In this document: positions 1 to 64,000 of the stretch, one piece after another
Layout of the letters: every line of letters begins with the position of its first letter
Position numbering within the stretch: position 1 is the stretch's first letter
Assembly (NCBI GenBank): GCA_019914995.1
Contig: CM034138.1
Location: 4,588,001-4,652,000, forward strand
Source: Acanthochlamys bracteata
Taxonomy: Eukaryota; Streptophyta; Magnoliopsida; Pandanales; Velloziaceae
DNA length: 64,000 nt
Direction of reading: 5' to 3'
Notes under the pieces: generated by a model
What the model was told of the DNA's origin: nothing
The model's input: only the letters and a program-made list of their open reading frames with translations
Database searches by the model: none
Translations under genes and position numbers: made by a program

Positions 1-707
1 ATGGTGGAAGACACTAAAGCAAAGGTCACCGGTACCATGCACGATGCTAAAGAGAAGACTGAGGCTTGGGCTGAGTGGGTTCAAGACAAGGTCTCAGAGT
101 AAGTAATTCGATTTCCTCTGTTTTGTTTTACCTGCTCTGTTCTGTTTTCTTTGGTTGTTGTTCTTCGCTGTTGTATTCTGAGATGTTGTTCCTGTGTTCC
201 TAGGGGATTCGGACTCAAACACAGCAACGCCATGGCTGGTGCCGACGATACCATCAACGACAAAGCCGCCGACATCGCCATGAAAGCCAAGGACTCTTCT
301 TCAGGTTTATATAAATCATTTATCTGATCAGACAGCAGAGTAGGAAATGTTTGATTCAGTTGATTAGTCAATTAGAAATAATTCTCTGCTCTGCAGGTGC
401 AGCAGACACAACATCAACCAAGTCTGGAGAGACCAAGGAAACGTTGAAGGATAAGGCAACCAGTGCATCTGACTCCATCTCCAGCAAGGCCGATGAGGTC
501 AAATCGGAGACATCGGAGAACTCCGGAAAAGCTTCAGAGCAAGCCGGAAGTACCTACGAAGCTGCGAAGCAGAAGATGGAGGAAGCCTACAATGCTGCAA
601 GGGAGAAGTTGACTGAGAACTCCAAGGCTAGCTATGAGGCTGCTAAGGAGAAGGTTTCTCAGGCAACTGGAGATAAGGCTGCTGCTGAAAGAGCTGAGGA
701 ACTGTAA
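1..707 (+). CDS. LEA_4 family late embryogenesis abundant protein, 5' end probably outside the window
   Basis: Three exons read cleanly at 1-98, 204-304 and 397-707. Each intron has GT..AG ends and the junction codons are restored (GA|G and G|GT). The visible product is 169 aa, very hydrophilic and rich in Lys, Glu and Ala, with LEA_4-type 11-mer repeats such as YEAAKQKMEEAY, NAAREKL and SYEAAKEKV. LEA_4 proteins are disordered, fold into amphipathic helices on drying and protect membranes and enzymes. The paralogue at 3458-4712 has the same exon phases and aligns from VEDTK (there VEETK), but has a signal peptide before that point. The ATG at base 1 is therefore probably internal, with the true start and signal peptide upstream of the window. 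The C-terminus is -AEEL, close to the -SEEL of the paralogue. Stress or seed expression is expected from the family but not shown here. Confidence 0.85.
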
Positions 708-3457
708 ATTCTATCAATCTGAAGTGCCGCAGTAAATAATTCCAGAGATATCAGATGTGAAGATTTTATTTATCGAGTCGGGAAATGTAGTGTAAAATCA
801 TCTTCCCCCTTTTGTGTATGGTGGTGTACTTTGATGTATTCCTCTCATTATTAGTTACTTGTTAATTTGGTGCTTGTCGTAATTGGGTTGGTTTTTCTTG
901 TTCAGATTAATTGTTAGCTTCTTTTTATCTTCCATGGTCTGACGCAGTTACTTAAAATAGTTCGAAAGCTTACACGCACAGTGAACTATATACTAGAATT
1001 TGTTTTTTGTTTCATTTGAAAACTATTAGTGTCCTTGGATTGCTTGCTATGACCCAAATATCATCTGGACACAGCTTGATTTTAAGAAACGAATTTCAGG
1101 CTAAAATTATTGGAGTAGTGCTTGGTTTTGTAAGAATCCCGTGTAAGTAGTGATGCTCCCAAGAAAAAAGGCTCTTTTTGAAATAAATTTTCCGAAGATC
1201 CCCTTTGATGCTCTGTTTAGATAGAAAGTAACGAAGATGGAGAGGAAGTATCTACTCCTATTATTTACTACATTGATATGCTACTCTTCAAGTCATTTAC
1301 TTTTATTTTATTAAATATATTAGACTGATAATCGTGCTTGAAATTTTTTGATGAAGGATTAAATTTTGTTATTAGATTAATGATTAGATATGTAATTTAA
1401 TAGAATTAAATGTAAAAATAAGAAAATCTGTTCACATAATTTCTATGATTTCTTTATAAAATTAAAATATAATATTAAAATTATAAAAACTAGAAGCAAA
1501 ATAATTTGAATTTTTTTGTTTAGATAAATATTGAAAACTAACACTAACAGTAATTTGAAAATGATCGACATGAACAACAATAGCAACCAATAATACTATA
1601 CAGCCAACAATACTAGTAACGCCTCCGTAGCTAAGAATCTCGATTCTTACAAAGGTAAAACGCTTGGAAATTCGTTAGCAGAGCTCACCATGGATGGCGA
1701 CCTTGCACCTTTCGGACCCACAAGGTTTCTCAGGAAAGCGTTCTAATATGTAGAAATGCTACTATGTATGTTTAGCATATAATCTACAAGAGATTTCTGT
1801 TGAGCAATAACACTTTGATATTGGATTCTTTTCTCGAGACATAGACAGAGAATTGAACGAGAAGTGTATACAATTCCCATTTGGAAACTAAAAATAACAC
1901 CCGACAACTGATCCAAGAGAAGAAAGCCACAAACAGAACGTCATTCAAAACGTGCATCATAAGGCCAAGCAGTCCCATAGATGAAAGAAACTAAAATATG
2001 TGTTAAACTGGTGCATGCGGCAAAATTTTCAGTACATAAAAATAAAATAGAAGATTGAAAATTATAGTTGGCCAAAACCCAATACGAGATCTAATCCGAT
2101 TTTCAAATTGACGACTTTTTGATTGATTTGACGAGTCAAGATTGTGGTCTGCCAAGCCATGCCTTCATTTCTCTAACCTTGGCATGCTCGTAGCACCGGA
2201 TTTGAACTCACTAGATTTCTCTTCGGCATCTCATCCGACAACTTCCTAAGCTCTGTAATCTCATCAGCCTTCACCCACCCTACTACCATCAAATTCTAAC
2301 TCACTACATCTCGTTACGGCATTTCATCGGAAACTTCTCGGCAAATCAATTCTCCATCTTAGCATTCGGACCAATATCACAGATTAGGCACACATAAATC
2401 AAGCCATAAAGTCAAATTTCAAAACATTCGTATGAACCATTTCCACAAACCGAATGTCTAACATCTAGACCAAGCTGCCCAATAGCCCAAGCATCAAAAT
2501 AACAATCACAGCATCTAACATTATACAGATAGTTTGAATTAAATATAATAACCTGAATTGGAAGATCAATCTTAAAACAATCTTATTCAATAACAAGATA
2601 AAATTATTCAATCATAATCTTAACCGCATATTCATAGAACAAAATTATTAATACTACTTAAATTCGGGTCAAATATAAAGCAAACTATTTTACCATCTAA
2701 ATGTTGATGATACCTCTTGAATTGCAGATAAGATATATTTACGGTCAGTTGATATCATTGCCATAATTATAAAACCCGAAAACCGTCTTTAACTACTTTT
2801 CAGATCAATGACCACATCAAAGTGAATGCTTTACCCTTCTGTTACACAACGCCTGAAAGTAAACGATGCTTAAAATACACGGATACCTTCTGCTTAGTTT
2901 CCCATGAAAATCAACTGTTCTGTAAGGATTGTTTGAAAATAATTTTAAAAATATAAATAAATAAAATAAAATTTGATAATATAAAATTTTTGAACGTTAA
3001 TTTAAAAAATTATAAAATACTATAAAATTGATGACAAAATATAAAATTAAAAATTAAAATAAAAGATTTATAAGTTATCCTAAACAAAACCTTGTGCTTT
3101 CCTTCATCATGAAGACTTCCACGAGGACCATGATGCTATTACACACACCAGTCTAAAGATAACGACCAAAGATCGAAATGTGGAACACGCAGACAACCAC
3201 AAACACTCAAATACTTCAGGTTTAACGCGGGCTCCCCACAGATCGTTTCCAAAATGGTAAAGCAACCATGCGCAATGAACAACGAACATAACTATATTAA
3301 TAAATTGTGTCCCCCTCTTTATTAAAGTCACACAGCACTAGCATACAAAAGACCATAGATGTACAACATAGAAGAAAGCCATGAGATCGTATGTCTACAA
3401 AACCAAATATCAAATGCTGTTAATTTCATTTCTTATATAATCGTTTCAAACAACATT
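708..3457. other. Intergenic region between two converging LEA genes
   Basis: Both LEA genes point into this stretch, so it holds both 3' UTRs and presumably their polyadenylation sites (about 708-850, and just below 3458). No convincing gene is present. An open + strand stretch at about 1610-1746 reads through SLAELTMDGDLAPFGPTRFL and then a stop; it looks like a short coding relic but I do not recognise it. 2930-3090 is a very AT-rich block resembling the decayed MITE blocks elsewhere in the window. Confidence 0.5.
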
Positions 3458-4712
3458 TTACAGCTCCTCGGATCCTTTCGCTCCCACTTTCTCCTTAGCG
3501 CTCTCGTAGGCCTTGCTGGCACTGTCCTTTGCCTGAGCTGCCCTCTCGGATGACATGCCCTTCAGCTCCTCTGTTTTGCCGGAGAGAGTGTCCTCTGTCC
3601 CCATGGACTTGTCTTTAGCTGCTTCTTTGCTCTCTCCGGCCTTCTTGGATGTGGTGTCCTTATATCCTGGAAAAATAAATTGCAAATAATGAACAAACGC
3701 AAATGTTGGATCAAAACAAATCTATGCCGTTTCACTAGCAAGTACAAGCATTTAACTTGTTATATAACGTGTCGGTTCCCCAAACTTTTTTTCATGATTC
3801 TAGATGTAGTCTATTGACAGAAAAGGCAACGGTTAACAATTGGTTTAACAAATGAATAATTGATCCATATATCTAATTCAGGATTGGTCTTACATCAACT
3901 TTGCTTAGCAGTAAGTAACGCATTCACCTTCAACTAGCATTGACAAAGGGAGTACAACTCAAGTACAACGCCAGCTATATTCTACCCGGAATAACCAGCA
4001 CAAACGAATTAATACAGACTTTTGCGTAAAACACAAAAGCCATTTTACAACCTATCTATTCATACCTTCTACTTCAAATGATGGAAAGACTTCCAAATCG
4101 CATTATATACTACAGAAAGATCCAACACAGCCAGACTTAATTCTATCTAGTCAACTCACATTCATATAGCAAACTATCTCACGAGTACGACACCAATCGC
4201 TAATCCACATAGTATTGGAATCAAGTATGATCTAAAACTACCAGTAGCAAACATTTTGTGCAAAAAATTTCTCACCTGATGCAGAATCCTTGGTTTTTGC
4301 AGAAACATCAGCAGCTTTATCCTTGGTGCCCTCTGCTGTCTGCTTCGACGTGTCGCGCCACGTCCCAAATCCACTGCCACATCAAACAGAAGACATCAAC
4401 AAACAACTCACAAACACGGTCGCTACATCTAAAAGAATAAAATCTTTTTCCTATGACAGCTTTGCCATTCTGCTTTGGAACAAAATTTTATTCGTTTAGG
4501 GGATGAATCAAGATACTAAAACAGAGAAACGGAGCAACTCACCTTGACATCTTGTCTTGCATCCACTTGCTCCATGAAGTAGCTTTCGCCTTAGCGTTCT
4601 CCATAGCTCCCACGGTGCTGGTGCTCATTTGCTCCTTGGTTTCTTCCACAGATCCATAAGCAGCAACGACCAACAGAGTAAAAACCAACAAACCCATCAC
4701 GAATCTCGCCAT
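3458..4712 (-). CDS. LEA_4 family protein with N-terminal signal peptide
   Basis: Three exons on the minus strand, 4712-4543, 4373-4276 and 3666-3458, give a 158-aa protein. All four splice sites are canonical (AG|GTGAGT, CAG|T, CAG|GTGAG, CCAG|GA). Residues 1-21 (MARFVMGLLVFTLLVVAAYG) form a classical signal peptide, so the protein should enter the secretory pathway. The rest is hydrophilic, rich in Lys, Ala and Glu, with LEA-like helical repeats (DSASKAYESAKEKV). It ends -GSEEL, which faintly resembles an ER-retrieval tetrapeptide but is not HDEL or KDEL. Exon number, intron phases and sequence match the LEA gene at 1-707, facing it tail to tail, so the pair arose by inverted local duplication. 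The start is the only ATG giving the signal peptide and keeping the frame. Confidence 0.9.
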
Positions 4713-5639
4713 CTTCCCAATCCAAAACAGAAGCCAACCGCTTTTGCCTCTAAGCTTCCCTTAGAAACTTCAATCGCTGAGATCACTTAACAAGGATCGA
4801 ATGAGAGCTTTGAACTTGAAGAATACTGGGGAGAATGAAGCTAGAAAGCTTTATAAAGCAAAGAGTTTTCTAGGGCGATGGACACGTAGGGAATGGAGGT
4901 ATCTGGATGTATTGTAGTGAGGACAACTGGCGAGTTGAGGCATAGTCGAGCCAGTCCGATGTGTGCATGCGTGGCTTTTCTGGAACAAGATTGTAGAGAG
5001 AGTTCGGTGCTCACAACATATGTTATCCGATACAAAACTTTAATAAAAAATTATTTTATTTAATCAAAATGAAAATTAAAAATTTTAATTTATATAAATT
5101 AAATTAAAATTAGACGAATTTAATTTATTTATTAAATAAATTAATTGAATTAATTTAAAATTGATTCATCAATTTGAACTGTTATTTTTTGAAAAATAAT
5201 TTTTAATTTTTCTTACTGTATAATAAAATATTAATAATAAAACTAATTAATAATAATAATAATAATAATAATTTATTAAACTATTATATTATATTATATT
5301 TATAATTAATTATTTATTTTTATATGTTACTAAAATATTGTAAAATAAAAATGATATATTATTCAAATAATTACTTTATAGTGACTTTTTTAATGATGAA
5401 TTTGAATTTGGTATAAAAAAATTTTCAAAATTTTATTATAGCTATGTTTATCGAAATTAAAAATAAAACTTATTTTCTAAAATAAAAATAAAAACAAAAA
5501 CTAAAAAATATATATGTTTTGACGGACATTCATTATATCTTATCATTAAAAATATTATTCACTTTAATTGCAACTAATTTTATAATTTTACTAAAACGTA
5601 AAAATATAGAATTAAAAATTAAAAATTATAATTATTAAA
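4713..5639. other. Upstream region of the minus-strand LEA gene, then AT-rich DNA
   Basis: The first 300-330 bases would hold the 5' UTR and core promoter of the minus-strand LEA gene. From about 5035 the sequence is nearly pure A/T with a short (AAT)n run near 5250-5272. No open frame or structured element could be supported. Confidence 0.5.
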
Positions 5640-5795
5640 TAGATCGATCTAAATTTGACTCGGTTATTAATAGATTGGATTATCGTTGATAATTTTGATC
5701 CATATAAGTTTATGAATTGAATTAGAATTGAACAAATTTGATCTAACTATTATACAGTCGACGCGAAATCGATCTACCAATCTAAATTGATTTCT
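5640..5795. mobile_element. Fragment of hAT-like TAGGGGTGGCAA element (one end only)
   Basis: The stretch with GATCGATCT, GTTATTAATAG and TTTTGATCCATATAA follows, motif by motif, the right half of the element at 62550-63125 (GGTCGATCC, GATTATAAATAG, TTTTGACCTACATAA). The left half is lost in AT-rich DNA and the terminal repeat is decayed. Non-coding. Confidence 0.5.
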
Positions 5796-6523
5796 CTAAT
5801 AGTGGGAAGTTTGAGTCCGTTGGAGTTATATGGACAAGTCGTTTTGAGTAGTGCATGGTTGTGTGTAAAAGTGTTTAAAACTATTGAACTGTATTATCGA
5901 AATATATGTGAGACAAACTTATTATATGTACTCTATAAATATTCGTATGTGTAAACTCTAATGATGATTATTCAATACTCAATTATATTATTATTTCTTC
6001 ATCAATTGTTTCATATTATCGAGCCAAATTGATTTTGAATTTTTTTCTACATGTAATTGATTTTTTTCTTTTCAAATTTTTCATCTTTATCAATTTCATT
6101 AAAAATTTTTCTACACATAAAATTTTTTTTCCCTCTCTTTACCAAAGAATCAATCAAAAAAAAAAAAAAAAAGAATTCGCTGTCGTTTTCCTTCTTGCAC
6201 CGTCGTTGCAATTTTCGTCGCCGCTATGCTTGTCTTCATCTCTTCGTTATCGCCGACTCCTCCGTTGGTCCATCGCCGCTGCTGATTTCACCGATTTTCG
6301 CTGCCGTCTTAATCGTCGCCGCTGTCGATTTCATCAAATTTGCCGCCGCCGCGTAGCCCAATTTTGCTTCTCGCCGCGACGCTCCGTTCTTCGCTTCTCG
6401 CCGCCGCTAGCTAGTCATTATCGCCGCCGCCGCCACATCGCCGCCCGGTGACCCGACCCGATCGGGCGGTGACCAACCCTAGCACATGTAGGCCCGACCC
6501 GTTTCAAAAAAAAAAAAATTATT

Positions 6524-7610
6524 TTGATGATGTCTTCATCTGAGTTCTTTGGGGATTTCCTACCGACATCCACAGACTTTTCTTTGAGTATTGCTGATGA
6601 TTGGGCGGAATGGGCTGCTTCAGTTAGAACTATTCTTCGTAGACGTCGTCTTCTTGCTTATCTTAATGGCTCTATTCAGCATCCTCTCTCACCACCAGAT
6701 GATTCTATTGAGGTAAAGAATAACATTCGTATTGCGCAGGATATTTGGGATGATCATGATTAACAAAATCTTGTATTTATCATTGCATCTGTTGATCGAT
6801 CTCTTCGACCACATCTTGAAGACATCCCGATTACTGCATTATTATGGGATATTTTGACTACTCAGTTTGTTCAATCAAGTGGTGCTAGAGAGTATCAAAT
6901 TCTCACCGAAACTTGGGCTGCCAGACAGGGTGATCGCACTATCTAGGAGTTCGCTATATTGATGCGAGGTTACTGGCGCGAGCTCTTAAAGCTTGAAGGT
7001 CATGGCTGTGTCTGCCATGAATGTCGTGAACGACGTCAACTTTATGAGTTTCTTATGGCTTTGCGTCTAGAATTTCAAGCAGTGAGTAGTCGTATCATAC
7101 AAAATAACACCAGTCTAGATGCTGCCATTTCTGAGCTCACTGTCGAGTAGACTCGCTTACGGTCTCTTTCGATGATGGTACCCACCTTGACTCCTGATAC
7201 AACTACAGTATTTGTTGCATCTTCACGCACTTCACCTTCCACTTCGGGAGACACTAGTGCTCATTTCCGCAGGAATTTTTTCCATTCTCGTCAATAATCA
7301 TTATGTACTTATTGCAAAAAATCGGGTCATACTGTGGATGGTTGTTTTCACCTTCACCCACATTTACTTACTCAGTATTGGGAGCGGAAGAAGACGAAAA
7401 GATTCTTCCACTACTCGCTCTCCAGTTGCACAGGCGAATGTTGTTGATGCTGTTCCTATCTCTCAGTCTATCACCAATGATTCAACGGATATTCAACATC
7501 GTTTTGCTAAGATAGAACTTCAGCTTCAGCGACAATCTATTTTTGTTGGTTCATCTGCCTCTACTTCTTCCGCCGTTCTGGTATGTCTTCCTCTTGGATT
7601 TTAGATTCTG
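6524..7610 (+). pseudogene. copia gag region (fossil)
   Basis: This is the gag-like part of the copia element. It opens with a segment containing WAEWAASVRTILRRRRLLAYL, typical of plant copia gag N-termini, followed by the helical capsid-type region (LLKLEGHGCVCHECRERRQ, LYEFLMALR). It is broken and not expected to give a functional product. Confidence 0.7.
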
Positions 7611-10570
7611 GTGCATCTCATCATATAACTTCTGATCTATCATTTTATCTGACACGATATGTTTACTACCAAACTTTCCATCTTTACATACTGCTGGTGG
7701 CCCTCAACTAACTATCACTTAATCTGGATTCGTTATTTCGGACTCTCTCAGTCTACCATTTGTTTTACATGTCCTTCATCTCATCCTACACCTAATCTCA
7801 ATCAGTTCTCTTTGTGAAAGCGGGCTTATTGTTGTTTTTGATTCCCTTACCTATTCTGTGCAGGATTCTCGTACCGGCCAGACGATTGGTTGTGCTCGTA
7901 AAAAGGGGCGATTGTATCACTTAAAGTATCTTCATCTTGCTTTTTCGACTACTTCAAATCTTAGTTGTGCTGCTGTTGTTGTGTCTGCTGCTGATTTGTG
8001 GCACAGACGTTTAGATCATATTTCTGAATTTCGTTTAAAGAGCTCATAGATAGTGGAGCTCTTGGGGCGAGTTTAATTTTCTCATTTATCTTCATGTACT
8101 AGCTATAAGTTGGCAAAACATTCAACTTTATCTTTTCATCAAAGTTTATCTAAATTTTCTCATGCTTTTGATCTAGTTTATTTTGATATTTGGGGACCAG
8201 TTCCATTTTCATCTATGACTGGTTTTGTTTACTATGTGAGTTTTATTGATGACTATACGCGTTACATTTGGGTTTATCTTATCCGTCATCGTTCTGAAGT
8301 TTCTACTATATATAACACTTTCAGCACTATGGTTCATACTCAGTTTAATACTCGAATTAAAATTTTTCGTTCTGACGGTGCTCGTGAATATATATCTTCT
8401 ACTATGAGATCCATCTTACAGTATCGTAACACAATTTTTCAACAATCTTGTCCTTATAGATCTGAACAGAATGGAGTAGCGGAACGTAAGCATCGTCATA
8501 TTCTTGAAACTGCTCGCTCTCTCTTGCTCTCCTCTTCAGTTCCTCAAATCTTTTGGGCAGAAGTTATTTTTATTTATGTTAATCTTATCAATATTACCCC
8601 GTCATCTGTCTTGTCTGGTAAGACACCTCATGAGAGTTTATCGGAACATAAGGGGTATCGATGTTATGATCCCACAGCACACCGAATTCGTATTTTTCGT
8701 CACGTCACTTTTTTTGAGGACTTTCTTTATTTTTCCTCTTCACTTCCTGATGTTCAATTTCTAACACCATCACATTCTCTTTCATTCAGTTCATCTGACT
8801 CTTCTCACATGTCTATAAATCCTCCTCTATTACTTCCCTATATTGATACCGCCCCTTCTTCGACGACACAAATGCTGGCTAACGAGGATCCTTCACGTTC
8901 TTCTCTAATTTCACCAATATCCAGTTTATCTACATCTCCACCACCACTTGTTCGTCAGTCACAACGTCCTCATTGTCCTCCTACTCGTTTTACACCAAAT
9001 TGTTCAGACCCGCTTGATAGGTTTTGTTTTGCAATCATCACCTCCTACTCTCCACAGTTTCATTCATTTATTACTGCTATTCATATTACTCGTGAACCTA
9101 ATTCTTACCAAGAGGCAATTCAGTATCATGAGTGGCCAGAGGTAATGGCAGAGGAGTTTCGTGCATTTCAGCAGACATGTACTTGGGATATAGTTCCATT
9201 ATCGGAGAGAGTACAGCCTATCAGTTACAAATAAGTTTTTAAGGTTAAATATTGACCTAATGGCTCCATTGAGAGGCATAAGGCTCGTCTTGTTGCTAGA
9301 GCTTTACTCAGAAGTATGAGATTGATTATGATGAGACATTTGTTCCTGTTGTCTAGATGACTACTGTTCGCACTCTATTAGCAGTCGCTGCTATACGTCA
9401 GTGGCCTATTTATCAGATGGATGTGAAAAATGCTTTTCTTCATGGTACATTATCGGAGATTGTTTATATGCAGCCACCTCTAGGTCTTTCTATTCCTCCG
9501 GATCATGTATGTCGTCTTCGTCGTGCTATTTATGGACTCAAACAAGCTTATAAAGCTTGGTTTGAGTGTTTTCATCGAGCTATTACAGAGGCAGAATTTC
9601 AGCAGAGTTTTCAAGATCACTTTTTATTTGTGTAGTCCTCACCGCAAGGATGGGTACTCCTGTTATTATATGTAGATGATATGATTTTAACAGGAGATGA
9701 TATTGCAGGTATTGCAACCACGAATAAGTACTATATCAACAGTTTCAGATGAAGGACCTTGGATATCTACACTATTTTTTTAGATTGGAGATTGCGCAAA
9801 GTACTAGAGGAATTATTATTTCTCAATAAAAATATACTTCTGAATTATTAAATCTGCAGGCTTATCTGATAGTCGGATGATTGATACCATTTTAGAGCTT
9901 CCTGTAAAACTTCGTCCTACAGATGGTGAGCCTCTCACAGATCCTACTCGGTATAGACGGCTTGTCGGTCAACTTGTCTATATTTGTATGACTAGACTAG
10001 ACATTTCTCAAGCAGTAAGTGTCGTCAGTCAATTTGTTTCTGCACCGCGATCAGCACATTATAGTGCTTTACTCAGGATTCTCAGATATCTACAAGGCAC
10101 TTTTACTCGCTCTTTGTTTATGTCTTCCACATCTACTTTGGAGCTTCGAGCTTTTACTGATGCAGATTAGGCTGGTGATCCAACCACTAGACGTTCTACT
10201 ACAGGTTTCTACTTATTCATTGGTGATTCATTGATTTCGTGGCGCAGTAAGAAACAGGATGTCGTTGCTTGTTCTTCAACAGAAGTCGAGTATCGAGCTA
10301 TGATTGCTACCATAAGGGAGATTATTCATGTACGGAGATTACTTACTGATATAGGGGTTACTTTTTCAAAAGCTATTCCTCTTTACTGTGACAATCGGAG
10401 TGCTATTTAGATTGCAAGCAATCCAATTTTTCATAAACGAACGAAACATATTGAGATTGACTATCACTTCGTTCGTGAACATTTTCTGTTAGGTATTATT
10501 TTTTTACCACATGTTGTATTTACTGATCAACTGTCAGATATCTTTACAAAATCACATCGACACCAAGATT
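7611..10570 (+). pseudogene. copia pol region: protease, integrase, reverse transcriptase, RNase H (fossil)
   Basis: The protease core DSGASHHIT lies near 7605-7630. The integrase core follows at about 8110-8700 (DIWGPVPFSS, FIDDYTRYIWVY, RSDGAREY, EQNGVAERKHRHI). Reverse transcriptase is at about 9240-9700 (WPIYQMDVKNAFLHG, YGLKQA, YVDDM) and RNase H at about 10130-10560 (FTDAD, SCSSTEVEYRA-like and DQLSDIFTKS-like segments). The order integrase before RT identifies copia rather than gypsy. Broken in several places. Confidence 0.85.
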
Positions 10571-10640
10571 TCAAACATTATCGAACAAACTCATGTTGTT
10601 TGATCCATCATGAGTTTGAGGAAATATTTACTATATCTTT

Positions 10641-10981
10641 TATCAAATATTTACTCAATATTTCTCTTTGTACATACTTGCACTCAGCTAAAATAAAAAT
10701 TACCTAAAACTCTCCTTCTTAAAAACCTGACTAATTTTGATCAAATTTATAATTTTTTATTTCAGCAGTGAATTTCGATTCCATTGGTCCTTAATTTTAT
10801 CATTTTTCGAGCAAAATTTATCATATTAGTTTTAGTTACGAATATAGAATAAATAGTAACATCAAATTACTATTAATAATAGCTTTATGATGTATTTTGC
10901 TTATCTTTTTTTTGTGTCTCTAATATTTGTTTTTTGGCATCTCTTTTTTTATTTAATGTATTATTCGTATTGGTAAGGGTC
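10641..10981. other. AT-rich spacer right of the copia fossil
   Basis: It may contain a remnant of the element's 3' LTR (to about 10735), but no match to the left side confirms this. I see no gene. Confidence 0.4.
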
Positions 10982-10984
10982 TTA

Positions 10985-11243
10985 GGAGTCGTTTGGAAGT
11001 GCTTATAACATAAAGCTTTTCTGAAATAGATAGTATTTTTATCTTTTTTGAAAAACAAACTTTTTTTTTTTACTTCAAAAATAAAAATAAAAATATGCAA
11101 TAAAAAGATCTCATTCCGTAAATTTTTTATACTTTCTAAATTTTAAAATAAATTTTTTATATACTTATAAAATATATATTGAAAAATATGAAATAGAAAA
11201 AAGTTTAAAAATAGATTTTTAAAAAGCTCTTCCAAACGCGCTC
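10985..11243. mobile_element. Tourist-like MITE (PIF/Harbinger type) with TTA target duplication
   Basis: The left end GGAGTCGTTTGGAAG and the inverted right end GAGCGCGTTTGGAAG form a terminal inverted repeat. TTA lies directly outside each end (10982-10984 and 11244-11246), the duplication expected of PIF/Harbinger elements. The 259-bp interior is AT-rich and non-coding, with the central CGTAAATTTTTTAT motif shared by other AT-rich blocks in the window. Confidence 0.75.
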
Positions 11244-11512
11244 TTAAAAAATTAATAAATAAGAATCATAAATTAAATAATTATTTTTTTATCCGTACTT
11301 TTATTATTTTTTTAATTTATTTTTTTACTTTTATTTTTTAACCATATTCAAAACAAGCCCTAAGCGGTAAGATAAGAGCCGCCTAAGGGGAGGCGGCCAG
11401 GGTAGTAAATAAAAGGTAGAATAGGGTCGTAACGGGCAGCAAAGTAAGGATCCATAAAGGTTTTAAGTAATGTATGTGCTTCTAAGTTGTCTAATTAATG
11501 AATGTTATAATC

Positions 11513-11990
11513 AAGCCGTTTGGGAGTGTCTTTTTTTTTTAAGTTAAAGCCGATGAAAAACATTAAATAGTAAGAATCTTGTTTTACAAATTTGAAAATT
11601 GCAACGTTAAAACTGCTCTCTTTTTACTCGAAAGAAAAAGTATCAATTCGATGCAGTCAAAAAAAGCTTTGTTGGAGCAAATTTCTCGGTGCTGTGAATA
11701 ACTATTATGCCTGTGCTAAGTTCGAAAAATTACAGTTTTATATATTATATAATTTTGTTATTTTATTTTGTTTACATTCTTATATTGACGGAATGTTTAG
11801 AAATAACTATAACATTAATTATTTTAAAATAAAGATAGTTTATTTTATTTTAATAAACGAATTTTATTATTGTAATTTAAAAAAAAAATAATATTTTAAT
11901 ATGTAAAATTTTTCTTAAATTTTTAAATAACTTTATAAAATATTATTAAAAATTTTAAAAATACGAACTTTTCGCCGTTGCCAAACAGAC
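11513..11990. mobile_element. Possible MITE with GTTTGG-type ends
   Basis: A left end AGCCGTTTGGGAGTGTC near 11513 and a right end ending TTGCCAAACAGACC near 11990 resemble each other inverted, as in Tourist-type elements. The interior is AT-rich and non-coding. A clean TTA duplication was not found, so these could be two unrelated half elements. Confidence 0.35.
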
Positions 11991-11999
11991 CTTTTTATT

Positions 12000-12476
12000 T
12001 TTCGATCTCCCGAATTTTTCTTCTTCTCTCGTGCGATCCACTCGGTTGATTTCCCTTCAATCGGCGCCGAAACTCCTTCCTTCTCCTTCCTACTATCCTC
12101 TTCTTAATTCAGCTTCGCGGCCTCAAATGCTGCCTGTAACCGCGCATTGACGCTCGCTCCAGCGTCTGCTCGCACTAGATCGCTGCGTCGCTGTCGTTCA
12201 GTCGCTAGAGCGAGAAATCCTAATTGCGGGCTATATCTACCGGAGTTTCTCCCCTTTGTTGCGATTCTAGCTGAACGTGACCGAAGAACAAGGCCTTCTA
12301 CTTCTTTCTTCTCAAACTCGACGACAAGCTTTCAACACTCTCCGAAATTCGTCACGCACCAAAAATTTTACTTGTTAGTATTGATTAAATTTTTCTCTCA
12401 ACCAATTGTGTTCTGCTTCTATCCAACACTGTTTAACCAATTTTGACCATATCTACTGCTACTCAGAGAAATCAGG
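12000..12476 (+). other. Possible first (leader) exon of a plus-strand gene
   Basis: Base composition changes abruptly here from AT-rich to mixed, with CT-rich stretches (CTTCTTCTCTCGTG, CTCCTTCCTTCTCC) typical of a plant 5' UTR, and it ends near CAGGTAAAAT, a good splice donor at about 12474-12477. Its open frame (about 12147-12446) has no recognisable protein content. It may be the non-coding first exon of the transcript that includes the coding exon at 15142, with an intron of about 2.6 kb. Confidence 0.4.
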
Positions 12477-15141
12477 TAAAATAAAAAGTTTGTTGTTTTT
12501 TTTTCAATCTGGTTGAGTGCAAAAATGAGATCTGCTTGTGATATGCAATTCTTGGAGGTAATCTTGTAGTGGATCTTAGCGTTCTGTATATTTCTGAAGT
12601 AATGCGTAAAAAACAGTTCATTCTAACAATGGTGAAGATTGTTAGTTTAAGTTTTATTGTTGCGCTTTACGAAATATTAATTTTAGTCAATAAGATGGAT
12701 AGGATTATGTTTCACATATTAATCAATGGATAGATTAAAGTGTGGATGTTTAGTGAATGAAAGTTCATTTTTTCAGTTTTTTTCTCAAAAGATGTAGAAA
12801 TTTAGAGCAATGTGGTATAGACATATGGTGTTTCTAGTAAACCTGTTTGCTGGAGATGAGGTTTCATTGAGTGATGATTCTCCTATGTATTGGAAAGAGA
12901 AATTCTTGTTCCTATCTCTTTTGTACAACTTTAGCTTTGTATTTTGAGGAGGACAGTTTAGGAGTCCCTATGGATTTCTTTTTAGATACTAGCTAAGTTA
13001 TCTAGCTTGCAGATGCAATTCTATGATGATCATGCATGTGGAGTAATTGGTTGCTTTGCATGTGAATAAATTGTTGTATTCCATTTTTCTGACGAAAATC
13101 TAAAAAGTTTAGGTTCTACAATGATCTGATAGTTTTTTTTTTTTTTTTTTTGGTATTGAAACAGATGCTACCTAAAGTTACATAGGTTGAGATGGAATTC
13201 TATGAAATTTCTATCCCCCTTTATATTCATAGTGAAAATTTATAGGTCATCTTCTTCTACATAGAATGTACACATACGTACATGTGTAATTCATTAAGTA
13301 GAAGTATATATTTTGTGAGGTGATTCTATGAAGGTGAGACACAAAAACAACAACAACAACAACAACTAGTACCTCTGGACTTGGCTCTTTATTCTGTGTG
13401 TTCAGGCTTTTAGTTAGTTTCCTGATAACTTTACGCAACATTTCACAATTTAGGAAGAAGAAAACAATAGTCCATGGTGTGTTGCAATTGTCTGGCTCCC
13501 CATGGCACAGTAGCTTTACATGAATACAGAAAAGAATTCTATGCATGGCTATATTTGACATTTCATATTTGAGATGCAAAGTATAAAAGAAAATTGGAAT
13601 TGAGTAATGAATTGCTAGTTTGTTGCACAAGTAATTCTAAGTTGTTGCATGTATCAAATCCCGGTGCAATAACTTTTGTGATGAGATTGATGAATTTTAT
13701 TGCTGTTAAGTTTGGATTTTGGCCCCATTTAGCTGTGCTTTCTTCGAATTTTAAAAAAAAACCACATAACAGTAGATAAATCGTTTGCATACATCTGCTT
13801 AAGGGGCTGTTTGGGAGTGCTTATGAAAAATGGTTTTATGGAATGAAGAGTATTTTTAAATAAGAGAAGTTTTGACATAATTTATGTAAAAACCAAATAT
13901 ATTGTCCTCCTCGTCATCAATGTTAGCAAAACAGTTTCTTCTCATTGAAATTTCTCTTCTCAATGTTAGCAAAACTTCTCTTAGTTAAGAAGGTATTCAT
14001 TTTGTTTTTCTCTGTATGACTAGAATTTGTTAGAGTTTTTTGAGCTTTCATAGGATGTTATTGTTGAAATTCTACAATTTATTGAAATCTGAGTTGAATT
14101 TCTGCTTGTGGCATGAAATTAAAACGCTTTTGACATAAATTATGCAAGACTTTCACTAGTAATAGTTATTGATTTTCTGTAGTAATTGCATTCTTCTCTT
14201 GAAATGCCTTGAATTTCATCCACTACGGATGGATGCTCTAGCTATGTATGCATCTCTTCACTTTAGTCCATCTTTGGCCAGTCTGTCCGCTAGAAGAAAT
14301 GACATGTTTCTTTTAGTTTGCAATTTTTTATTTTTTGTACATCAAACTTAAGCTGTCAGCGATTGTTATAATCATCAGATCTACAACCGCAGGATGGTAA
14401 GGAAGTTATTTTAGTTTGTAAGTACTATAATGTGTTCTTAGCCAATTCAGGGAGTGAAAGGCTATAATAACCCACCATTTGTTGTTGCATAGCATATGGG
14501 TGTGTTGAATAAGACATAAAAGGTACTTTACAATACTAAGACATAAAGGTTTATATATTCCTTGACACCTTTGCTGCGGAATCATGTACATGTGTGATAT
14601 TTTCATGGTTTGATGCCCCTCTTTATGTGTTACAGTCTTCAAAACTGTAAAGATGACCTTGCAACATACTAGGAATGTATTAAAATCTACATCATAAAAT
14701 CCTATGCATTCAGTTTTTATGCTCCTGAAAGATTAGCATTCAGTTGTTATTGCTAGATGAACAATAAACTTGCACCGTATATTCTTCTTGCACCGTATAT
14801 TCTGCTGGGTTGGGAATATGCTGCTGCTGCAATGAACATGAGTAAGTTTCTCATACTGGGTGTTTGTTGATTTTGCTTATTCTTTGTTCAATTTAGATTA
14901 TTCAAGTTTTTCATCTCAGGATTCTTTATTCTTGAGCTTCCAAACTGTAAATGCATCTAAATCTCGGTTTTTTGGGTTTTTTTCTTCTGCTGCAGTTAAT
15001 TTGTTTGGTTATGTGCATGATGGATGTTACTTTAAGAAGGCTTCTTTTCAAAGTTTGTGACAAGTATCTAAACTTTCATGCTTTTGCATTATATAAGAGC
15101 ATTCATGTCATTAAGTGATTAATTTATCTGGTGAACTTGTG
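12477..15141 (+). other. Probable intron or non-coding stretch
   Basis: T-rich sequence with no supported exon. It contains a short (AAC)n run near 13343-13366 and, near 13803, a lone MITE end (GGGGCTGTTTGGGAGTGCTT) without a partner. It fits a long plant intron between the leader-like exon and the exon at 15142. Confidence 0.35.
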
Positions 15142-15306
15142 ATGGACACTAGTTTGGTGGATGAAGATGAAGAGTTTGGCAGGGTTAACATTGTTAAGAG
15201 AAGCAGCTCAACTTCATCTTTGACTGGTGGCTTGGATGACATAAATTTCAGTGAATCTGAAAAAATTCTCCAACTACCAGTTGGAGAGTTTGTTTCATGT
15301 AGGTAG
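15142..15306 (+). CDS. Orphan coding exon of unknown protein (partial gene or gene fragment)
   Basis: The exon opens at ATG 15142 and encodes an acidic, Ser-rich N-terminus (MDTSLVDEDEEFGRVNIV, then KRSSSTSSLTGG and FSESEKILQLPVGEFVSC). The composition and the phosphorylatable Ser cluster look like genuine protein-coding sequence. It runs into a good donor, TGTAG|GTAGCA at 15302/15303; read without splicing it stops at 15306 after 54 residues. No credible downstream exon is visible in the next several kilobases, where a solo LTR begins only 185 bp away. Either the gene continues over very long introns or this is a truncated duplicate. I do not recognise the family. Confidence 0.4.
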   Translation: MDTSLVDEDEEFGRVNIVKRSSSTSSLTGGLDDINFSESEKILQLPVGEFVSCR

Positions 15307-15490
15307 CATTTAAGTTTGATGCCTAGTAGAAATTGGATTGCATATTGTAATATCCTGATTTACATTTTGAAGTGTCTATATGGGGTAGACTGTTACTTCA
15401 TCAAGTTCGATAATATAAGTTCTTTGTAAGCTATTGTACACATCTTCATGGTTTTGTTTTTAAAGTTTTCTACGCAACAGATGTCTATAT

Positions 15491-16070
15491 TGTTAGACAT
15501 TATAGAGTCACTATATAAATTAATAATTTATTAGAATACAACAAGTTAAATGTGTATTTATATTGGAATGCCAAAGATCAAGGAAGACGAACTATCAGTA
15601 AAGAAGTTGGAAACTCAACATTCAAGGATTTTAAAGCATCTTTTGGATGATGAAAAGTCAAAGAATTTATACAATTAATGGGAAGATGAAAGGACAACCG
15701 TTTAAAAGTTCAAGAGTCTCTTTGGAACTATATATATATATATATATAAATAGATGCATTTGTTTGGAATGTAAAAAATAAGAAAGGATTTTTCTCACAT
15801 CAAGTGTGAGAGATAAAAACAAAGCATTTTAGTGAGAGTTTTCACTTAAAGTGTAATAAAAGAGTTTGTAATTGATTTGAGTTAGTGATTTTTTTAAAGG
15901 CTAGTTTGTTTTTTCTAAGAGTTTTTCTCGTTTTCTTTCACGTAAATTTTTTATCTTTGTGATTGTTTTGTTCTTATTTCAATTCTCGTATTGGCTACGC
16001 AAAATTTTTAAGTGTGTTTTATATTTTCGCTGCGTCTATCGACAACTGAACACACTTGCTATTTTCAACA
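15491..16070 (+). mobile_element. Solo LTR of an LTR retrotransposon
   Basis: It begins TGTTAGAC and ends TTCAACA, the canonical TG..CA ends within a 4-bp inverted TGTT/AACA. It is flanked on both sides by the same five bases, TATAT (15486-15490 and 16071-16075), the size of duplication made by LTR-element integrase. The 580 bp contain a TATA-rich stretch near 15733-15755 and a T-rich 3' part, as in a plant copia-type LTR. No internal region is present, so it arose by LTR-LTR recombination. The perfect duplication means the insertion is not very old. Confidence 0.85.
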
Positions 16071-16388
16071 TATATTTATTTCAAAACTTTTGTATGTGCA
16101 ACTTAAAGATGTCTAAACAAATAAATTCTTTCTTAAGAATGAAAACATTGGATTATGCGTTGCATTGCACTTAGAGCTATTGTATACAGAATCCTACAAA
16201 TACCATCGCAATTGCAATACGAGAGCCCTGAATTGATTTATTTACTCTTGAGATACGATTTTTTCATGAATCTTATATTAGTATTTATTTTTTAGAATGT
16301 ATTCTAAAAATTTCTATAGTATTTATGACTGTATTATTTGTTGACTATTAATAAGTACTTAGATGTCATATCAAAAATACAATTATAT

Positions 16389-16749
16389 TAGTGGTGGCAA
16401 ATTTCGACCTGATTTAAAAATTCGATCTAAAAAGATTGTGTTTGGATTAAGCTTTAGTTGGATTCGGATTGATTTTGTGTCGACCCAAAAATTTTAAACG
16501 GATTCGGATTGATACGAAATTGATCCGTTTAATCCGTATAACTATTTATATAATATATATTATTTAATAATTAAAAATTAATAATAAAAAATTTAAATTT
16601 AAATTTATATATATTTATATATTTTAATTTATCTTAATTTAACTAATTTTTATTTAATTTATAAATTTTATCAAAATTAATATTTTTTTAAATATATTAT
16701 AATTAATAATTTTAATTATTAAATGGGTCGACTTGAATTGCCACTCCTA
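16389..16749. mobile_element. hAT-like non-autonomous element, short version
   Basis: The ends TAGTGGTGGCAA and (inverted) AGGAGTGGCAA match the family seen at 42484 and 62550. The flanks AATTATAT and AATTAAAT match at 7 of 8 positions, fitting the 8-bp duplication of hAT transposons. The 361-bp interior shares GGATTCGGATTGAT, AATCCGTATAACTATTTATATA and the AT-rich middle with the other copies. Non-coding. Confidence 0.7.
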
Positions 16750-19200
16750 ATTAAATAATTTTTAGCATAAAGCTAATTTTTAACAAATGCTCCGCAATAA
16801 CTTAAAGCACTATAAATTAGTTTTATTTTAAAAGTTCAAAATTTTCAGCACAACGAAATAGAGACTATATAAATATCGTTCAGTTATAAGCATGATTTAG
16901 CCAAAAAGTATTCTTTTTTATTAAAAAACTCTTAATAGTGAATTCATCCATATGATTTTTTGGAAATGTAAGTTTTTCAGCAAAAGCCGCACACCCACCT
17001 TTTTCAGCAAAAGTCTCCAAGGAGCAACTTTTTAGTTAAAAATTCCAAAATTAAATCTTAGTCAAACATTCCTAATGTTATTTGGGCATCAGCCATAAAA
17101 GTTATTTTTGTTTGGACAGATAGTAAATGGGAGTAGACAAAGCCTAACTATTAGAGACACATCAACAAATCGATGCTTACATCAGACATTTTTAGACTAC
17201 ATAAGAGCGCACTTATTCTGTTCTATTGGTAATGGTCTCTAAAGAAATATATGGACGAGCTAACTATGGTGTCATTGTATATGGTGTTGGTGTTTCAAAT
17301 GGATTGGTTAGAACTTAAAAGTATGATTTTCAATATTAACTATGATGATCAATTGAGTGATTTGAGGGTGTAGTACGGTGAAGAAAATAAATGCCACTAT
17401 GCGTTGGTCTTAACAAAATAGTTGTATCCGATATTAGGTGCTTCTCGCTTTGAAACTCCTACTATAGCAGAATTAAGATGCTTATCCCCGTTGAATTTGA
17501 GATTAGTGCGACTTGTCTGGTATAGCAAGTCGATGCAAACATAATTATCAAGTTTTATTTCTTTAGCTTGAAAAGGTTACATGCATTCGAATGGGAGATG
17601 TATGCAGACGATTTGCCCACTATATATTCATATCCTATCGTATAGGATTGAGCTCTCGTAGGAGAACAACATGTGTCCATGTCATTGAGTGCAGCTCCTA
17701 AGAGCCAACTGAACTTATCTAACAGTAGTAGTGGTCCTTTGACATAATTTGAACAAATCTTTATCCACAAAATTTTTGAATGTATGAATGATTTGAGAAG
17801 ACAAATGCACTTATTAGCACGGAAACATATTTTCGATTTTTAAAAAGTTCACCGTAGGCTTATTTGTGCTAAGATACATAGACGTGAAAAATTGCAAAAG
17901 GAGGTTGAGGTAATAAGGATATTGAGAACTAAATTTTTACTGTAGTACAAACATGTGAAAGTTTTTAAGAGAATAAAAAACATAATAAGAAATAGGTATA
18001 TATATCATGTATTTAAAAATATCTTTTCCATAACTACAATCAGAGCTCCATATTGATATATTATAAAAAAGGATGGAGTATACCCGCACATAGCTATAAG
18101 CTTGTTATTAAAATGCTACTGAAAAGAGTATTATCTACTTCAAAAATAGTGCCGATCAAATTAGATTGACCATATATTGCGGTTTACTATAATAAGTAAC
18201 GTAAATAGCATTCATATACATTCTTATGATATGTGGTGTTAAAAAAAATCAAACCAAAATACTAAAACTACCTACCATCTACCCTAAAAAGATTTATTAC
18301 CTTTACTTTATTGTATAAAATAAAATTAGAATCTTTTATACTTTTCTTTTAAACAAGTCAAGCATTGTAATAGCATAATCTCAAATTAATTTCTTCTCCT
18401 CTTTCGAAGGTTCGAGATGATTTCTTAATTTATATCTTTAAAGTAAGTTTATAGTACCTCAAGTAAATCTATAATTTTGTTTACAAATACATTTTTATCG
18501 CATGAGGAATCAATTAATATCTTAACCACAATAAGCAATTTTCACATATAAGCATGTATTTTTTTTACCAAGTAATTAGATTGTGGATTAGAAATCGTAT
18601 TGCAATCATTTATCAAGATGTACAAATAATTAGGTTGTGATTGTGAGTAGAAATGGTATTGTATTCATTTATCACGATCTACTAACTCTTTTATCACTTT
18701 CATTTTTGCAAGACCCTAAAACTTCTTATTAAGATGGAGTAATTTGATCAAGCTTACGATTATCATAATTGCACTATCAAGGCAAGTTGGGCTACGTGTA
18801 GATAAGGAAAATGAAGCCCATGTGGAGCTATATTGTCAGTAATTGGAAGATATTTGAAGGTACTTATTGAAAATAAATTTTTCAAAAAATAAAAATATTT
18901 TAAAATTTTTTTTAAAATAAGTTTTATTTGTTTTATTTAAAAAAATAATAAAAATAACTAATAAGAAAATTTCACGACGTAAAATTTTTTTTTTTTTTTA
19001 AACATTTTTAAAAAATTATATAAATATTTTAGAAGCTTTATTAGAAAATATGAAATTAAAAAAAAAAAAAAAAAAAAAGGCTCTCTTATACATATCCTTA
19101 GGTCACAAATTCCAATGTCATTGTTACTACTCGTGAATAACTTAATTGCTCATTATTATAAGTTACTTCTTATGTTAGAGTAACTTCAAAATAAAAGCAA
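16750..19200. other. Non-genic stretch with decayed transposon sequence
   Basis: No intact gene. At about 17230-17530 the plus strand has a decayed coding-like run (VSKEIYGRANYGVIVYGVGV, then FETPTIAELRCLSPLNLRLV), probably a transposon relic whose family I cannot name. 18850-19090 is an AT-rich block with the central ACGTAAAATTTT motif of the MITE-like family listed in the findings. Confidence 0.4.
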
Positions 19201-19201
19201 A

Positions 19202-21481
19202 TTAATATAAGGAGGTTTGGCTTAGTTGAAAAGTTTTAACTTTTTTACAAAAGTTAACTTTCTTGACTTTTTTTAAAAAAAGTAACTGTTAATTTTTTTT
19301 TAAAAAAAAAGTATATGTTTGGATAAAATTAACTTTTTTATGAAAAAAGTTAAAAAATGTATTTGACAAAAAAATTGAAAAGCTAAAAAAAAGTGTAAAT
19401 TGTCTGAAATATCCTTGATAGTATAGTTATTTTTATATATGTAAAATTTATGTATTTTCATATATGTTATTTATTTTTTTAACTTAAAACTTTGAAAGTT
19501 TAAAAAGTACAAAATAACTGGAATACTTTTAACTATATGTTTGTAAATTTCTTAAATTTCATATATTATTTAATTTTCCTAACTTAAATATTTTTTTAAC
19601 ATAACTATAATAGCATTTAAGTTTTTATAACATCTTACTATTGGAACTAAGTGTCAGCATATTACAAGCTCATATCACCAAATACTCTACTTCAGTACTA
19701 TTTTAAAATTTATAAGTTAGTGATACAACCATTAATAAACTTTAACTTGTATAAACAGAAGTTTAGACAATTGAGCAAACTTCTTCCCCTTGTCCCAACT
19801 AACACACAACGCATAGCAAGCAAAGAAATATAATGAAGTCAACACTGCTTAAATACATAACTTGTACATGTTATAGGAAACATTTGAGAATAAATGATTT
19901 TGTCTAATAAACATGAATTAAAAACATCTCAAAATACCAACAGTACAGCTTCCAATACAAGCCAGACAAGCTACAATAACCATATCAAGTGGATAAAACA
20001 TAAAAGAAGCCCAATTCCATGCTGCATCTCCTAGTACAAAGTTCATGAGTTTCGTAGTCCAAAGCCCAAATTCCATGCTGCATCTCCTAGTCCAAAGTTC
20101 ATGAGTTTCTAGCAAAATCACACTTGGGGCTCAGTAGAAGAACAATTGTCGAATAGCTTCTCAAGCAAAAAGTAATACACTACAATGGAACCAGACATAT
20201 ATTCAACTATTATAAATGCAAAATGCCAGAAACAAGCCTAATCACATTAAGTACTTGGCAGAGGTGTGTATGGGAACCAAACATTCACATTAAGTACCGG
20301 CGTCATAAGTAGAGGCAAATTGCATCCATCAACAAGACTGACGTGCAAGCGTGAACTTTGCAAGTGAAGCTGGGGATTCAACCAGGGGACTTGTATTTTC
20401 CTATCTAGAGGAGAAGGTCTATCTGCAAACTGATTTCGAAACAATACACTCTCACTATCATAAAAACAAAATTCAATCGATTTGCAAATGAAAATGAAAA
20501 TCTAAACAAAATCATTCACCACACTACAAATCAACATTAGCTAAAGAAGCACAAAAATAACAATGACAACAAAAAAAAATGCAGGATTGACTACCGTGAT
20601 CAAATTCTAAGTATTATAAACCAAACAGGCCACTGAAATTATTCAAAATCATTACATTTTACAACAAACTTATCAAATAAATCAAACAGATAAAGAGCTT
20701 ATTGGTATATGTCGGAGATATTGATAGACACTTCCATCGACCTAGCGAAGAAGAATTGAATTGGCGAAAAAAGAAAAAATCAAAGCCCAATCATACTATA
20801 AACTCCATCATTGTACACAAATTCAGAAACACACTCCAAAATAAATAGAAAAAATTAAGAATACATTGCTTTACTTTAACAACACCAAGAAAATAATCTT
20901 ATAAGACTTCACAACAATTGAAGTAATTTATACCTGCAATTGACTGAAATCAACTATGAGAGGACAGACTGGCATCAGGAAAGTAAATACAAGAAATAAG
21001 AAATCTGGCTGACGTACGATCTTAAGTCGATTCGACGTCGAGAAAGAAAACATGAAAGATAGGATTAGAGAAGAAAATCTGAGAATGAAAAGACAAAATA
21101 TCGGTGTCGAAAAGCAATAATCGCGACAGAAAAGAGCAAATAAGATAGCAATCGTAGGATGGAGAATCGGGCGAGAGAATGCGCAGAGAAGTGAAATGAA
21201 TGAGTGGTAAGAAATAAAAAAATGAGAGCTAGATAAGATATATAAGTGTTGTACATATGTAAACTTATCAAAGATATTCTTATCATTCATATACTAGACA
21301 GAAAAGGTAGATAGAAAAATTCCGTGTAACTTTTTTGAAAAATTACTAATTGTAACTTTTTTATTTTTAATTTATAAATAATAAAATTGACTTTTAAGTT
21401 ATTCATCTAAACATCTTTCAAATATTATTTGAAGCTTTTTGTGACTTATAAGTCACAAAAAGCTTAGCCAAATAGGCTCAT
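19202..21481. mobile_element. 2.3-kb element with inverted TTTGGCT-type ends
   Basis: The left end, around GGAGGTTTGGCTTAGTTGAA, and the inverted right end, GAGCCTATTTGGCTAAGCTT, share TTTGGCT(T/A)AG(T/C)T. About 110 bp further in, both sides carry related ATGTTTGGATAA / ATGTTTAGATGA motifs. The interior holds a short minus-strand open frame (20247-20444, WLNPQLHLQSSRLHVSLVDG) and a 46-bp tandem repeat (about 20018-20110), with no recognisable transposase. A target duplication could not be fixed. It may be a non-autonomous hAT-type element with captured sequence, or two separate related MITEs. Confidence 0.5.
20018..20110. repeat. Short tandem duplication, about 46-bp unit
   Basis: CCATGCTGCATCTCCTAGT followed by a 'CAAAGTTCATGAGTTT' segment occurs twice in direct succession with few changes. 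It lies inside the 2.3-kb element. Confidence 0.7.
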
Positions 21482-21806
21482 AGAGCTGTCTTTTAAATTA
21501 CCGAATAACAAGAACCAACGGTAGCATTTACGTATCAAGTGAAGGATTCATTTAAGGGAAAGTTTCCCTTCTATTGAAATCTTTATAGCTACCAATTACG
21601 ACTGTTTCTTGAATATCATTGTTAGGTCCTCATTTGGTTAGATACACGAAAAATTATGTAATACCACCTGACAAATTTCTTTCCTCGTAGTCCTAGCCAC
21701 AACAGTTTGGTTGCAGCACAGATGAATTTAAAAAACCATTTCACTATTCGTACAAATTCATTCGCTTACGTAAAAGCAGACGATCCATGGAAGGATTGGC
21801 AACTTA

Positions 21807-24061
21807 GGGTCTGTTTGGATGAAGCTGAATGAAGAGCAACGAAAAGTAAGTGAACTGATTACTCTCCGTTTGCTTTTATTTGTCAACAATTTCATAAGAT
21901 TAATGGGGAGTAAAACTTCTCCCCCGTTAAGAGCAGGAATGATCTTACAACTGTTAATAATTTAGGTTCCCGTCTTGCCCATATTATTTTATAAAATTTA
22001 CCACACTTCTTTCTTATTTCTTCTTTTCCTTCTCGTCTTCAGCCGCCGCTGTGCTTCTGTCGCGATCCCTTCTCCCTGTAGCCACGCAGTTGTTGTTTCT
22101 CCTATGCAGATCTTCGTTGTTTCTTTCTCCGGCTTCCTTCTTCTCACCGTTGCTATCTCTGTTGCCTTCGCGTGAGCCATTCGAGTACACGCGAAGCGTT
22201 GATCCTCCTGCCGAAGTCATGGATTTACGAAATCTCAATATTCCTCTCTCAAATTCTTGAGCTCGCTCCCAAGTTCTCAATCTCCGTGAATGGCGTGAGA
22301 GCTGGTGTTGTGGCTTTTCTCCTTCATCGCAGCAATCACTCTCACTGCTTACCAGGTTTGTTTGATGAAATCCGATTCTAATCTGTAGTAGCATTTCATC
22401 TCAATCTACTTCTAATAAGTTTTGATGATTTCGTGAGCAGTAACGAGGATCGTCTATGCTTTTATTGATTACAAGTTAGATTTTTTGGATTAATCCATAT
22501 ATGTTATCTGATTTTGGAAGTAGATGAGAAATGCTAGCTTGGACTTGAAATTAGTACTTGGCAGTAATTATATTGTAGTATTAGTGCGAGATTATGGTTG
22601 AATGTTGCATAAATCAATTATCTTAGTAGTAGTATTTGATTTTCAAAAAGGTTCTCCATTATATGGTGATTAATGATTAAAAAGTCTTTGGAGACTGTTT
22701 CCTACTTCTGATGGTTTTTAAAAATTCACTGATTGTCTTTTTGTTGTTTTTATTTGTCTGAATTAGTAATTGGAATCTTCAAGTTCCTCATCTGGAGTTT
22801 TAGGATTTTGGAGCTTTGAAGTTCTAACAAAATCTGTCTGTGTGCAGTTTACCTCCATAGTCTTGTAAGTTAATTTGGTTCACTGATAATAGTTTGCATG
22901 GTTGAAAGATCACTTGAAACTTGGAGGTTTTACAGAAGCACTAGAATGTAACCGAAAGTTTAATATTTGAGCTTTCTGTTGATTTGTTCTTAGTAGTTGT
23001 TACTGATGCATCTCTAAGATTGGCTGTCATCTCTAATAACATGACTGCTCCATTTAATGCTACTGATGAGGATCTTAATCACCTTCCTACGCCAGCAACA
23101 ACTATTTGAAGACATACAAAAGTCTTAATGAGGACATTCAAAAATCGCTTGGAGCTAGCAATAACTGGTTTGAAGATAGGAAGCGAAGGATTCCAGCAAT
23201 CGCAGCAACATTGTTTAATATCTCAACTCTACCAAACACATCAACTCCCATTATTGGTCTAGATGATTTATGTTTTTGTACTTGACATGATGTAGTATGC
23301 CAACGGCTTTTTCAGGGATCATTTTTCTACTTGTAGAACGCTTTTTCTGCCATATCTTTTTGTTAAGATATGAGTAAAGAAAAATAGTGAAGCTTGAAAC
23401 TAAGTTTGGATGTATTTGTCACAGCAAGTTTATGCTCAAGCAACTCCTTTCTAAACTCTTTTTTTTGCCTAATCGTTTGTCCTAATTTGTACGCTTTTGC
23501 AGAATGAGCCTCTTGTGGTGTCGTGGTGTAATACATGTTAGCATTTTAGAAGCATATTTCAGTGCATGAAGAATTTTGTAAATGCACTTTGTAACATTCG
23601 ATACAGTGTGTCATTCAATATATCATAGTAAACTCAATGACAGTTTTTCTTAAAATACAGAATTATTTGACATATTATTTATACAAGCTGGTATAGTTAA
23701 AACAAAAGTTAATCTCTAATATGTTTTAATTCATATGAATGTATTGGCAAGTCTGAATAATATTTGCTTGGTTACTCATTTATTTCGTTTTGTCAAAGCT
23801 CGAGCTCTCATGTCTTTGCTATATTTATTTTGCTTAACAAAAAAATATGAAAGAATATTTCAATCTTTTTTTAAAAATTATTTTTACGTACTCTTAATTA
23901 TCAAATAAGAATAATTATTTACTTTTTATTAATCTTACTGATATATTCAAATAAGACAAAATTAAATTATTCTCTTATTTTCGTCTCTAATCAAATAATT
24001 TTTTTTTTTTAATTTTACTCTTATTTACTCTTATTTATTAATTTCGTATCCAAACAGACCC
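21807..24061. mobile_element. PIF/Harbinger-type element, 2255 bp, TTA target duplication
   Basis: The element begins GGGTCTGTTTGGAT and ends with its exact inverse (24048-24061), a 14-bp perfect terminal inverted repeat. TTA flanks both sides (21804-21806 and 24062-24064). Both features are diagnostic of PIF/Harbinger (Tourist-like) transposons. At 2.25 kb it is too long for a typical MITE, yet no DDE transposase or Myb-like ORF can be read. The left part (about 22000-22355) is a more GC-rich, CT-rich stretch ending at a donor-like ACCAG|GTTTG, like a first exon. A coding-like relic lies at about 22980-23280. It is probably a deleted autonomous element or one carrying foreign exons. Confidence 0.85.
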
Positions 24062-24064
24062 TTA

Positions 24065-24491
24065 TTAGCGACCCCAAACTAGGACCAGAAAAGAGCGTTG
24101 CTTCCTGTTTCTGTTGTTGTGATTTGTGAATGGGAGACAGGAGGTGACGGCTCATGGGCGCGAACTTTAAAGCAGGTGCCAGAAGTGAGCAGACGCGTGC
24201 ATGTTTCTGGTGGGGGATACACCACGTCTCTCGATAAGAACTACAATAAAAAAAGCTCTCTGCTTTCTTCTAATAATCTATTAATTATTACTTACTGATT
24301 AATTAACCAAGATTTTGATTTCGTTTCTTGTACAGTTATACTTCGTATTTTGCCAATTTCGTTCTGGAGCAACTGTATTGAGTCTATTGACATCTTCTGA
24401 CAATTACCAAATCCAGACCACCTTCCTCCTGTTAAATGGAGCCGTTAAATATTACAATGTTCAAAACGGAGACGGTCAGGGTGATGATTTA
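24065..24491. other. Unassigned sequence right of the PIF/Harbinger element
   Basis: 24065-24300 is more GC-rich than its surroundings and could be a promoter or exon relic, but no protein can be read from it. Confidence 0.3.
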
Positions 24492-24700
24492 GCTCTGTTT
24501 GACATTATTAAAAAAATAATTTTTTAATTTTTTATTATATATTTTATAAATATATAAAAAATTTATTTAAAAAATAAAAAAGTTTTTTAGAGAATAAAAT
24601 TTTTTAATTTATATTTTTAGAATTTTTTAAAAATAAAAAAATAAAATTTATTTTTCAAAAAATAAAAATATATTTTATTTTATAAGTACTTTTAAATCTC
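24492..24700. mobile_element. AT-rich MITE candidate with TTA flanks
   Basis: A 209-bp, almost pure A/T block begins GCTCTGTTTGACATTATT and is flanked by TTA at 24489-24491 and 24701-24703. The right end is only loosely complementary to the left, so the call rests on composition, the GTTTG motif and the duplication. Confidence 0.4.
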
Positions 24701-24703
24701 TTA

Positions 24704-27446
24704 ATTTCTAATTTCTTATTCTTTTGAGAGTTGAATCGCAAACTCGTCTCTTTATCCGACTAGTTAGAAATTTATTATAATGTTATTTTAGAGTGCAACA
24801 TTTATAAATAAATACATTATTTATTAAAAATTTGCGGAGTATTTTCAAAATAAGTAGTTAATATTTCTATAAACAACCGGCTAGTAGTTGATTAACAACT
24901 CCTTTTTAGTGTTCAACCGTTTTTTATACTGTTAATTAATTAATCTTTCTCTATTATCATAAGGTGATAAGTTGTTAATTTAATCAGCTAAGAGTTTGTT
25001 TTAAATTTTTTGTCCGTCACTTATTATCCTTTCTGCTTAGGGAATTGTAGGTTTCTACTTAATAATAAATTCATCAATGAAGGTAAGCAAAGGACCATCC
25101 TAGTAGAATTAAAAATTGCTGATCTTTTCCCTCCCTTTTTTTTAATAGTGTTTATTTGATTATTTTGTTGCCTTAGGTTATAATTAATTTTATTTCTACA
25201 ACCAATGTTCTCACTTGGATGCAATATAAGATTCAAATGATTAAAATATATCATCTCTTATAAAGGATCCTATTTAGACAAATTTGTTTTCTTTTTCTGT
25301 TTGTGTGAAAGTTTGAAAATTTTTCTCTTGAAAAAATTTGTTCTCTTAACGTTGGAGTTAAATTTGGTTAAAATCAGAGAACGTCAAGAAGAGAAGAGAA
25401 TATATATCGGTTTGCTTAGTTTTTATTAGCCTTCCCTTTAAGAGTAAATTTTTTGGAGATAACTAACTATACATTACGCTGAATCCTTTTTCTAGCAAAT
25501 TAAATCGAATAAGCATGATGCATGTAGAGGTGCAAAAACGTTTGATGGTTCACCGCATTGGGATTGAGAGCAGGCGAAATTGAAGAGATCACTGGATTAC
25601 CAAATGCCTAAACAAGATAAATACAGCGTTGATGATTATTTACATTGTAAATATGGTGAATCATATAGAGAACATGTGAAATTATTTACAATATTGATCC
25701 GACGGATCAATCCGTCGAGTTGAATCGCGACTCGTTAATTTGGACAAATTTTTGAGTCAACATCTAGTTCGATTTTGTCAACTATGGCTGACAGAACCGT
25801 TAATTTTCTGTTGCAAATGACTTCGTGGTTGCCGTCTGTTTTGCAACCACCGTAAAAGGCAAGTGAGAGTTTCAAAGCAAGTACCCAATGTAACTGAAAC
25901 GCTGCACAGCTATGATCAAATTGCAGACACAAATTAAATTCCCATCTTGGTTTCAAAGAGCTCTCAGTTAATACAATTTATTGGATCGAATTTTTCAGCA
26001 TTCAGCTTTTACCATTCCTACTGAAGAGCTGGAGAAAAACATCCTTTTGAGAATAACGTTTTGTATTGAAGACGAATTTCAAAATGTTGAAAGAGGTCTA
26101 AGGCTTTGATAAAGTTGTAAGAACTAAAATTTTCCGGAACAAAGCAACTTCAGAAAAGCTAAACTAATATGATCTAACTTCTGATGTTAACATAATTTTG
26201 CCGCTAGAAGCATATTTCAATTACATAAAATTAAAAAACCGAGCTTTACAAAACTAAAATTCTGTAAAACTAAAATTCAGGTAACTAAAATTTAAAATAA
26301 AATTTTAATAATAATAAATTTTGAAATAATAACTAAAATTCATAAAGTGCCAAATTTAAGATCTAGAAAGAAGAAATAATATTCCTAGTAATTAAAATAC
26401 GCCCTTAAAAGTAGAATACCAAACATTTGTTTTAGCCAAGAAAAAACTAGCTACATTTATGTTCACAAGTAAATGCTACAGTTGAAAAGAACTCTGTTTT
26501 TTTCATCATCTATAACAGCATGCTTTGCTCCTTTGATTTGAAATTCTCCCTTCCCTCAGAGTCGGGAACTTTTCATGAAAATTTCCTTAATTTAAAATGT
26601 TAGTTGCTCAAGCCAAACTTCTCAAGCTATGAGCCGTTAGAAGTTCGACTTAAGCAATACGAAAAGTTCAACCTGAAAAAGAATGACGTGTCAAATTCGC
26701 ATGTAATTTAAATTCTATCGGATTCGCGTGCAACTTCAATTCCTAGTGTTACTCAAAACAAATAATACCAGACAGTAAGCCAGATACCTGCAAAGGCATA
26801 GAATTCACCAGACAAAAAACAGTTCAAAACATAGACGAACATTTCACAAGTCTTTCGTATGTATGCATGTCTCCTATGGCTTCACAGTTTGCAAAAGCCC
26901 ATTGGTTACAGCTGTAGCTACTAGCCAAATTTTCATGCCCTTCAAAATAATGGTGTTTCAAAGCTATAGCATTCCGAGTTACTCTAAAACTTTGTGATTG
27001 TTATTTATGATCAACTTTAAGAATTATGAATGTGTGTGCTAAGTGAAAGCTCAAACGAATTTAATTGCCAGCTAAGGAAAATCTCTCCTCCAATTAACAA
27101 ATAACTTGAGCAAAAGAGAAGATGGAAACTTTCGCATACCGGTGTGCAACGGATCTCATTCTCTACTCTCCTGGGTTAGAAGATCAAGAGAAGAAAAATT
27201 AGTTTTAAGAATCTAAGCACGATACATTATGCATACATGATCAATACTAGAATTTCAGGGATAGTATTGAACTCAACAAGGAGAAAGGAATATGAGTAAC
27301 TGCAGAAAATACCAATACAAAGCGTAGAACCAAGCAGCAGAAACTCAACGAAAGCAATACTTCTTCCATTATCCCTCCTCCATCGCACTTCTCCGACTGA
27401 TCAATAATATACATATACTCTACATGTGGACAATCTCTAACAATGG
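24704..27446. other. Intergenic, downstream of the ZF-HD gene
   Basis: No gene or clear transposon end was found. The segment just left of 27447 would contain the 3' UTR of the minus-strand ZF-HD gene. The rest is AT-rich with scattered short ORFs of random composition. Confidence 0.4.
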
Positions 27447-28547
27447 TTAATCTTGCAGCTGGTGTTCGGAGGGATTTTGCTTCCTTAATGTGTGCTTGTT
27501 GTTATGCATCCACACCTTCAGCACCTGCCGACGAACTCCGGTTTCAGTACAAAATCTCTCCACAGCGGCCTCATCCTGCCGAAGAACCCGCCACCCGACC
27601 CGGTCCGCAAACTGAAGCATCTTCTGCTTCTGCTCAGTTGTGAACTTTGTCCTAAACCTCTTCTTCTTAGTTCCATCCGCAACACCTGGAACATTACTAT
27701 TCCTCTGCGACGAAGTTCCCAGCTCAATTCCATTCCCGCTGACATTGTTCAGCTCCTCGCTTGACGACTCCGTCGGCGTTCCTCCGATGCCATCGTGTAT
27801 GTTGTTGGTGTTAATGTTATTGTTGTTGCGATCGAAAGCTATCGGACTCGGTGGAAAACCCGATGGGAAAGCTGGTGGTACGTTCTGTGATAGTTGTTGC
27901 TTTTTCAGATGGCGTGATTGCGGGGAAATGATCACCGGCGAGTGAGACGATGACGGCGTCTGCTGAAGGGCACCGTTCTTGGTCAAGATGTAATCCTGCT
28001 GCTGCTGCTGTTGCTGTTGTTGACCGCCAGAGTTAGAAGATTTTCTGCGGTGGAAACTGCGGTGACAACTGCAGGCTGCACACTTGAGCGCTTCAGGAGT
28101 CCCTTCTTCCCCTCCAGTCATGAATTCCCCACACCCATCAACAACATGCCGTCCAGAACTCGCCGCGTGGTTTTTCATACATTCTTTATACTTCACGGTT
28201 TCCGCCGTCGCTGCCGGTGGCATTCTAGCTAGAGTTGTTGTGGGACTCGACAAATTCCGAGATGAATTGGTAAGTAAATGGTGATCTGAAACAATGGACT
28301 TAGCTGTTGCTGTTGTTGGCATTTCAAAAAACGGTGAATTACCATTTCTTGATGGTTGTTGTTGCGGAGGTGGAGTACCACGAGCAACGGCGACACCGGG
28401 AGCTCGAGGAGAGAAGATCAAAGAAGAAGAAGGTGATAGAGTTGGTTTAGGGAAGGCCGATAAACGAGTAGGAAGAGAAGGTGGACAGCTGTTGTTGTAC
28501 CCCGAAGACGATCCCTCTTCTTGCTGCTGCTGAATCCTGAACTCCAT
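27447..28547 (-). CDS. Zinc-finger homeodomain (ZF-HD) transcription factor
   Basis: An intronless 366-aa protein, as is usual for this plant-specific family. Residues about 117-169 form the ZF-HD dimerisation finger (VKYKECMKNHAA, GRHVVDGCGEF, LKCAACSCHRSFHRR) with its conserved Cys and His residues. Residues about 295-356 form the homeodomain (KKRFRTKFTTEQKQKM, WRVLRQDEAAVERFC, LKVWMHNNKHTLRK); the extra residue in the loop and the VWMHNNK recognition helix are typical. In between are a poly-Gln run (CAG-rich, about residues 176-184) and an Asn-rich stretch. The N-terminal 110 residues are Ser/Pro-rich and disordered. It should act in the nucleus as a dimer on ATTA-core sites. I take ATG 28547 (MEFRIQQQQ) as the start: the frame is open upstream to an ATG at 28808, but that part reads like untranslated sequence. 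Members are named ZHD1-14 in Arabidopsis; I cannot assign one. Confidence 0.95.
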   Translation of the reverse strand: MEFRIQQQQEEGSSSGYNNSCPPSLPTRLSAFPKPTLSPSSSLIFSPRAPGVAVARGTPPPQQQPSRNGNSPFFEMPTTATAKSIVSDHHLLTNSSRNLSSPTTTLARMPPAATAETVKYKECMKNHAASSGRHVVDGCGEFMTGGEEGTPEALKCAACSCHRSFHRRKSSNSGGQQQQQQQQQDYILTKNGALQQTPSSSHSPVIISPQSRHLKKQQLSQNVPPAFPSGFPPSPIAFDRNNNNINTNNIHDGIGGTPTESSSEELNNVSGNGIELGTSSQRNSNVPGVADGTKKKRFRTKFTTEQKQKMLQFADRVGWRVLRQDEAAVERFCTETGVRRQVLKVWMHNNKHTLRKQNPSEHQLQD

Positions 28548-29180
28548 TCTTTCCCAACAAATCTTAACTAAAAAATCACTTCCAATTTTTTTCTTTCTTT
28601 TTTCTACTGCTAATGAAGATGAAAATGGGTTGCAGCTACTAGATCCAAACCAAACTTCATAGAATGAAGCAAGAAAGCAAGACGGGTTGGAAGTAGACAA
28701 GAGAGCATAGCTGAAGAAGAAGAAAGCTGTCTTGTGTGGGGAGGTTTGAGGGGATGGAAGGAGGTAACCGATTAAGAAAGGGTTTTCGCCAATTTCCAAG
28801 ACGACCAAAGAAACAAATTTAGAAAACCGAGAGTAATAAGTTCATCATGTCACTGTTTCTCATCCTTTCTTCTTCGTGAACATATGATGATAATTAGTTA
28901 AAGAATCATCGTTAAAAGAAGAGATGATCATCAAACACTTTCTAGTGATTCTACACAGCCCTAATTACGAAACCTAATCCTTGTATATAACAACAGCAGC
29001 AGAAGAAGAATAAGAAGAGGAGGAGAGAAGAGAGAGAGAACAAACACCGGTCTGGAGCTGATGATGTAGTGGTGCCGCACATAGCACAGTGATGATCAAA
29101 GAGGAAGGGATTCGAAAGAGTCAAAGAAGGAAGAGGGAATTGAATTCAGTTGTTGTCGCTGGTGATGATAAACAGTAATG
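28548..29180 (-). promoter_or_regulatory. 5' leader and probable core promoter of the ZF-HD gene
   Basis: On the minus strand a TATATA-type box is visible at about 28982-28990 (TTATATACAAGG), which would put the transcript start near 28955 and give a leader of about 400 nt. GA/CT-rich runs at 29010-29045 resemble plant Y-patch or GAGA-type promoter elements. Inference from motifs only. Confidence 0.35.
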
Positions 29181-30600
29181 AAATGTTTTGATCAGACGAC
29201 AACCGACAGGAGAGTGCCTGAACTCTCCAATGCTGCAAACCGTGGGCCATCTCGTTTCTCTTTCCTCCTCATTTCCTCAATTAAACATTCGTATTCAATT
29301 AATCTCTCCCTCTTCATTTTAGTTTTTTCTATAATTTTTGTGTGTTTCGTTGTTATTGTTGATTAATAAAAGGTTCGAAGAGTAAGTTGCAGCGGAGATA
29401 CAATTCTTGAAAAGTTAATTAAAATAAAGCACTTGAAGAGTTTCCTTCGTATATTAAAAAATAAAATAAAATTCAAAAATTTAAATCAATAAACTATAAA
29501 ACCTTTTAGTATATTAATTATTTTATTTTATTTTTATTAATTATAATATTAATTAACTCAATCTTTGACTCTAATTATCTTTTTAAAAAATAATTATTTA
29601 TATTTTTTCTCATCTGAATAATTTATTAAAAATCTCATAGTCTAATTTTCTCAAAATTATTGCTTGCTTTATAAAAACTGACGTTGCTCTAATTTACTTA
29701 TCATATTATCAGTCACAACTATAATCTATGTCGATTATCTCGTCTACGCACCGTTCTTATGTAATTAAAAGCTAACAGTTAGAATTCAACTTGCTTCAAA
29801 TCTTTACTCATATCTAACAAAAATTCATATGCATTATATTGTTCTTAGTCTGCTTATTTATTATCAGTTAAAAGCTACTACACTTATCAAACTTTCAGCT
29901 AAATTTGTCACTGATATTAATATAGTAGAGATACACATAATAAGAATTAACTAAAATAAGACCTTTAAAAAATTTGGCTGATATACTAAAAAGACAAAAT
30001 TTAATCAAAATCTAAAACTAATACGTTATATAATTTTTTGAAATATTATCTTTTATTTTATTTTAATTTAATATAAAATTAATTTATTTATTCTTGGAAC
30101 TTGGTATGGGACTATTTGGCAAGATCATCCAAAAGCAACTAATTAATTTTTTATTTTATATTTTTAAATAAAGTTTTTATAATTTTTTATAGATTTTATT
30201 TAAAAATTTAAAAATTATAAAAAAGTTTTACATAATAAAATATTATTATTATTTATTTTATTATTTTTAAGATCAAATAATAATTTTTTTATTAAAATAG
30301 AATAAAAATATTATATATTTTAAAAAAATTATTGTATAAAAAATTGGTGCGTCCGGCTTAGCTTACTACGAAAACAGTTTTTTAATTTTACATTTTCAGT
30401 ATATATTTTAGAAATATTTAAAAAATTTATTTAAAAATTTAAAAATTATAAAAAAGTTCGATCGTAGTGAAATTTTATTATTTTTTAAAATAAAAAAATA
30501 GTGTTTATTTAAAAAAATAAAATATTTTTATTTAAAAAAACTACATTTTAAAAGTATTCGCAAATCGCCCCGTTTAAAACTGCCCGTACGCTGGGGCGTC
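29181..30600. other. AT-rich intergenic stretch with decayed MITE-like blocks
   Basis: Two AT-rich blocks, about 30115-30330 and 30350-30565, share the pattern AAATTTATTTAAAAATTTAAAAATTATAAAA with blocks at 18.9, 24.5, 33.1 and 61.9 kb. No gene is visible. Confidence 0.45.
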
Positions 30601-30739
30601 TGTATTGTGGTAGCTGTTGATAGGAAGGGGTCTATGTAGTAGGCTCATTATCCGTCTCTCGCTCTCGTCTCTCTGACCCTAACAAAAACCCACCTTGTTG
30701 ATTAGATTTGATCAAATATTTTATCTTTCACTTCCAACG

Positions 30740-30946
30740 ATGACAAAAGATCAAAGCAAAGAGAGGGACCCTCAAGGCACTGAGCCAGGGAATTGTGGTG
30801 TGTCAGACTCGACCACTACCTCTCTGGTTCACCACTTCTCAGCCACTCATAAGTCACAAGCCTCTCAACTTGCTGATGCTGATACTTATGTCTTAGCTCT
30901 TTTTACCTTGAACTGCAATGGACTAGTTGGCGTGGTACCCCCATAA
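30740..30946 (+). CDS. Small ORF of unknown function, possibly a first exon
   Basis: A 68-aa frame starts MTKDQSKERDPQGTEPGNCG and ends LFTLNCNGLVGVVPP. A leader-like CT-rich stretch (CTCTCGCTCTCGTCTCTCTG, 30656-30675) precedes it, and the ATG context AACGATGAC is acceptable. The composition is coding-like, but no domain is recognised and no further exon was found. It may be a fragment. Confidence 0.25.
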   Translation: MTKDQSKERDPQGTEPGNCGVSDSTTTSLVHHFSATHKSQASQLADADTYVLALFTLNCNGLVGVVPP

Positions 30947-33900
30947 TTTCTTTTCAAAAGAAATTTTCTTTTTGAATTTGAGTAAAATTGAATTGTTACG
31001 TGCTAAACTTAATTTGTCATGTTGTCCCAAACCACAGTCAATAGTTTCTTTAGGAAAACGTTCGGGAGTTATTTTGTAAAAGAGTTTTTAAAAAAAAATT
31101 TGGGAAAGAAAAAGAGCTTTTATTTATGTGATAGAAATAAATTTTTAGATAAAAAGTGTTAAAAAGTACTTTTCGCTAAAGAGTCTTTCAATTGAAATAA
31201 ATATTGAAATGATAAAATTGCTTTTTTGTATAGTTATAAAATTCGGACCGGCCGTTCGGATCGATTCAGAAATCGTCAATCTGAAACATAAATTGGTCCG
31301 AATTTATGATAAAATTATTTATGCAATCTATCAGTTTTGACTTGCTTCGACCTGTTCTGACCAAGCGAGTTCCGAAAAGAGTGAGAAGAGAGTAGGATGA
31401 AGTGTTGTAATTATATTAACTTAATATGGATAAACCTATTTTTTAATTTAATATGGGCAAACGTATCTTTTTGAGAAACATTATTTTGATGCATTTGTTA
31501 AGCAAATAAACGGCTTGTTTTGGCAAAAAAAACAACAATTGCCAAATATGTATTTTACTATTTGTACTTTTTTGCAGCCAAAAAAAAAAAAATCCAAACA
31601 TCTCCTGCAAACAAGGGTATGAGAACAGAACTGAGAACTGGATTTTCAAATGAAAAACATGTTAATTAAATATAAAGAGACTGAGAATGAAAAACATACC
31701 ATTGAAAACAGAGAGGTGATAAAAGCTTATCTAATTACGCAGAACAACATAAGATGTGGCCCTATGGCAACATACCGACGTTTCAAAGAAATAGATGTTT
31801 CGCAAGTAATTAGACAAACGAAGATGGAACATGAAAAAAATAAACTTGCAAGCAAAATAGGTGAGCTACAAACTCTTTCCTACTAAATCGATAGCTGAGG
31901 CATGCTCTCCTACCAAATAAGTATATGGTATTACGCACCTTAAGTGACTTTTTCGAGTGAGTACGACAAATAAGAGCTAAAATTGATAGAGCAAAGCATA
32001 TTCTTCGTGAAGATCGGAAGTGGTAATTAGTGTGGACGCTAGTGTCAGCAAAAGCACATCAACAGTCATCTTACAATAGAAGTAAGACAAACCAAACGAT
32101 GTTTCCACATAGATTGAGATTGCACAAGGACATTCTCAGTTATATCTTATGGTAGATCCGTGAAGTGATGTCTGAAATATTGTGCATTTCATTGACTAGA
32201 AATATCTTATGGTGGAGCCTTAACGGATGCCCTCGGTTGTAGTAATTTCTTTGCATGAATATTATCCATGTCAAGAAAATGAAATGTAGTTCAAATTAAT
32301 GGTTATTCACCTTGGCAATCCACATTGAACTCCTAACCTTCAACTGGTGTACTCACCGAGGGTACACGAGGTACCTGTTGAAGGACTAAGTTTCCGTTGT
32401 GCATTTAGTGACTACAACCATAATGAGAAGAATGGCCAAAATCAAGTTGTTATATTAAGACATGTTTTAATTACCACTGAATTTTATTTGTTTTTTCAGA
32501 TTTTGAATTTGTCACTTCATGTGTTTCTTACAACTTCAAATCGATATCTATATTTGCTCTCAAGTATAATTTCATTAAAATTTTACTTCGAACTTTACTT
32601 AGATATGTTTTAATTACTATTTCAAATTCCACTTCTGCCGAACTCTACTCTCATCAAATTTTAATTTCACGAAACTCACCATAACTCAATGTGATTGAAA
32701 TAAACCCTAAAATACACACCTCATTTATAATACTCTATAAATTACAAAATCAAGTATTTTAGCAGTAATCGCCAGTTTGCGTGACGTCAAAAGGTCAGTG
32801 AAATGCATAATAAAAATCATTTGAATAAGCATCTGGTCAAAACTTAGGTCATACAACCATTTCTTTCTCGTCCCTTGAATGGAACTTGCATTCCTTGCTA
32901 GATAAAAAGCACCTTACATACCACAATTTTCTAGAGTAGCTCCACGTCTTACCGGAGAGGTATTTATATGACTGTCGAAATGATTCACATTGAGATAAAC
33001 TGTTGCGGCATTTAAAAGTAACTTTTGAAGTAGAATTTTTTAAAACAAAATTTTTTTAAATTTTTTAAAATAAGTTTTATTTTTTTTATATAAAAAAATA
33101 AAAAAATAATTAATAAAAAAATACTACTACGTAAAATACTTTTATGCTTTCTAAAATTTTAAATAAATTCTAAAAATTTGTAAAAAATATAAACTAAAAA
33201 CTTAGAAAGTTTTGTTTCTAGAATGATATTTTCAACGCCCCGAGAAACCATCCGGACAATAAAGATTTTGGCCTTTTTAGGAGTTGCTTTCTACAAACAC
33301 GATCTTTCTTTTCAACCTCACAATTATTTTCTGCAGTCATTATGTTTTAAAATGTGAAGACATGAATAAATTATATACAATAAAATTATTATACAATATA
33401 ATCTTTTTTTAAAAATCCTTTTTTCTAAATCTGTAATCTTTTCCAACCAAAACATTTCTTAGAGACCGATATTTGCCTTGCATGAGGAATTTCTGAAATA
33501 AAGAAAATATATAAATAAGTGAAACATCTATATGCCCAGTTAAGTTTCAAAACGATGGACCACAGACGTAGATTGAGGGGGTCTTTACAAAATATTTTTA
33601 GCTCTAGCAGCAAATTCCTAGATAAGGCCTAAAAAAGCAACAGGAATCAAAATTCAAATGGATATAAAATGATAATGTTCCAGAGGTCCCAACAACAACG
33701 GGAGATAGTGGTCAACAAGCTTAATTGCAAATATTGCTCTTCTTAACACCTGAAGGACAAAAGTTATGACTCTAGTAATCGACAGCGTTTGGCATGCAAA
33801 TCAACAAACTTTTAGCATTGTGACGACAAAGATCACGTGCAGAAAAAATACATGCATATGGTTCAGTGTGATACCAGATTGGAAAACTTTTGGTCATTCT

Positions 33901-35703
33901 CGATTTGTCAGAATTCCAGGTGGATTTATGTTATATAGCCACATGCTACATGATAATACATATAGAGTTGTAACAGTCCACTTGGAAGCGCACCAATCAG
34001 CAACATGAATCAAGCAGAGTTTTTGTAAGGCTTCTAGGCCAATCCAAACTAAATCGAAGCACACTAATGCAGTCTAAAGCAGAACTAAAATTAAGGACTG
34101 CACAAAAACCTCTTTCATAGCAGAAGAGCATTTGAAAACTTGCAAGCACACCATATTTACTTGTAACAACTGTATTCTAGCAGGTCTACTAAAGATCTCA
34201 GTTGTTTTAACATGCACTGGAGCACATGACAACCAAGAACCATTAAAAGAGGCCAGCCCCATTCCAAAAGAAGGGACCATTCAGAGACTCTCTGCAGTAT
34301 GACAGAATGAGTCGAGAAAGGAATTAGTTTAGGCCATAGCAGATGAAAACACAATAGGAAAACTCATGGAATAGAAAAAATCACAACATAACGGAGCTTG
34401 TTCTCTTGCATACTGTTCTTAATTGGATAATGCATAAAGCTTCTAGCACATAAGCTGTATACATATTTTATGAACAGACAGGTCTACTCCAGTCCAAGTT
34501 GCCAAAGCTATGGCTGCATAGAAACATGTTCCTGGAAAATCAGAGTTAAGAAGGAAATCTCAAAATGACGTATTTGATCACAACAATCGAAGGGAAGTTG
34601 AGAGCCTCAACCTGTCGTGATATGTTTATGAATCCGATCCAAGAAAGTTTCCAAAGAAAAGTTCCCTGAGTGGTCTTTACTCAGACATCTGTCAATATCT
34701 TGATCATATATGTAATTAGCATTTGCACAAGTTAGTGACTACAGAAATCAGCCAACACGTTACGCTTCACCTTGTGCCTAATTTCACAAACACCTTGGGG
34801 AAAACTCCAACCCACCTTTCTACAAAATATTGTTGTTTACACTACCTAGGAAAATTTTAGGAAAATGCTACTTGTCAGGTTCAACAGTGATCTTGACTTA
34901 CTCGAGATTGAGATGGTTGCATGCGAGTTGGTGTGATTGTAAGGGTTCTAACAATCATATTCATCATACTAACTGTAACTTAAGGCACTTTTGGCCTAGA
35001 GAAATAGCATATTTTGAAGTTTAAGAATCCTTCATTATCAATAGTTATGAAAATTAAACTAAAATTCATCAAAAGATTGGTTAGGTTCTTGGTCTATCTA
35101 TAAAAGTATACAATGCTCTTTTGATAAATTAGCAAATTAAGCCTAGTAATAAGCCTCATCGTAAACATACTTGCTTGTATTAGGTTTTTTTGAGAAAGCG
35201 TTGTTTTAACAAGACCTTATCTTTCATATAAGATACTTCTGTTTAAGCATTTGAGTGTCTCGATGCACATATTCTCAAAGTATCTATATCGTGTTTGCAT
35301 CCTACTACAACATCATAATTCTCACAATGTGTATATTTGACTCATATCTTATTCTTAAAAGGCTTCTCTAAAAAAACGTTTTTTTCCCCCTATGAGATTG
35401 AATGTGGAGCTATTAAAATAAACCTTTTTTTACTTACTCTAAAAGCACATGATAATTGAAGGAATCATCTATACATAATTAATAAGCCAGAAAAGACTTG
35501 CAAGCTAATAAACATCCTAGAAGCACTTTAAATAATCCTATCAATATAGTTTACTTTCATATTTTAATAGATGTATGACATGTTGGCAATATCATGATCT
35601 ACAGAAATTCATAATCCCTTTATTTTCTTTTGCAATGATTGTTGTCTATCAAGCTAAAAGTATATCGAATAGCAGTAGGTAAATTTGTCACAAGACCTTT
35701 AAG
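30947..35703. other. Intergenic region, no supported gene
   Basis: Many short ORFs of random composition. 33005-33225 is another AT-rich MITE-like block with the central ACTACGTAAAATAC motif. 31240-31330 (GGACCGGCCGTTCGGATCGA) resembles the GATCCGA-rich ends of the hAT-like family but has no clear borders. Confidence 0.4.
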
Positions 35704-35951
35704 AAGGGGTGGCAACATATAACCTAACCCGTGAATTCAACCCCAAAATCAACTCATTTTAATCGGATCAAGATTTTATCTTAGTCAGATTTGGAACAAT
35801 TCTGGATTAATTCGAATTCAACCCGATAAATTAAATAAGTTTAGATCATGCTCGGATTGACTCAAAATTGACCAATTTAACCAGTATAGTTACTTATGTA
35901 GCATATCTATAATAATTAAAAAATATTTAGATCAATAATATTGAATTCTAA

Positions 35952-35955
<4 letters not shown>

Positions 35956-35990
<35 letters not shown>

Positions 35991-36347
35991 ATGGGGAGGG
36001 ATAAGAGCACTCCCTCCTTAAGGGTACTCCCGAGCACTCCCTCTCCGATTTATGGCCAGGGTGACTTCCGAATCCAATCTCCACTGTTGGATATGAAGAA
36101 CTATGAGTTAAAAATCTACCCATAAAATTTCAGCTCAATCGGACCACGAATTCATCTCCATCCGATCATTTGATCAAGATGACAAAATATAAGAAAATTT
36201 AAAAATATATATGTTGTATCATTTCTGTCATCTTGATCAAGAGATCAGATGGAGGTAAACTCATAGTTATTCATATCCAACGGTGGAGATTGGATTTGGA
36301 AGTCATCCCGGTCATAAACCGAAAAGGAAGTGCCCTTAACCCTCCCC

Positions 36348-36382
<35 letters not shown>
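35956..36382. repeat. (TA)n microsatellite split by an insertion
   Basis: A pure TA run at about 35956-35987 and another at about 36352-36382 flank the palindromic element. This is consistent with one tract having been opened by insertion or duplicated as its target. Confidence 0.85.
35992..36348. mobile_element. Palindromic TA-microsatellite-targeting MITE
   Basis: About 357 bp that fold on themselves: the left arm (GGGGAGGGATAAGAGCACTC, then CCAATCTCCACTGTTGGATA and TCAGCTCAATCGGACCACGA) recurs inverted on the right (CAGATGGAGGTAAA, TATCCAACGGTGGAGATTGG, CCTCCCCA). The loop is AATATATATGTTGTATC. It lies between (TA)n tracts, as do its relatives at 43.3-52.5 kb. No coding capacity. Long arms with a TA-tract target fit MULE-derived elements such as MuTAnT; Micron elements of rice share the target. 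Confidence 0.85.
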
Positions 36383-36384
<2 letters not shown>

Positions 36385-36670
36385 TTAACTTATATTTGAC
36401 TAATTTCTAGCTTAATTTATAATTTTTGTCAAAATTAATATTTATTGTCTTGGATGTACGACACGTAATAAGTTTCAACTATTATTATAAGAAATTAAAA
36501 TTTACAATTCTAATTTTAATTATTAAATAGGTCGGTTCATATTTGATCCGATTATTAAATAGTTGAGTTATGATTGACCATTCTGATATATATAAATATG
36601 AGGCAGGTTAAGAATGTGCGATATTGACCCAACTATTATATAGGTTGACTTGAATCCGACAAATCCTTGA

Positions 36671-39094
36671 TATAGTTGTTGGTAGAGTAAATCACTATCA
36701 ACTTTCCTGTATCAAGAAAAATATTTGCGAACATATTAACACCCATCAATCCCCCCGACGGGTAAATAAAGAAAGAATCCAAATAAATCTTATATAGACG
36801 GTCAATAAAAGTGCAATCTCCATCTCCACGGGAATTGCATCAACAAGAAAGGCAAGAGCAAATAATCACAATGTAACATTTTGCATACTGATTAGGGCAT
36901 GATTGTATATGATGTCAAACTAGGGCTGCGATGAATCTTTCTTGACAAGAGGATACAACTAAGCCACATTAACATTATGTGGAGCTGCTACATATCATAT
37001 CATGCCATTTGCTCTATTGTAAGTAATATCTCTGGTCAAAACACAAACAAGTCCTATTTGGTTTTTCTCTAACTTAGTGAAAAAAAAAAAATTTCAAAAA
37101 TCCTAAATTTCTTGATAAATAAAATGAACTAGTTAAAATCCTACAGCCTAATACTGAGCAATTGTTGCTTGGAGCTTCCAATACTATTTCTACCCTTTTG
37201 ACGATCCAACCATGACCAAATTGTTCCTTGTTTACGAGTATTCAAGGACAACTTCAAAATCCATGCATGTGCTTGGAACAAGCTTGCTTGCATCTCCTAA
37301 ACAATTAGCAACATATCGATATGAGACCACAAAAGATTCATCAAAAAGACTAAGTACCAACAGTCCAAACAACCATAAACGAGTTCTTCATTAAGCCTCC
37401 TTATATACCAAAACACCTTAATAGTTTTCAACATCATATTGAATGACCAATTGCACATCATTTTTTATGAACTAGAGCATCTTCTCAATCTAGTATTTGA
37501 GAATCTATCCATAATGTTTACTTATGAAGAATGCAATGGATAAGCTAGTACAGCACAATATGCGACACTGCCAATGCCCAAAATTCTTAGGACATGGCAA
37601 TAGTAATTACAATTTTACTGAAGTACTCTATTTATATTCAACATTAACATACATAATAGAAATGGCCGTTCTATATAATTAACCTAAGCTTTGTGAAACT
37701 ATAAACGAGTAAATGCACCATTTGCCCATATCAATAACATGATGGAACTTAACTACCGAAACATAGGCAAGTTATGAGTATGTTAGACATCAAATATTCT
37801 CAAAATTAGGTAATCACCTGTCATCTGTTTTAATGATGAATGTCCAACACAATTCTTACGTGCGTTTGGTGGCCTGATAGATTGACATGTGGGTATATAG
37901 CGTCATGAGGTGTTCACCAAGATGGCTATCTAATAATGTCAAACAAGTGATCGACAATGTGTCGTATCTGATATGCTTGGGAAAGACATATGAAACCTTG
38001 TTAAAGGTGCTTGTTTCAGCTCCCTAGATGCTTACATTCGTGATTATAAAAGAGACACACATAATACTCTGATAAATCTTGACTATTTGAGTAATTTTTT
38101 CAAAATTATCCGCTTAGATAAAAAAAAATATGAAAGTCCCCTGCCAATCAAATTTAAGCATGTTTATGGATAATAAATCTTTCCCTATGTCATGTCAATA
38201 TCTTTTTATATCACTTTCAGTCATCTTTAATTTTCATTTCCTCACTAGTAGCAAATAAAGATTCTATAATTGAATATCTACCTTTACTATAGGCAAGAGT
38301 CATTGAACAATAGGAATAGTTTAGTGTTGATATTAGCAGATTTCTACATATACTAAGTAATAATAAGAAGTTCCAAAGTAGCTACATAAAGAAAGCAGTA
38401 GATCGTTCAAACTTCAAAAGTATCATCACAAGGTAGCCTAAACCATTGTTCTATATAACCTACTATCTAACTATAGCAACACCTCAAACTTCGAAACAGA
38501 AATGTTTTTCTTTAATGAAATAAATGCTATACAAAATGTAGAGATAAAAGGACGGAGACATTCTAGCAGTAAAAGAAGAGTCATATGGCTGAAACAATTA
38601 GAAACAGATATTTTAGATCATGCATACCAAAATCTGAGGCTACTTCAAGCAAAAACAACCATGCATTTAGCGTCAAGTCCTATTGCCAGCTAGTTTCTCT
38701 GGACAGAACATGTGAAACCCACGCTTTTCTAAACAAGCACATTTTCCAGTGAAAAACAAGGACATTTGCATTGAAACAGAAAGCACAGCATAGTCAAACA
38801 AATAGCATTCAACATCTGCTGGTCTTTTCTATATTGTCAAGAACCAACTTAGAAATTCAAATAGTGACAGGGATAACAAAAATTAGTTGAGGGAGAGTTA
38901 TCATCATTATATAGACACAGGCAGAACTTTTAAGAGTAATACTCCAGTTCACCATCCCAGTAGTAGTAATAACAACATTAGCAACTACTACCAAGTGACA
39001 AAAAGCCATTAAAAAATTCACAAAAAGAGGGAAGAAGAAAGTCAAAAGCCCAGAAGTACCTCATCTGAGCATGCCGGCCAGTTCAAGACAGCAG
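36671..39094. other. Intergenic, downstream of the DNA glycosylase gene
   Basis: No gene or repeat border could be supported. The part just below 39095 would hold the 3' UTR of the minus-strand glycosylase gene. Confidence 0.4.
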
Positions 39095-40108
39095 CTATGA
39101 GCTAATATTTGGTAGCATCTGCATAGGGTCTATCATTGGCGGATTGGCGTGGTCTGAAAATCCTGCAGCAGCTATTGCCGGCACAGATGGCATTGCAAGT
39201 GTTGATGTAACTCTAGACTCCGACAACCTCCACATATACCAAACCCCAACTGAACAGTAGGGCCGCCAATGCCCGCACCTCTCTTCCATCTGTGAAGACC
39301 GCGGCACTTCCTCCAATCCATACAACATCTGCACACCTTTCCTAAACCCTAAATCCACTGAGGGCATTACATCCGGTCGATGTAATGAATTAATCATGAA
39401 CATGTGAACAGACCAAGCTCCGATTCCTTTAACCATGGTGAGCATTGTGAAGAGTGACTTATCATCCATCGAAACAATCGATTCATCAGAAAGAATTCCT
39501 GAGTGGTACTTGCGAGCAAGATCATGAAGGTAAGACGCTTTCCTACCGGAAACCCCAATCTGGCGAAGCTGAACGGGAGACAGAAATAGAACAGATTCAG
39601 GATTAACATTTGATTCACCGCCGCAGAGAGAAACAAATCGAGAATAAATAGAGTTCGCGGCCTTCGCGGCGAGCTGTTGATTGAGAATGCTGCAGACGAG
39701 AGAGAGAAACGGCGAGCGGAGACAATGAAACATTGGCGGGTCAAAGGTGTCGATTACACGAGAGAGAGCAGCGTCGGCTGAGCGGAGATATGAAATAGCA
39801 GCGGCTAGCTCGCCGTCGGCCGACAACGGTTGGCGAAGCACGCGGACGGCGCGTGACGGAGTATTTGTAGTTGGAACGAGTTGGTAGGACGAAGGTGATG
39901 ACAAAGAGGATGTCTTCCGGGATTTACGCGGACGGATCTTAGTCGGAGGAGCGGAAGGAGTGGACGATGGGGCCGGAGGAGGAGGAGGTGGTGGTGGAGG
40001 GGGTGACATGGCAGGAGGTGATTTGGTAGAATCGGGTTTCGCATTGGGTTGTGTTGGGGGAGAAGAGCAGGGCGGTGGTGGTGGAGAAGATAGGGTCCGT
40101 TCGCCCAT
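39095..40108 (-). CDS. DNA-3-methyladenine glycosylase, AlkA type (HhH-GPD family)
   Basis: A single-exon, 337-aa protein. Residues 1-60 are a Pro-rich, low-complexity tail (a run of poly-Pro near 36-45), followed by a basic stretch KIRPRKSRK that may be a nuclear signal. The glycosylase fold spans about 100-300: SILNQQLAAKAANSIYSRF (140-158), LRQIGVSGRKASYLHDLA (181-198), and the helix-hairpin-helix LTMVKGIGAWSVHMFMI (223-239) that grips the DNA backbone. The catalytic Asp is D252 in MPSVDLGFRKG, equivalent to AlkA D238. WRPYCSVGVWYMWRL (281-295) is the conserved C-terminal helix. The enzyme should remove alkylated bases such as 3-methyladenine to start base excision repair. The length suits plant members. 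The start is the first ATG of the frame. Confidence 0.93.
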   Translation of the reverse strand: MGERTLSSPPPPPCSSPPTQPNAKPDSTKSPPAMSPPPPPPPPPPAPSSTPSAPPTKIRPRKSRKTSSLSSPSSYQLVPTTNTPSRAVRVLRQPLSADGELAAAISYLRSADAALSRVIDTFDPPMFHCLRSPFLSLVCSILNQQLAAKAANSIYSRFVSLCGGESNVNPESVLFLSPVQLRQIGVSGRKASYLHDLARKYHSGILSDESIVSMDDKSLFTMLTMVKGIGAWSVHMFMINSLHRPDVMPSVDLGFRKGVQMLYGLEEVPRSSQMEERCGHWRPYCSVGVWYMWRLSESRVTSTLAMPSVPAIAAAGFSDHANPPMIDPMQMLPNISS

Positions 40109-40649
40109 GGAGGAGAGAGCGCCGGAGAAAAGCGGCGGTGGTCGGCAGAGGAGAAGAAGATGGGATAGGCTCGGCTGGTTTTCGGGTGCTTGCTGAAAGC
40201 GGCGGTGAGGGATCGAACTGTAATTGGTAAGGGTTGGTTTGGTGATTTTTGTTTATTGTAAAAATAAAAACTAAAGCAAATAGAATGGAGTTTGTTTATG
40301 TTATTTTAACTGAACTATAATAAATAAATTAATGTCCCCATGGAAATTCCTGGCAAAAAGTTCAGTAATTAATTAAATCATTATTGTTTCAATTATATAT
40401 TTTGTAAAGACTGAAAATGCAAATTTGGTTATATATTTTAAGTAGTGTATGACACATTTAGGTTTAGATTTTGATCTATGTATTTCTAATTTCATATTTT
40501 TTTACATTGTTGTTCCATTTTAATGTTAAAGAAGTTTTTTGGTAACAAAAATATTTTGAAAAGCTTAATTACTAAATACTCCATAAGTTATTGGGTTACT
40601 TGATTAAACGGGCCATATCTAACTCAAATTTATTTTTTTAAGCCACCTT
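40109..40649. other. Upstream region of the DNA glycosylase gene
   Basis: 40109-40230 is GC- and GGC/GGA-rich and probably includes the 5' UTR. Beyond that the DNA turns AT-rich with no recognisable element. Confidence 0.4.
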
Positions 40650-41870
40650 TTAAAAAAAGTTTCTAGTAACATTTGGTAGACATAATATTAAAATATTGTT
40701 CACTCATGCTTTAATCTCAATGTGACGTTTTTATAAAGTGACTTTTATTAAAGTCTACGCGTGATACTGAGTGCCTTTATAAAAAATTGAGCAAATATTG
40801 ATTCAAATAATATCATATATGTCTGATTGCATATATATTAACCTATGACCACTAGCACTAAATAGAGTTAAAATATAGTAAAATTTTACTGAAGAAAGCT
40901 ATAAAAACAAATTTAGAAAATACGCTATCCCAGGGTCGCACAAGTTCGTAGAAGAACATACAACTTTAATTAATAGTAAATTTTGTTATATCTTTCAATA
41001 TGTGTTGTGGTTCAATTATAAGTAGAACAATCTATCATTAAGACCTGAATTTGAGTTCCAATAAGAGGATTTATTTAACTTTTTTATAAATTTTATTTTA
41101 AATTGTGATAAAGTGTGATACCGACGCAATTGGATCAACTAGGAAAAGGAAAATATTGGGTCACACTTAAGTATAATACGATGCACAACATGGTATACTA
41201 GTTGCAATCCAAGTGGCACAATCGCACTAGGTTGCAATTGGGTCGCATATACGACATTGTTGCATACTATTGCATAGTGCGGCTAAGTCGACCGTGAGTG
41301 ATGCGACTACGAATGAACTCGAGTTAAGCGCAAAAGTCACACTTGGGTCCAATAGCACAGATCAGATTTCATCATAATTTAGAACGAAAATTTCAAAACT
41401 TAAAACAAATTATCTCATTGGGACTCAAATATGAGTCTATTAAATGAAAGATCAATATCCTTACTAGTTAGATTACAAATTTACAACATATCTTTAAATA
41501 GTTTTATAAAATTTGTTATTAATTAAAGTTGTACAATCTTTTGCTACCTTGAGCGACCCTGTGTGATACTAAGCGAGCATATTTTGTTAGAATTTTTGTA
41601 TATTTTATCCACTTTTTGTCGTAAATTTAAATATATCGGAGTTCCGTTTAGCATTATTGTTTATTTATATATGCACATAGACATGTACAATATTTTATGA
41701 ATCAAATTTGCTCAAAATTATTTAGGAATGTACTCCGAATTATGCTGTAAGATTGAATAAATATCAACTTGAGTCTTGTAGAGAATTCATCTTAAGGCTA
41801 AACACTGAATGGATGATATTTTGGTATTTTTTTTCACCCAAATGTGACTAGAGAAATAGATTTTTTTTCA
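40650..41870. mobile_element. Foldback element with arms of about 500 bp
   Basis: The left arm can be followed in order in the inverted right arm: TTCTAGTAACATTTGG / TCTCTAGTCACATTTGGG; ATTGAGCAAATATTGATTCA / TTTTGAGCAAATTTGATTCA; CCAGGGTCGCACAAG / CACAGGGTCGCTCAAG; ACAACTTTAATTAATAGTAA / ACAACTTTAATTAATAACAA. The arms span about 40663-41150 and 41370-41862, around a short unique centre with repeated CGCA/GTCGCA words. The arms differ by roughly a quarter to a third, so the element is old. No coding region. The long inverted repeats suggest a MULE or foldback type. Confidence 0.75.
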
Positions 41871-42475
41871 CAATCCAATCCAGGGAATAACTAGACCTAT
41901 ACTAAAACCAAACCTAAACGTAACCCAAGGTCGGTCTATCAAGTAAGCCTAATAGAAAGGTCAACAATAAAACAACACATGCTAAATCTCTAGAAAATTT
42001 TGACAGAATATTAAAAAATTCAAGAAGAAAACTTAACATTGATAATAGTAAATGGAAAAATATCAAAAAGCACCAAAAGAAATAATAACACAAACAAAAA
42101 ATTCACAAAGCTTATACAACCACTACTTGAGATAATAAACCTCAACAAGTGAAAAAACAAATTACTATAATACTAGGCTATTAAGCCAATATATTTATGA
42201 AATAGTAACAGGAATACTACAATTAGTCGAGTATTGCGGAGCCAACGAAATGAAATATGAAAATACGCGAACATACTCTCGATACGTCACTCCCACCCAT
42301 GGCCATAGGGTCCCCCAAACTCAAGTATAGTCCTATAAAGACTAGAAGATGCCAAAGAAAAAAAAAGGAAGAGGCCAATCTTATCAGTAAGGTGTAGATA
42401 GCAGAATGCTTCCAATAGATTCCTAATATATTACCAAATTGTTATACTGCTATTACAATATGCAGTAGATGCAAA
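41871..42475. other. Intergenic stretch, nothing recognised
   Basis: AT-rich DNA without repeats or open frames that I can support. Confidence 0.4.
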
Positions 42476-42483
42476 ACTAAATC

Positions 42484-43039
42484 TAGGGGTGACAATATGG
42501 GTTCATGGGTCGGTTTGGGTCGACCCATATAATAATCGGATAAAAAATATTCAACCCTAACCCGACCCGTTTATTTATATGGGTCAAAATTGTCAATCCT
42601 AACCCAACCTATTTATAACCGGGTCAAATTCGGGTCGACCCATTTAATAATTAAATTATTAAATAAAAATTATAAATATTAATTTTTAATAATAATATAT
42701 CAAAATTATTAATTATGATGTATTTAAAAAGGAAAAATATTAATTTGACAAATTTATAAATTAAATAAAAATTAGTTAAAATTAAGATAAATTAAAAAAA
42801 TATATATACAAATTAAATTCAAATTTTTTGCTATTTGTTTCTAATTTTTAAGTAATATATACTATATAAATAGTTAAACGGGTCATTTTTGGGTCGACCC
42901 GAACTCGTTTAAAAATTTCGGGTCATTTTCGGGTCGATCGGAAATCGACCCAAACCCGTCTAAGACTTGATCCGAACCCGACCTTTTCAGGTCGGTTTCG
43001 GATCGGGTTTTCGGGTCCGGTTCATTTTTGCCACCCCTA
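42484..43039. mobile_element. hAT-like non-autonomous element, best-preserved copy
   Basis: It begins TAGGGGTGACAAT and ends ...TTTTTGCCACCCCTA, an inverted pair. The flanks ACTAAATC (42476-42483) and ACTAAATG (43040-43047) match at 7 of 8 bases, the hAT duplication size. Inside are repeated GGGTCGACCC / GGGTCGATC words near both ends and an AT-rich middle. 556 bp, non-coding. Confidence 0.85.
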
Positions 43040-43047
43040 ACTAAATG

Positions 43048-43306
43048 AGATCAGATTTTACCAAATTGTGAATCGTTCCATACCGACTTTGTCCGTAGAA
43101 GAAAATATATGATAAGAATTAGATACAACACAGAACAATTAATTCCTTTTCATGAAGTTATTATATTATTTGGATTTTCTATTTTCATATTACACAACCA
43201 GACATATCCACTAACGTCACAATCTGATGGATGTTTATAAATGCTTATACTAGGCGGCACTCGACTATATGCTATTCACATGGACATATGCATTTCAAGG
43301 GCCATA
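43048..43306. other. Left flank of the TA island
   Basis: The last bases before the TA tract, CATTTCAAGGGCCATAAT, are repeated inverted directly after the island (52500-52516). Otherwise unremarkable. Confidence 0.5.
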
Positions 43307-43328
43307 ATATATATATATATATATATAT

Positions 43329-43722
43329 GGAGAGGGATAGAGGCACTCCCTCTTTGGTTTATGGCCGGAGTGACATGTAAATCCAATCTCCACCGTTAGA
43401 TATAAAGAATTATAAATTAGAAACTTACCCATAAAATTTCAGCTCAATCGGACACGAATTCACCTACTCCGATCATTTGATATAGATGATAGAAAGTAAG
43501 AAAACTTAAAAAAATATATATTGTATCATTTCTGTCATCTTGATTAAGTGATCAGATGGAAGTAAATTCGTCGTCCGATTGAGTTGAAATTTTATGGGTA
43601 GGTTTCTAACTCATAGTTCTTCATATCCTATTGCGGAGATTAGATTTGGAAGTCACTCCGGCCATAAACCGAGGAGGGAGTGTCCGAAAATGCCCTTAAG
43701 CAGGAAGTGCCCCTATCCCTCC
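43329..43722. mobile_element. Palindromic TA-targeting MITE, copy 1 of the island
   Basis: It begins GGAGAGGGATAGAGGCACTC and ends GTGCCCCTATCCCTCC. The left arm AATCCAATCTCCACCGTTAG recurs inverted on the right. Loop AATATATATTGTATC. It is close in sequence to the copy at 35992. Confidence 0.9.
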
Positions 43723-43744
43723 ATATATATATATATATATATAT

Positions 43745-44150
43745 GCGGAGGGATAGGGGCATTCCCGCACACTACCTCTCCGGGTTGTGCTTGGGGTGAC
43801 CTCCAAATCCAATATTCACCGTTGAATATGAAGAACTATGAGTTAGAAACCTACTCATAAAATTTCAGCTCAATCGGACAACAATTCACCTCAATCCGAT
43901 CACTTGATTAATATGACAGAAAGTAAGAAAATTTAAAAATATATGTTATATCATTTTTGTCATCTTGATCAAGTTATCAGATGGAGGTAAATTCGTGATC
44001 CGATTGACCTGAAATTTTATGGGTATATTTCTAACTCATAATTCTTCATATACAACGGTGGAGATTAGATTTGGAGATCACTCCGGCCATAAACTTGTGA
44101 GAGAGTGCCCGAAAGTGCATATAAGGAGGGAGTGCATCTATCATTCCCCA
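43745..44150. mobile_element. Palindromic TA-targeting MITE, copy 2
   Basis: It begins GCGGAGGGATAGGGGCATTC and ends with ATCTATCATTCCCCA. The arms contain TCCAATATTCACCGTTGAAT and TCAGCTCAATCGGACAACAA and their inverted counterparts. Flanked by (TA)n on both sides. Confidence 0.9.
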
Positions 44151-44169
44151 TATATATATATATATATAT

Positions 44170-44575
44170 GAGGGATAAAGTCACTTTCTTTTCTACGGGC
44201 ACTCCATATTAGGTTTATTGCCTGAGTGAACTTTAAATCAAATCTTCATCGTTGGATATGAAAAACTATGAGTTAGAAATATCATTACAAAATTTTAGCT
44301 TAGTTGGATAATTAATTCATCTCTATCCGGTCACTTGATCAACATGATAGAAAGAAAGAAATTTTAAAAGTATATATAGTGTATCATTTCTGTCATTTTG
44401 ATCAAGTGGCCGGATTGAGGTTGATTTGTAGTCTGATTGAGATTAAAATTTTTTAAAGAGATTTCTAACTCATTCTTGCTCATATCCAATGATAGAGATT
44501 TGGAGGTCATATCAGCTACAAACCGAGAAATGAATGTCCGAAAATGCCTCTAAAAAGAGAGTGCCCCTATCCCAA
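44170..44575. mobile_element. Palindromic TA-targeting MITE, copy 3 (more diverged)
   Basis: It begins GAGGGATAAAGTCACTTTC and ends GAGAGTGCCCCTATCCC. The inner words AATCTTCATCGTTGGATATG and TTTTAGCTTAGTTGGATA are diverged versions of those in copies 1 and 2, so this is probably an older insertion. Confidence 0.85.
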
Positions 44576-44602
44576 ATATATATATATATATATATATATA
44601 TA

Positions 44603-44680
44603 GATTAGGAAGTCATCTCGGCTACAATCGAAAAATAAATGTCTGAAAGTGCCCCTAAGAAGAAAATGCCCTTATCCCAT
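44603..44680. mobile_element. Truncated palindromic MITE (right end only)
   Basis: About 78 bp matching the last part of copy 3 (TAGGAAGTCATCTCGGCTACA, split here by small changes, then AGTGCCCCTAAGAAG and CTTATCCCAT). It lies between (TA)n and a (TAAA)n run, so the left part was lost, perhaps by slippage between TA tracts. Confidence 0.75.
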
Positions 44681-44692
44681 AAATAAATAAAT

Positions 44693-44726
<34 letters not shown>

Positions 44727-44729
<3 letters not shown>

Positions 44730-46615
44730 AGGAGATGCGCGCACATCCCCTCCCCCGCGCACATCGCGTGTGAGCCGTCCGATCAGCTATCGGACGGTTC
44801 ACGCGAGCGCGCTCGCGCGTAAAGAGAAACATCTTACGGGAGGGCATTTTCGTCAACTCATATTCGATTTGGTCTGCCTCCTCACGCGAGCGTGTTTTCA
44901 TTCACCATTTCTTCCTTTCTCTTCTTCGCAGCGAGCTCGCCCGCTGCCTCCCGCTCGGTGATTTCGCGTTGCCGCCAAGCCTTCTTCTTGCCGTAGGTGA
45001 GATTCTTTCTCCTCTCTTCTCCTTCGTCTAATCCCTCTTAAAATTTCCCCTTTCGTTTCCAACTCTAGAATTTCGTTCGTCGGGCCGGAGCTTTCGTTTT
45101 TTTCGCCGGCTGACGATTGAATCTAGGGCTAGGGAACCTTACATTCGTCTTCTCCTCCTTCTTCTATACAGTTTAGAGCTTTCAGTTTCTGCATTCCCGC
45201 CGCTAGTCCTAATTTGTTCGTCAGGCCGGACCGTTCGCTCGCCGGCCGACGATCGGAATTAGGCTTAGCGGACATTTAATTCTTCTTATTCTCCTTCTTT
45301 TATGCCTTCTACAATCTTTAATTTCAGCATTTGTTGTTGTTTGTCGGCCGTCGACCAGAGCGTTTGAACGTCTGCCGGTGGTCGAACTTCACGTAACATT
45401 TTAAAGATATCTTTGTTGCAGCATCGTGATTTTAAGTTCTAAACTTTTTAAAATTTTTTTAACAATTTGAATAGGATTTTTTTTAGTGTGAAGCTTGTTG
45501 CTGGAGGCTTGCTGAGAGCTCGCTGGTGATCGGTGAGCATGAACGCGAATGGTACTCATATTTGTTTCTCACTCTTTTCTTTTCTTTTGATTGCAGAATA
45601 AATGCCGATCCTTGTGACTGATGTGAATTTGGAAGACAATGGTGCTAGTATTGTTGTACTTTACTGGGATGGCTCTGGAGCTCACTTCTAATGGTTTCTT
45701 GTGTCTTTGGTTTTTTTTTTTTTTTTCGTTTTTCATGAATGTCGGCAGTGAATGAATGTTTGTTAAGTGTAGTGTGTCTACTGCTGTAATGCAGACTATG
45801 ATGTTTTGTGTCTGCTGTGTCTAAGTGTTGTAAACTTGTGATTGTAATTCAAGGTTGTAGCTTTTGTTGTGAATGCAATGTAAAATTTTTTTACAAACTT
45901 GTGTTATGAATGAAATGCGATGATAATTCTCTGGTTGGTATCCATTGTGTTGTCATATGTGAATGTTAATGTGAATGTGAAGTGAATGAGAATGATGAAT
46001 GTGATGAGAATGTAATGAGAATGAGAATGTGAATGTTGTCGATGCTTAAATGTGATGTATAAGAACAGCAGTGAGCTCACTGAATGAATGTGGAGCGTGT
46101 ATAGACTAGTGAGCTATGTTCTGGCAGATGAATGCTTGCCAGTGGCAGATGCATATCTCACTGGCAAGGGAATACATGACCTATGCTCATGGCTTGAAGT
46201 GGACACAAGAGCTCATTGGCAGCAGCTCACTGGTCTCCGGCGAGTGAGCTCACCGGACTCCCTCCAACCAAAATAAATTTTAATTTTAACTTTTTTTAGT
46301 CGGAGTTGTACGATGTCGTTTAAATAGATCGAACGTAACAATTTTTTTTTTTTTTTACAATGCAACTTAACAAAATCTTTTTTTTTTTGTTTTGTGTTGA
46401 GCTATGCAAGCTCACCGGACTCCCTCCAGTGAGCTCATCGGACTCCGGCCAAAATTCAGTCAAAAAATTTTTTTTTTCTAAAAACAACAGTGAGCAATAT
46501 AAGCTTGAACAAATTGAACATAGCAAATTGTGTTGTTTTTTTTTTTATAATAATGCAACTTAAGTAATTTCACTGGCCTCCTTCCAGTGAGCTCCAGAGC
46601 TCACTGCAGTTCCAA
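44727..46615. repeat. Left terminal inverted repeat of the MULE
   Basis: Collinear with the inverted right arm through CTCTAGAATTTCGTTCGTCG, GACGATCGGAATTAGGCTTA, a (GAATGT)-rich stretch (45960-46035), GGCAGATGAATGCTTGCCAG and GTACGATGTCGTTTAAATAG. It carries an extra copy of about 18 bp near the tip (CCCCTCCCCCGCGCACATC) that the right arm lacks. No host protein is encoded; the GC-rich outer 600 bp look like a promoter and leader. Confidence 0.88.
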
Positions 46616-46641
46616 AAAATGGCAAAAATACATTCATCATC

Positions 46642-49166
46642 CTACTCTAGTCGAATAGCTAAGTCTTCATCTTCAGTATCTTCATCTTCACTTGTATTTT
46701 TGTCTTCAGAATCATCTCTATGAGTAACTAGCAAGTACAAACGTGATGATAAATATCAAAATCTTAATAAAAAATTTTACTCTTTAGGAATTAAAACTAA
46801 GCAAATGAGTAAACTTACTTGTCTTATTCTTTCTATTAGGATTATCAGAACAATTTCATTTATCATGTTTGACACCCGATTTGTTACAGTACGCACATCT
46901 TCGACCAGCCTTCGCCTTGGTTCTTGCAATGGCTTTCTCCAAACCTTCTTTTATTCTAGTGTTACCCTTGCAAGTCTTTCCTTCTTTATTTCTTCCCTTT
47001 GTTTGTGATATGTCGGGATTTAAAAGCAACACTTGGGAGGCATCAATTGAGCCTTGTAAATTCTCATTGTGCATGACTGAAATCTTATCATGATCAATAG
47101 TCTTCCTTACTTCCTTGAGCCGCACTGTTGTTTCTTCCAATGTTTGCAACAAGATTTTGTATCTTTCATCGGTTTTAGCAGCTTCATAAACTATTTGGTT
47201 GAACACCTTTTGAAGTTGGATAGTTCTCAATAGCTTAGCATTGTCATGGCCACTTACTGAACCTCCATCATACTTACCTCTGTATTTATTGGCACCTTTT
47301 CTCCATCGATGCAAAATAAAATGATCGGGTATTTCTATATCCCGACTCTGAAAGACCTTCACAAGATGTCCACAAGGAATCCCCATAAACTCAAAAAGTT
47401 TGCATTCACAGCTACCTTTTTTTGTGGCTGGATTAAACTTCACCTTCCACTCCCGTCGATCATCTTCAATTCGAGACTTATAAATATAAGTCGTGTATCC
47501 ATCACTACCATTTTCATCATCATGCAAGATATACTGAGACTGAGCTTTTTCATATTCCTGTTTGAACTTATTGTACACATTTCTCGTATATAATTTTGCT
47601 GCACTTTTTAAGATATCAGAGTTGCCTTCTACAATGCGACATAAGTGTTCAGACACATAATCCTCTTTTTTTTTCTTTCTCAATAATTTTACTCAAATAT
47701 TTTTCATTCTTCAACACAAACTCTCGAAGAGTTGTTGTAGGATGAAAAAAATTCTTGTAAATTCCATTCATACCTTCGGAATGCCCAGTAGTGTTAATGC
47801 CGGCATAAAAAGTATTCAAATGATAGACAGGTGCCCACTGTTGTCGAATCTCATAGATTGCTAAGAGCCATTCATTTTTCTGCAACTCATATGTACACAT
47901 CAATTCCTCCCACCTCATTTCAAATGTGCTAGGATTAAAAATTTCCCGAATACACGACTTCATATCTTTTTTGAATTTTGACTTCTTGAAATAAATATGC
48001 GAAAGCTTTTCGGCAAATTTTTCATAATGTGCCATAAACAAAATCTATGTCGTGTATGTGGGAATACCTTAGCAATTGCTGCAGTCATAGCTCTATCTTG
48101 ATCTGTGATTATTGAAGATGGAGCACGTGCCCCCATAGCTGCAAGCCATGTCTCAAAAAGCCACCAAAAAATTTTTTCAATCTCACCAAAAAGTAGTGCC
48201 CAGCCAAACTGAATTGACATATTGTGATGGTTAACTCCAGTAAATGGAGCAAATAGAATCTCATAGACATTCTTGCGGTAGGTGGTGTCAAAAAATACAA
48301 CGTCACCAAAATAATGATATTGACTACGTGACCTCCCATCCACCCAGAAAAATTTAATTGCTCTTGAGTCTTCATCCATTTGTATCGCATAAAAAAAGTT
48401 TGAATCTTCTATACTGTTCCTCTTGAAAAAGTTAAGCGCTGCGGTTGCATCACCACTGATAGGCTTTTTGTATTCCTTTGAGCGACACAAATGGTTTCAA
48501 CAATCTCTGTTATCAAAACCATATTGAGGTCCGTCAAGTATATCAGCAACTTTAGCCATAGGTATACCTTCATCCCGAAATGAATCAATCAAACTCTTAG
48601 CTGCAGCGGGCATATTTCTGCAAACAGACATACGCATTCTTTTTGCTGGGCTAACTAGATTGTGATTGTGTTGGCTTTCATAATTGACCACTTCCCACAA
48701 TCCACTAGGTTGCTTTCTCACCCTCATTGTTGCAAGACACCCACATTTGGCCGTGCTCGTGCTTCTCTTGTTCTGTACTGATTTTTCAAGTTCCTCGTCC
48801 ATTTTTTGAGGTCGATGTCTTCTATAATTTCCAAAACGGTTACAAGTCATTTGACAAATAGTGACTTCATCTGAATGAGCACGGGTCTTTTGTGTAGATC
48901 GAGTCACTGCGCTAAACCCCTTGGCTTTTCCATAGTTTATATAAAATTGCTTCGCATCTTCCAGACTTACAAATATCATCCCTAAGTACGGTGACTTGAG
49001 ATTGTCATTTACTACGTTTGGAGTTGGTACAGAAGAAGATCCGGCCTCGAAACCTACAAATTTTTAAAGAAAATAACATAAGATAATAAAATTCAAATAC
49101 AGATGTTATTGAATGGAAGAGAATTGCCAAAAAGTTTTATATAATACCGTTGAACTGGTTAGACAT
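46642..49166 (-). CDS. MULE transposase, FAR1/FHY3-like (near-intact)
   Basis: Exons on the minus strand: 49166-49148 (MSNQFN), 49053-46819 and 46715-46642, with canonical junctions and matching phases; about 775 codons. Order of domains: FAR1 zinc DNA-binding domain (about 49000-48600: EDAKQFYINYGKAKGFS, KCGCLATMRV, SQHNHNL); MULE catalytic core with the DDE triad (VVFFDTTYRKN, SSIITDQDRAM, TTGHSEGMNGIYK) and CLWHIMKN; SWIM finger (CECKLFEFMGIPCGHLVKV, about 47420-47350); zinc knuckle CAYCNKSGVKH near 46870; and an acidic last exon (SEDKNTSEDEDTEDEDLAIR). This copy has two in-frame TGA codons, at 48491-48496 and about 46853-46855, both plausible CGA-to-TGA changes, and two compensating frameshifts near 48019 and in a homopolymer near 47670. 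It would cut and insert the element at (TA)n. Confidence 0.9.
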
Positions 49167-49439
49167 AGTGTAGGAGTTTAGATATAGGAGGAAGAATAAA
49201 AACAAAAAGAATAATCCAGTTTTTTTCTTGCTTGTTGCTGAAATAGAACACCTAAGAACAGAGAGCAAAACAACAGAACAGAGAGCCTTCTCTATTCCCG
49301 CTTTATCAGCTCTCTCCCGCTCAAAACAGATGCACCTAAATGGGTAATGACAAAAATGACCTCTGCAAGCTTGTTATAAAATTTTTCTGTGCTTGGTGTT
49401 GTTGTGTGCTCAATTTTTTTTCTTCTTCAAATATAAACA

Positions 49440-51613
49440 TGTGTACAACGGCAGAGAATCAAGTGACCAGTGAGCTCACTGACCAGGAACGAGGGAGCTC
49501 ACTGGACAGTGAGCTATGCAAAACAGTGAGCTTTGCTAGCTCAACACAAAAAAAAAAAAATTTTGTTAAGTTGCATTGTAAAAAAAAAAAAAATTTCTTA
49601 CGTTCGATCTATTTAAACGACATCGTACAATTCCGACTAAAAAAAAATTAAAATTAAAATTTATTTTGGTTGGAGGGAGTCCGGTGAGCTCTGCTAAGCT
49701 CTGGAGCTCACTGGACAGTGAGCTTTGCTAGCTCAAAAAAAAAAAAAAAAAAAAGATTTTCTTAAGTTGCATTGTAAAAAAAAATAACTTTGTTATGTTC
49801 GATCGATTTAAACAACATCGTACAACTCCGACTAAAAAAAATTAAAATCAAAATTTATTTTGGTTGGAGGGAGTCCGGTGAGCTCACTCGCCGGAGACCA
49901 GTGAGCTCACTGGCCGGAAACGAGTGAGCTCTGCTAAGCTATGGAGCTCACTGGACAGTGAGCTTGCATAGCTCAACAAAAAAAAAAAAAAAAAAATTTT
50001 CTTAAGTTGCATTGTAAAAAAAAAAAACTTTGTTACGTTCGATCTATTTAAACGACATCGTACAACTCCGACTAAAAAAAAATTAAAATTAAAATTTATT
50101 GTGGTTGGAGGGAGTCCGGTGAGCTCACTCGCCGGAGACCAGTGAGCTCTTGTGTCCACTGCAAGCCATGAGCATAGGTCATGTATTCCCTTGCCAGTGA
50201 GATATGCATCTGCCACTGGCAAGCATTCATCTGCCAGAACATAGCTCACTGGTCGAGACACACTCCACATTCATCCAGTGAGCTCACTACTGTTCTTATA
50301 CAGTACATTTAAGCATCGACAACATTCTCATTCTCATTACATTCTCATCACATTCATCATTCTCATTCACTTCACATTCACATTAACATTCACACATGAC
50401 AACACAATGGATACCAACCAGAGAATTATCATCGCATTTCATTCATAACACAATTTTGTAAAAAAATTTTACATTGCATTCACAACAAAAGCTACAACCT
50501 TGAATTACAATCACAAGTTTACAACAGTTGGACACAGCAGACACAAAACATCATAGTCTGCATTACAGCAATAGACACACTACATTTAACAAACATTCAT
50601 TCACTGCTGACATTCATGAAAAACGAAAAAAAAAAAAAAAAACCAAAGACACAAGAAACCATTAGCAGTGAGCTCCAGAGCCATCCCAGTAAAGTACAAC
50701 AATACTAGCACCATTGTCTTCCAAGTTCACATCAGTCACAAGGATCGGCATTTATTCTGCAATCAAAAGAAAAAAAAAGAGTGAGAAACAAATATGAGTA
50801 CCATTCGCATTCATACCTGCTCACCGATCACCAGCGAGCTCTCCGGCAAGCCTCTAGCAATACGCTTCACACTAAAAAAAATCCTGTTCAAATTGTTAAT
50901 GAAATTTTAAAAAGTTTAGACTGAAAATCACGATGCTGCAACAAAGATATCTTTAAAATGTTACGTGAAGTTCGACCACCGGCAGGCGTTCAAACGCTCT
51001 GGTCGACGGCCGACAAATAGCAACGAATGCTGAAATTGAAGATTGTAGAAGGCATAAAAGAAGGAGAATAAGAAGAATTAAATGTCCGCTAAGCCTAATT
51101 CCGATCGTCGGCCGGCGAGCGAACGGTCCGGCCCGACGAACAAATTAGGACTAGCGGCAGGAATGCAGAAACTGAAAGCTCTAAACTGTATAGAAGAAGG
51201 AGGAGAAGACAAATGTAAGGTTCCCTAGCCCTAGATTCGATCGTCAGCCGGCGAAAAAAACGAAAGCTCCGGCCCGACGAACGAAATTTTAGAGTTGGAA
51301 GCGAAAGGGGAAATTTTGAAAGGGATTAGACGAAGGAGAAGGGAGGAGAAAGAATCTCACCTGTGGCGAAGAACAAGGCTCGGCGGCAGCGCGAAATCGC
51401 CGAGCGGGAGGCAGCGGGCGAGCTCGCTGCGAAGAAGAGAAAGGAAGAAATGGTGAATGAAAACGCGCTCGCGTGAGGAGGCAGACCAAATCGAATGTGA
51501 GTTGACGAAAATGTCCTCCTGTAAAACGTTTCTCTTTACGCGCGAGCGCGCTCGCGTGAACCGTCCGATAGCTGATCGGACGGCTCACACGCGATGTGCG
51601 CGCATCTCCTCCC
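49440..51613. repeat. Right terminal inverted repeat of the MULE, with internal tandem units
   Basis: The inverse of 44727-46615. The inner part is expanded into three tandem units containing AAGTTGCATTGTAAAA (at about 49568, 49765 and 50005, spaced 196 and 240 bp), each with TTAAACGACATCGTACAA-type and GAGTCCGGTGAGCTC segments. The left arm has about two such units. Confidence 0.88.
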
Positions 51614-51640
51614 ATATATATATATATATATATATATATA

Positions 51641-52035
51641 GTAGGGTGGGGATAGGGGCACCCCACCCTTAAGGGCACCTTAGGCACCCTTTTTTAAAAA
51701 GATGCGTAAAAAATTTCAAATATAATCTCCACCGTTGGATATGAAAAACTATGAGTTATAAAGACGGCGACAAAAGTTTAGCTCAATCGAATCATGAATT
51801 GATGTCCATCAAATCTCTTAATCAAAATGAGATAAAAAAGAAAAAGAACATCTTTATCAAAACTTATTATTTATATCATTTGATCAAATGCCTGATGGAG
51901 ATTGATTTGTATTCCGATTGAGTTGAAATTTTGTCAATATATTTTTTACTAGTAGTTCTTCATATCTAACGGTAGAAATTGAATTTGAAATGTTAGATTG
52001 AAAAGGGTGCCCCTAAAAATGGGATGCTCCTATCC

Positions 52036-52037
<2 letters not shown>
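51641..52037. mobile_element. Palindromic TA-targeting MITE, copy 4 (distinct subfamily)
   Basis: It begins GTAGGGTGGGGATAGGGGCA and ends GATGCTCCTATCCCCA. The inner words ATAATCTCCACCGTTGGATA and TTTAGCTCAATCGAATCATG are shared with copies 1-3, but its tips (CACCCCACCCTTAAGGGCAC) differ. Flanked by (TA)n. Confidence 0.88.
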
Positions 52038-52070
<33 letters not shown>

Positions 52071-52072
<2 letters not shown>

Positions 52073-52478
52073 AATAGGATATAGGCACATGCGTACACAT
52101 GCTGGCCAAAAGTGGCCGGCGAGCTCTCCAAATCTAATTTTCACCGTTGGATATGAAGACCATGTGTTGGGAACATGTTGATAAAATTTCAGCTCAATCG
52201 GAATACGAACCGACCTCCATCGGAACTCTTGATCAAAATGACGTATACTTTTAAATTTGACAAAAGATATATATTTTCTTTTTGTGTCACTTTGATCAAG
52301 AGTTCCGATGGAGGTCGGTTCGTATTCCGATTGAGCTGAAATTTTATCAAAATGTTTCCAACTCATGGTTCTTCATATCCAACGGTGGAGATTGAATTTG
52401 GAGAGATCGTCGGCCACGTTTGGTCAGCATGTGTACACATGTACTTTTAAGACCTACATGTGCCTATATCTTATCCCA
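52071..52478. mobile_element. Palindromic TA-targeting MITE, copy 5 (ACATGTG-tip subfamily)
   Basis: It begins GGAATAGGATATAGGCACAT and ends ACATGTGCCTATATCTTATCCC. Its arms are the cleanest in the window: TTCAGCTCAATCGGAATACG and ACCGACCTCCATCGGAACTC recur inverted as GAGTTCCGATGGAGGTCGGT and CGTATTCCGATTGAGCTGAA. Tips hold CACATGCGTACACATGC. It is probably the youngest of the palindromes. Confidence 0.9.
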
Positions 52479-52499
52479 TATATATATATATATATATAT

Positions 52500-53639
52500 T
52501 ATAGCCCTTGAAATGATTGTATGGATATGTGTTGGCATACATAAAGATGCATGTGACCGTGTGTGTGTGTCTACATAAGCAAGTATATTATATATATCAC
52601 ACACGCATAGCGTAGGTGATGGATTGAGAGCATATCTTGAACTCGTATCATATTGTTATATATATCACACACGCATACATTATAATATGTACATATATCA
52701 GGGTGATTAGCAAAGCTCGATGCTTAGTATGTGCTGCAATCTGCGTCAATCTATATGATCATAGCTCTATGCTGAATACGTTATGGGATCCTCAGATATT
52801 CAATACCTTCGTAGCTCGATGTCCGGTATGTCTGAGCACCCACCGGAAATTCATATATTTTAGTGCCTTATATATTTTAGGATCCACTAGACTAATTAGC
52901 ATCTCTGGGACCCACGTCATGAATATCTCATATAAGTATTTATAATATATAATAGGTTAGGGTAATATTTATCAAATCCTGAGTCGTCCCATACGAATCA
53001 AATCTTTAACAAGTAGGTGAAATGAAATAGATTTTTCACACAACGAGTATACTATGCCCAATATCTCAATGTCATTATAATCATACTCATACATGTTTGA
53101 AATATACGTACTAATATGTATGTCAAACATGTCCTATAATCATGCCACTAGGTTTATATAATACTAGGGTGCTATTATAATTGCTATCCTAATGTTATGT
53201 AAGCATGCATTGTGCAAGCATCATGAAGCATGAAGGATTAATCACCCAAATGCACAAAAAAGTGATAATGTATGCTAAAATTTTCAAAACAAATGTTATT
53301 TGTACCAGAAGTCTAACTATATTGCTAAGAGAAAAAAGACAAGTTAACCCTCATCTGAGATCAATGCAATCATCTAAATTCACAAGCTATCATCAAGCGA
53401 AGTTGCCGACTCTAAACTCTAATTTCAATCCTGACACATAATTAAGTGCAATTAAAGCATAAATAAATAATATTACGCCCGTTCATAATTCCTAACGTAC
53501 GACTAGAATCATATCTAACCTAAACCATCTCTAGTGTAATCAAATTCAAGATTCCCAAACATTAACCAATCAATGATTAACATAATTCCATAAGCCATAA
53601 AATTTAGTTGGTGATTGCATTGATCTAGATAGCTTACCG
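52500..53639. other. Right flank of the TA island and intergenic DNA
   Basis: Begins with the inverse of the left flank (ATAGCCCTTGAAATG). A short (GT)n run lies at 52558-52571, and ATATATCACACACGCATA occurs twice (about 52593 and 52659). No gene seen. Confidence 0.5.
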
Positions 53640-55190
53640 ACTCACGAGACGATTGGAATTCGAACTTGACACCTGAAGAAGCATGAAGCAATGAGGACCA
53701 ACCATATATCATTTCAGAATTTTTGAGTGTATTACCTATGCTTGTATTCCATATGAGAAGAGACAAAAGCCAAAAGCTAGATGAGAATGGAGAAAAATGC
53801 ATATTCCTTGGTGTTAGTGATCAATTTAAAACTTATAAGCTATACAATCATAACACTAAGAAAATTACTATCAGTCACAATGTTGTCTTTGATGAAGAAA
53901 GCTTCTGGATGTGGAGCAAAGATGATGTTAAACACCATACTTGTAACGCCCTATCAAGTGTTATGTGGGCTAAGCCCAACGAATACATGTTATGTTAATT
54001 TTATATCTTCTTCCCTAACCCCTCCCCTCTCACCATCTCTGAACCGCCCCCCCCCCCATCTTCCCGACAGCAACCTTTTACTGCCCTCCTCGGAATGCTA
54101 TCAACTCCCTCCGGCGATGAGCATCACTTCTCCTACTTCAGGTCTTCATCTTCCTCCTCGTCCGTCACCACCATCATGCCTCCATCAAGCTTCACCGTGC
54201 AGGTTAGGAATTAAGATTTTGCCAGACCTCTTCGTTAGACCACTTCGCCGACCATTCGAAGTGGACCTCTTCGTTAGTCCATAATGGTTGAATTTGATAT
54301 GTCTGATCTTGGAGTGACGCATTACTTTTTTGGTATAAAAATAGTGCAACTTTCTGCTGATATCTTTATTTATCAAAAGGAGTATGTGCAATAAACTTTA
54401 TACAGATTTCAAATGAATAATTGTAATGCTATTTGTGCACCTATTGAAATGAGTGTGCATCTTAGTAGAGATCCGTAGAAAAGATGATTGATAGTACTCT
54501 TTACAAGCAAATTGTAGGGAGCTGATGTATTGAACTGCAACTAGATCCGATATCATACATGTTGTAAGTCACATTAGTAGGTAGATGGAGTGTCCAGAAT
54601 ACATTATGTCTTTGCTGCAAAAAAAGTTTGCGGTACTTGCAAGGTATTGGAAGTTGTGGATTGTTCAAGAAGATGGATGAAAAAATCTGAATTTTTTGAC
54701 TTTACAGATAGTGATTATGTTGGAGATCTAGATGATAGAAAGAGCACACCAGGCTATGACTTTGTGATGGGCTTATGAGCAAATTCATGGTCATGAAGGA
54801 AGCAATCAATTATAACATTGTTGACTACTAAAGCTCAGTTCGAAGCAGTAACGGTGTGCACCTTTCAAGCAATTTGGTACAAAAAGGTTCTTGAAGAACA
54901 TCATTAAGGCCTACTCCTATTGTTGTGATAAGAAATTCAAAAATATAGTTCTCCGAAAGTTCTGCTCTCCAAAAATATCATTTCTTAGGCGATCTTTCAA
55001 AAGATGAAACTATTGATCTGATCTATTGCAGAAGCGAAGATCAAGTTGCTGATATCTTACAAAGCCTCTCAAATTAGGTATATTTCAGATGCTTAGAAAA
55101 CTAGTTGGAATTTACTCTCTAGAGAGTCTAATATGAGGAATGGTGCATCCAGCCAAACTGAAGTTTTCTTTAAGTTTCAGTTTCAGGGAT
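53640..55190 (+). mobile_element. Ty1/copia retrotransposon fragment, broken fossil
   Basis: The plus strand shows the C-terminal part of a copia integrase (about 53640-53950: KLDENGEKCIFLGVS, YKLYNHNTKKITISHNVVF), then parts of reverse transcriptase (about 54290-54600: VEFDMSDLGVTHYFFGIKI) and RNase H (about 54640-55080). The gag, protease and 5' LTR are missing. The C-rich stretch near 54048 and low-complexity sequence at 54000-54260 separate the two parts. Broken, roughly ten breaks, and old. No LTR pair remains to date it. Confidence 0.8.
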
Positions 55191-55896
55191 TGTTGAACAT
55201 TTCTAAGTTGATCTAATATCTAGTATTCAGTGATTTTATTTTTTAGAAGAAGTTCACGAAGTTTTTTGCTCGTTGTTGAGAGCCTATTATTTAGCATAAG
55301 ACGGTTAAATTATGTTTTATATAAACAAAAGAAATATAATGCAATGCAGTTGTGTGGCCAATACAAATTCAGTTCTCTATTTTGTCCTTTGTCAGTTGCC
55401 TTATTAAATTCCTTTAAGTATCCTTAAAAAGTAGAATCACCTAAACACTAGATCAACTTAGAAATATTCAATAACTTTAGACTTCACACATATCAATTAA
55501 GTTACATTCTCACCATAATGTTTTTCGATAAGTAGTCTATACTCTCTTCAGAATAAACTTGAAATCACTAAATTCAATCCTAATTCATTTTTTTTTACTG
55601 CAGAATTGTCTTGCACGAAATCTAACTAACAAACATTTACATAGGTTTTTTTTTTTTTTTGAGAATAAGTAATATTAATGAGTTGCACAACGAGTTAGCA
55701 ATTAAGGACCTACGCTCTTCCACTTAACAAATAAACTACGCATTTTTCATACATTCATTCCTCATTCACAAGTACTAGTAATCCAAAATTCACGAAATTA
55801 ATTCTCATGACAAATATAGTAACCTGAAGACAAAGACGATCATTACACAATGAATGCAGATACGAATAATTTGCTACTAATAATACAATTACATTA
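55191..55896. other. Intergenic stretch, nothing recognised
   Basis: T-rich sequence with a poly-T run at 55648-55660. It might include the remnant of the fossil's 3' LTR near 55190, but no match supports this. Confidence 0.35.
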
Positions 55897-56035
55897 TCAA
55901 GCAGCTTGTTGAGGACCTTGAGGCATTTCATCTAAAGAGACTGTACAAATAACTACTGCTTGTTGCTTGTGCTCAATTGTCGCCACAACAACAATCACAG
56001 GGACAACCAACAACACTGGCTTTGAAGTATCATTA
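55897..56035 (-). pseudogene. Coding-like remnant of unknown gene, cut off by an LTR
   Basis: On the minus strand an open stretch (HNDTSKPVLLVVPVIVVVA, TIEHKQQAVVICTVSLDE, MPQGPQQAA, stop at 55897-55899) has the look of a real C-terminal exon: a hydrophobic strand-like run, then a polar tail. Its open frame runs into the LTR that starts at 56036. I do not recognise the family. It may be a host exon interrupted by the LTR or a chance frame. Confidence 0.3.
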
Positions 56036-58400
56036 TGTTGGAACTCCAATATTGATTTTGATAATAACAATAATTAAAAATTATCAATTATGACTTAGAT
56101 TGAACTAATTAGCTATAATCAAGTTGTGCAGGATCTTATAAATAAAATTTATCCTACACCTAATAGATAACAAGCTAGTAATGCTACAAGGAGATTCTTT
56201 ACCTATAGCCAGCTACCTAACAGCCAACTTCCTGATTGCTACCAGTATGCGGAACTCCTTATAAGACGCATGAACAAAATCCACATAGAAATAGGACAGC
56301 TAGAAAACAGAGCATTGAGCGGCAAACAGAGAAAAATAGAGAAGAAATCAAGATATCGTGATTATCTTTACTTTTTAGAAACGATTTCAAATATGACGTA
56401 GATTCTATTTGAGCCCCAACTTCTTATTAGAATTAGAGCAACATGCACACTATGAGATTGATCTAGTGGCTCATGAAATTATGATCAACACAAGTTTAGA
56501 ATAATCGTGGAACGATGTAAGAAAATTCAAAAAAGAGTGATATGCAGAATTCAGACATTGCTGTAAATAAATTCTCATATGCGGCTTGATTAAGAATTTC
56601 TCATCCTCTTGAATCCCAATTTCGAAGATTCATTCAGGAACATACTACCTGCTCTTTCACATCAAGAATCGGAAAGAATCAGAGTAAGAAAAGATCAAGA
56701 ATGCATAGCAAATTAGCTATCAGAACTATGCCTGCCGACAGCACAGAGATGAGTTTAAAATTCAGATTTTAGTTTTCATTAATGAAGAGTTCACTAATCA
56801 AGCAACAAGAAAAAGATTGTCTACATCATTCACAAGTCAATTGCAGCCATACAACATTGCATTACATTGAGTTATAAGAAAAAAATTGTTAAGCACATCG
56901 CATTGAAGAACGATTTCGAGTACTGAAGCTGGGAGATAAGGCCTAACATACCCGAAGCTTTATTGGACACTATATACCCTCGAGGATCTTCAAGCCAATC
57001 GATAATCCAATTTATGAAAATCAAATCCGATCAAGACTCATCCCAGTCTCTCTGATTTGAAATCCAACATTAGGGGGCAGACGACAATGGGAAGAAGACT
57101 CAACACGATAGCAAGCACGGAAAGGATAACTGAAAAAATTCAAGCCATTGTGATCCCAAGTTCAAGAGCTGCAAGAAGGATATATATATAAATAGAAAAG
57201 TCATGCCAACAAAGAAGTGAGGGAGATTAGAGAAAAATAGTGAGAATATGGAAAGAAAAAATACTGAAATTTTAAGAAGAACGAACGAGCATTACACAGA
57301 CTCCACCCTTTAAAGAAAAACTTTTTACTATTGCTGATCAAGTTTTTGAGCATATTTTTTGGCTGCCTTTTGATCATCTCAATTTGCTTACGTTAAATTT
57401 ATTTCAGCTTTGAGATTGATCATGTGCCTAACTTGGGTTGTTTAAATTTCTGTAAATCAGAATCTAAGTGCTTTGAGAACTTATGAGAGAGGCTCTATAG
57501 CAGTTTGTAAGTATTCACTGACTTTGTAATAATGCTAGATATTCAGCCAGGAGATGTATGTATCCAGCACGCTGCGAAGGGTTGTCTCGTGTAAGAAAAT
57601 TCATAAGAGCAAGTTTGCTTAGTGAAGTACTTTGATCTTGGTGAGTGTAATTTGTTAAAAGTTTAGTGAAGTTTCAGCTCTTGCGATAGAGAATCCATTG
57701 ATGTAGGCAAAAAAATTGACTGAGTCATGTAAATCTCCTGAGTTGCATTGATTTGTTGTTAAATTTACTTATAATAAATTTGCTATGCTAATAGCTCTTT
57801 GTAGGACCTATTATCAACAAAGCTTGCTGGTTAATTGCTAGTGTAGGAACTTCGGTTAATTGAAAATTTATTAATTATCAACTTAATTTATCCCTCCAAT
57901 CTAAAGTTGATTTTATAGGTTTATCTAATAAGTGGTATTAAAGTAGACCTCAAAATATAAAGTGTAACCGTCTTGAGGAAAAAATTATATGGTAAGGTCA
58001 AACTTTATTGAAAAGGAAAAAAGATCTTTCGACTACCCTCCTATATTTGATGGGAATAGTTACAAATATTGGAAGATGAAGATATCTGTATTCTTAAAGA
58101 CACAACTATTTTTTATAAAAGATCGTCAAAGATAGAGATAAAAATATCATGCAAATTTCAGAGAATAACAACTTTACTTTTTTAAATTCGTATGATTTGA
58201 AATTGCTATATCGTGATTTGAAATTGCTATCTATTCCGCAGCAAAAAAAATTTGGCTTAAATTAGAAGGAATATATGAAGGCAAATATGAGTCTAGCCAA
58301 TACAATAAAGGTGAAATTTTATCAAATAAAAGTGAAGCAATATTAAATCATCAAAAAGAAGACAACCATCACTTGACGGCTAACCACGAATATCAAAATG
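56036..58400 (+). mobile_element. LTR plus 5' gag part of a copia-type element, truncated fossil
   Basis: An LTR-like unit of about 1.9 kb begins TGTTGGAACTCC at 56036 and ends near 57933. It has a TATATATAAATAG promoter-like box near 57182. Directly after it lies a primer site resembling TGGTATCAGAG (57936-57950). A copia gag start follows at about 57990-58400 (FDYPPIFDGNSYKYWKMKI, then IWLKLEGIYEGKYESSQY). No pol region or 3' LTR is present, so it is a truncated and broken copy. Confidence 0.7.
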
Positions 58401-58497
58401 AGGTAAGTATACCTTCCTCTAAAAAAACATATATAATGTTTTGGCAATAAGAAAATGCAAACATTTATTAAGAAAGAACCAATGAGTAAGAAAGACA

Positions 58498-58500
<3 letters not shown>

Positions 58501-58533
<33 letters not shown>
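58501..58533. repeat. (TA)n microsatellite without insertion
   Basis: A pure TA run of about 33 bp with ordinary flanks and no palindromic element beside it. It is an unoccupied site of the type targeted at 36 and 43-52 kb. Confidence 0.9.
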
Positions 58534-58537
<4 letters not shown>

Positions 58538-59018
58538 CATAGGGCTTACTAAATAAGAAACTTTCTAATAAAATAAAAAAGATTGGTGACTCACGTCAAC
58601 GGTGACTACTAAATTAGTAAATATTGATGATATGCGAGAAGAATTATCTCTTATTGAATGTATTTTAATCAAGCTTGAAGGTTTCATACGAAGGATTTGA
58701 TTTATTAAATACCGTCTGATAAGCATGAAACATCCGTATTTGCGTCGTATCAAACCATAAATTTTTGATGAGTGACATACATACGTAGTTTTCTGTATAA
58801 TTTAGTGATTATCTTAAATTGGTTTCTGATCTTTGACATGATGTTTGCAACCGTGAAATGCATTCGGTGATTACTTCAAAGAGAGGATACAGACAAGTGA
58901 TTAGATTTGGTTCCTAGTTTTGTTTCAATGGAGAATAACAAACATGTGAATCACAAATATATGTAGCTCAACCAGAAATCTTAGCAAAAGACTGTATATA
59001 TAATAGCATCGTTTCCAT
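58534..59018. other. Downstream region of the alpha/beta hydrolase gene
   Basis: The bases just below 59019 hold the 3' UTR of the minus-strand hydrolase. The rest shows no gene or repeat. Confidence 0.4.
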
Positions 59019-60815
59019 CTATGCTTTGGATTCTTTTGGATAGACAAGAGAGAGGAATTCCTTGAGCTGGCAGGTGTAAACGCAAGGCCGCTCAATGTGC
59101 ACAAGGTGACCAGCTTTCGGTATTGCCTGCAGTGTTGCCTTCTCACCAAGCTGCCTGCAAAAAGTTGCATAACATGTCATTAGCAAATTTCTTGAATACA
59201 ATTAAAATTATAGTACTATGGAATTCTACGAAGTTTTCTATTTGATACCACACGCTAAGTTTACTACGCATTTATATTGAAAAATCGATATGAGTTAACT
59301 ATTATCGTTATGAGCATGAGCTGCATGACAGGAAATGTTAGGAAGATTTCAAGTTCTCAAACTTTTACCAGCACGATCTTTTGGCGAAATTGCATGATCG
59401 TTTTGAGGAATTATAAAAAACGTGCAAAACAGGGGCTTACTAGAAGAAATTTATATATATGCTTGACCGAAGTTTAACTACCAAGGGCTTTATTACTTTT
59501 TTTATACATAAGTTGCCGGAGATGTTAATATGGAATTAAAGTATGAGCTAGCATCAGCACAAGAGAAAAGAATTTGATAGAAATAAATTAACATTTGCTG
59601 GATGGTAGGCTGTCAATCTCTAACCACTTACTCTTTCATGTGCTTGGCAAGCTCAATGTTAAAAATGACATCATTCTCTCCCCATAACAGAAGTATCCTC
59701 TGCACCAAACACAATATCACAATAAAAACTTTGTAAACAATTCAGTTAACTGATCATGCAGCAGTTAGGGAAAAAAAACAAAATACAACGGAGTCTTATT
59801 ATTCCATTAGGCGAGTCGGTTATACTATGCATCGTGCTTGGTTATGGCAATATTATCAGAATAACAACTCATTTGAAAATTTCACTCGAAATTTACCTGC
59901 GACAAGGCGGGCACAAAGGCGTCCTTGTTGCTGATGACCAGCCCTTCCAGCAGCTCAGCTCTCTCTTTTCTGTTGTTGAACATCACCTGCAACAATCACC
60001 ATCCATACTCAGAAACACTAATTAAGATCAATCAAACTTTGAAAACAAATTATTTTACACGAAATAATTTTTATGATTACCTCTAAATAATCACGGTACA
60101 AGAATTCAGGGAACCATAGCTTCTTATAAGTTGCAATCGACAAAAGTGCTTTGAGTCCCTTAACAGATTCAGGAAGTAGAAGCTCAGACGACGACGAGAA
60201 CCCGAGCCTCTGCATCGTAGTTTCACTGATGGAATCAGTCATGGCAATAATGGAACCAGAGATAACAAGCGCTTCTACGAGCCCAGGAAAAGCTTCGGCT
60301 AGCTTGAACGCAACCATTCCGCCGTAGCTGAACCCGACTAAGGTGCACCGTTCTACGCCGAGCTTCTTAAGAGCTGCAGCTAGACAACGGGCCTGAAACT
60401 CCGGCGAACGGTCAGTGGAGCTAGTTGTAGATTCTCCAAAGAAGAGAAGGTCAGGGACGTAGACGTCGTACGCGGACGACAATGGGCCGATTTGAAATTC
60501 CCATGTAGAGAGTCCCTCAGCTGCAAAGCCATGCACGAGGACAACAGAGGGCTTCCCTTTCGTCGTCGTCTTCTTGTCGGCTGCAGATTTTGGTGAAGTA
60601 CTTTCAATGTTGTTGTTGTTGGTGGTTTTGTTCACTTCAGGGGCGATCAGGTTGTCGTTCTTCTTTGCCTTCTTGGAAATTATTACCTTGTATTTGGGAG
60701 CCCACAAACTCATGACAGTGCCGGAATCGACTTCAACAATGGTCGGACGGAGACCGGCGTGATACTTAGCAAGGGCATGGATCAATGGCTTCTGCGCCTC
60801 AACCCAGTTCACCAT
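59019..60815 (-). CDS. Alpha/beta hydrolase superfamily protein, four exons
   Basis: Exons 60815-60081, 59986-59897, 59699-59632 and 59154-59019 have canonical splice sites and matching phases, giving 342 aa. The fold is visible in order: VVLVHGFAAEG (91-101, oxyanion loop HG), DLLFFGES (122-129), nucleophile elbow LVGFSYGGMV with Ser163, acid Asp285 in LLWGENDVIF, and His314 in PKAGHLVHIERP. The catalytic triad is complete. A Lys/Asn/Thr-rich insert (about 48-87) precedes the first core strand and is probably a surface loop. Plants have several such uncharacterised hydrolases, often annotated as lipase- or epoxide-hydrolase-like; the substrate cannot be told. No signal peptide, so probably cytosolic. 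ATG 60815 is the first in frame. Confidence 0.93.
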
Positions 60816-61789
60816 TTTAAGCAGATCAACTTCAGTAAACTATAGCTCGTTTTGGTACTTGTACAGAAAAAGTTGTGGTTTGAAATGATTTCATATGGAG
60901 AAGTGTATTATATGCAAAGCAAAGAACGAGTGAGTGAATGCTGTTGGTGTTTGGTTGGTGGGAGTTGTTACCTGCTGCGTCCTGCTTGTCACTCAAGAAA
61001 TCCTTCGGCTAGAGAAAACGTATCAGCAAACAAAGTTGGATTAAAATTATTAGCTGGGCCAAGCGTATCGCATCACTGCAAAAAGTTCTTATCATTAAGT
61101 TCCACCACCTAAACTTACTCGGACAACAAAAAAGGTTAAACTTTTAGGGCTGGTTTTGATACAGAATAATTTGACCCAATAATTAGAATTAGTATCAATA
61201 ATTTCAATTACTTTTGGTCACGAGATATAATATTGTTACATAAAAAATAGAATTACCTTTCAATCATGCATTATTGATTCTCAGTGTTTTACTTTGTCGA
61301 AGACTTTCGATTTTTAATAGTAAAAAATTAGTCGTTATTCTTTTATGTTAATGCTAGTGTTGTCGGAGAAGAGAGATCAATCACCAAAATCGTCAAGATT
61401 TTAAAGAGTAGTTTGGACAATGACATGAAAGGAAAGGGTTAAATTTTAAAAAATTAAGTAAAAAGGGTGGTAAGTCAATTTGAGAGTGTTTTTTCTTAAG
61501 TAAACCCTAATTTCCTCCTAAATAATGGATAATCTTTTATGTAAACGAGAACATAATAATCAATATATACTGTAGGGGTAGCTAATGGCAAATTGAAACC
61601 TAGCTAGAAACTGAACATCGAAGTCTCTGCAAGCATTACTTTTGTGATTATTCTCAAATCACGAGTCCAACATAATTATTTGTTGGAGATTTGATATTTT
61701 CAGGTCTTCATTTAAGATGCACAATGAAGTGTTCGCATAGTCTAAAGAATGATCCGTGAATTACAAGTTTTATCCTGAAAAACTTCTAA
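60816..61789. other. Upstream region of the hydrolase gene, intergenic
   Basis: Contains the promoter of the minus-strand hydrolase within the first few hundred bases. No clear TATA box or gene was recognised in the rest. Confidence 0.4.
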
Positions 61790-62046
61790 AACAAATTTAG
61801 GAAATAGTATTTATAAAATAAATTTTTTTTTAAATAAAAAATATTTTTATATTTTTTAAAAAATGAATTTTATTTTTTTAATTCTAAAAAAATAATAAAA
61901 TTATATAAAAAAAAATCTCAGTACGTAGATTTTAATATTTTTTTAAATTTTTAAATAAATTTTCTAAATATTTATAAAATATATATTAAAAATATATAAT
62001 TAAAAATTAAAAAATTATTTTTTTATAAGTAAAACCAAACACCCCT
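61790..62046. mobile_element. AT-rich MITE-like element, one recognisable end
   Basis: The right end, read inverted, is AAGGGGTGTTTGGTTTTACT, the common start of Tourist-like and hAT-like MITEs. The AT-rich interior carries CAGTACGTAGATTTTAAT in the middle, as do the related blocks at 11.1, 19.0 and 33.1 kb. The left end is not clear. Confidence 0.45.
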
Positions 62047-62549
62047 TTAATCATATGATTTGGTGAAAGTCACTAGCATGTATTTGATCACACTAACTCT
62101 ACAAGAGTTTGTAGATTTTGTCGGTCCGCAGCCATGGTTATTATCCCTTGTAAAATGAAGTCTAAAAAAAAATTTTACTTGTGCGGCAAGGTGGACATTT
62201 TCGAATAGGTTAAGATAAACATTTATCCTAACACCCAGTTACAAGTCAGACTGAGACATCAAAAGCTCTGGACGAGTAGCTTATATTAGTTTATTGGTTT
62301 TCGACGTAGCTAGATTGTGGGCTTAATCCATATGTATAATGATTTACTTCAATTTAATCTGTAGTAATTGCTGAGTTCAAGTTAGTGTTTCCCTTTTACA
62401 CAAGCTTCTACTTTTGTTGGATCAACTGCTCTTGCCTAATGAAACCAACCGCACCCCAAGAATCTCGACGCTTGTGTTTTACTACATTCCTATAACCTTA
62501 TCTCCTCCGTAAGTCATGATCAAAAGAAAGCAAATTGCTAACTATGCAT

Positions 62550-63125
62550 AAGGGTTGCTAAATTTTGATCCGATTTAAAAATTTGATCCGAAATTGATCC
62601 AAAAAAATTAGATTCGGGTTAAATCTTAGTCGGATTCGATTTGATTTTGGATCGATTCGAAAATGATCCGAAAAATTTAAACAGATTCAGATCGAGTTCG
62701 GATTGATCCAAAATTGATCCGTTTAATCCGTATAACTATTTATATAGTATATATTACTTAACAATTAAAAAATAATAGCAAAAGATTTGAATTTAATTTG
62801 TATATATATTTTTTAATTTATTTTAATTTTAACTAATTTTTATTTAATTTATAAATTTTGTCAAAATTAATATTTTTCTTTTTAAATATATCATAATTGA
62901 TAATTTTTTATATTATTATTAAAAATTAATATTTATAATTTTTATTTAATAATTTAATTATTAAATGGGTCGATCCGAGTTTGATCAGATTATAAATAGG
63001 CTGGATTAGGGTTGACAATTTTGACCTACATAAATAAATAGGTCGAGTTAGGATTGAACAATTTTGATCCGGTTATTATATGGATCGATCCGAAACTGAT
63101 TCAGAAATCTGAATTGCCATCTCTA
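62550..63125. mobile_element. hAT-like non-autonomous element
   Basis: The ends AAGGGTTGCTAAATT and (inverted) TAGAGATGGCAATTC are diverged TAGGGGTGGCAA-type termini. CTATGCAT (62542-62549) and CTAAGCAT (63126-63133) match at 7 of 8 bases. The interior has GATCCGAAATTGATCC, AATCCGTATAACTATTTATATA and an AT-rich centre, collinear with the copies at 16.4, 35.7 and 42.5 kb. 576 bp, non-coding. Confidence 0.75.
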
Positions 63126-63277
63126 CTAAGCATAGTTATAATTAGAACTTGCTTTAGGAACCTATTATCTTTGAAAGTGGCCGGATTATCATATTTAGAT
63201 ATTTTTGTCAAGAATCTTACTAAATCGGATTTACTACTATAAAAAAGATTATTACCAACTGAATACTAACGATTGAA

Positions 63278-63372
63278 CTATTTTTATCAAGGATCTTGAA
63301 GTACTAGAATCCTTTAGGACATGTACTATTTCTGTCAAGTATCTTGAAGTACTAGAATTTTTTAGGACATGT
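63278..63372. repeat. Tandem duplication, about 47-bp unit
   Basis: Two adjacent units each read TCAAG(G/T)ATCTTGAAGTACTAG followed by AAT(C/T)(C/T)TTTAGGACATGT. A few mismatches separate them. Confidence 0.8.
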
Positions 63373-64000
63373 TGTTGGATACATTTTTATGTTGCAAATT
63401 ATGTATTACCACAAAACAGTTCCAATTATTTACACCACCCAATACAATGAGTGAGAGGCTATAGTTGTTGAATTTTGCTATGTCAAAACATAGGCAAAGA
63501 GCAAATGTTAGACATTTTTGGCAGATTTGAACTTCCGCATTTTGATATTTTGATAAATATTACAATCATTCAAATTAAATCTCATTTATTGTACAACAAA
63601 CGTTATAGTTATTCTGCACAATTTTCATTGTTGTAATTATCAAATAATATCAGTCGAATGGACAAATTTTTGTGCAATAATCTATGTACTCAAATAATAT
63701 TAGGGTCATCTTTAGGGGCATGGATTAGGTGCAATAGACATTCAAGTCATCTGATGCATTGTAAACCAGTTGACTTTGATCATTATTATATAATGCCAGC
63801 CACTGCAACTTAAAAATATTAGAGTTGCTGTGCAAAATAACTCAAAATGGAAAGGATAAATTGTGTTGTATAATTAAAATTTTATATTTAAAACTCATTC
63901 AATGAAGACAAATAAATGGTCAGTGGAAGTGTTATTATTTCCTACATAGAATAGAGATTAGATGATTGAGACAATTCAGATGAAGGAAACAAATAGAGCA
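63373..64000. other. Intergenic to the window end
   Basis: AT-rich DNA without a recognised gene or repeat. Confidence 0.4.

Follow-up and report, generated by a model that had tools for sequence, protein, structure and literature searches.

In the window, the 64,000-nucleotide stretch of plant DNA analysed here, repeated TA-targeted insertions of Mutator-like elements have very probably filled a TA-rich point of a dispersed host repeat. The island, located between positions 43307 and 52499, at C13:4631307-4640499, consists of pure (TA)n tracts, eight in number and 204 bp altogether, and of the units that lie between them: five MITEs, all of them palindromic, a MITE remnant and a Mutator-like element (MULE) of 6.9 kb. 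Coordinates and self-inverted matches bear out this alternating layout, which had been given in a preliminary description (Table 1). The same description had counted at least six insertions, and six independent ones are well supported by the TA flanks and by neighbouring elements that are never best matches of one another.

Table 1. Coordinates of the TA island, its components and the adjoining host sequence in the window
Feature	Position	Strand	Remarks
Left host flank	43137..43306	+	dispersed repeat X, ~34-bp deletion vs other copies
(TA)n tract 1	43307..43328	.	22 bp
MITE E1	43329..43722	.	palindromic, tip family 1; self-inverted match 78% over 342 bp
(TA)n tract 2	43723..43744	.	22 bp
MITE E2	43745..44149	.	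palindromic, tip family 1; 82% to E1 over 375 bp
(TA)n tract 3	44150..44169	.	20 bp
MITE E3	44170..44575	.	palindromic, tip family 1; 75% to E1, 74% to E2
(TA)n tract 4	44576..44602	.	27 bp
MITE remnant	44603..44695	.	93 bp
(TA)n tract 5	44696..44726	.	31 bp
Mutator-like element	44727..51613	-	6,887 bp; terminal inverted repeats ~1.7 kb, 94%; tip GGGAGGAGATGCGCGCACATC
Transposase piece, SWIM zinc finger (PF04434)	46856..47692	-	
Open stretch between MULE and SWIM pieces	47649..48044	-	other frame; no credible domain, sub-threshold match only
Transposase piece, MULE domain (PF10551)	47960..48496	-	
Transposase piece, FAR1 DNA-binding domain (PF03101)	48497..49063	-	terminates at in-frame stop
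(TA)n tract 6	51614..51640	.	27 bp
MITE E4	51641..52037	.	palindromic, tip family 2
(TA)n tract 7	52038..52070	.	33 bp
MITE E5	52071..52477	.	palindromic, 84.5% over 368 bp, tip family 3
(TA)n tract 8	52478..52499	.	22 bp
Right host flank	52500..52560	-	~60 bp, inverted duplicate of X sequence left of site

Architecture of the island and its host repeat

Analysis of the five MITEs revealed small elements with terminal inverted repeats, whose self-inverted matches reach 68-84.5% over 266-368 bp. E1, E2 and E3 form one family with an identity of 74-82%, and E4 and E5 have a ~270-bp core in common with E1-E3 and between themselves, at 71-77% in whichever orientation matches better. The several palindrome families reported earlier are upheld as three tip families, but they belong to one lineage with this common core. 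The first 77 bp of the remnant find their best match in the sampled set at the 3' end of the neighbouring E3 (81%), and its final ~16 bp are a degenerate (TAAA)n and not MITE. Because its best match is this neighbour, the remnant may have arisen from E3's end by local duplication and is perhaps no insertion of its own.

The 6.9-kb element belongs to the Mutator superfamily, as it combines a MULE transposase domain (PF10551, 4.3e-29) with long terminal inverted repeats that match at 94% over 1.69 kb; it also has matches to PF03101 (6.3e-16) and PF04434 (2.5e-06). The autonomy ascribed to the element in the preliminary description is not supported, since the transposase is broken into pieces by an in-frame stop and by two changes of frame.

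The island sits in repeat X, and past the inverted duplicate at the right flank the X sequence resumes in direct orientation. Of ten empty X paralogues, nine are comparable; in seven of these the site holds a run of pure TA 8-19 bp long (19 bp in one copy), and the remaining two have 4 bp of TA only. An empty site had been expected to consist of a (TA)n run and an inverted partner; the run is present in these seven paralogues, whereas the partner is absent from the empty paralogues, being a local inverted duplication of host sequence. Inverted flanks were also considered as a general signature and discarded, since just 2 among 48 islands and solo elements exceed the 99% null. The score of the window itself, 27 versus 51 at the 99% null, does not exceed it because the left X copy carries the deletion.

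TA flanks and independence of neighbours

We sampled 62 regions of the 195.5-Mb genome, whose ZF-HD and FAR1-type domains point to a plant; they yielded 130 near-full copies, biased toward close relatives of the window's elements. A TA tract lies on both sides of 94 copies, on one side of 30 and on neither side of 6; in other words, 124 have a tract at one or both ends, and 36 are without a tract of at least 8 bp on one side or both. This accords with the both-sided (TA)n flanks that had been anticipated for other genomic copies. TA flanking exceeds chance: of 12,400 points placed at random outside elements, 233 have a tract end within 25 bp, and as this control sets one point against the two ends of an element, the chance level for an element is about twice that rate. 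By eye, no clear target-site duplication was seen in the six copies without adjacent TA, and inside (TA)n such a duplication, 8-11 bp long in Mutator elements, is invisible.

Islands of two or more elements hold 98 of the 168 element matches in the sample. Exact tip-to-tip junctions of the form CCTATCCC-N10-40-GGGATAGG are found 29 times in the genome, compared to once for the reversed control. The E1/E2 junction at tract 2 is itself a match to this pattern. Elsewhere in the genome, MULE ends adjoin TA and MITE tips, and MULEs joined to MITEs through TA were recognized by eye in C5, C6, C7, C11 and C14. In some MULE copies the domain falls in a long open frame, for example one of 831 aa at C3:3028750 and one of 811 aa at C20:4054782. 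Listed MITEs are not enriched at distances up to 3 kb from MULE domains (1/150; chance mean 0.49); enrichment begins at 5 kb, the position of the element ends. The presence of a MULE in an island of palindromes had been called unusual, which does not hold, as mixed MULE/MITE islands recur here and comparable arrays have been published (PMC5907723).

Linkage by a TA tract of at least 8 bp gave 57 pairs, in 43 of which both members are near-full. Neither member of any of these 43 pairs finds its best match in its neighbour; the identity between neighbours is 67.5-89.0% in the 42 alignable pairs, and 30 of the 43 pairs contain at least one element that is matched at 90% or more by a copy elsewhere in the sample. 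An array built by tandem or segmental duplication, or by unequal exchange between TA tracts, is thus highly improbable, even though E1, E2 and E3 are of one family and lie in direct orientation with a 425-bp period, the remnant best matches its neighbour E3, and 20 of the 57 linked pairs share one tip family. E1, E2 and E3 find their closest counterparts in the sample on C6, C6 and C9 rather than next to them, and different tip families are joined in 37 of the 57 pairs. For E1, E2, E3, the MULE, E4 and E5, tandem duplication was rejected on the neighbour test. It is also unlikely that circular element intermediates with microsatellite filler recombined homologously into a genomic microsatellite, a model that has been termed speculative (PMC5907723). 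Such recombination would likewise yield non-nested stacks, and the nesting scan of the sample returned a single candidate, on C8, which we judge to be cross-hits of palindromes; however, circular intermediates are unneeded, as the flanks, where present, are mostly TA, fitting target-site duplication inside TA.

A model for filling the TA site

The tips of the E1 family are similar to those of a transposase-bearing MULE, the C7 element, in which E1-type tips and alike ends (~70 bp read per side) surround a related transposase domain. For tip strings picked by eye, the E1-family tip and the right tip of the C7 MULE are alike at 18 of 20, with 0 of 1000 shuffles as good, and 1 of 1000 shuffles is as good for the left tip. 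Against the tip of the window MULE, chosen in the same manner, 6 of 1000 shuffles are as good as the E4 tip and 0 as the E5 tip. Its likeness to the E1 tips is weak (22 of 1000).

We propose that a TA-rich point in the dispersed host repeat served as the target of elements of a Mutator-like lineage, and that E1, E2, E3, the MULE, E4 and E5 entered it by at least six separate transpositions into TA. Each insertion would have duplicated a few TA units as its target site. With TA thus remaining at either end, the next element could enter alongside, leaving its neighbours unbroken. This self-regenerating landing pad of repeated, independent insertion had been put forward in the preliminary description, and the both-sided flanks (94/130) and neighbour pairs (0/43) agree with it. 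The MITEs would be non-autonomous relatives of TA-targeting MULEs, presumably mobilised by transposase in trans, which the window MULE can no longer provide. E4 and E5 would use the same mover as the other MITEs, and the TA tracts may have been kept or lengthened by slippage.

A refinement of TA-targeted insertion, rather than its opposite, is that the target comprised a few TA units and that the long tracts arose from expansion during or after insertion, as reported for maize TAFT elements (PMC5907723); we give it slightly less than an even chance. The 8-19 bp or 4 bp of TA in empty paralogues, against 204 bp in the island, are consistent with expansion, but these sites are paralogues and not the pre-insertion allele of the locus, and one already has 19 bp. 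Median tract length is 17.5 bp between two elements (n=56) and 16 bp where one side alone has an element (n=137; p=0.15); inner tracts are not shorter, as expected if split tracts regrow, although linkage scoring of tracts of at least 8 bp only biases toward long inner tracts. Also speaking against expansion, the tracts left and right of an element show no correlation in length (n=94, p=0.45), and tract length does not follow how closely a copy matches the one in the window (E4, n=27, p=0.15; E5, n=41, p=0.75). A dependence of TA length on age was accordingly dropped. More tentatively, and with the balance tilting against it, the transposons might make their own landing pad, successive insertions enlarging a proto-microsatellite of ~8-20 bp about tenfold by duplicated TA together with repair or slippage; such growth on filling is suggested by the short paralogous empty sites. 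If so, the target would be self-amplifying, each insertion raising the odds of the next, and its growth could be read within one genome by comparing the copies of a host repeat that carry insertions with those that do not. Paralogous empty sites bear on whether elements insert into long TA tracts or create them by inserting.

Comparison with known systems

Stacks of elements in TA microsatellites have already been described in guayule, rice and pineapple (PMC5907723, PMC8449440). SaTar arrays and the AgS-MULE and ArS-MULE elements are known from guayule, rice, sorghum and citrus; ~30% of guayule elements are linked, rice arrays contain defective autonomous MULEs, and guayule TA contains MULEs (PMC5907723). 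The present island has the SaTar-type features of small elements with terminal inverted repeats (TIRs), mostly flanked by microsatellites and linked in modular, non-nested, multi-family arrays. It further resembles SaTar arrays in its microsatellite joints, often TA, in a defective autonomous MULE whose flanking TA holds further elements, in the TIR similarity to MULEs and in deletions within clusters (PMC5907723). The likeness is one of description, between different genomes; in contrast to SaTar, the five palindromes here have one common core, and short TA runs were observed in empty host-repeat paralogues. In 11 of 15 guayule families some copies lie outside microsatellites with a ~10-bp target-site duplication (PMC5907723). 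In the six copies here that lack adjacent TA, no clear duplication of 9-10 bp was seen by eye.

The pineapple Ac-mMITE-1/2 are likewise (TA)n-preferring MITEs, inferred to be Mutator-like, and 46.1% of their full-length copies stand in clusters formed by adjacent insertion, but their authors found no autonomous relative, whereas MULEs share the MITE islands here (PMC8449440). Medicago MuTAnT elements are of the foldback type, lie between TA repeats and have a longer relative, AutoMuTAnT, that encodes a mudrA-like transposase (PMC4486113); they are similar in these respects, and the available part of their source describes no arrays. Rice Micron and maize TAFT also target TA microsatellites, and TAFT is reported to have short empty TA sites that are longer after insertion (PMC5907723, PMC4486113, PMC12550479). 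Altogether, with three MITE tip families, at least 151 MULE domain matches in the genome and mixed islands, this genome adds another plant with the full cast of TA-targeting MULEs and MITEs, which stack without mutual damage and would make microsatellites safe harbours for modular genome growth.

Anatomy of the island and its host repeat

The preliminary description of the island, in which eight pure TA tracts separate the palindromic MITEs E1, E2 and E3, a MITE remnant, a 6,887-bp Mutator-like element (MULE) and the MITEs E4 and E5, was confirmed; the tracts add up to 204 bp. E1~E3 belong to one family with identities of 74–82%, and E4 and E5 differ from them at the tips. A core of ~270 bp, which E4 and E5 have in common with the other palindromes (71–77% identity in the better orientation), is common to all five, indicating three tip families (E1~E3, E4 and E5) of a single lineage. 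Over its initial 77 bp the remnant finds its best match among the sampled copies in the end of E3 (81%), so that it may be a local duplication of that end; its terminal ~16 bp are degenerate AT sequence. Six insertions, the minimum originally claimed, are well supported, and a seventh is not well supported.

Features of the window and related sites of the same genome (G000)
Feature	Coordinates	Remarks
Retroelement polyprotein remnant	8077-9234	integrase core domain PF00665
Open frame	27447-28841	ZF-HD dimerisation region PF04770; possible synteny anchor for the island
Solo E1-family MITE	35988-36351 (35956-36383 with flanks)	32 bp of pure TA on either side; 7 kb from island
High-copy dispersed repeat adjoining island	42484-43039	ends in CACCCCTA; at least 39 other copies, 88–92% identity (among 2126 candidates)
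Left flank	43137-43306	~34 bp deleted, retained in right inverted X copy
Island	43307-52499	
MITE remnant	44603-44695	
MULE	44727-51613 (-)	
Right inverted X copy	~52500-52560	
Tip-to-tip MITE junction	G000:C6:2026516-2026555	14-bp non-microsatellite linker ATATTACCCAATAT
Two-MULE island	about G000:C7:7466551-7481560 (right end about 7481386 in a narrower delimitation)	
MULE-domain match	C3:3028750	831-aa frame
MULE-domain match	C20:4054782	811-aa frame

The DNA surrounding the island is a dispersed repeat, termed X; the right flank used as query gave at least 59 matches when 40 candidates out of 187 were scored. Among ten X copies fetched around the site, nine are comparable on the left; L093 was left out as its left side is not homologous, and the left-side likeness of L090 and L095 is limited to the last ~20 bp before the site. 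A pure TA run coincides with the island start point, or is only a few bases away from it, in seven of the nine (8 bp in L087, 9 bp in L089, L090, L091, L092 and L095, and 19 bp in L094), and L086 and L088 carry 4 bp of TA. The empty site had been predicted as a plain TA run between the left flank and its inverted partner; the TA run was thus recovered in these seven paralogues, and the inverted partner was seen in none of the ten X copies. In the window this partner is an inverted copy of X sequence from the left of the site (Table), possibly produced by a template switch, at either the TA tract or a palindrome. Inverted flanks are not habitual for such islands, with 2 of 48 above the null.

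TA flanks and separate arrival of neighbours

The genome containing the window comprises 195.5 Mb in 557 contigs. First-look searches gave 1452 candidates with E1 and the beginning of E2 as query, 1567 with E4 and 1480 with E5; 40 of each set were scored, yielding 68 loci merged to 62 regions (213,985 bp), a sample skewed toward close relatives of the window's elements. These regions hold 168 element matches, 131 of which cover at least 60% of a query, and one of the latter was dropped at a region edge. TA flanking was defined as a pure TA tract of at least 8 bp within 25 bp of the projected element end. TA on both sides, which the preliminary description ascribed to each insertion, was found for 94 of the 130 near-full copies in the 62 regions, in addition to 30 with a tract at one end and six with none. 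Of 12,400 random points placed outside elements in these regions, 233 have a tract end no more than 25 bp away; this figure covers one point, and an element has two ends, so the chance per element is roughly double.

TA-linked islands of two or more elements contain 98 of the 168 matches (30 islands of two, six of three and five of four), leaving 70 single, and at least one linked pair occurs in 34 of the 62 regions; these counts are minima because the flanks span only 1.5 kb per hit. Different tip families are joined in 37 of 57 linked pairs. In the key test, the neighbour was the best match of either member in none of the 43 linked pairs with both members near-full, indicating that the stacks arose from separate arrivals, as the claim of consecutive insertions holds. 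Identity between linked neighbours ranges from 67.5 to 89.0% (42 alignable pairs of 43), and in 30 of the 43 pairs at least one member is matched at ≥90% elsewhere in the sample.

Genome-wide, the strict tip-to-tip pattern CCTATCCC-N10-40-GGGATAGG was found at 29 places, compared to one for the reversed control, and by our own reading 26 of these linkers include ATATAT. When preceded by at least 14 bp of TA, the tip GGGATAGGGGCAC was matched 61 times on the reverse strand and 202 times on the forward strand, the latter count including repeated hits in one tract; the control gave no hit. The linker of the junction on contig C6 (Table) is possibly what was left after TA loss.

MULEs within TA islands

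The window MULE has terminal inverted repeats of 1.69 kb with 94% identity. One in-frame stop and two changes of frame separate its transposase pieces, which bear FAR1, MULE and SWIM domains. The copy is defective, and the autonomous element proposed for the island was not borne out. Its MULE domain has at least 151 scored matches in the genome (150 of 759 candidates scored), some of which sit in predicted long open frames, stop-free across the match interior (Table).

Seventeen stretches were fetched at MULE ends, of which L085, a guess, shows no tip, leaving 16. By eye, a TA run lies within ~8 bp of the MULE tip in 14 of the 16 and is absent near the tip in L071 and L079; a MITE end follows beyond the TA in three (L069, L077 and L084). 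A listed MITE lies within 5 kb of eight of the 150 listed MULE domains, the window itself being one, compared to control averages of 0.97 under circular shifting and 1.68 under local jittering, and 0 of 500 trials of either reached eight. No enrichment is seen at a limit of 3 kb (1 of 150 listed domains). Among nine stretches read beside MITEs near MULE domains, inspection by eye gives the order MULE-type end, TA, MITE in five (L096, L097, L098, L099 and L101). The other four (L100, L102, L103 and L104) lack a MULE end; the transposase coding sequence of L103 continues into TA. MULEs within islands of this genome are therefore not rare, and the view that one amid palindromes is unusual did not survive.

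The island on contig C7, read at the ends only, has two successive MULEs followed by E1-type MITEs, the MULEs being separated by a ~330-bp TA-rich spacer with TACA and TACG interruptions. The two ends of the second MULE resemble each other (~70 bp read per end), and its MULE domain is 71% identical to that of the window MULE. The right tip of this second MULE agrees with E1 at 18 of 20 positions and its left tip is less E1-like (score 7, 1/1000 shuffles), a likeness that connects the E1 family with the MULE lineage. Likeness to the window MULE tip ranks E5 > E4 > E1, with 0, 6 and 22 of 1000 shuffles as good, respectively (E1 being weakly alike); all of these shuffle counts are only a guide, given the choice of tip strings by eye and the large number of pairs compared.

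Possible growth of the TA pad and known counterparts

We propose that each element would insert into TA and duplicate TA as its target, a mode of insertion that explains all the observations. The TA pad may well have grown, given 204 bp in the island versus 4–19 bp in the paralogues. Six insertions with a duplication of 9–10 bp would add ~60 bp, and slippage or repair would supply the rest. Tracts enclosed by elements at both ends (median 17.5 bp, n=56) are no shorter than tracts bordered by an element at one end (median 16 bp, n=137; p=0.15). The latter exceed in length the TA tracts that lie apart from elements (median 9 bp, n=49; p=5e-6), in a scoring that gives an advantage to long inner tracts.

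Similar arrangements are in print. One study (PMC5907723) describes SaTar elements of guayule, rice, sorghum and citrus in non-nested arrays linked by microsatellites, with ~30% linkage in guayule, and MULEs sitting in TA. In rice, the same study reports defective autonomous MULEs whose flanking microsatellite contains further SaTars, linkage of 6 of 12 ArS-MULE1 copies to rSaTar2 (Micron), and unoccupied TA sites between subspecies. In pineapple, 46.1% of full-length Ac-mMITEs are clustered, according to a second study (PMC8449440). The SaTar arrays and clustered Ac-mMITEs make the island one more example of a kind already described.
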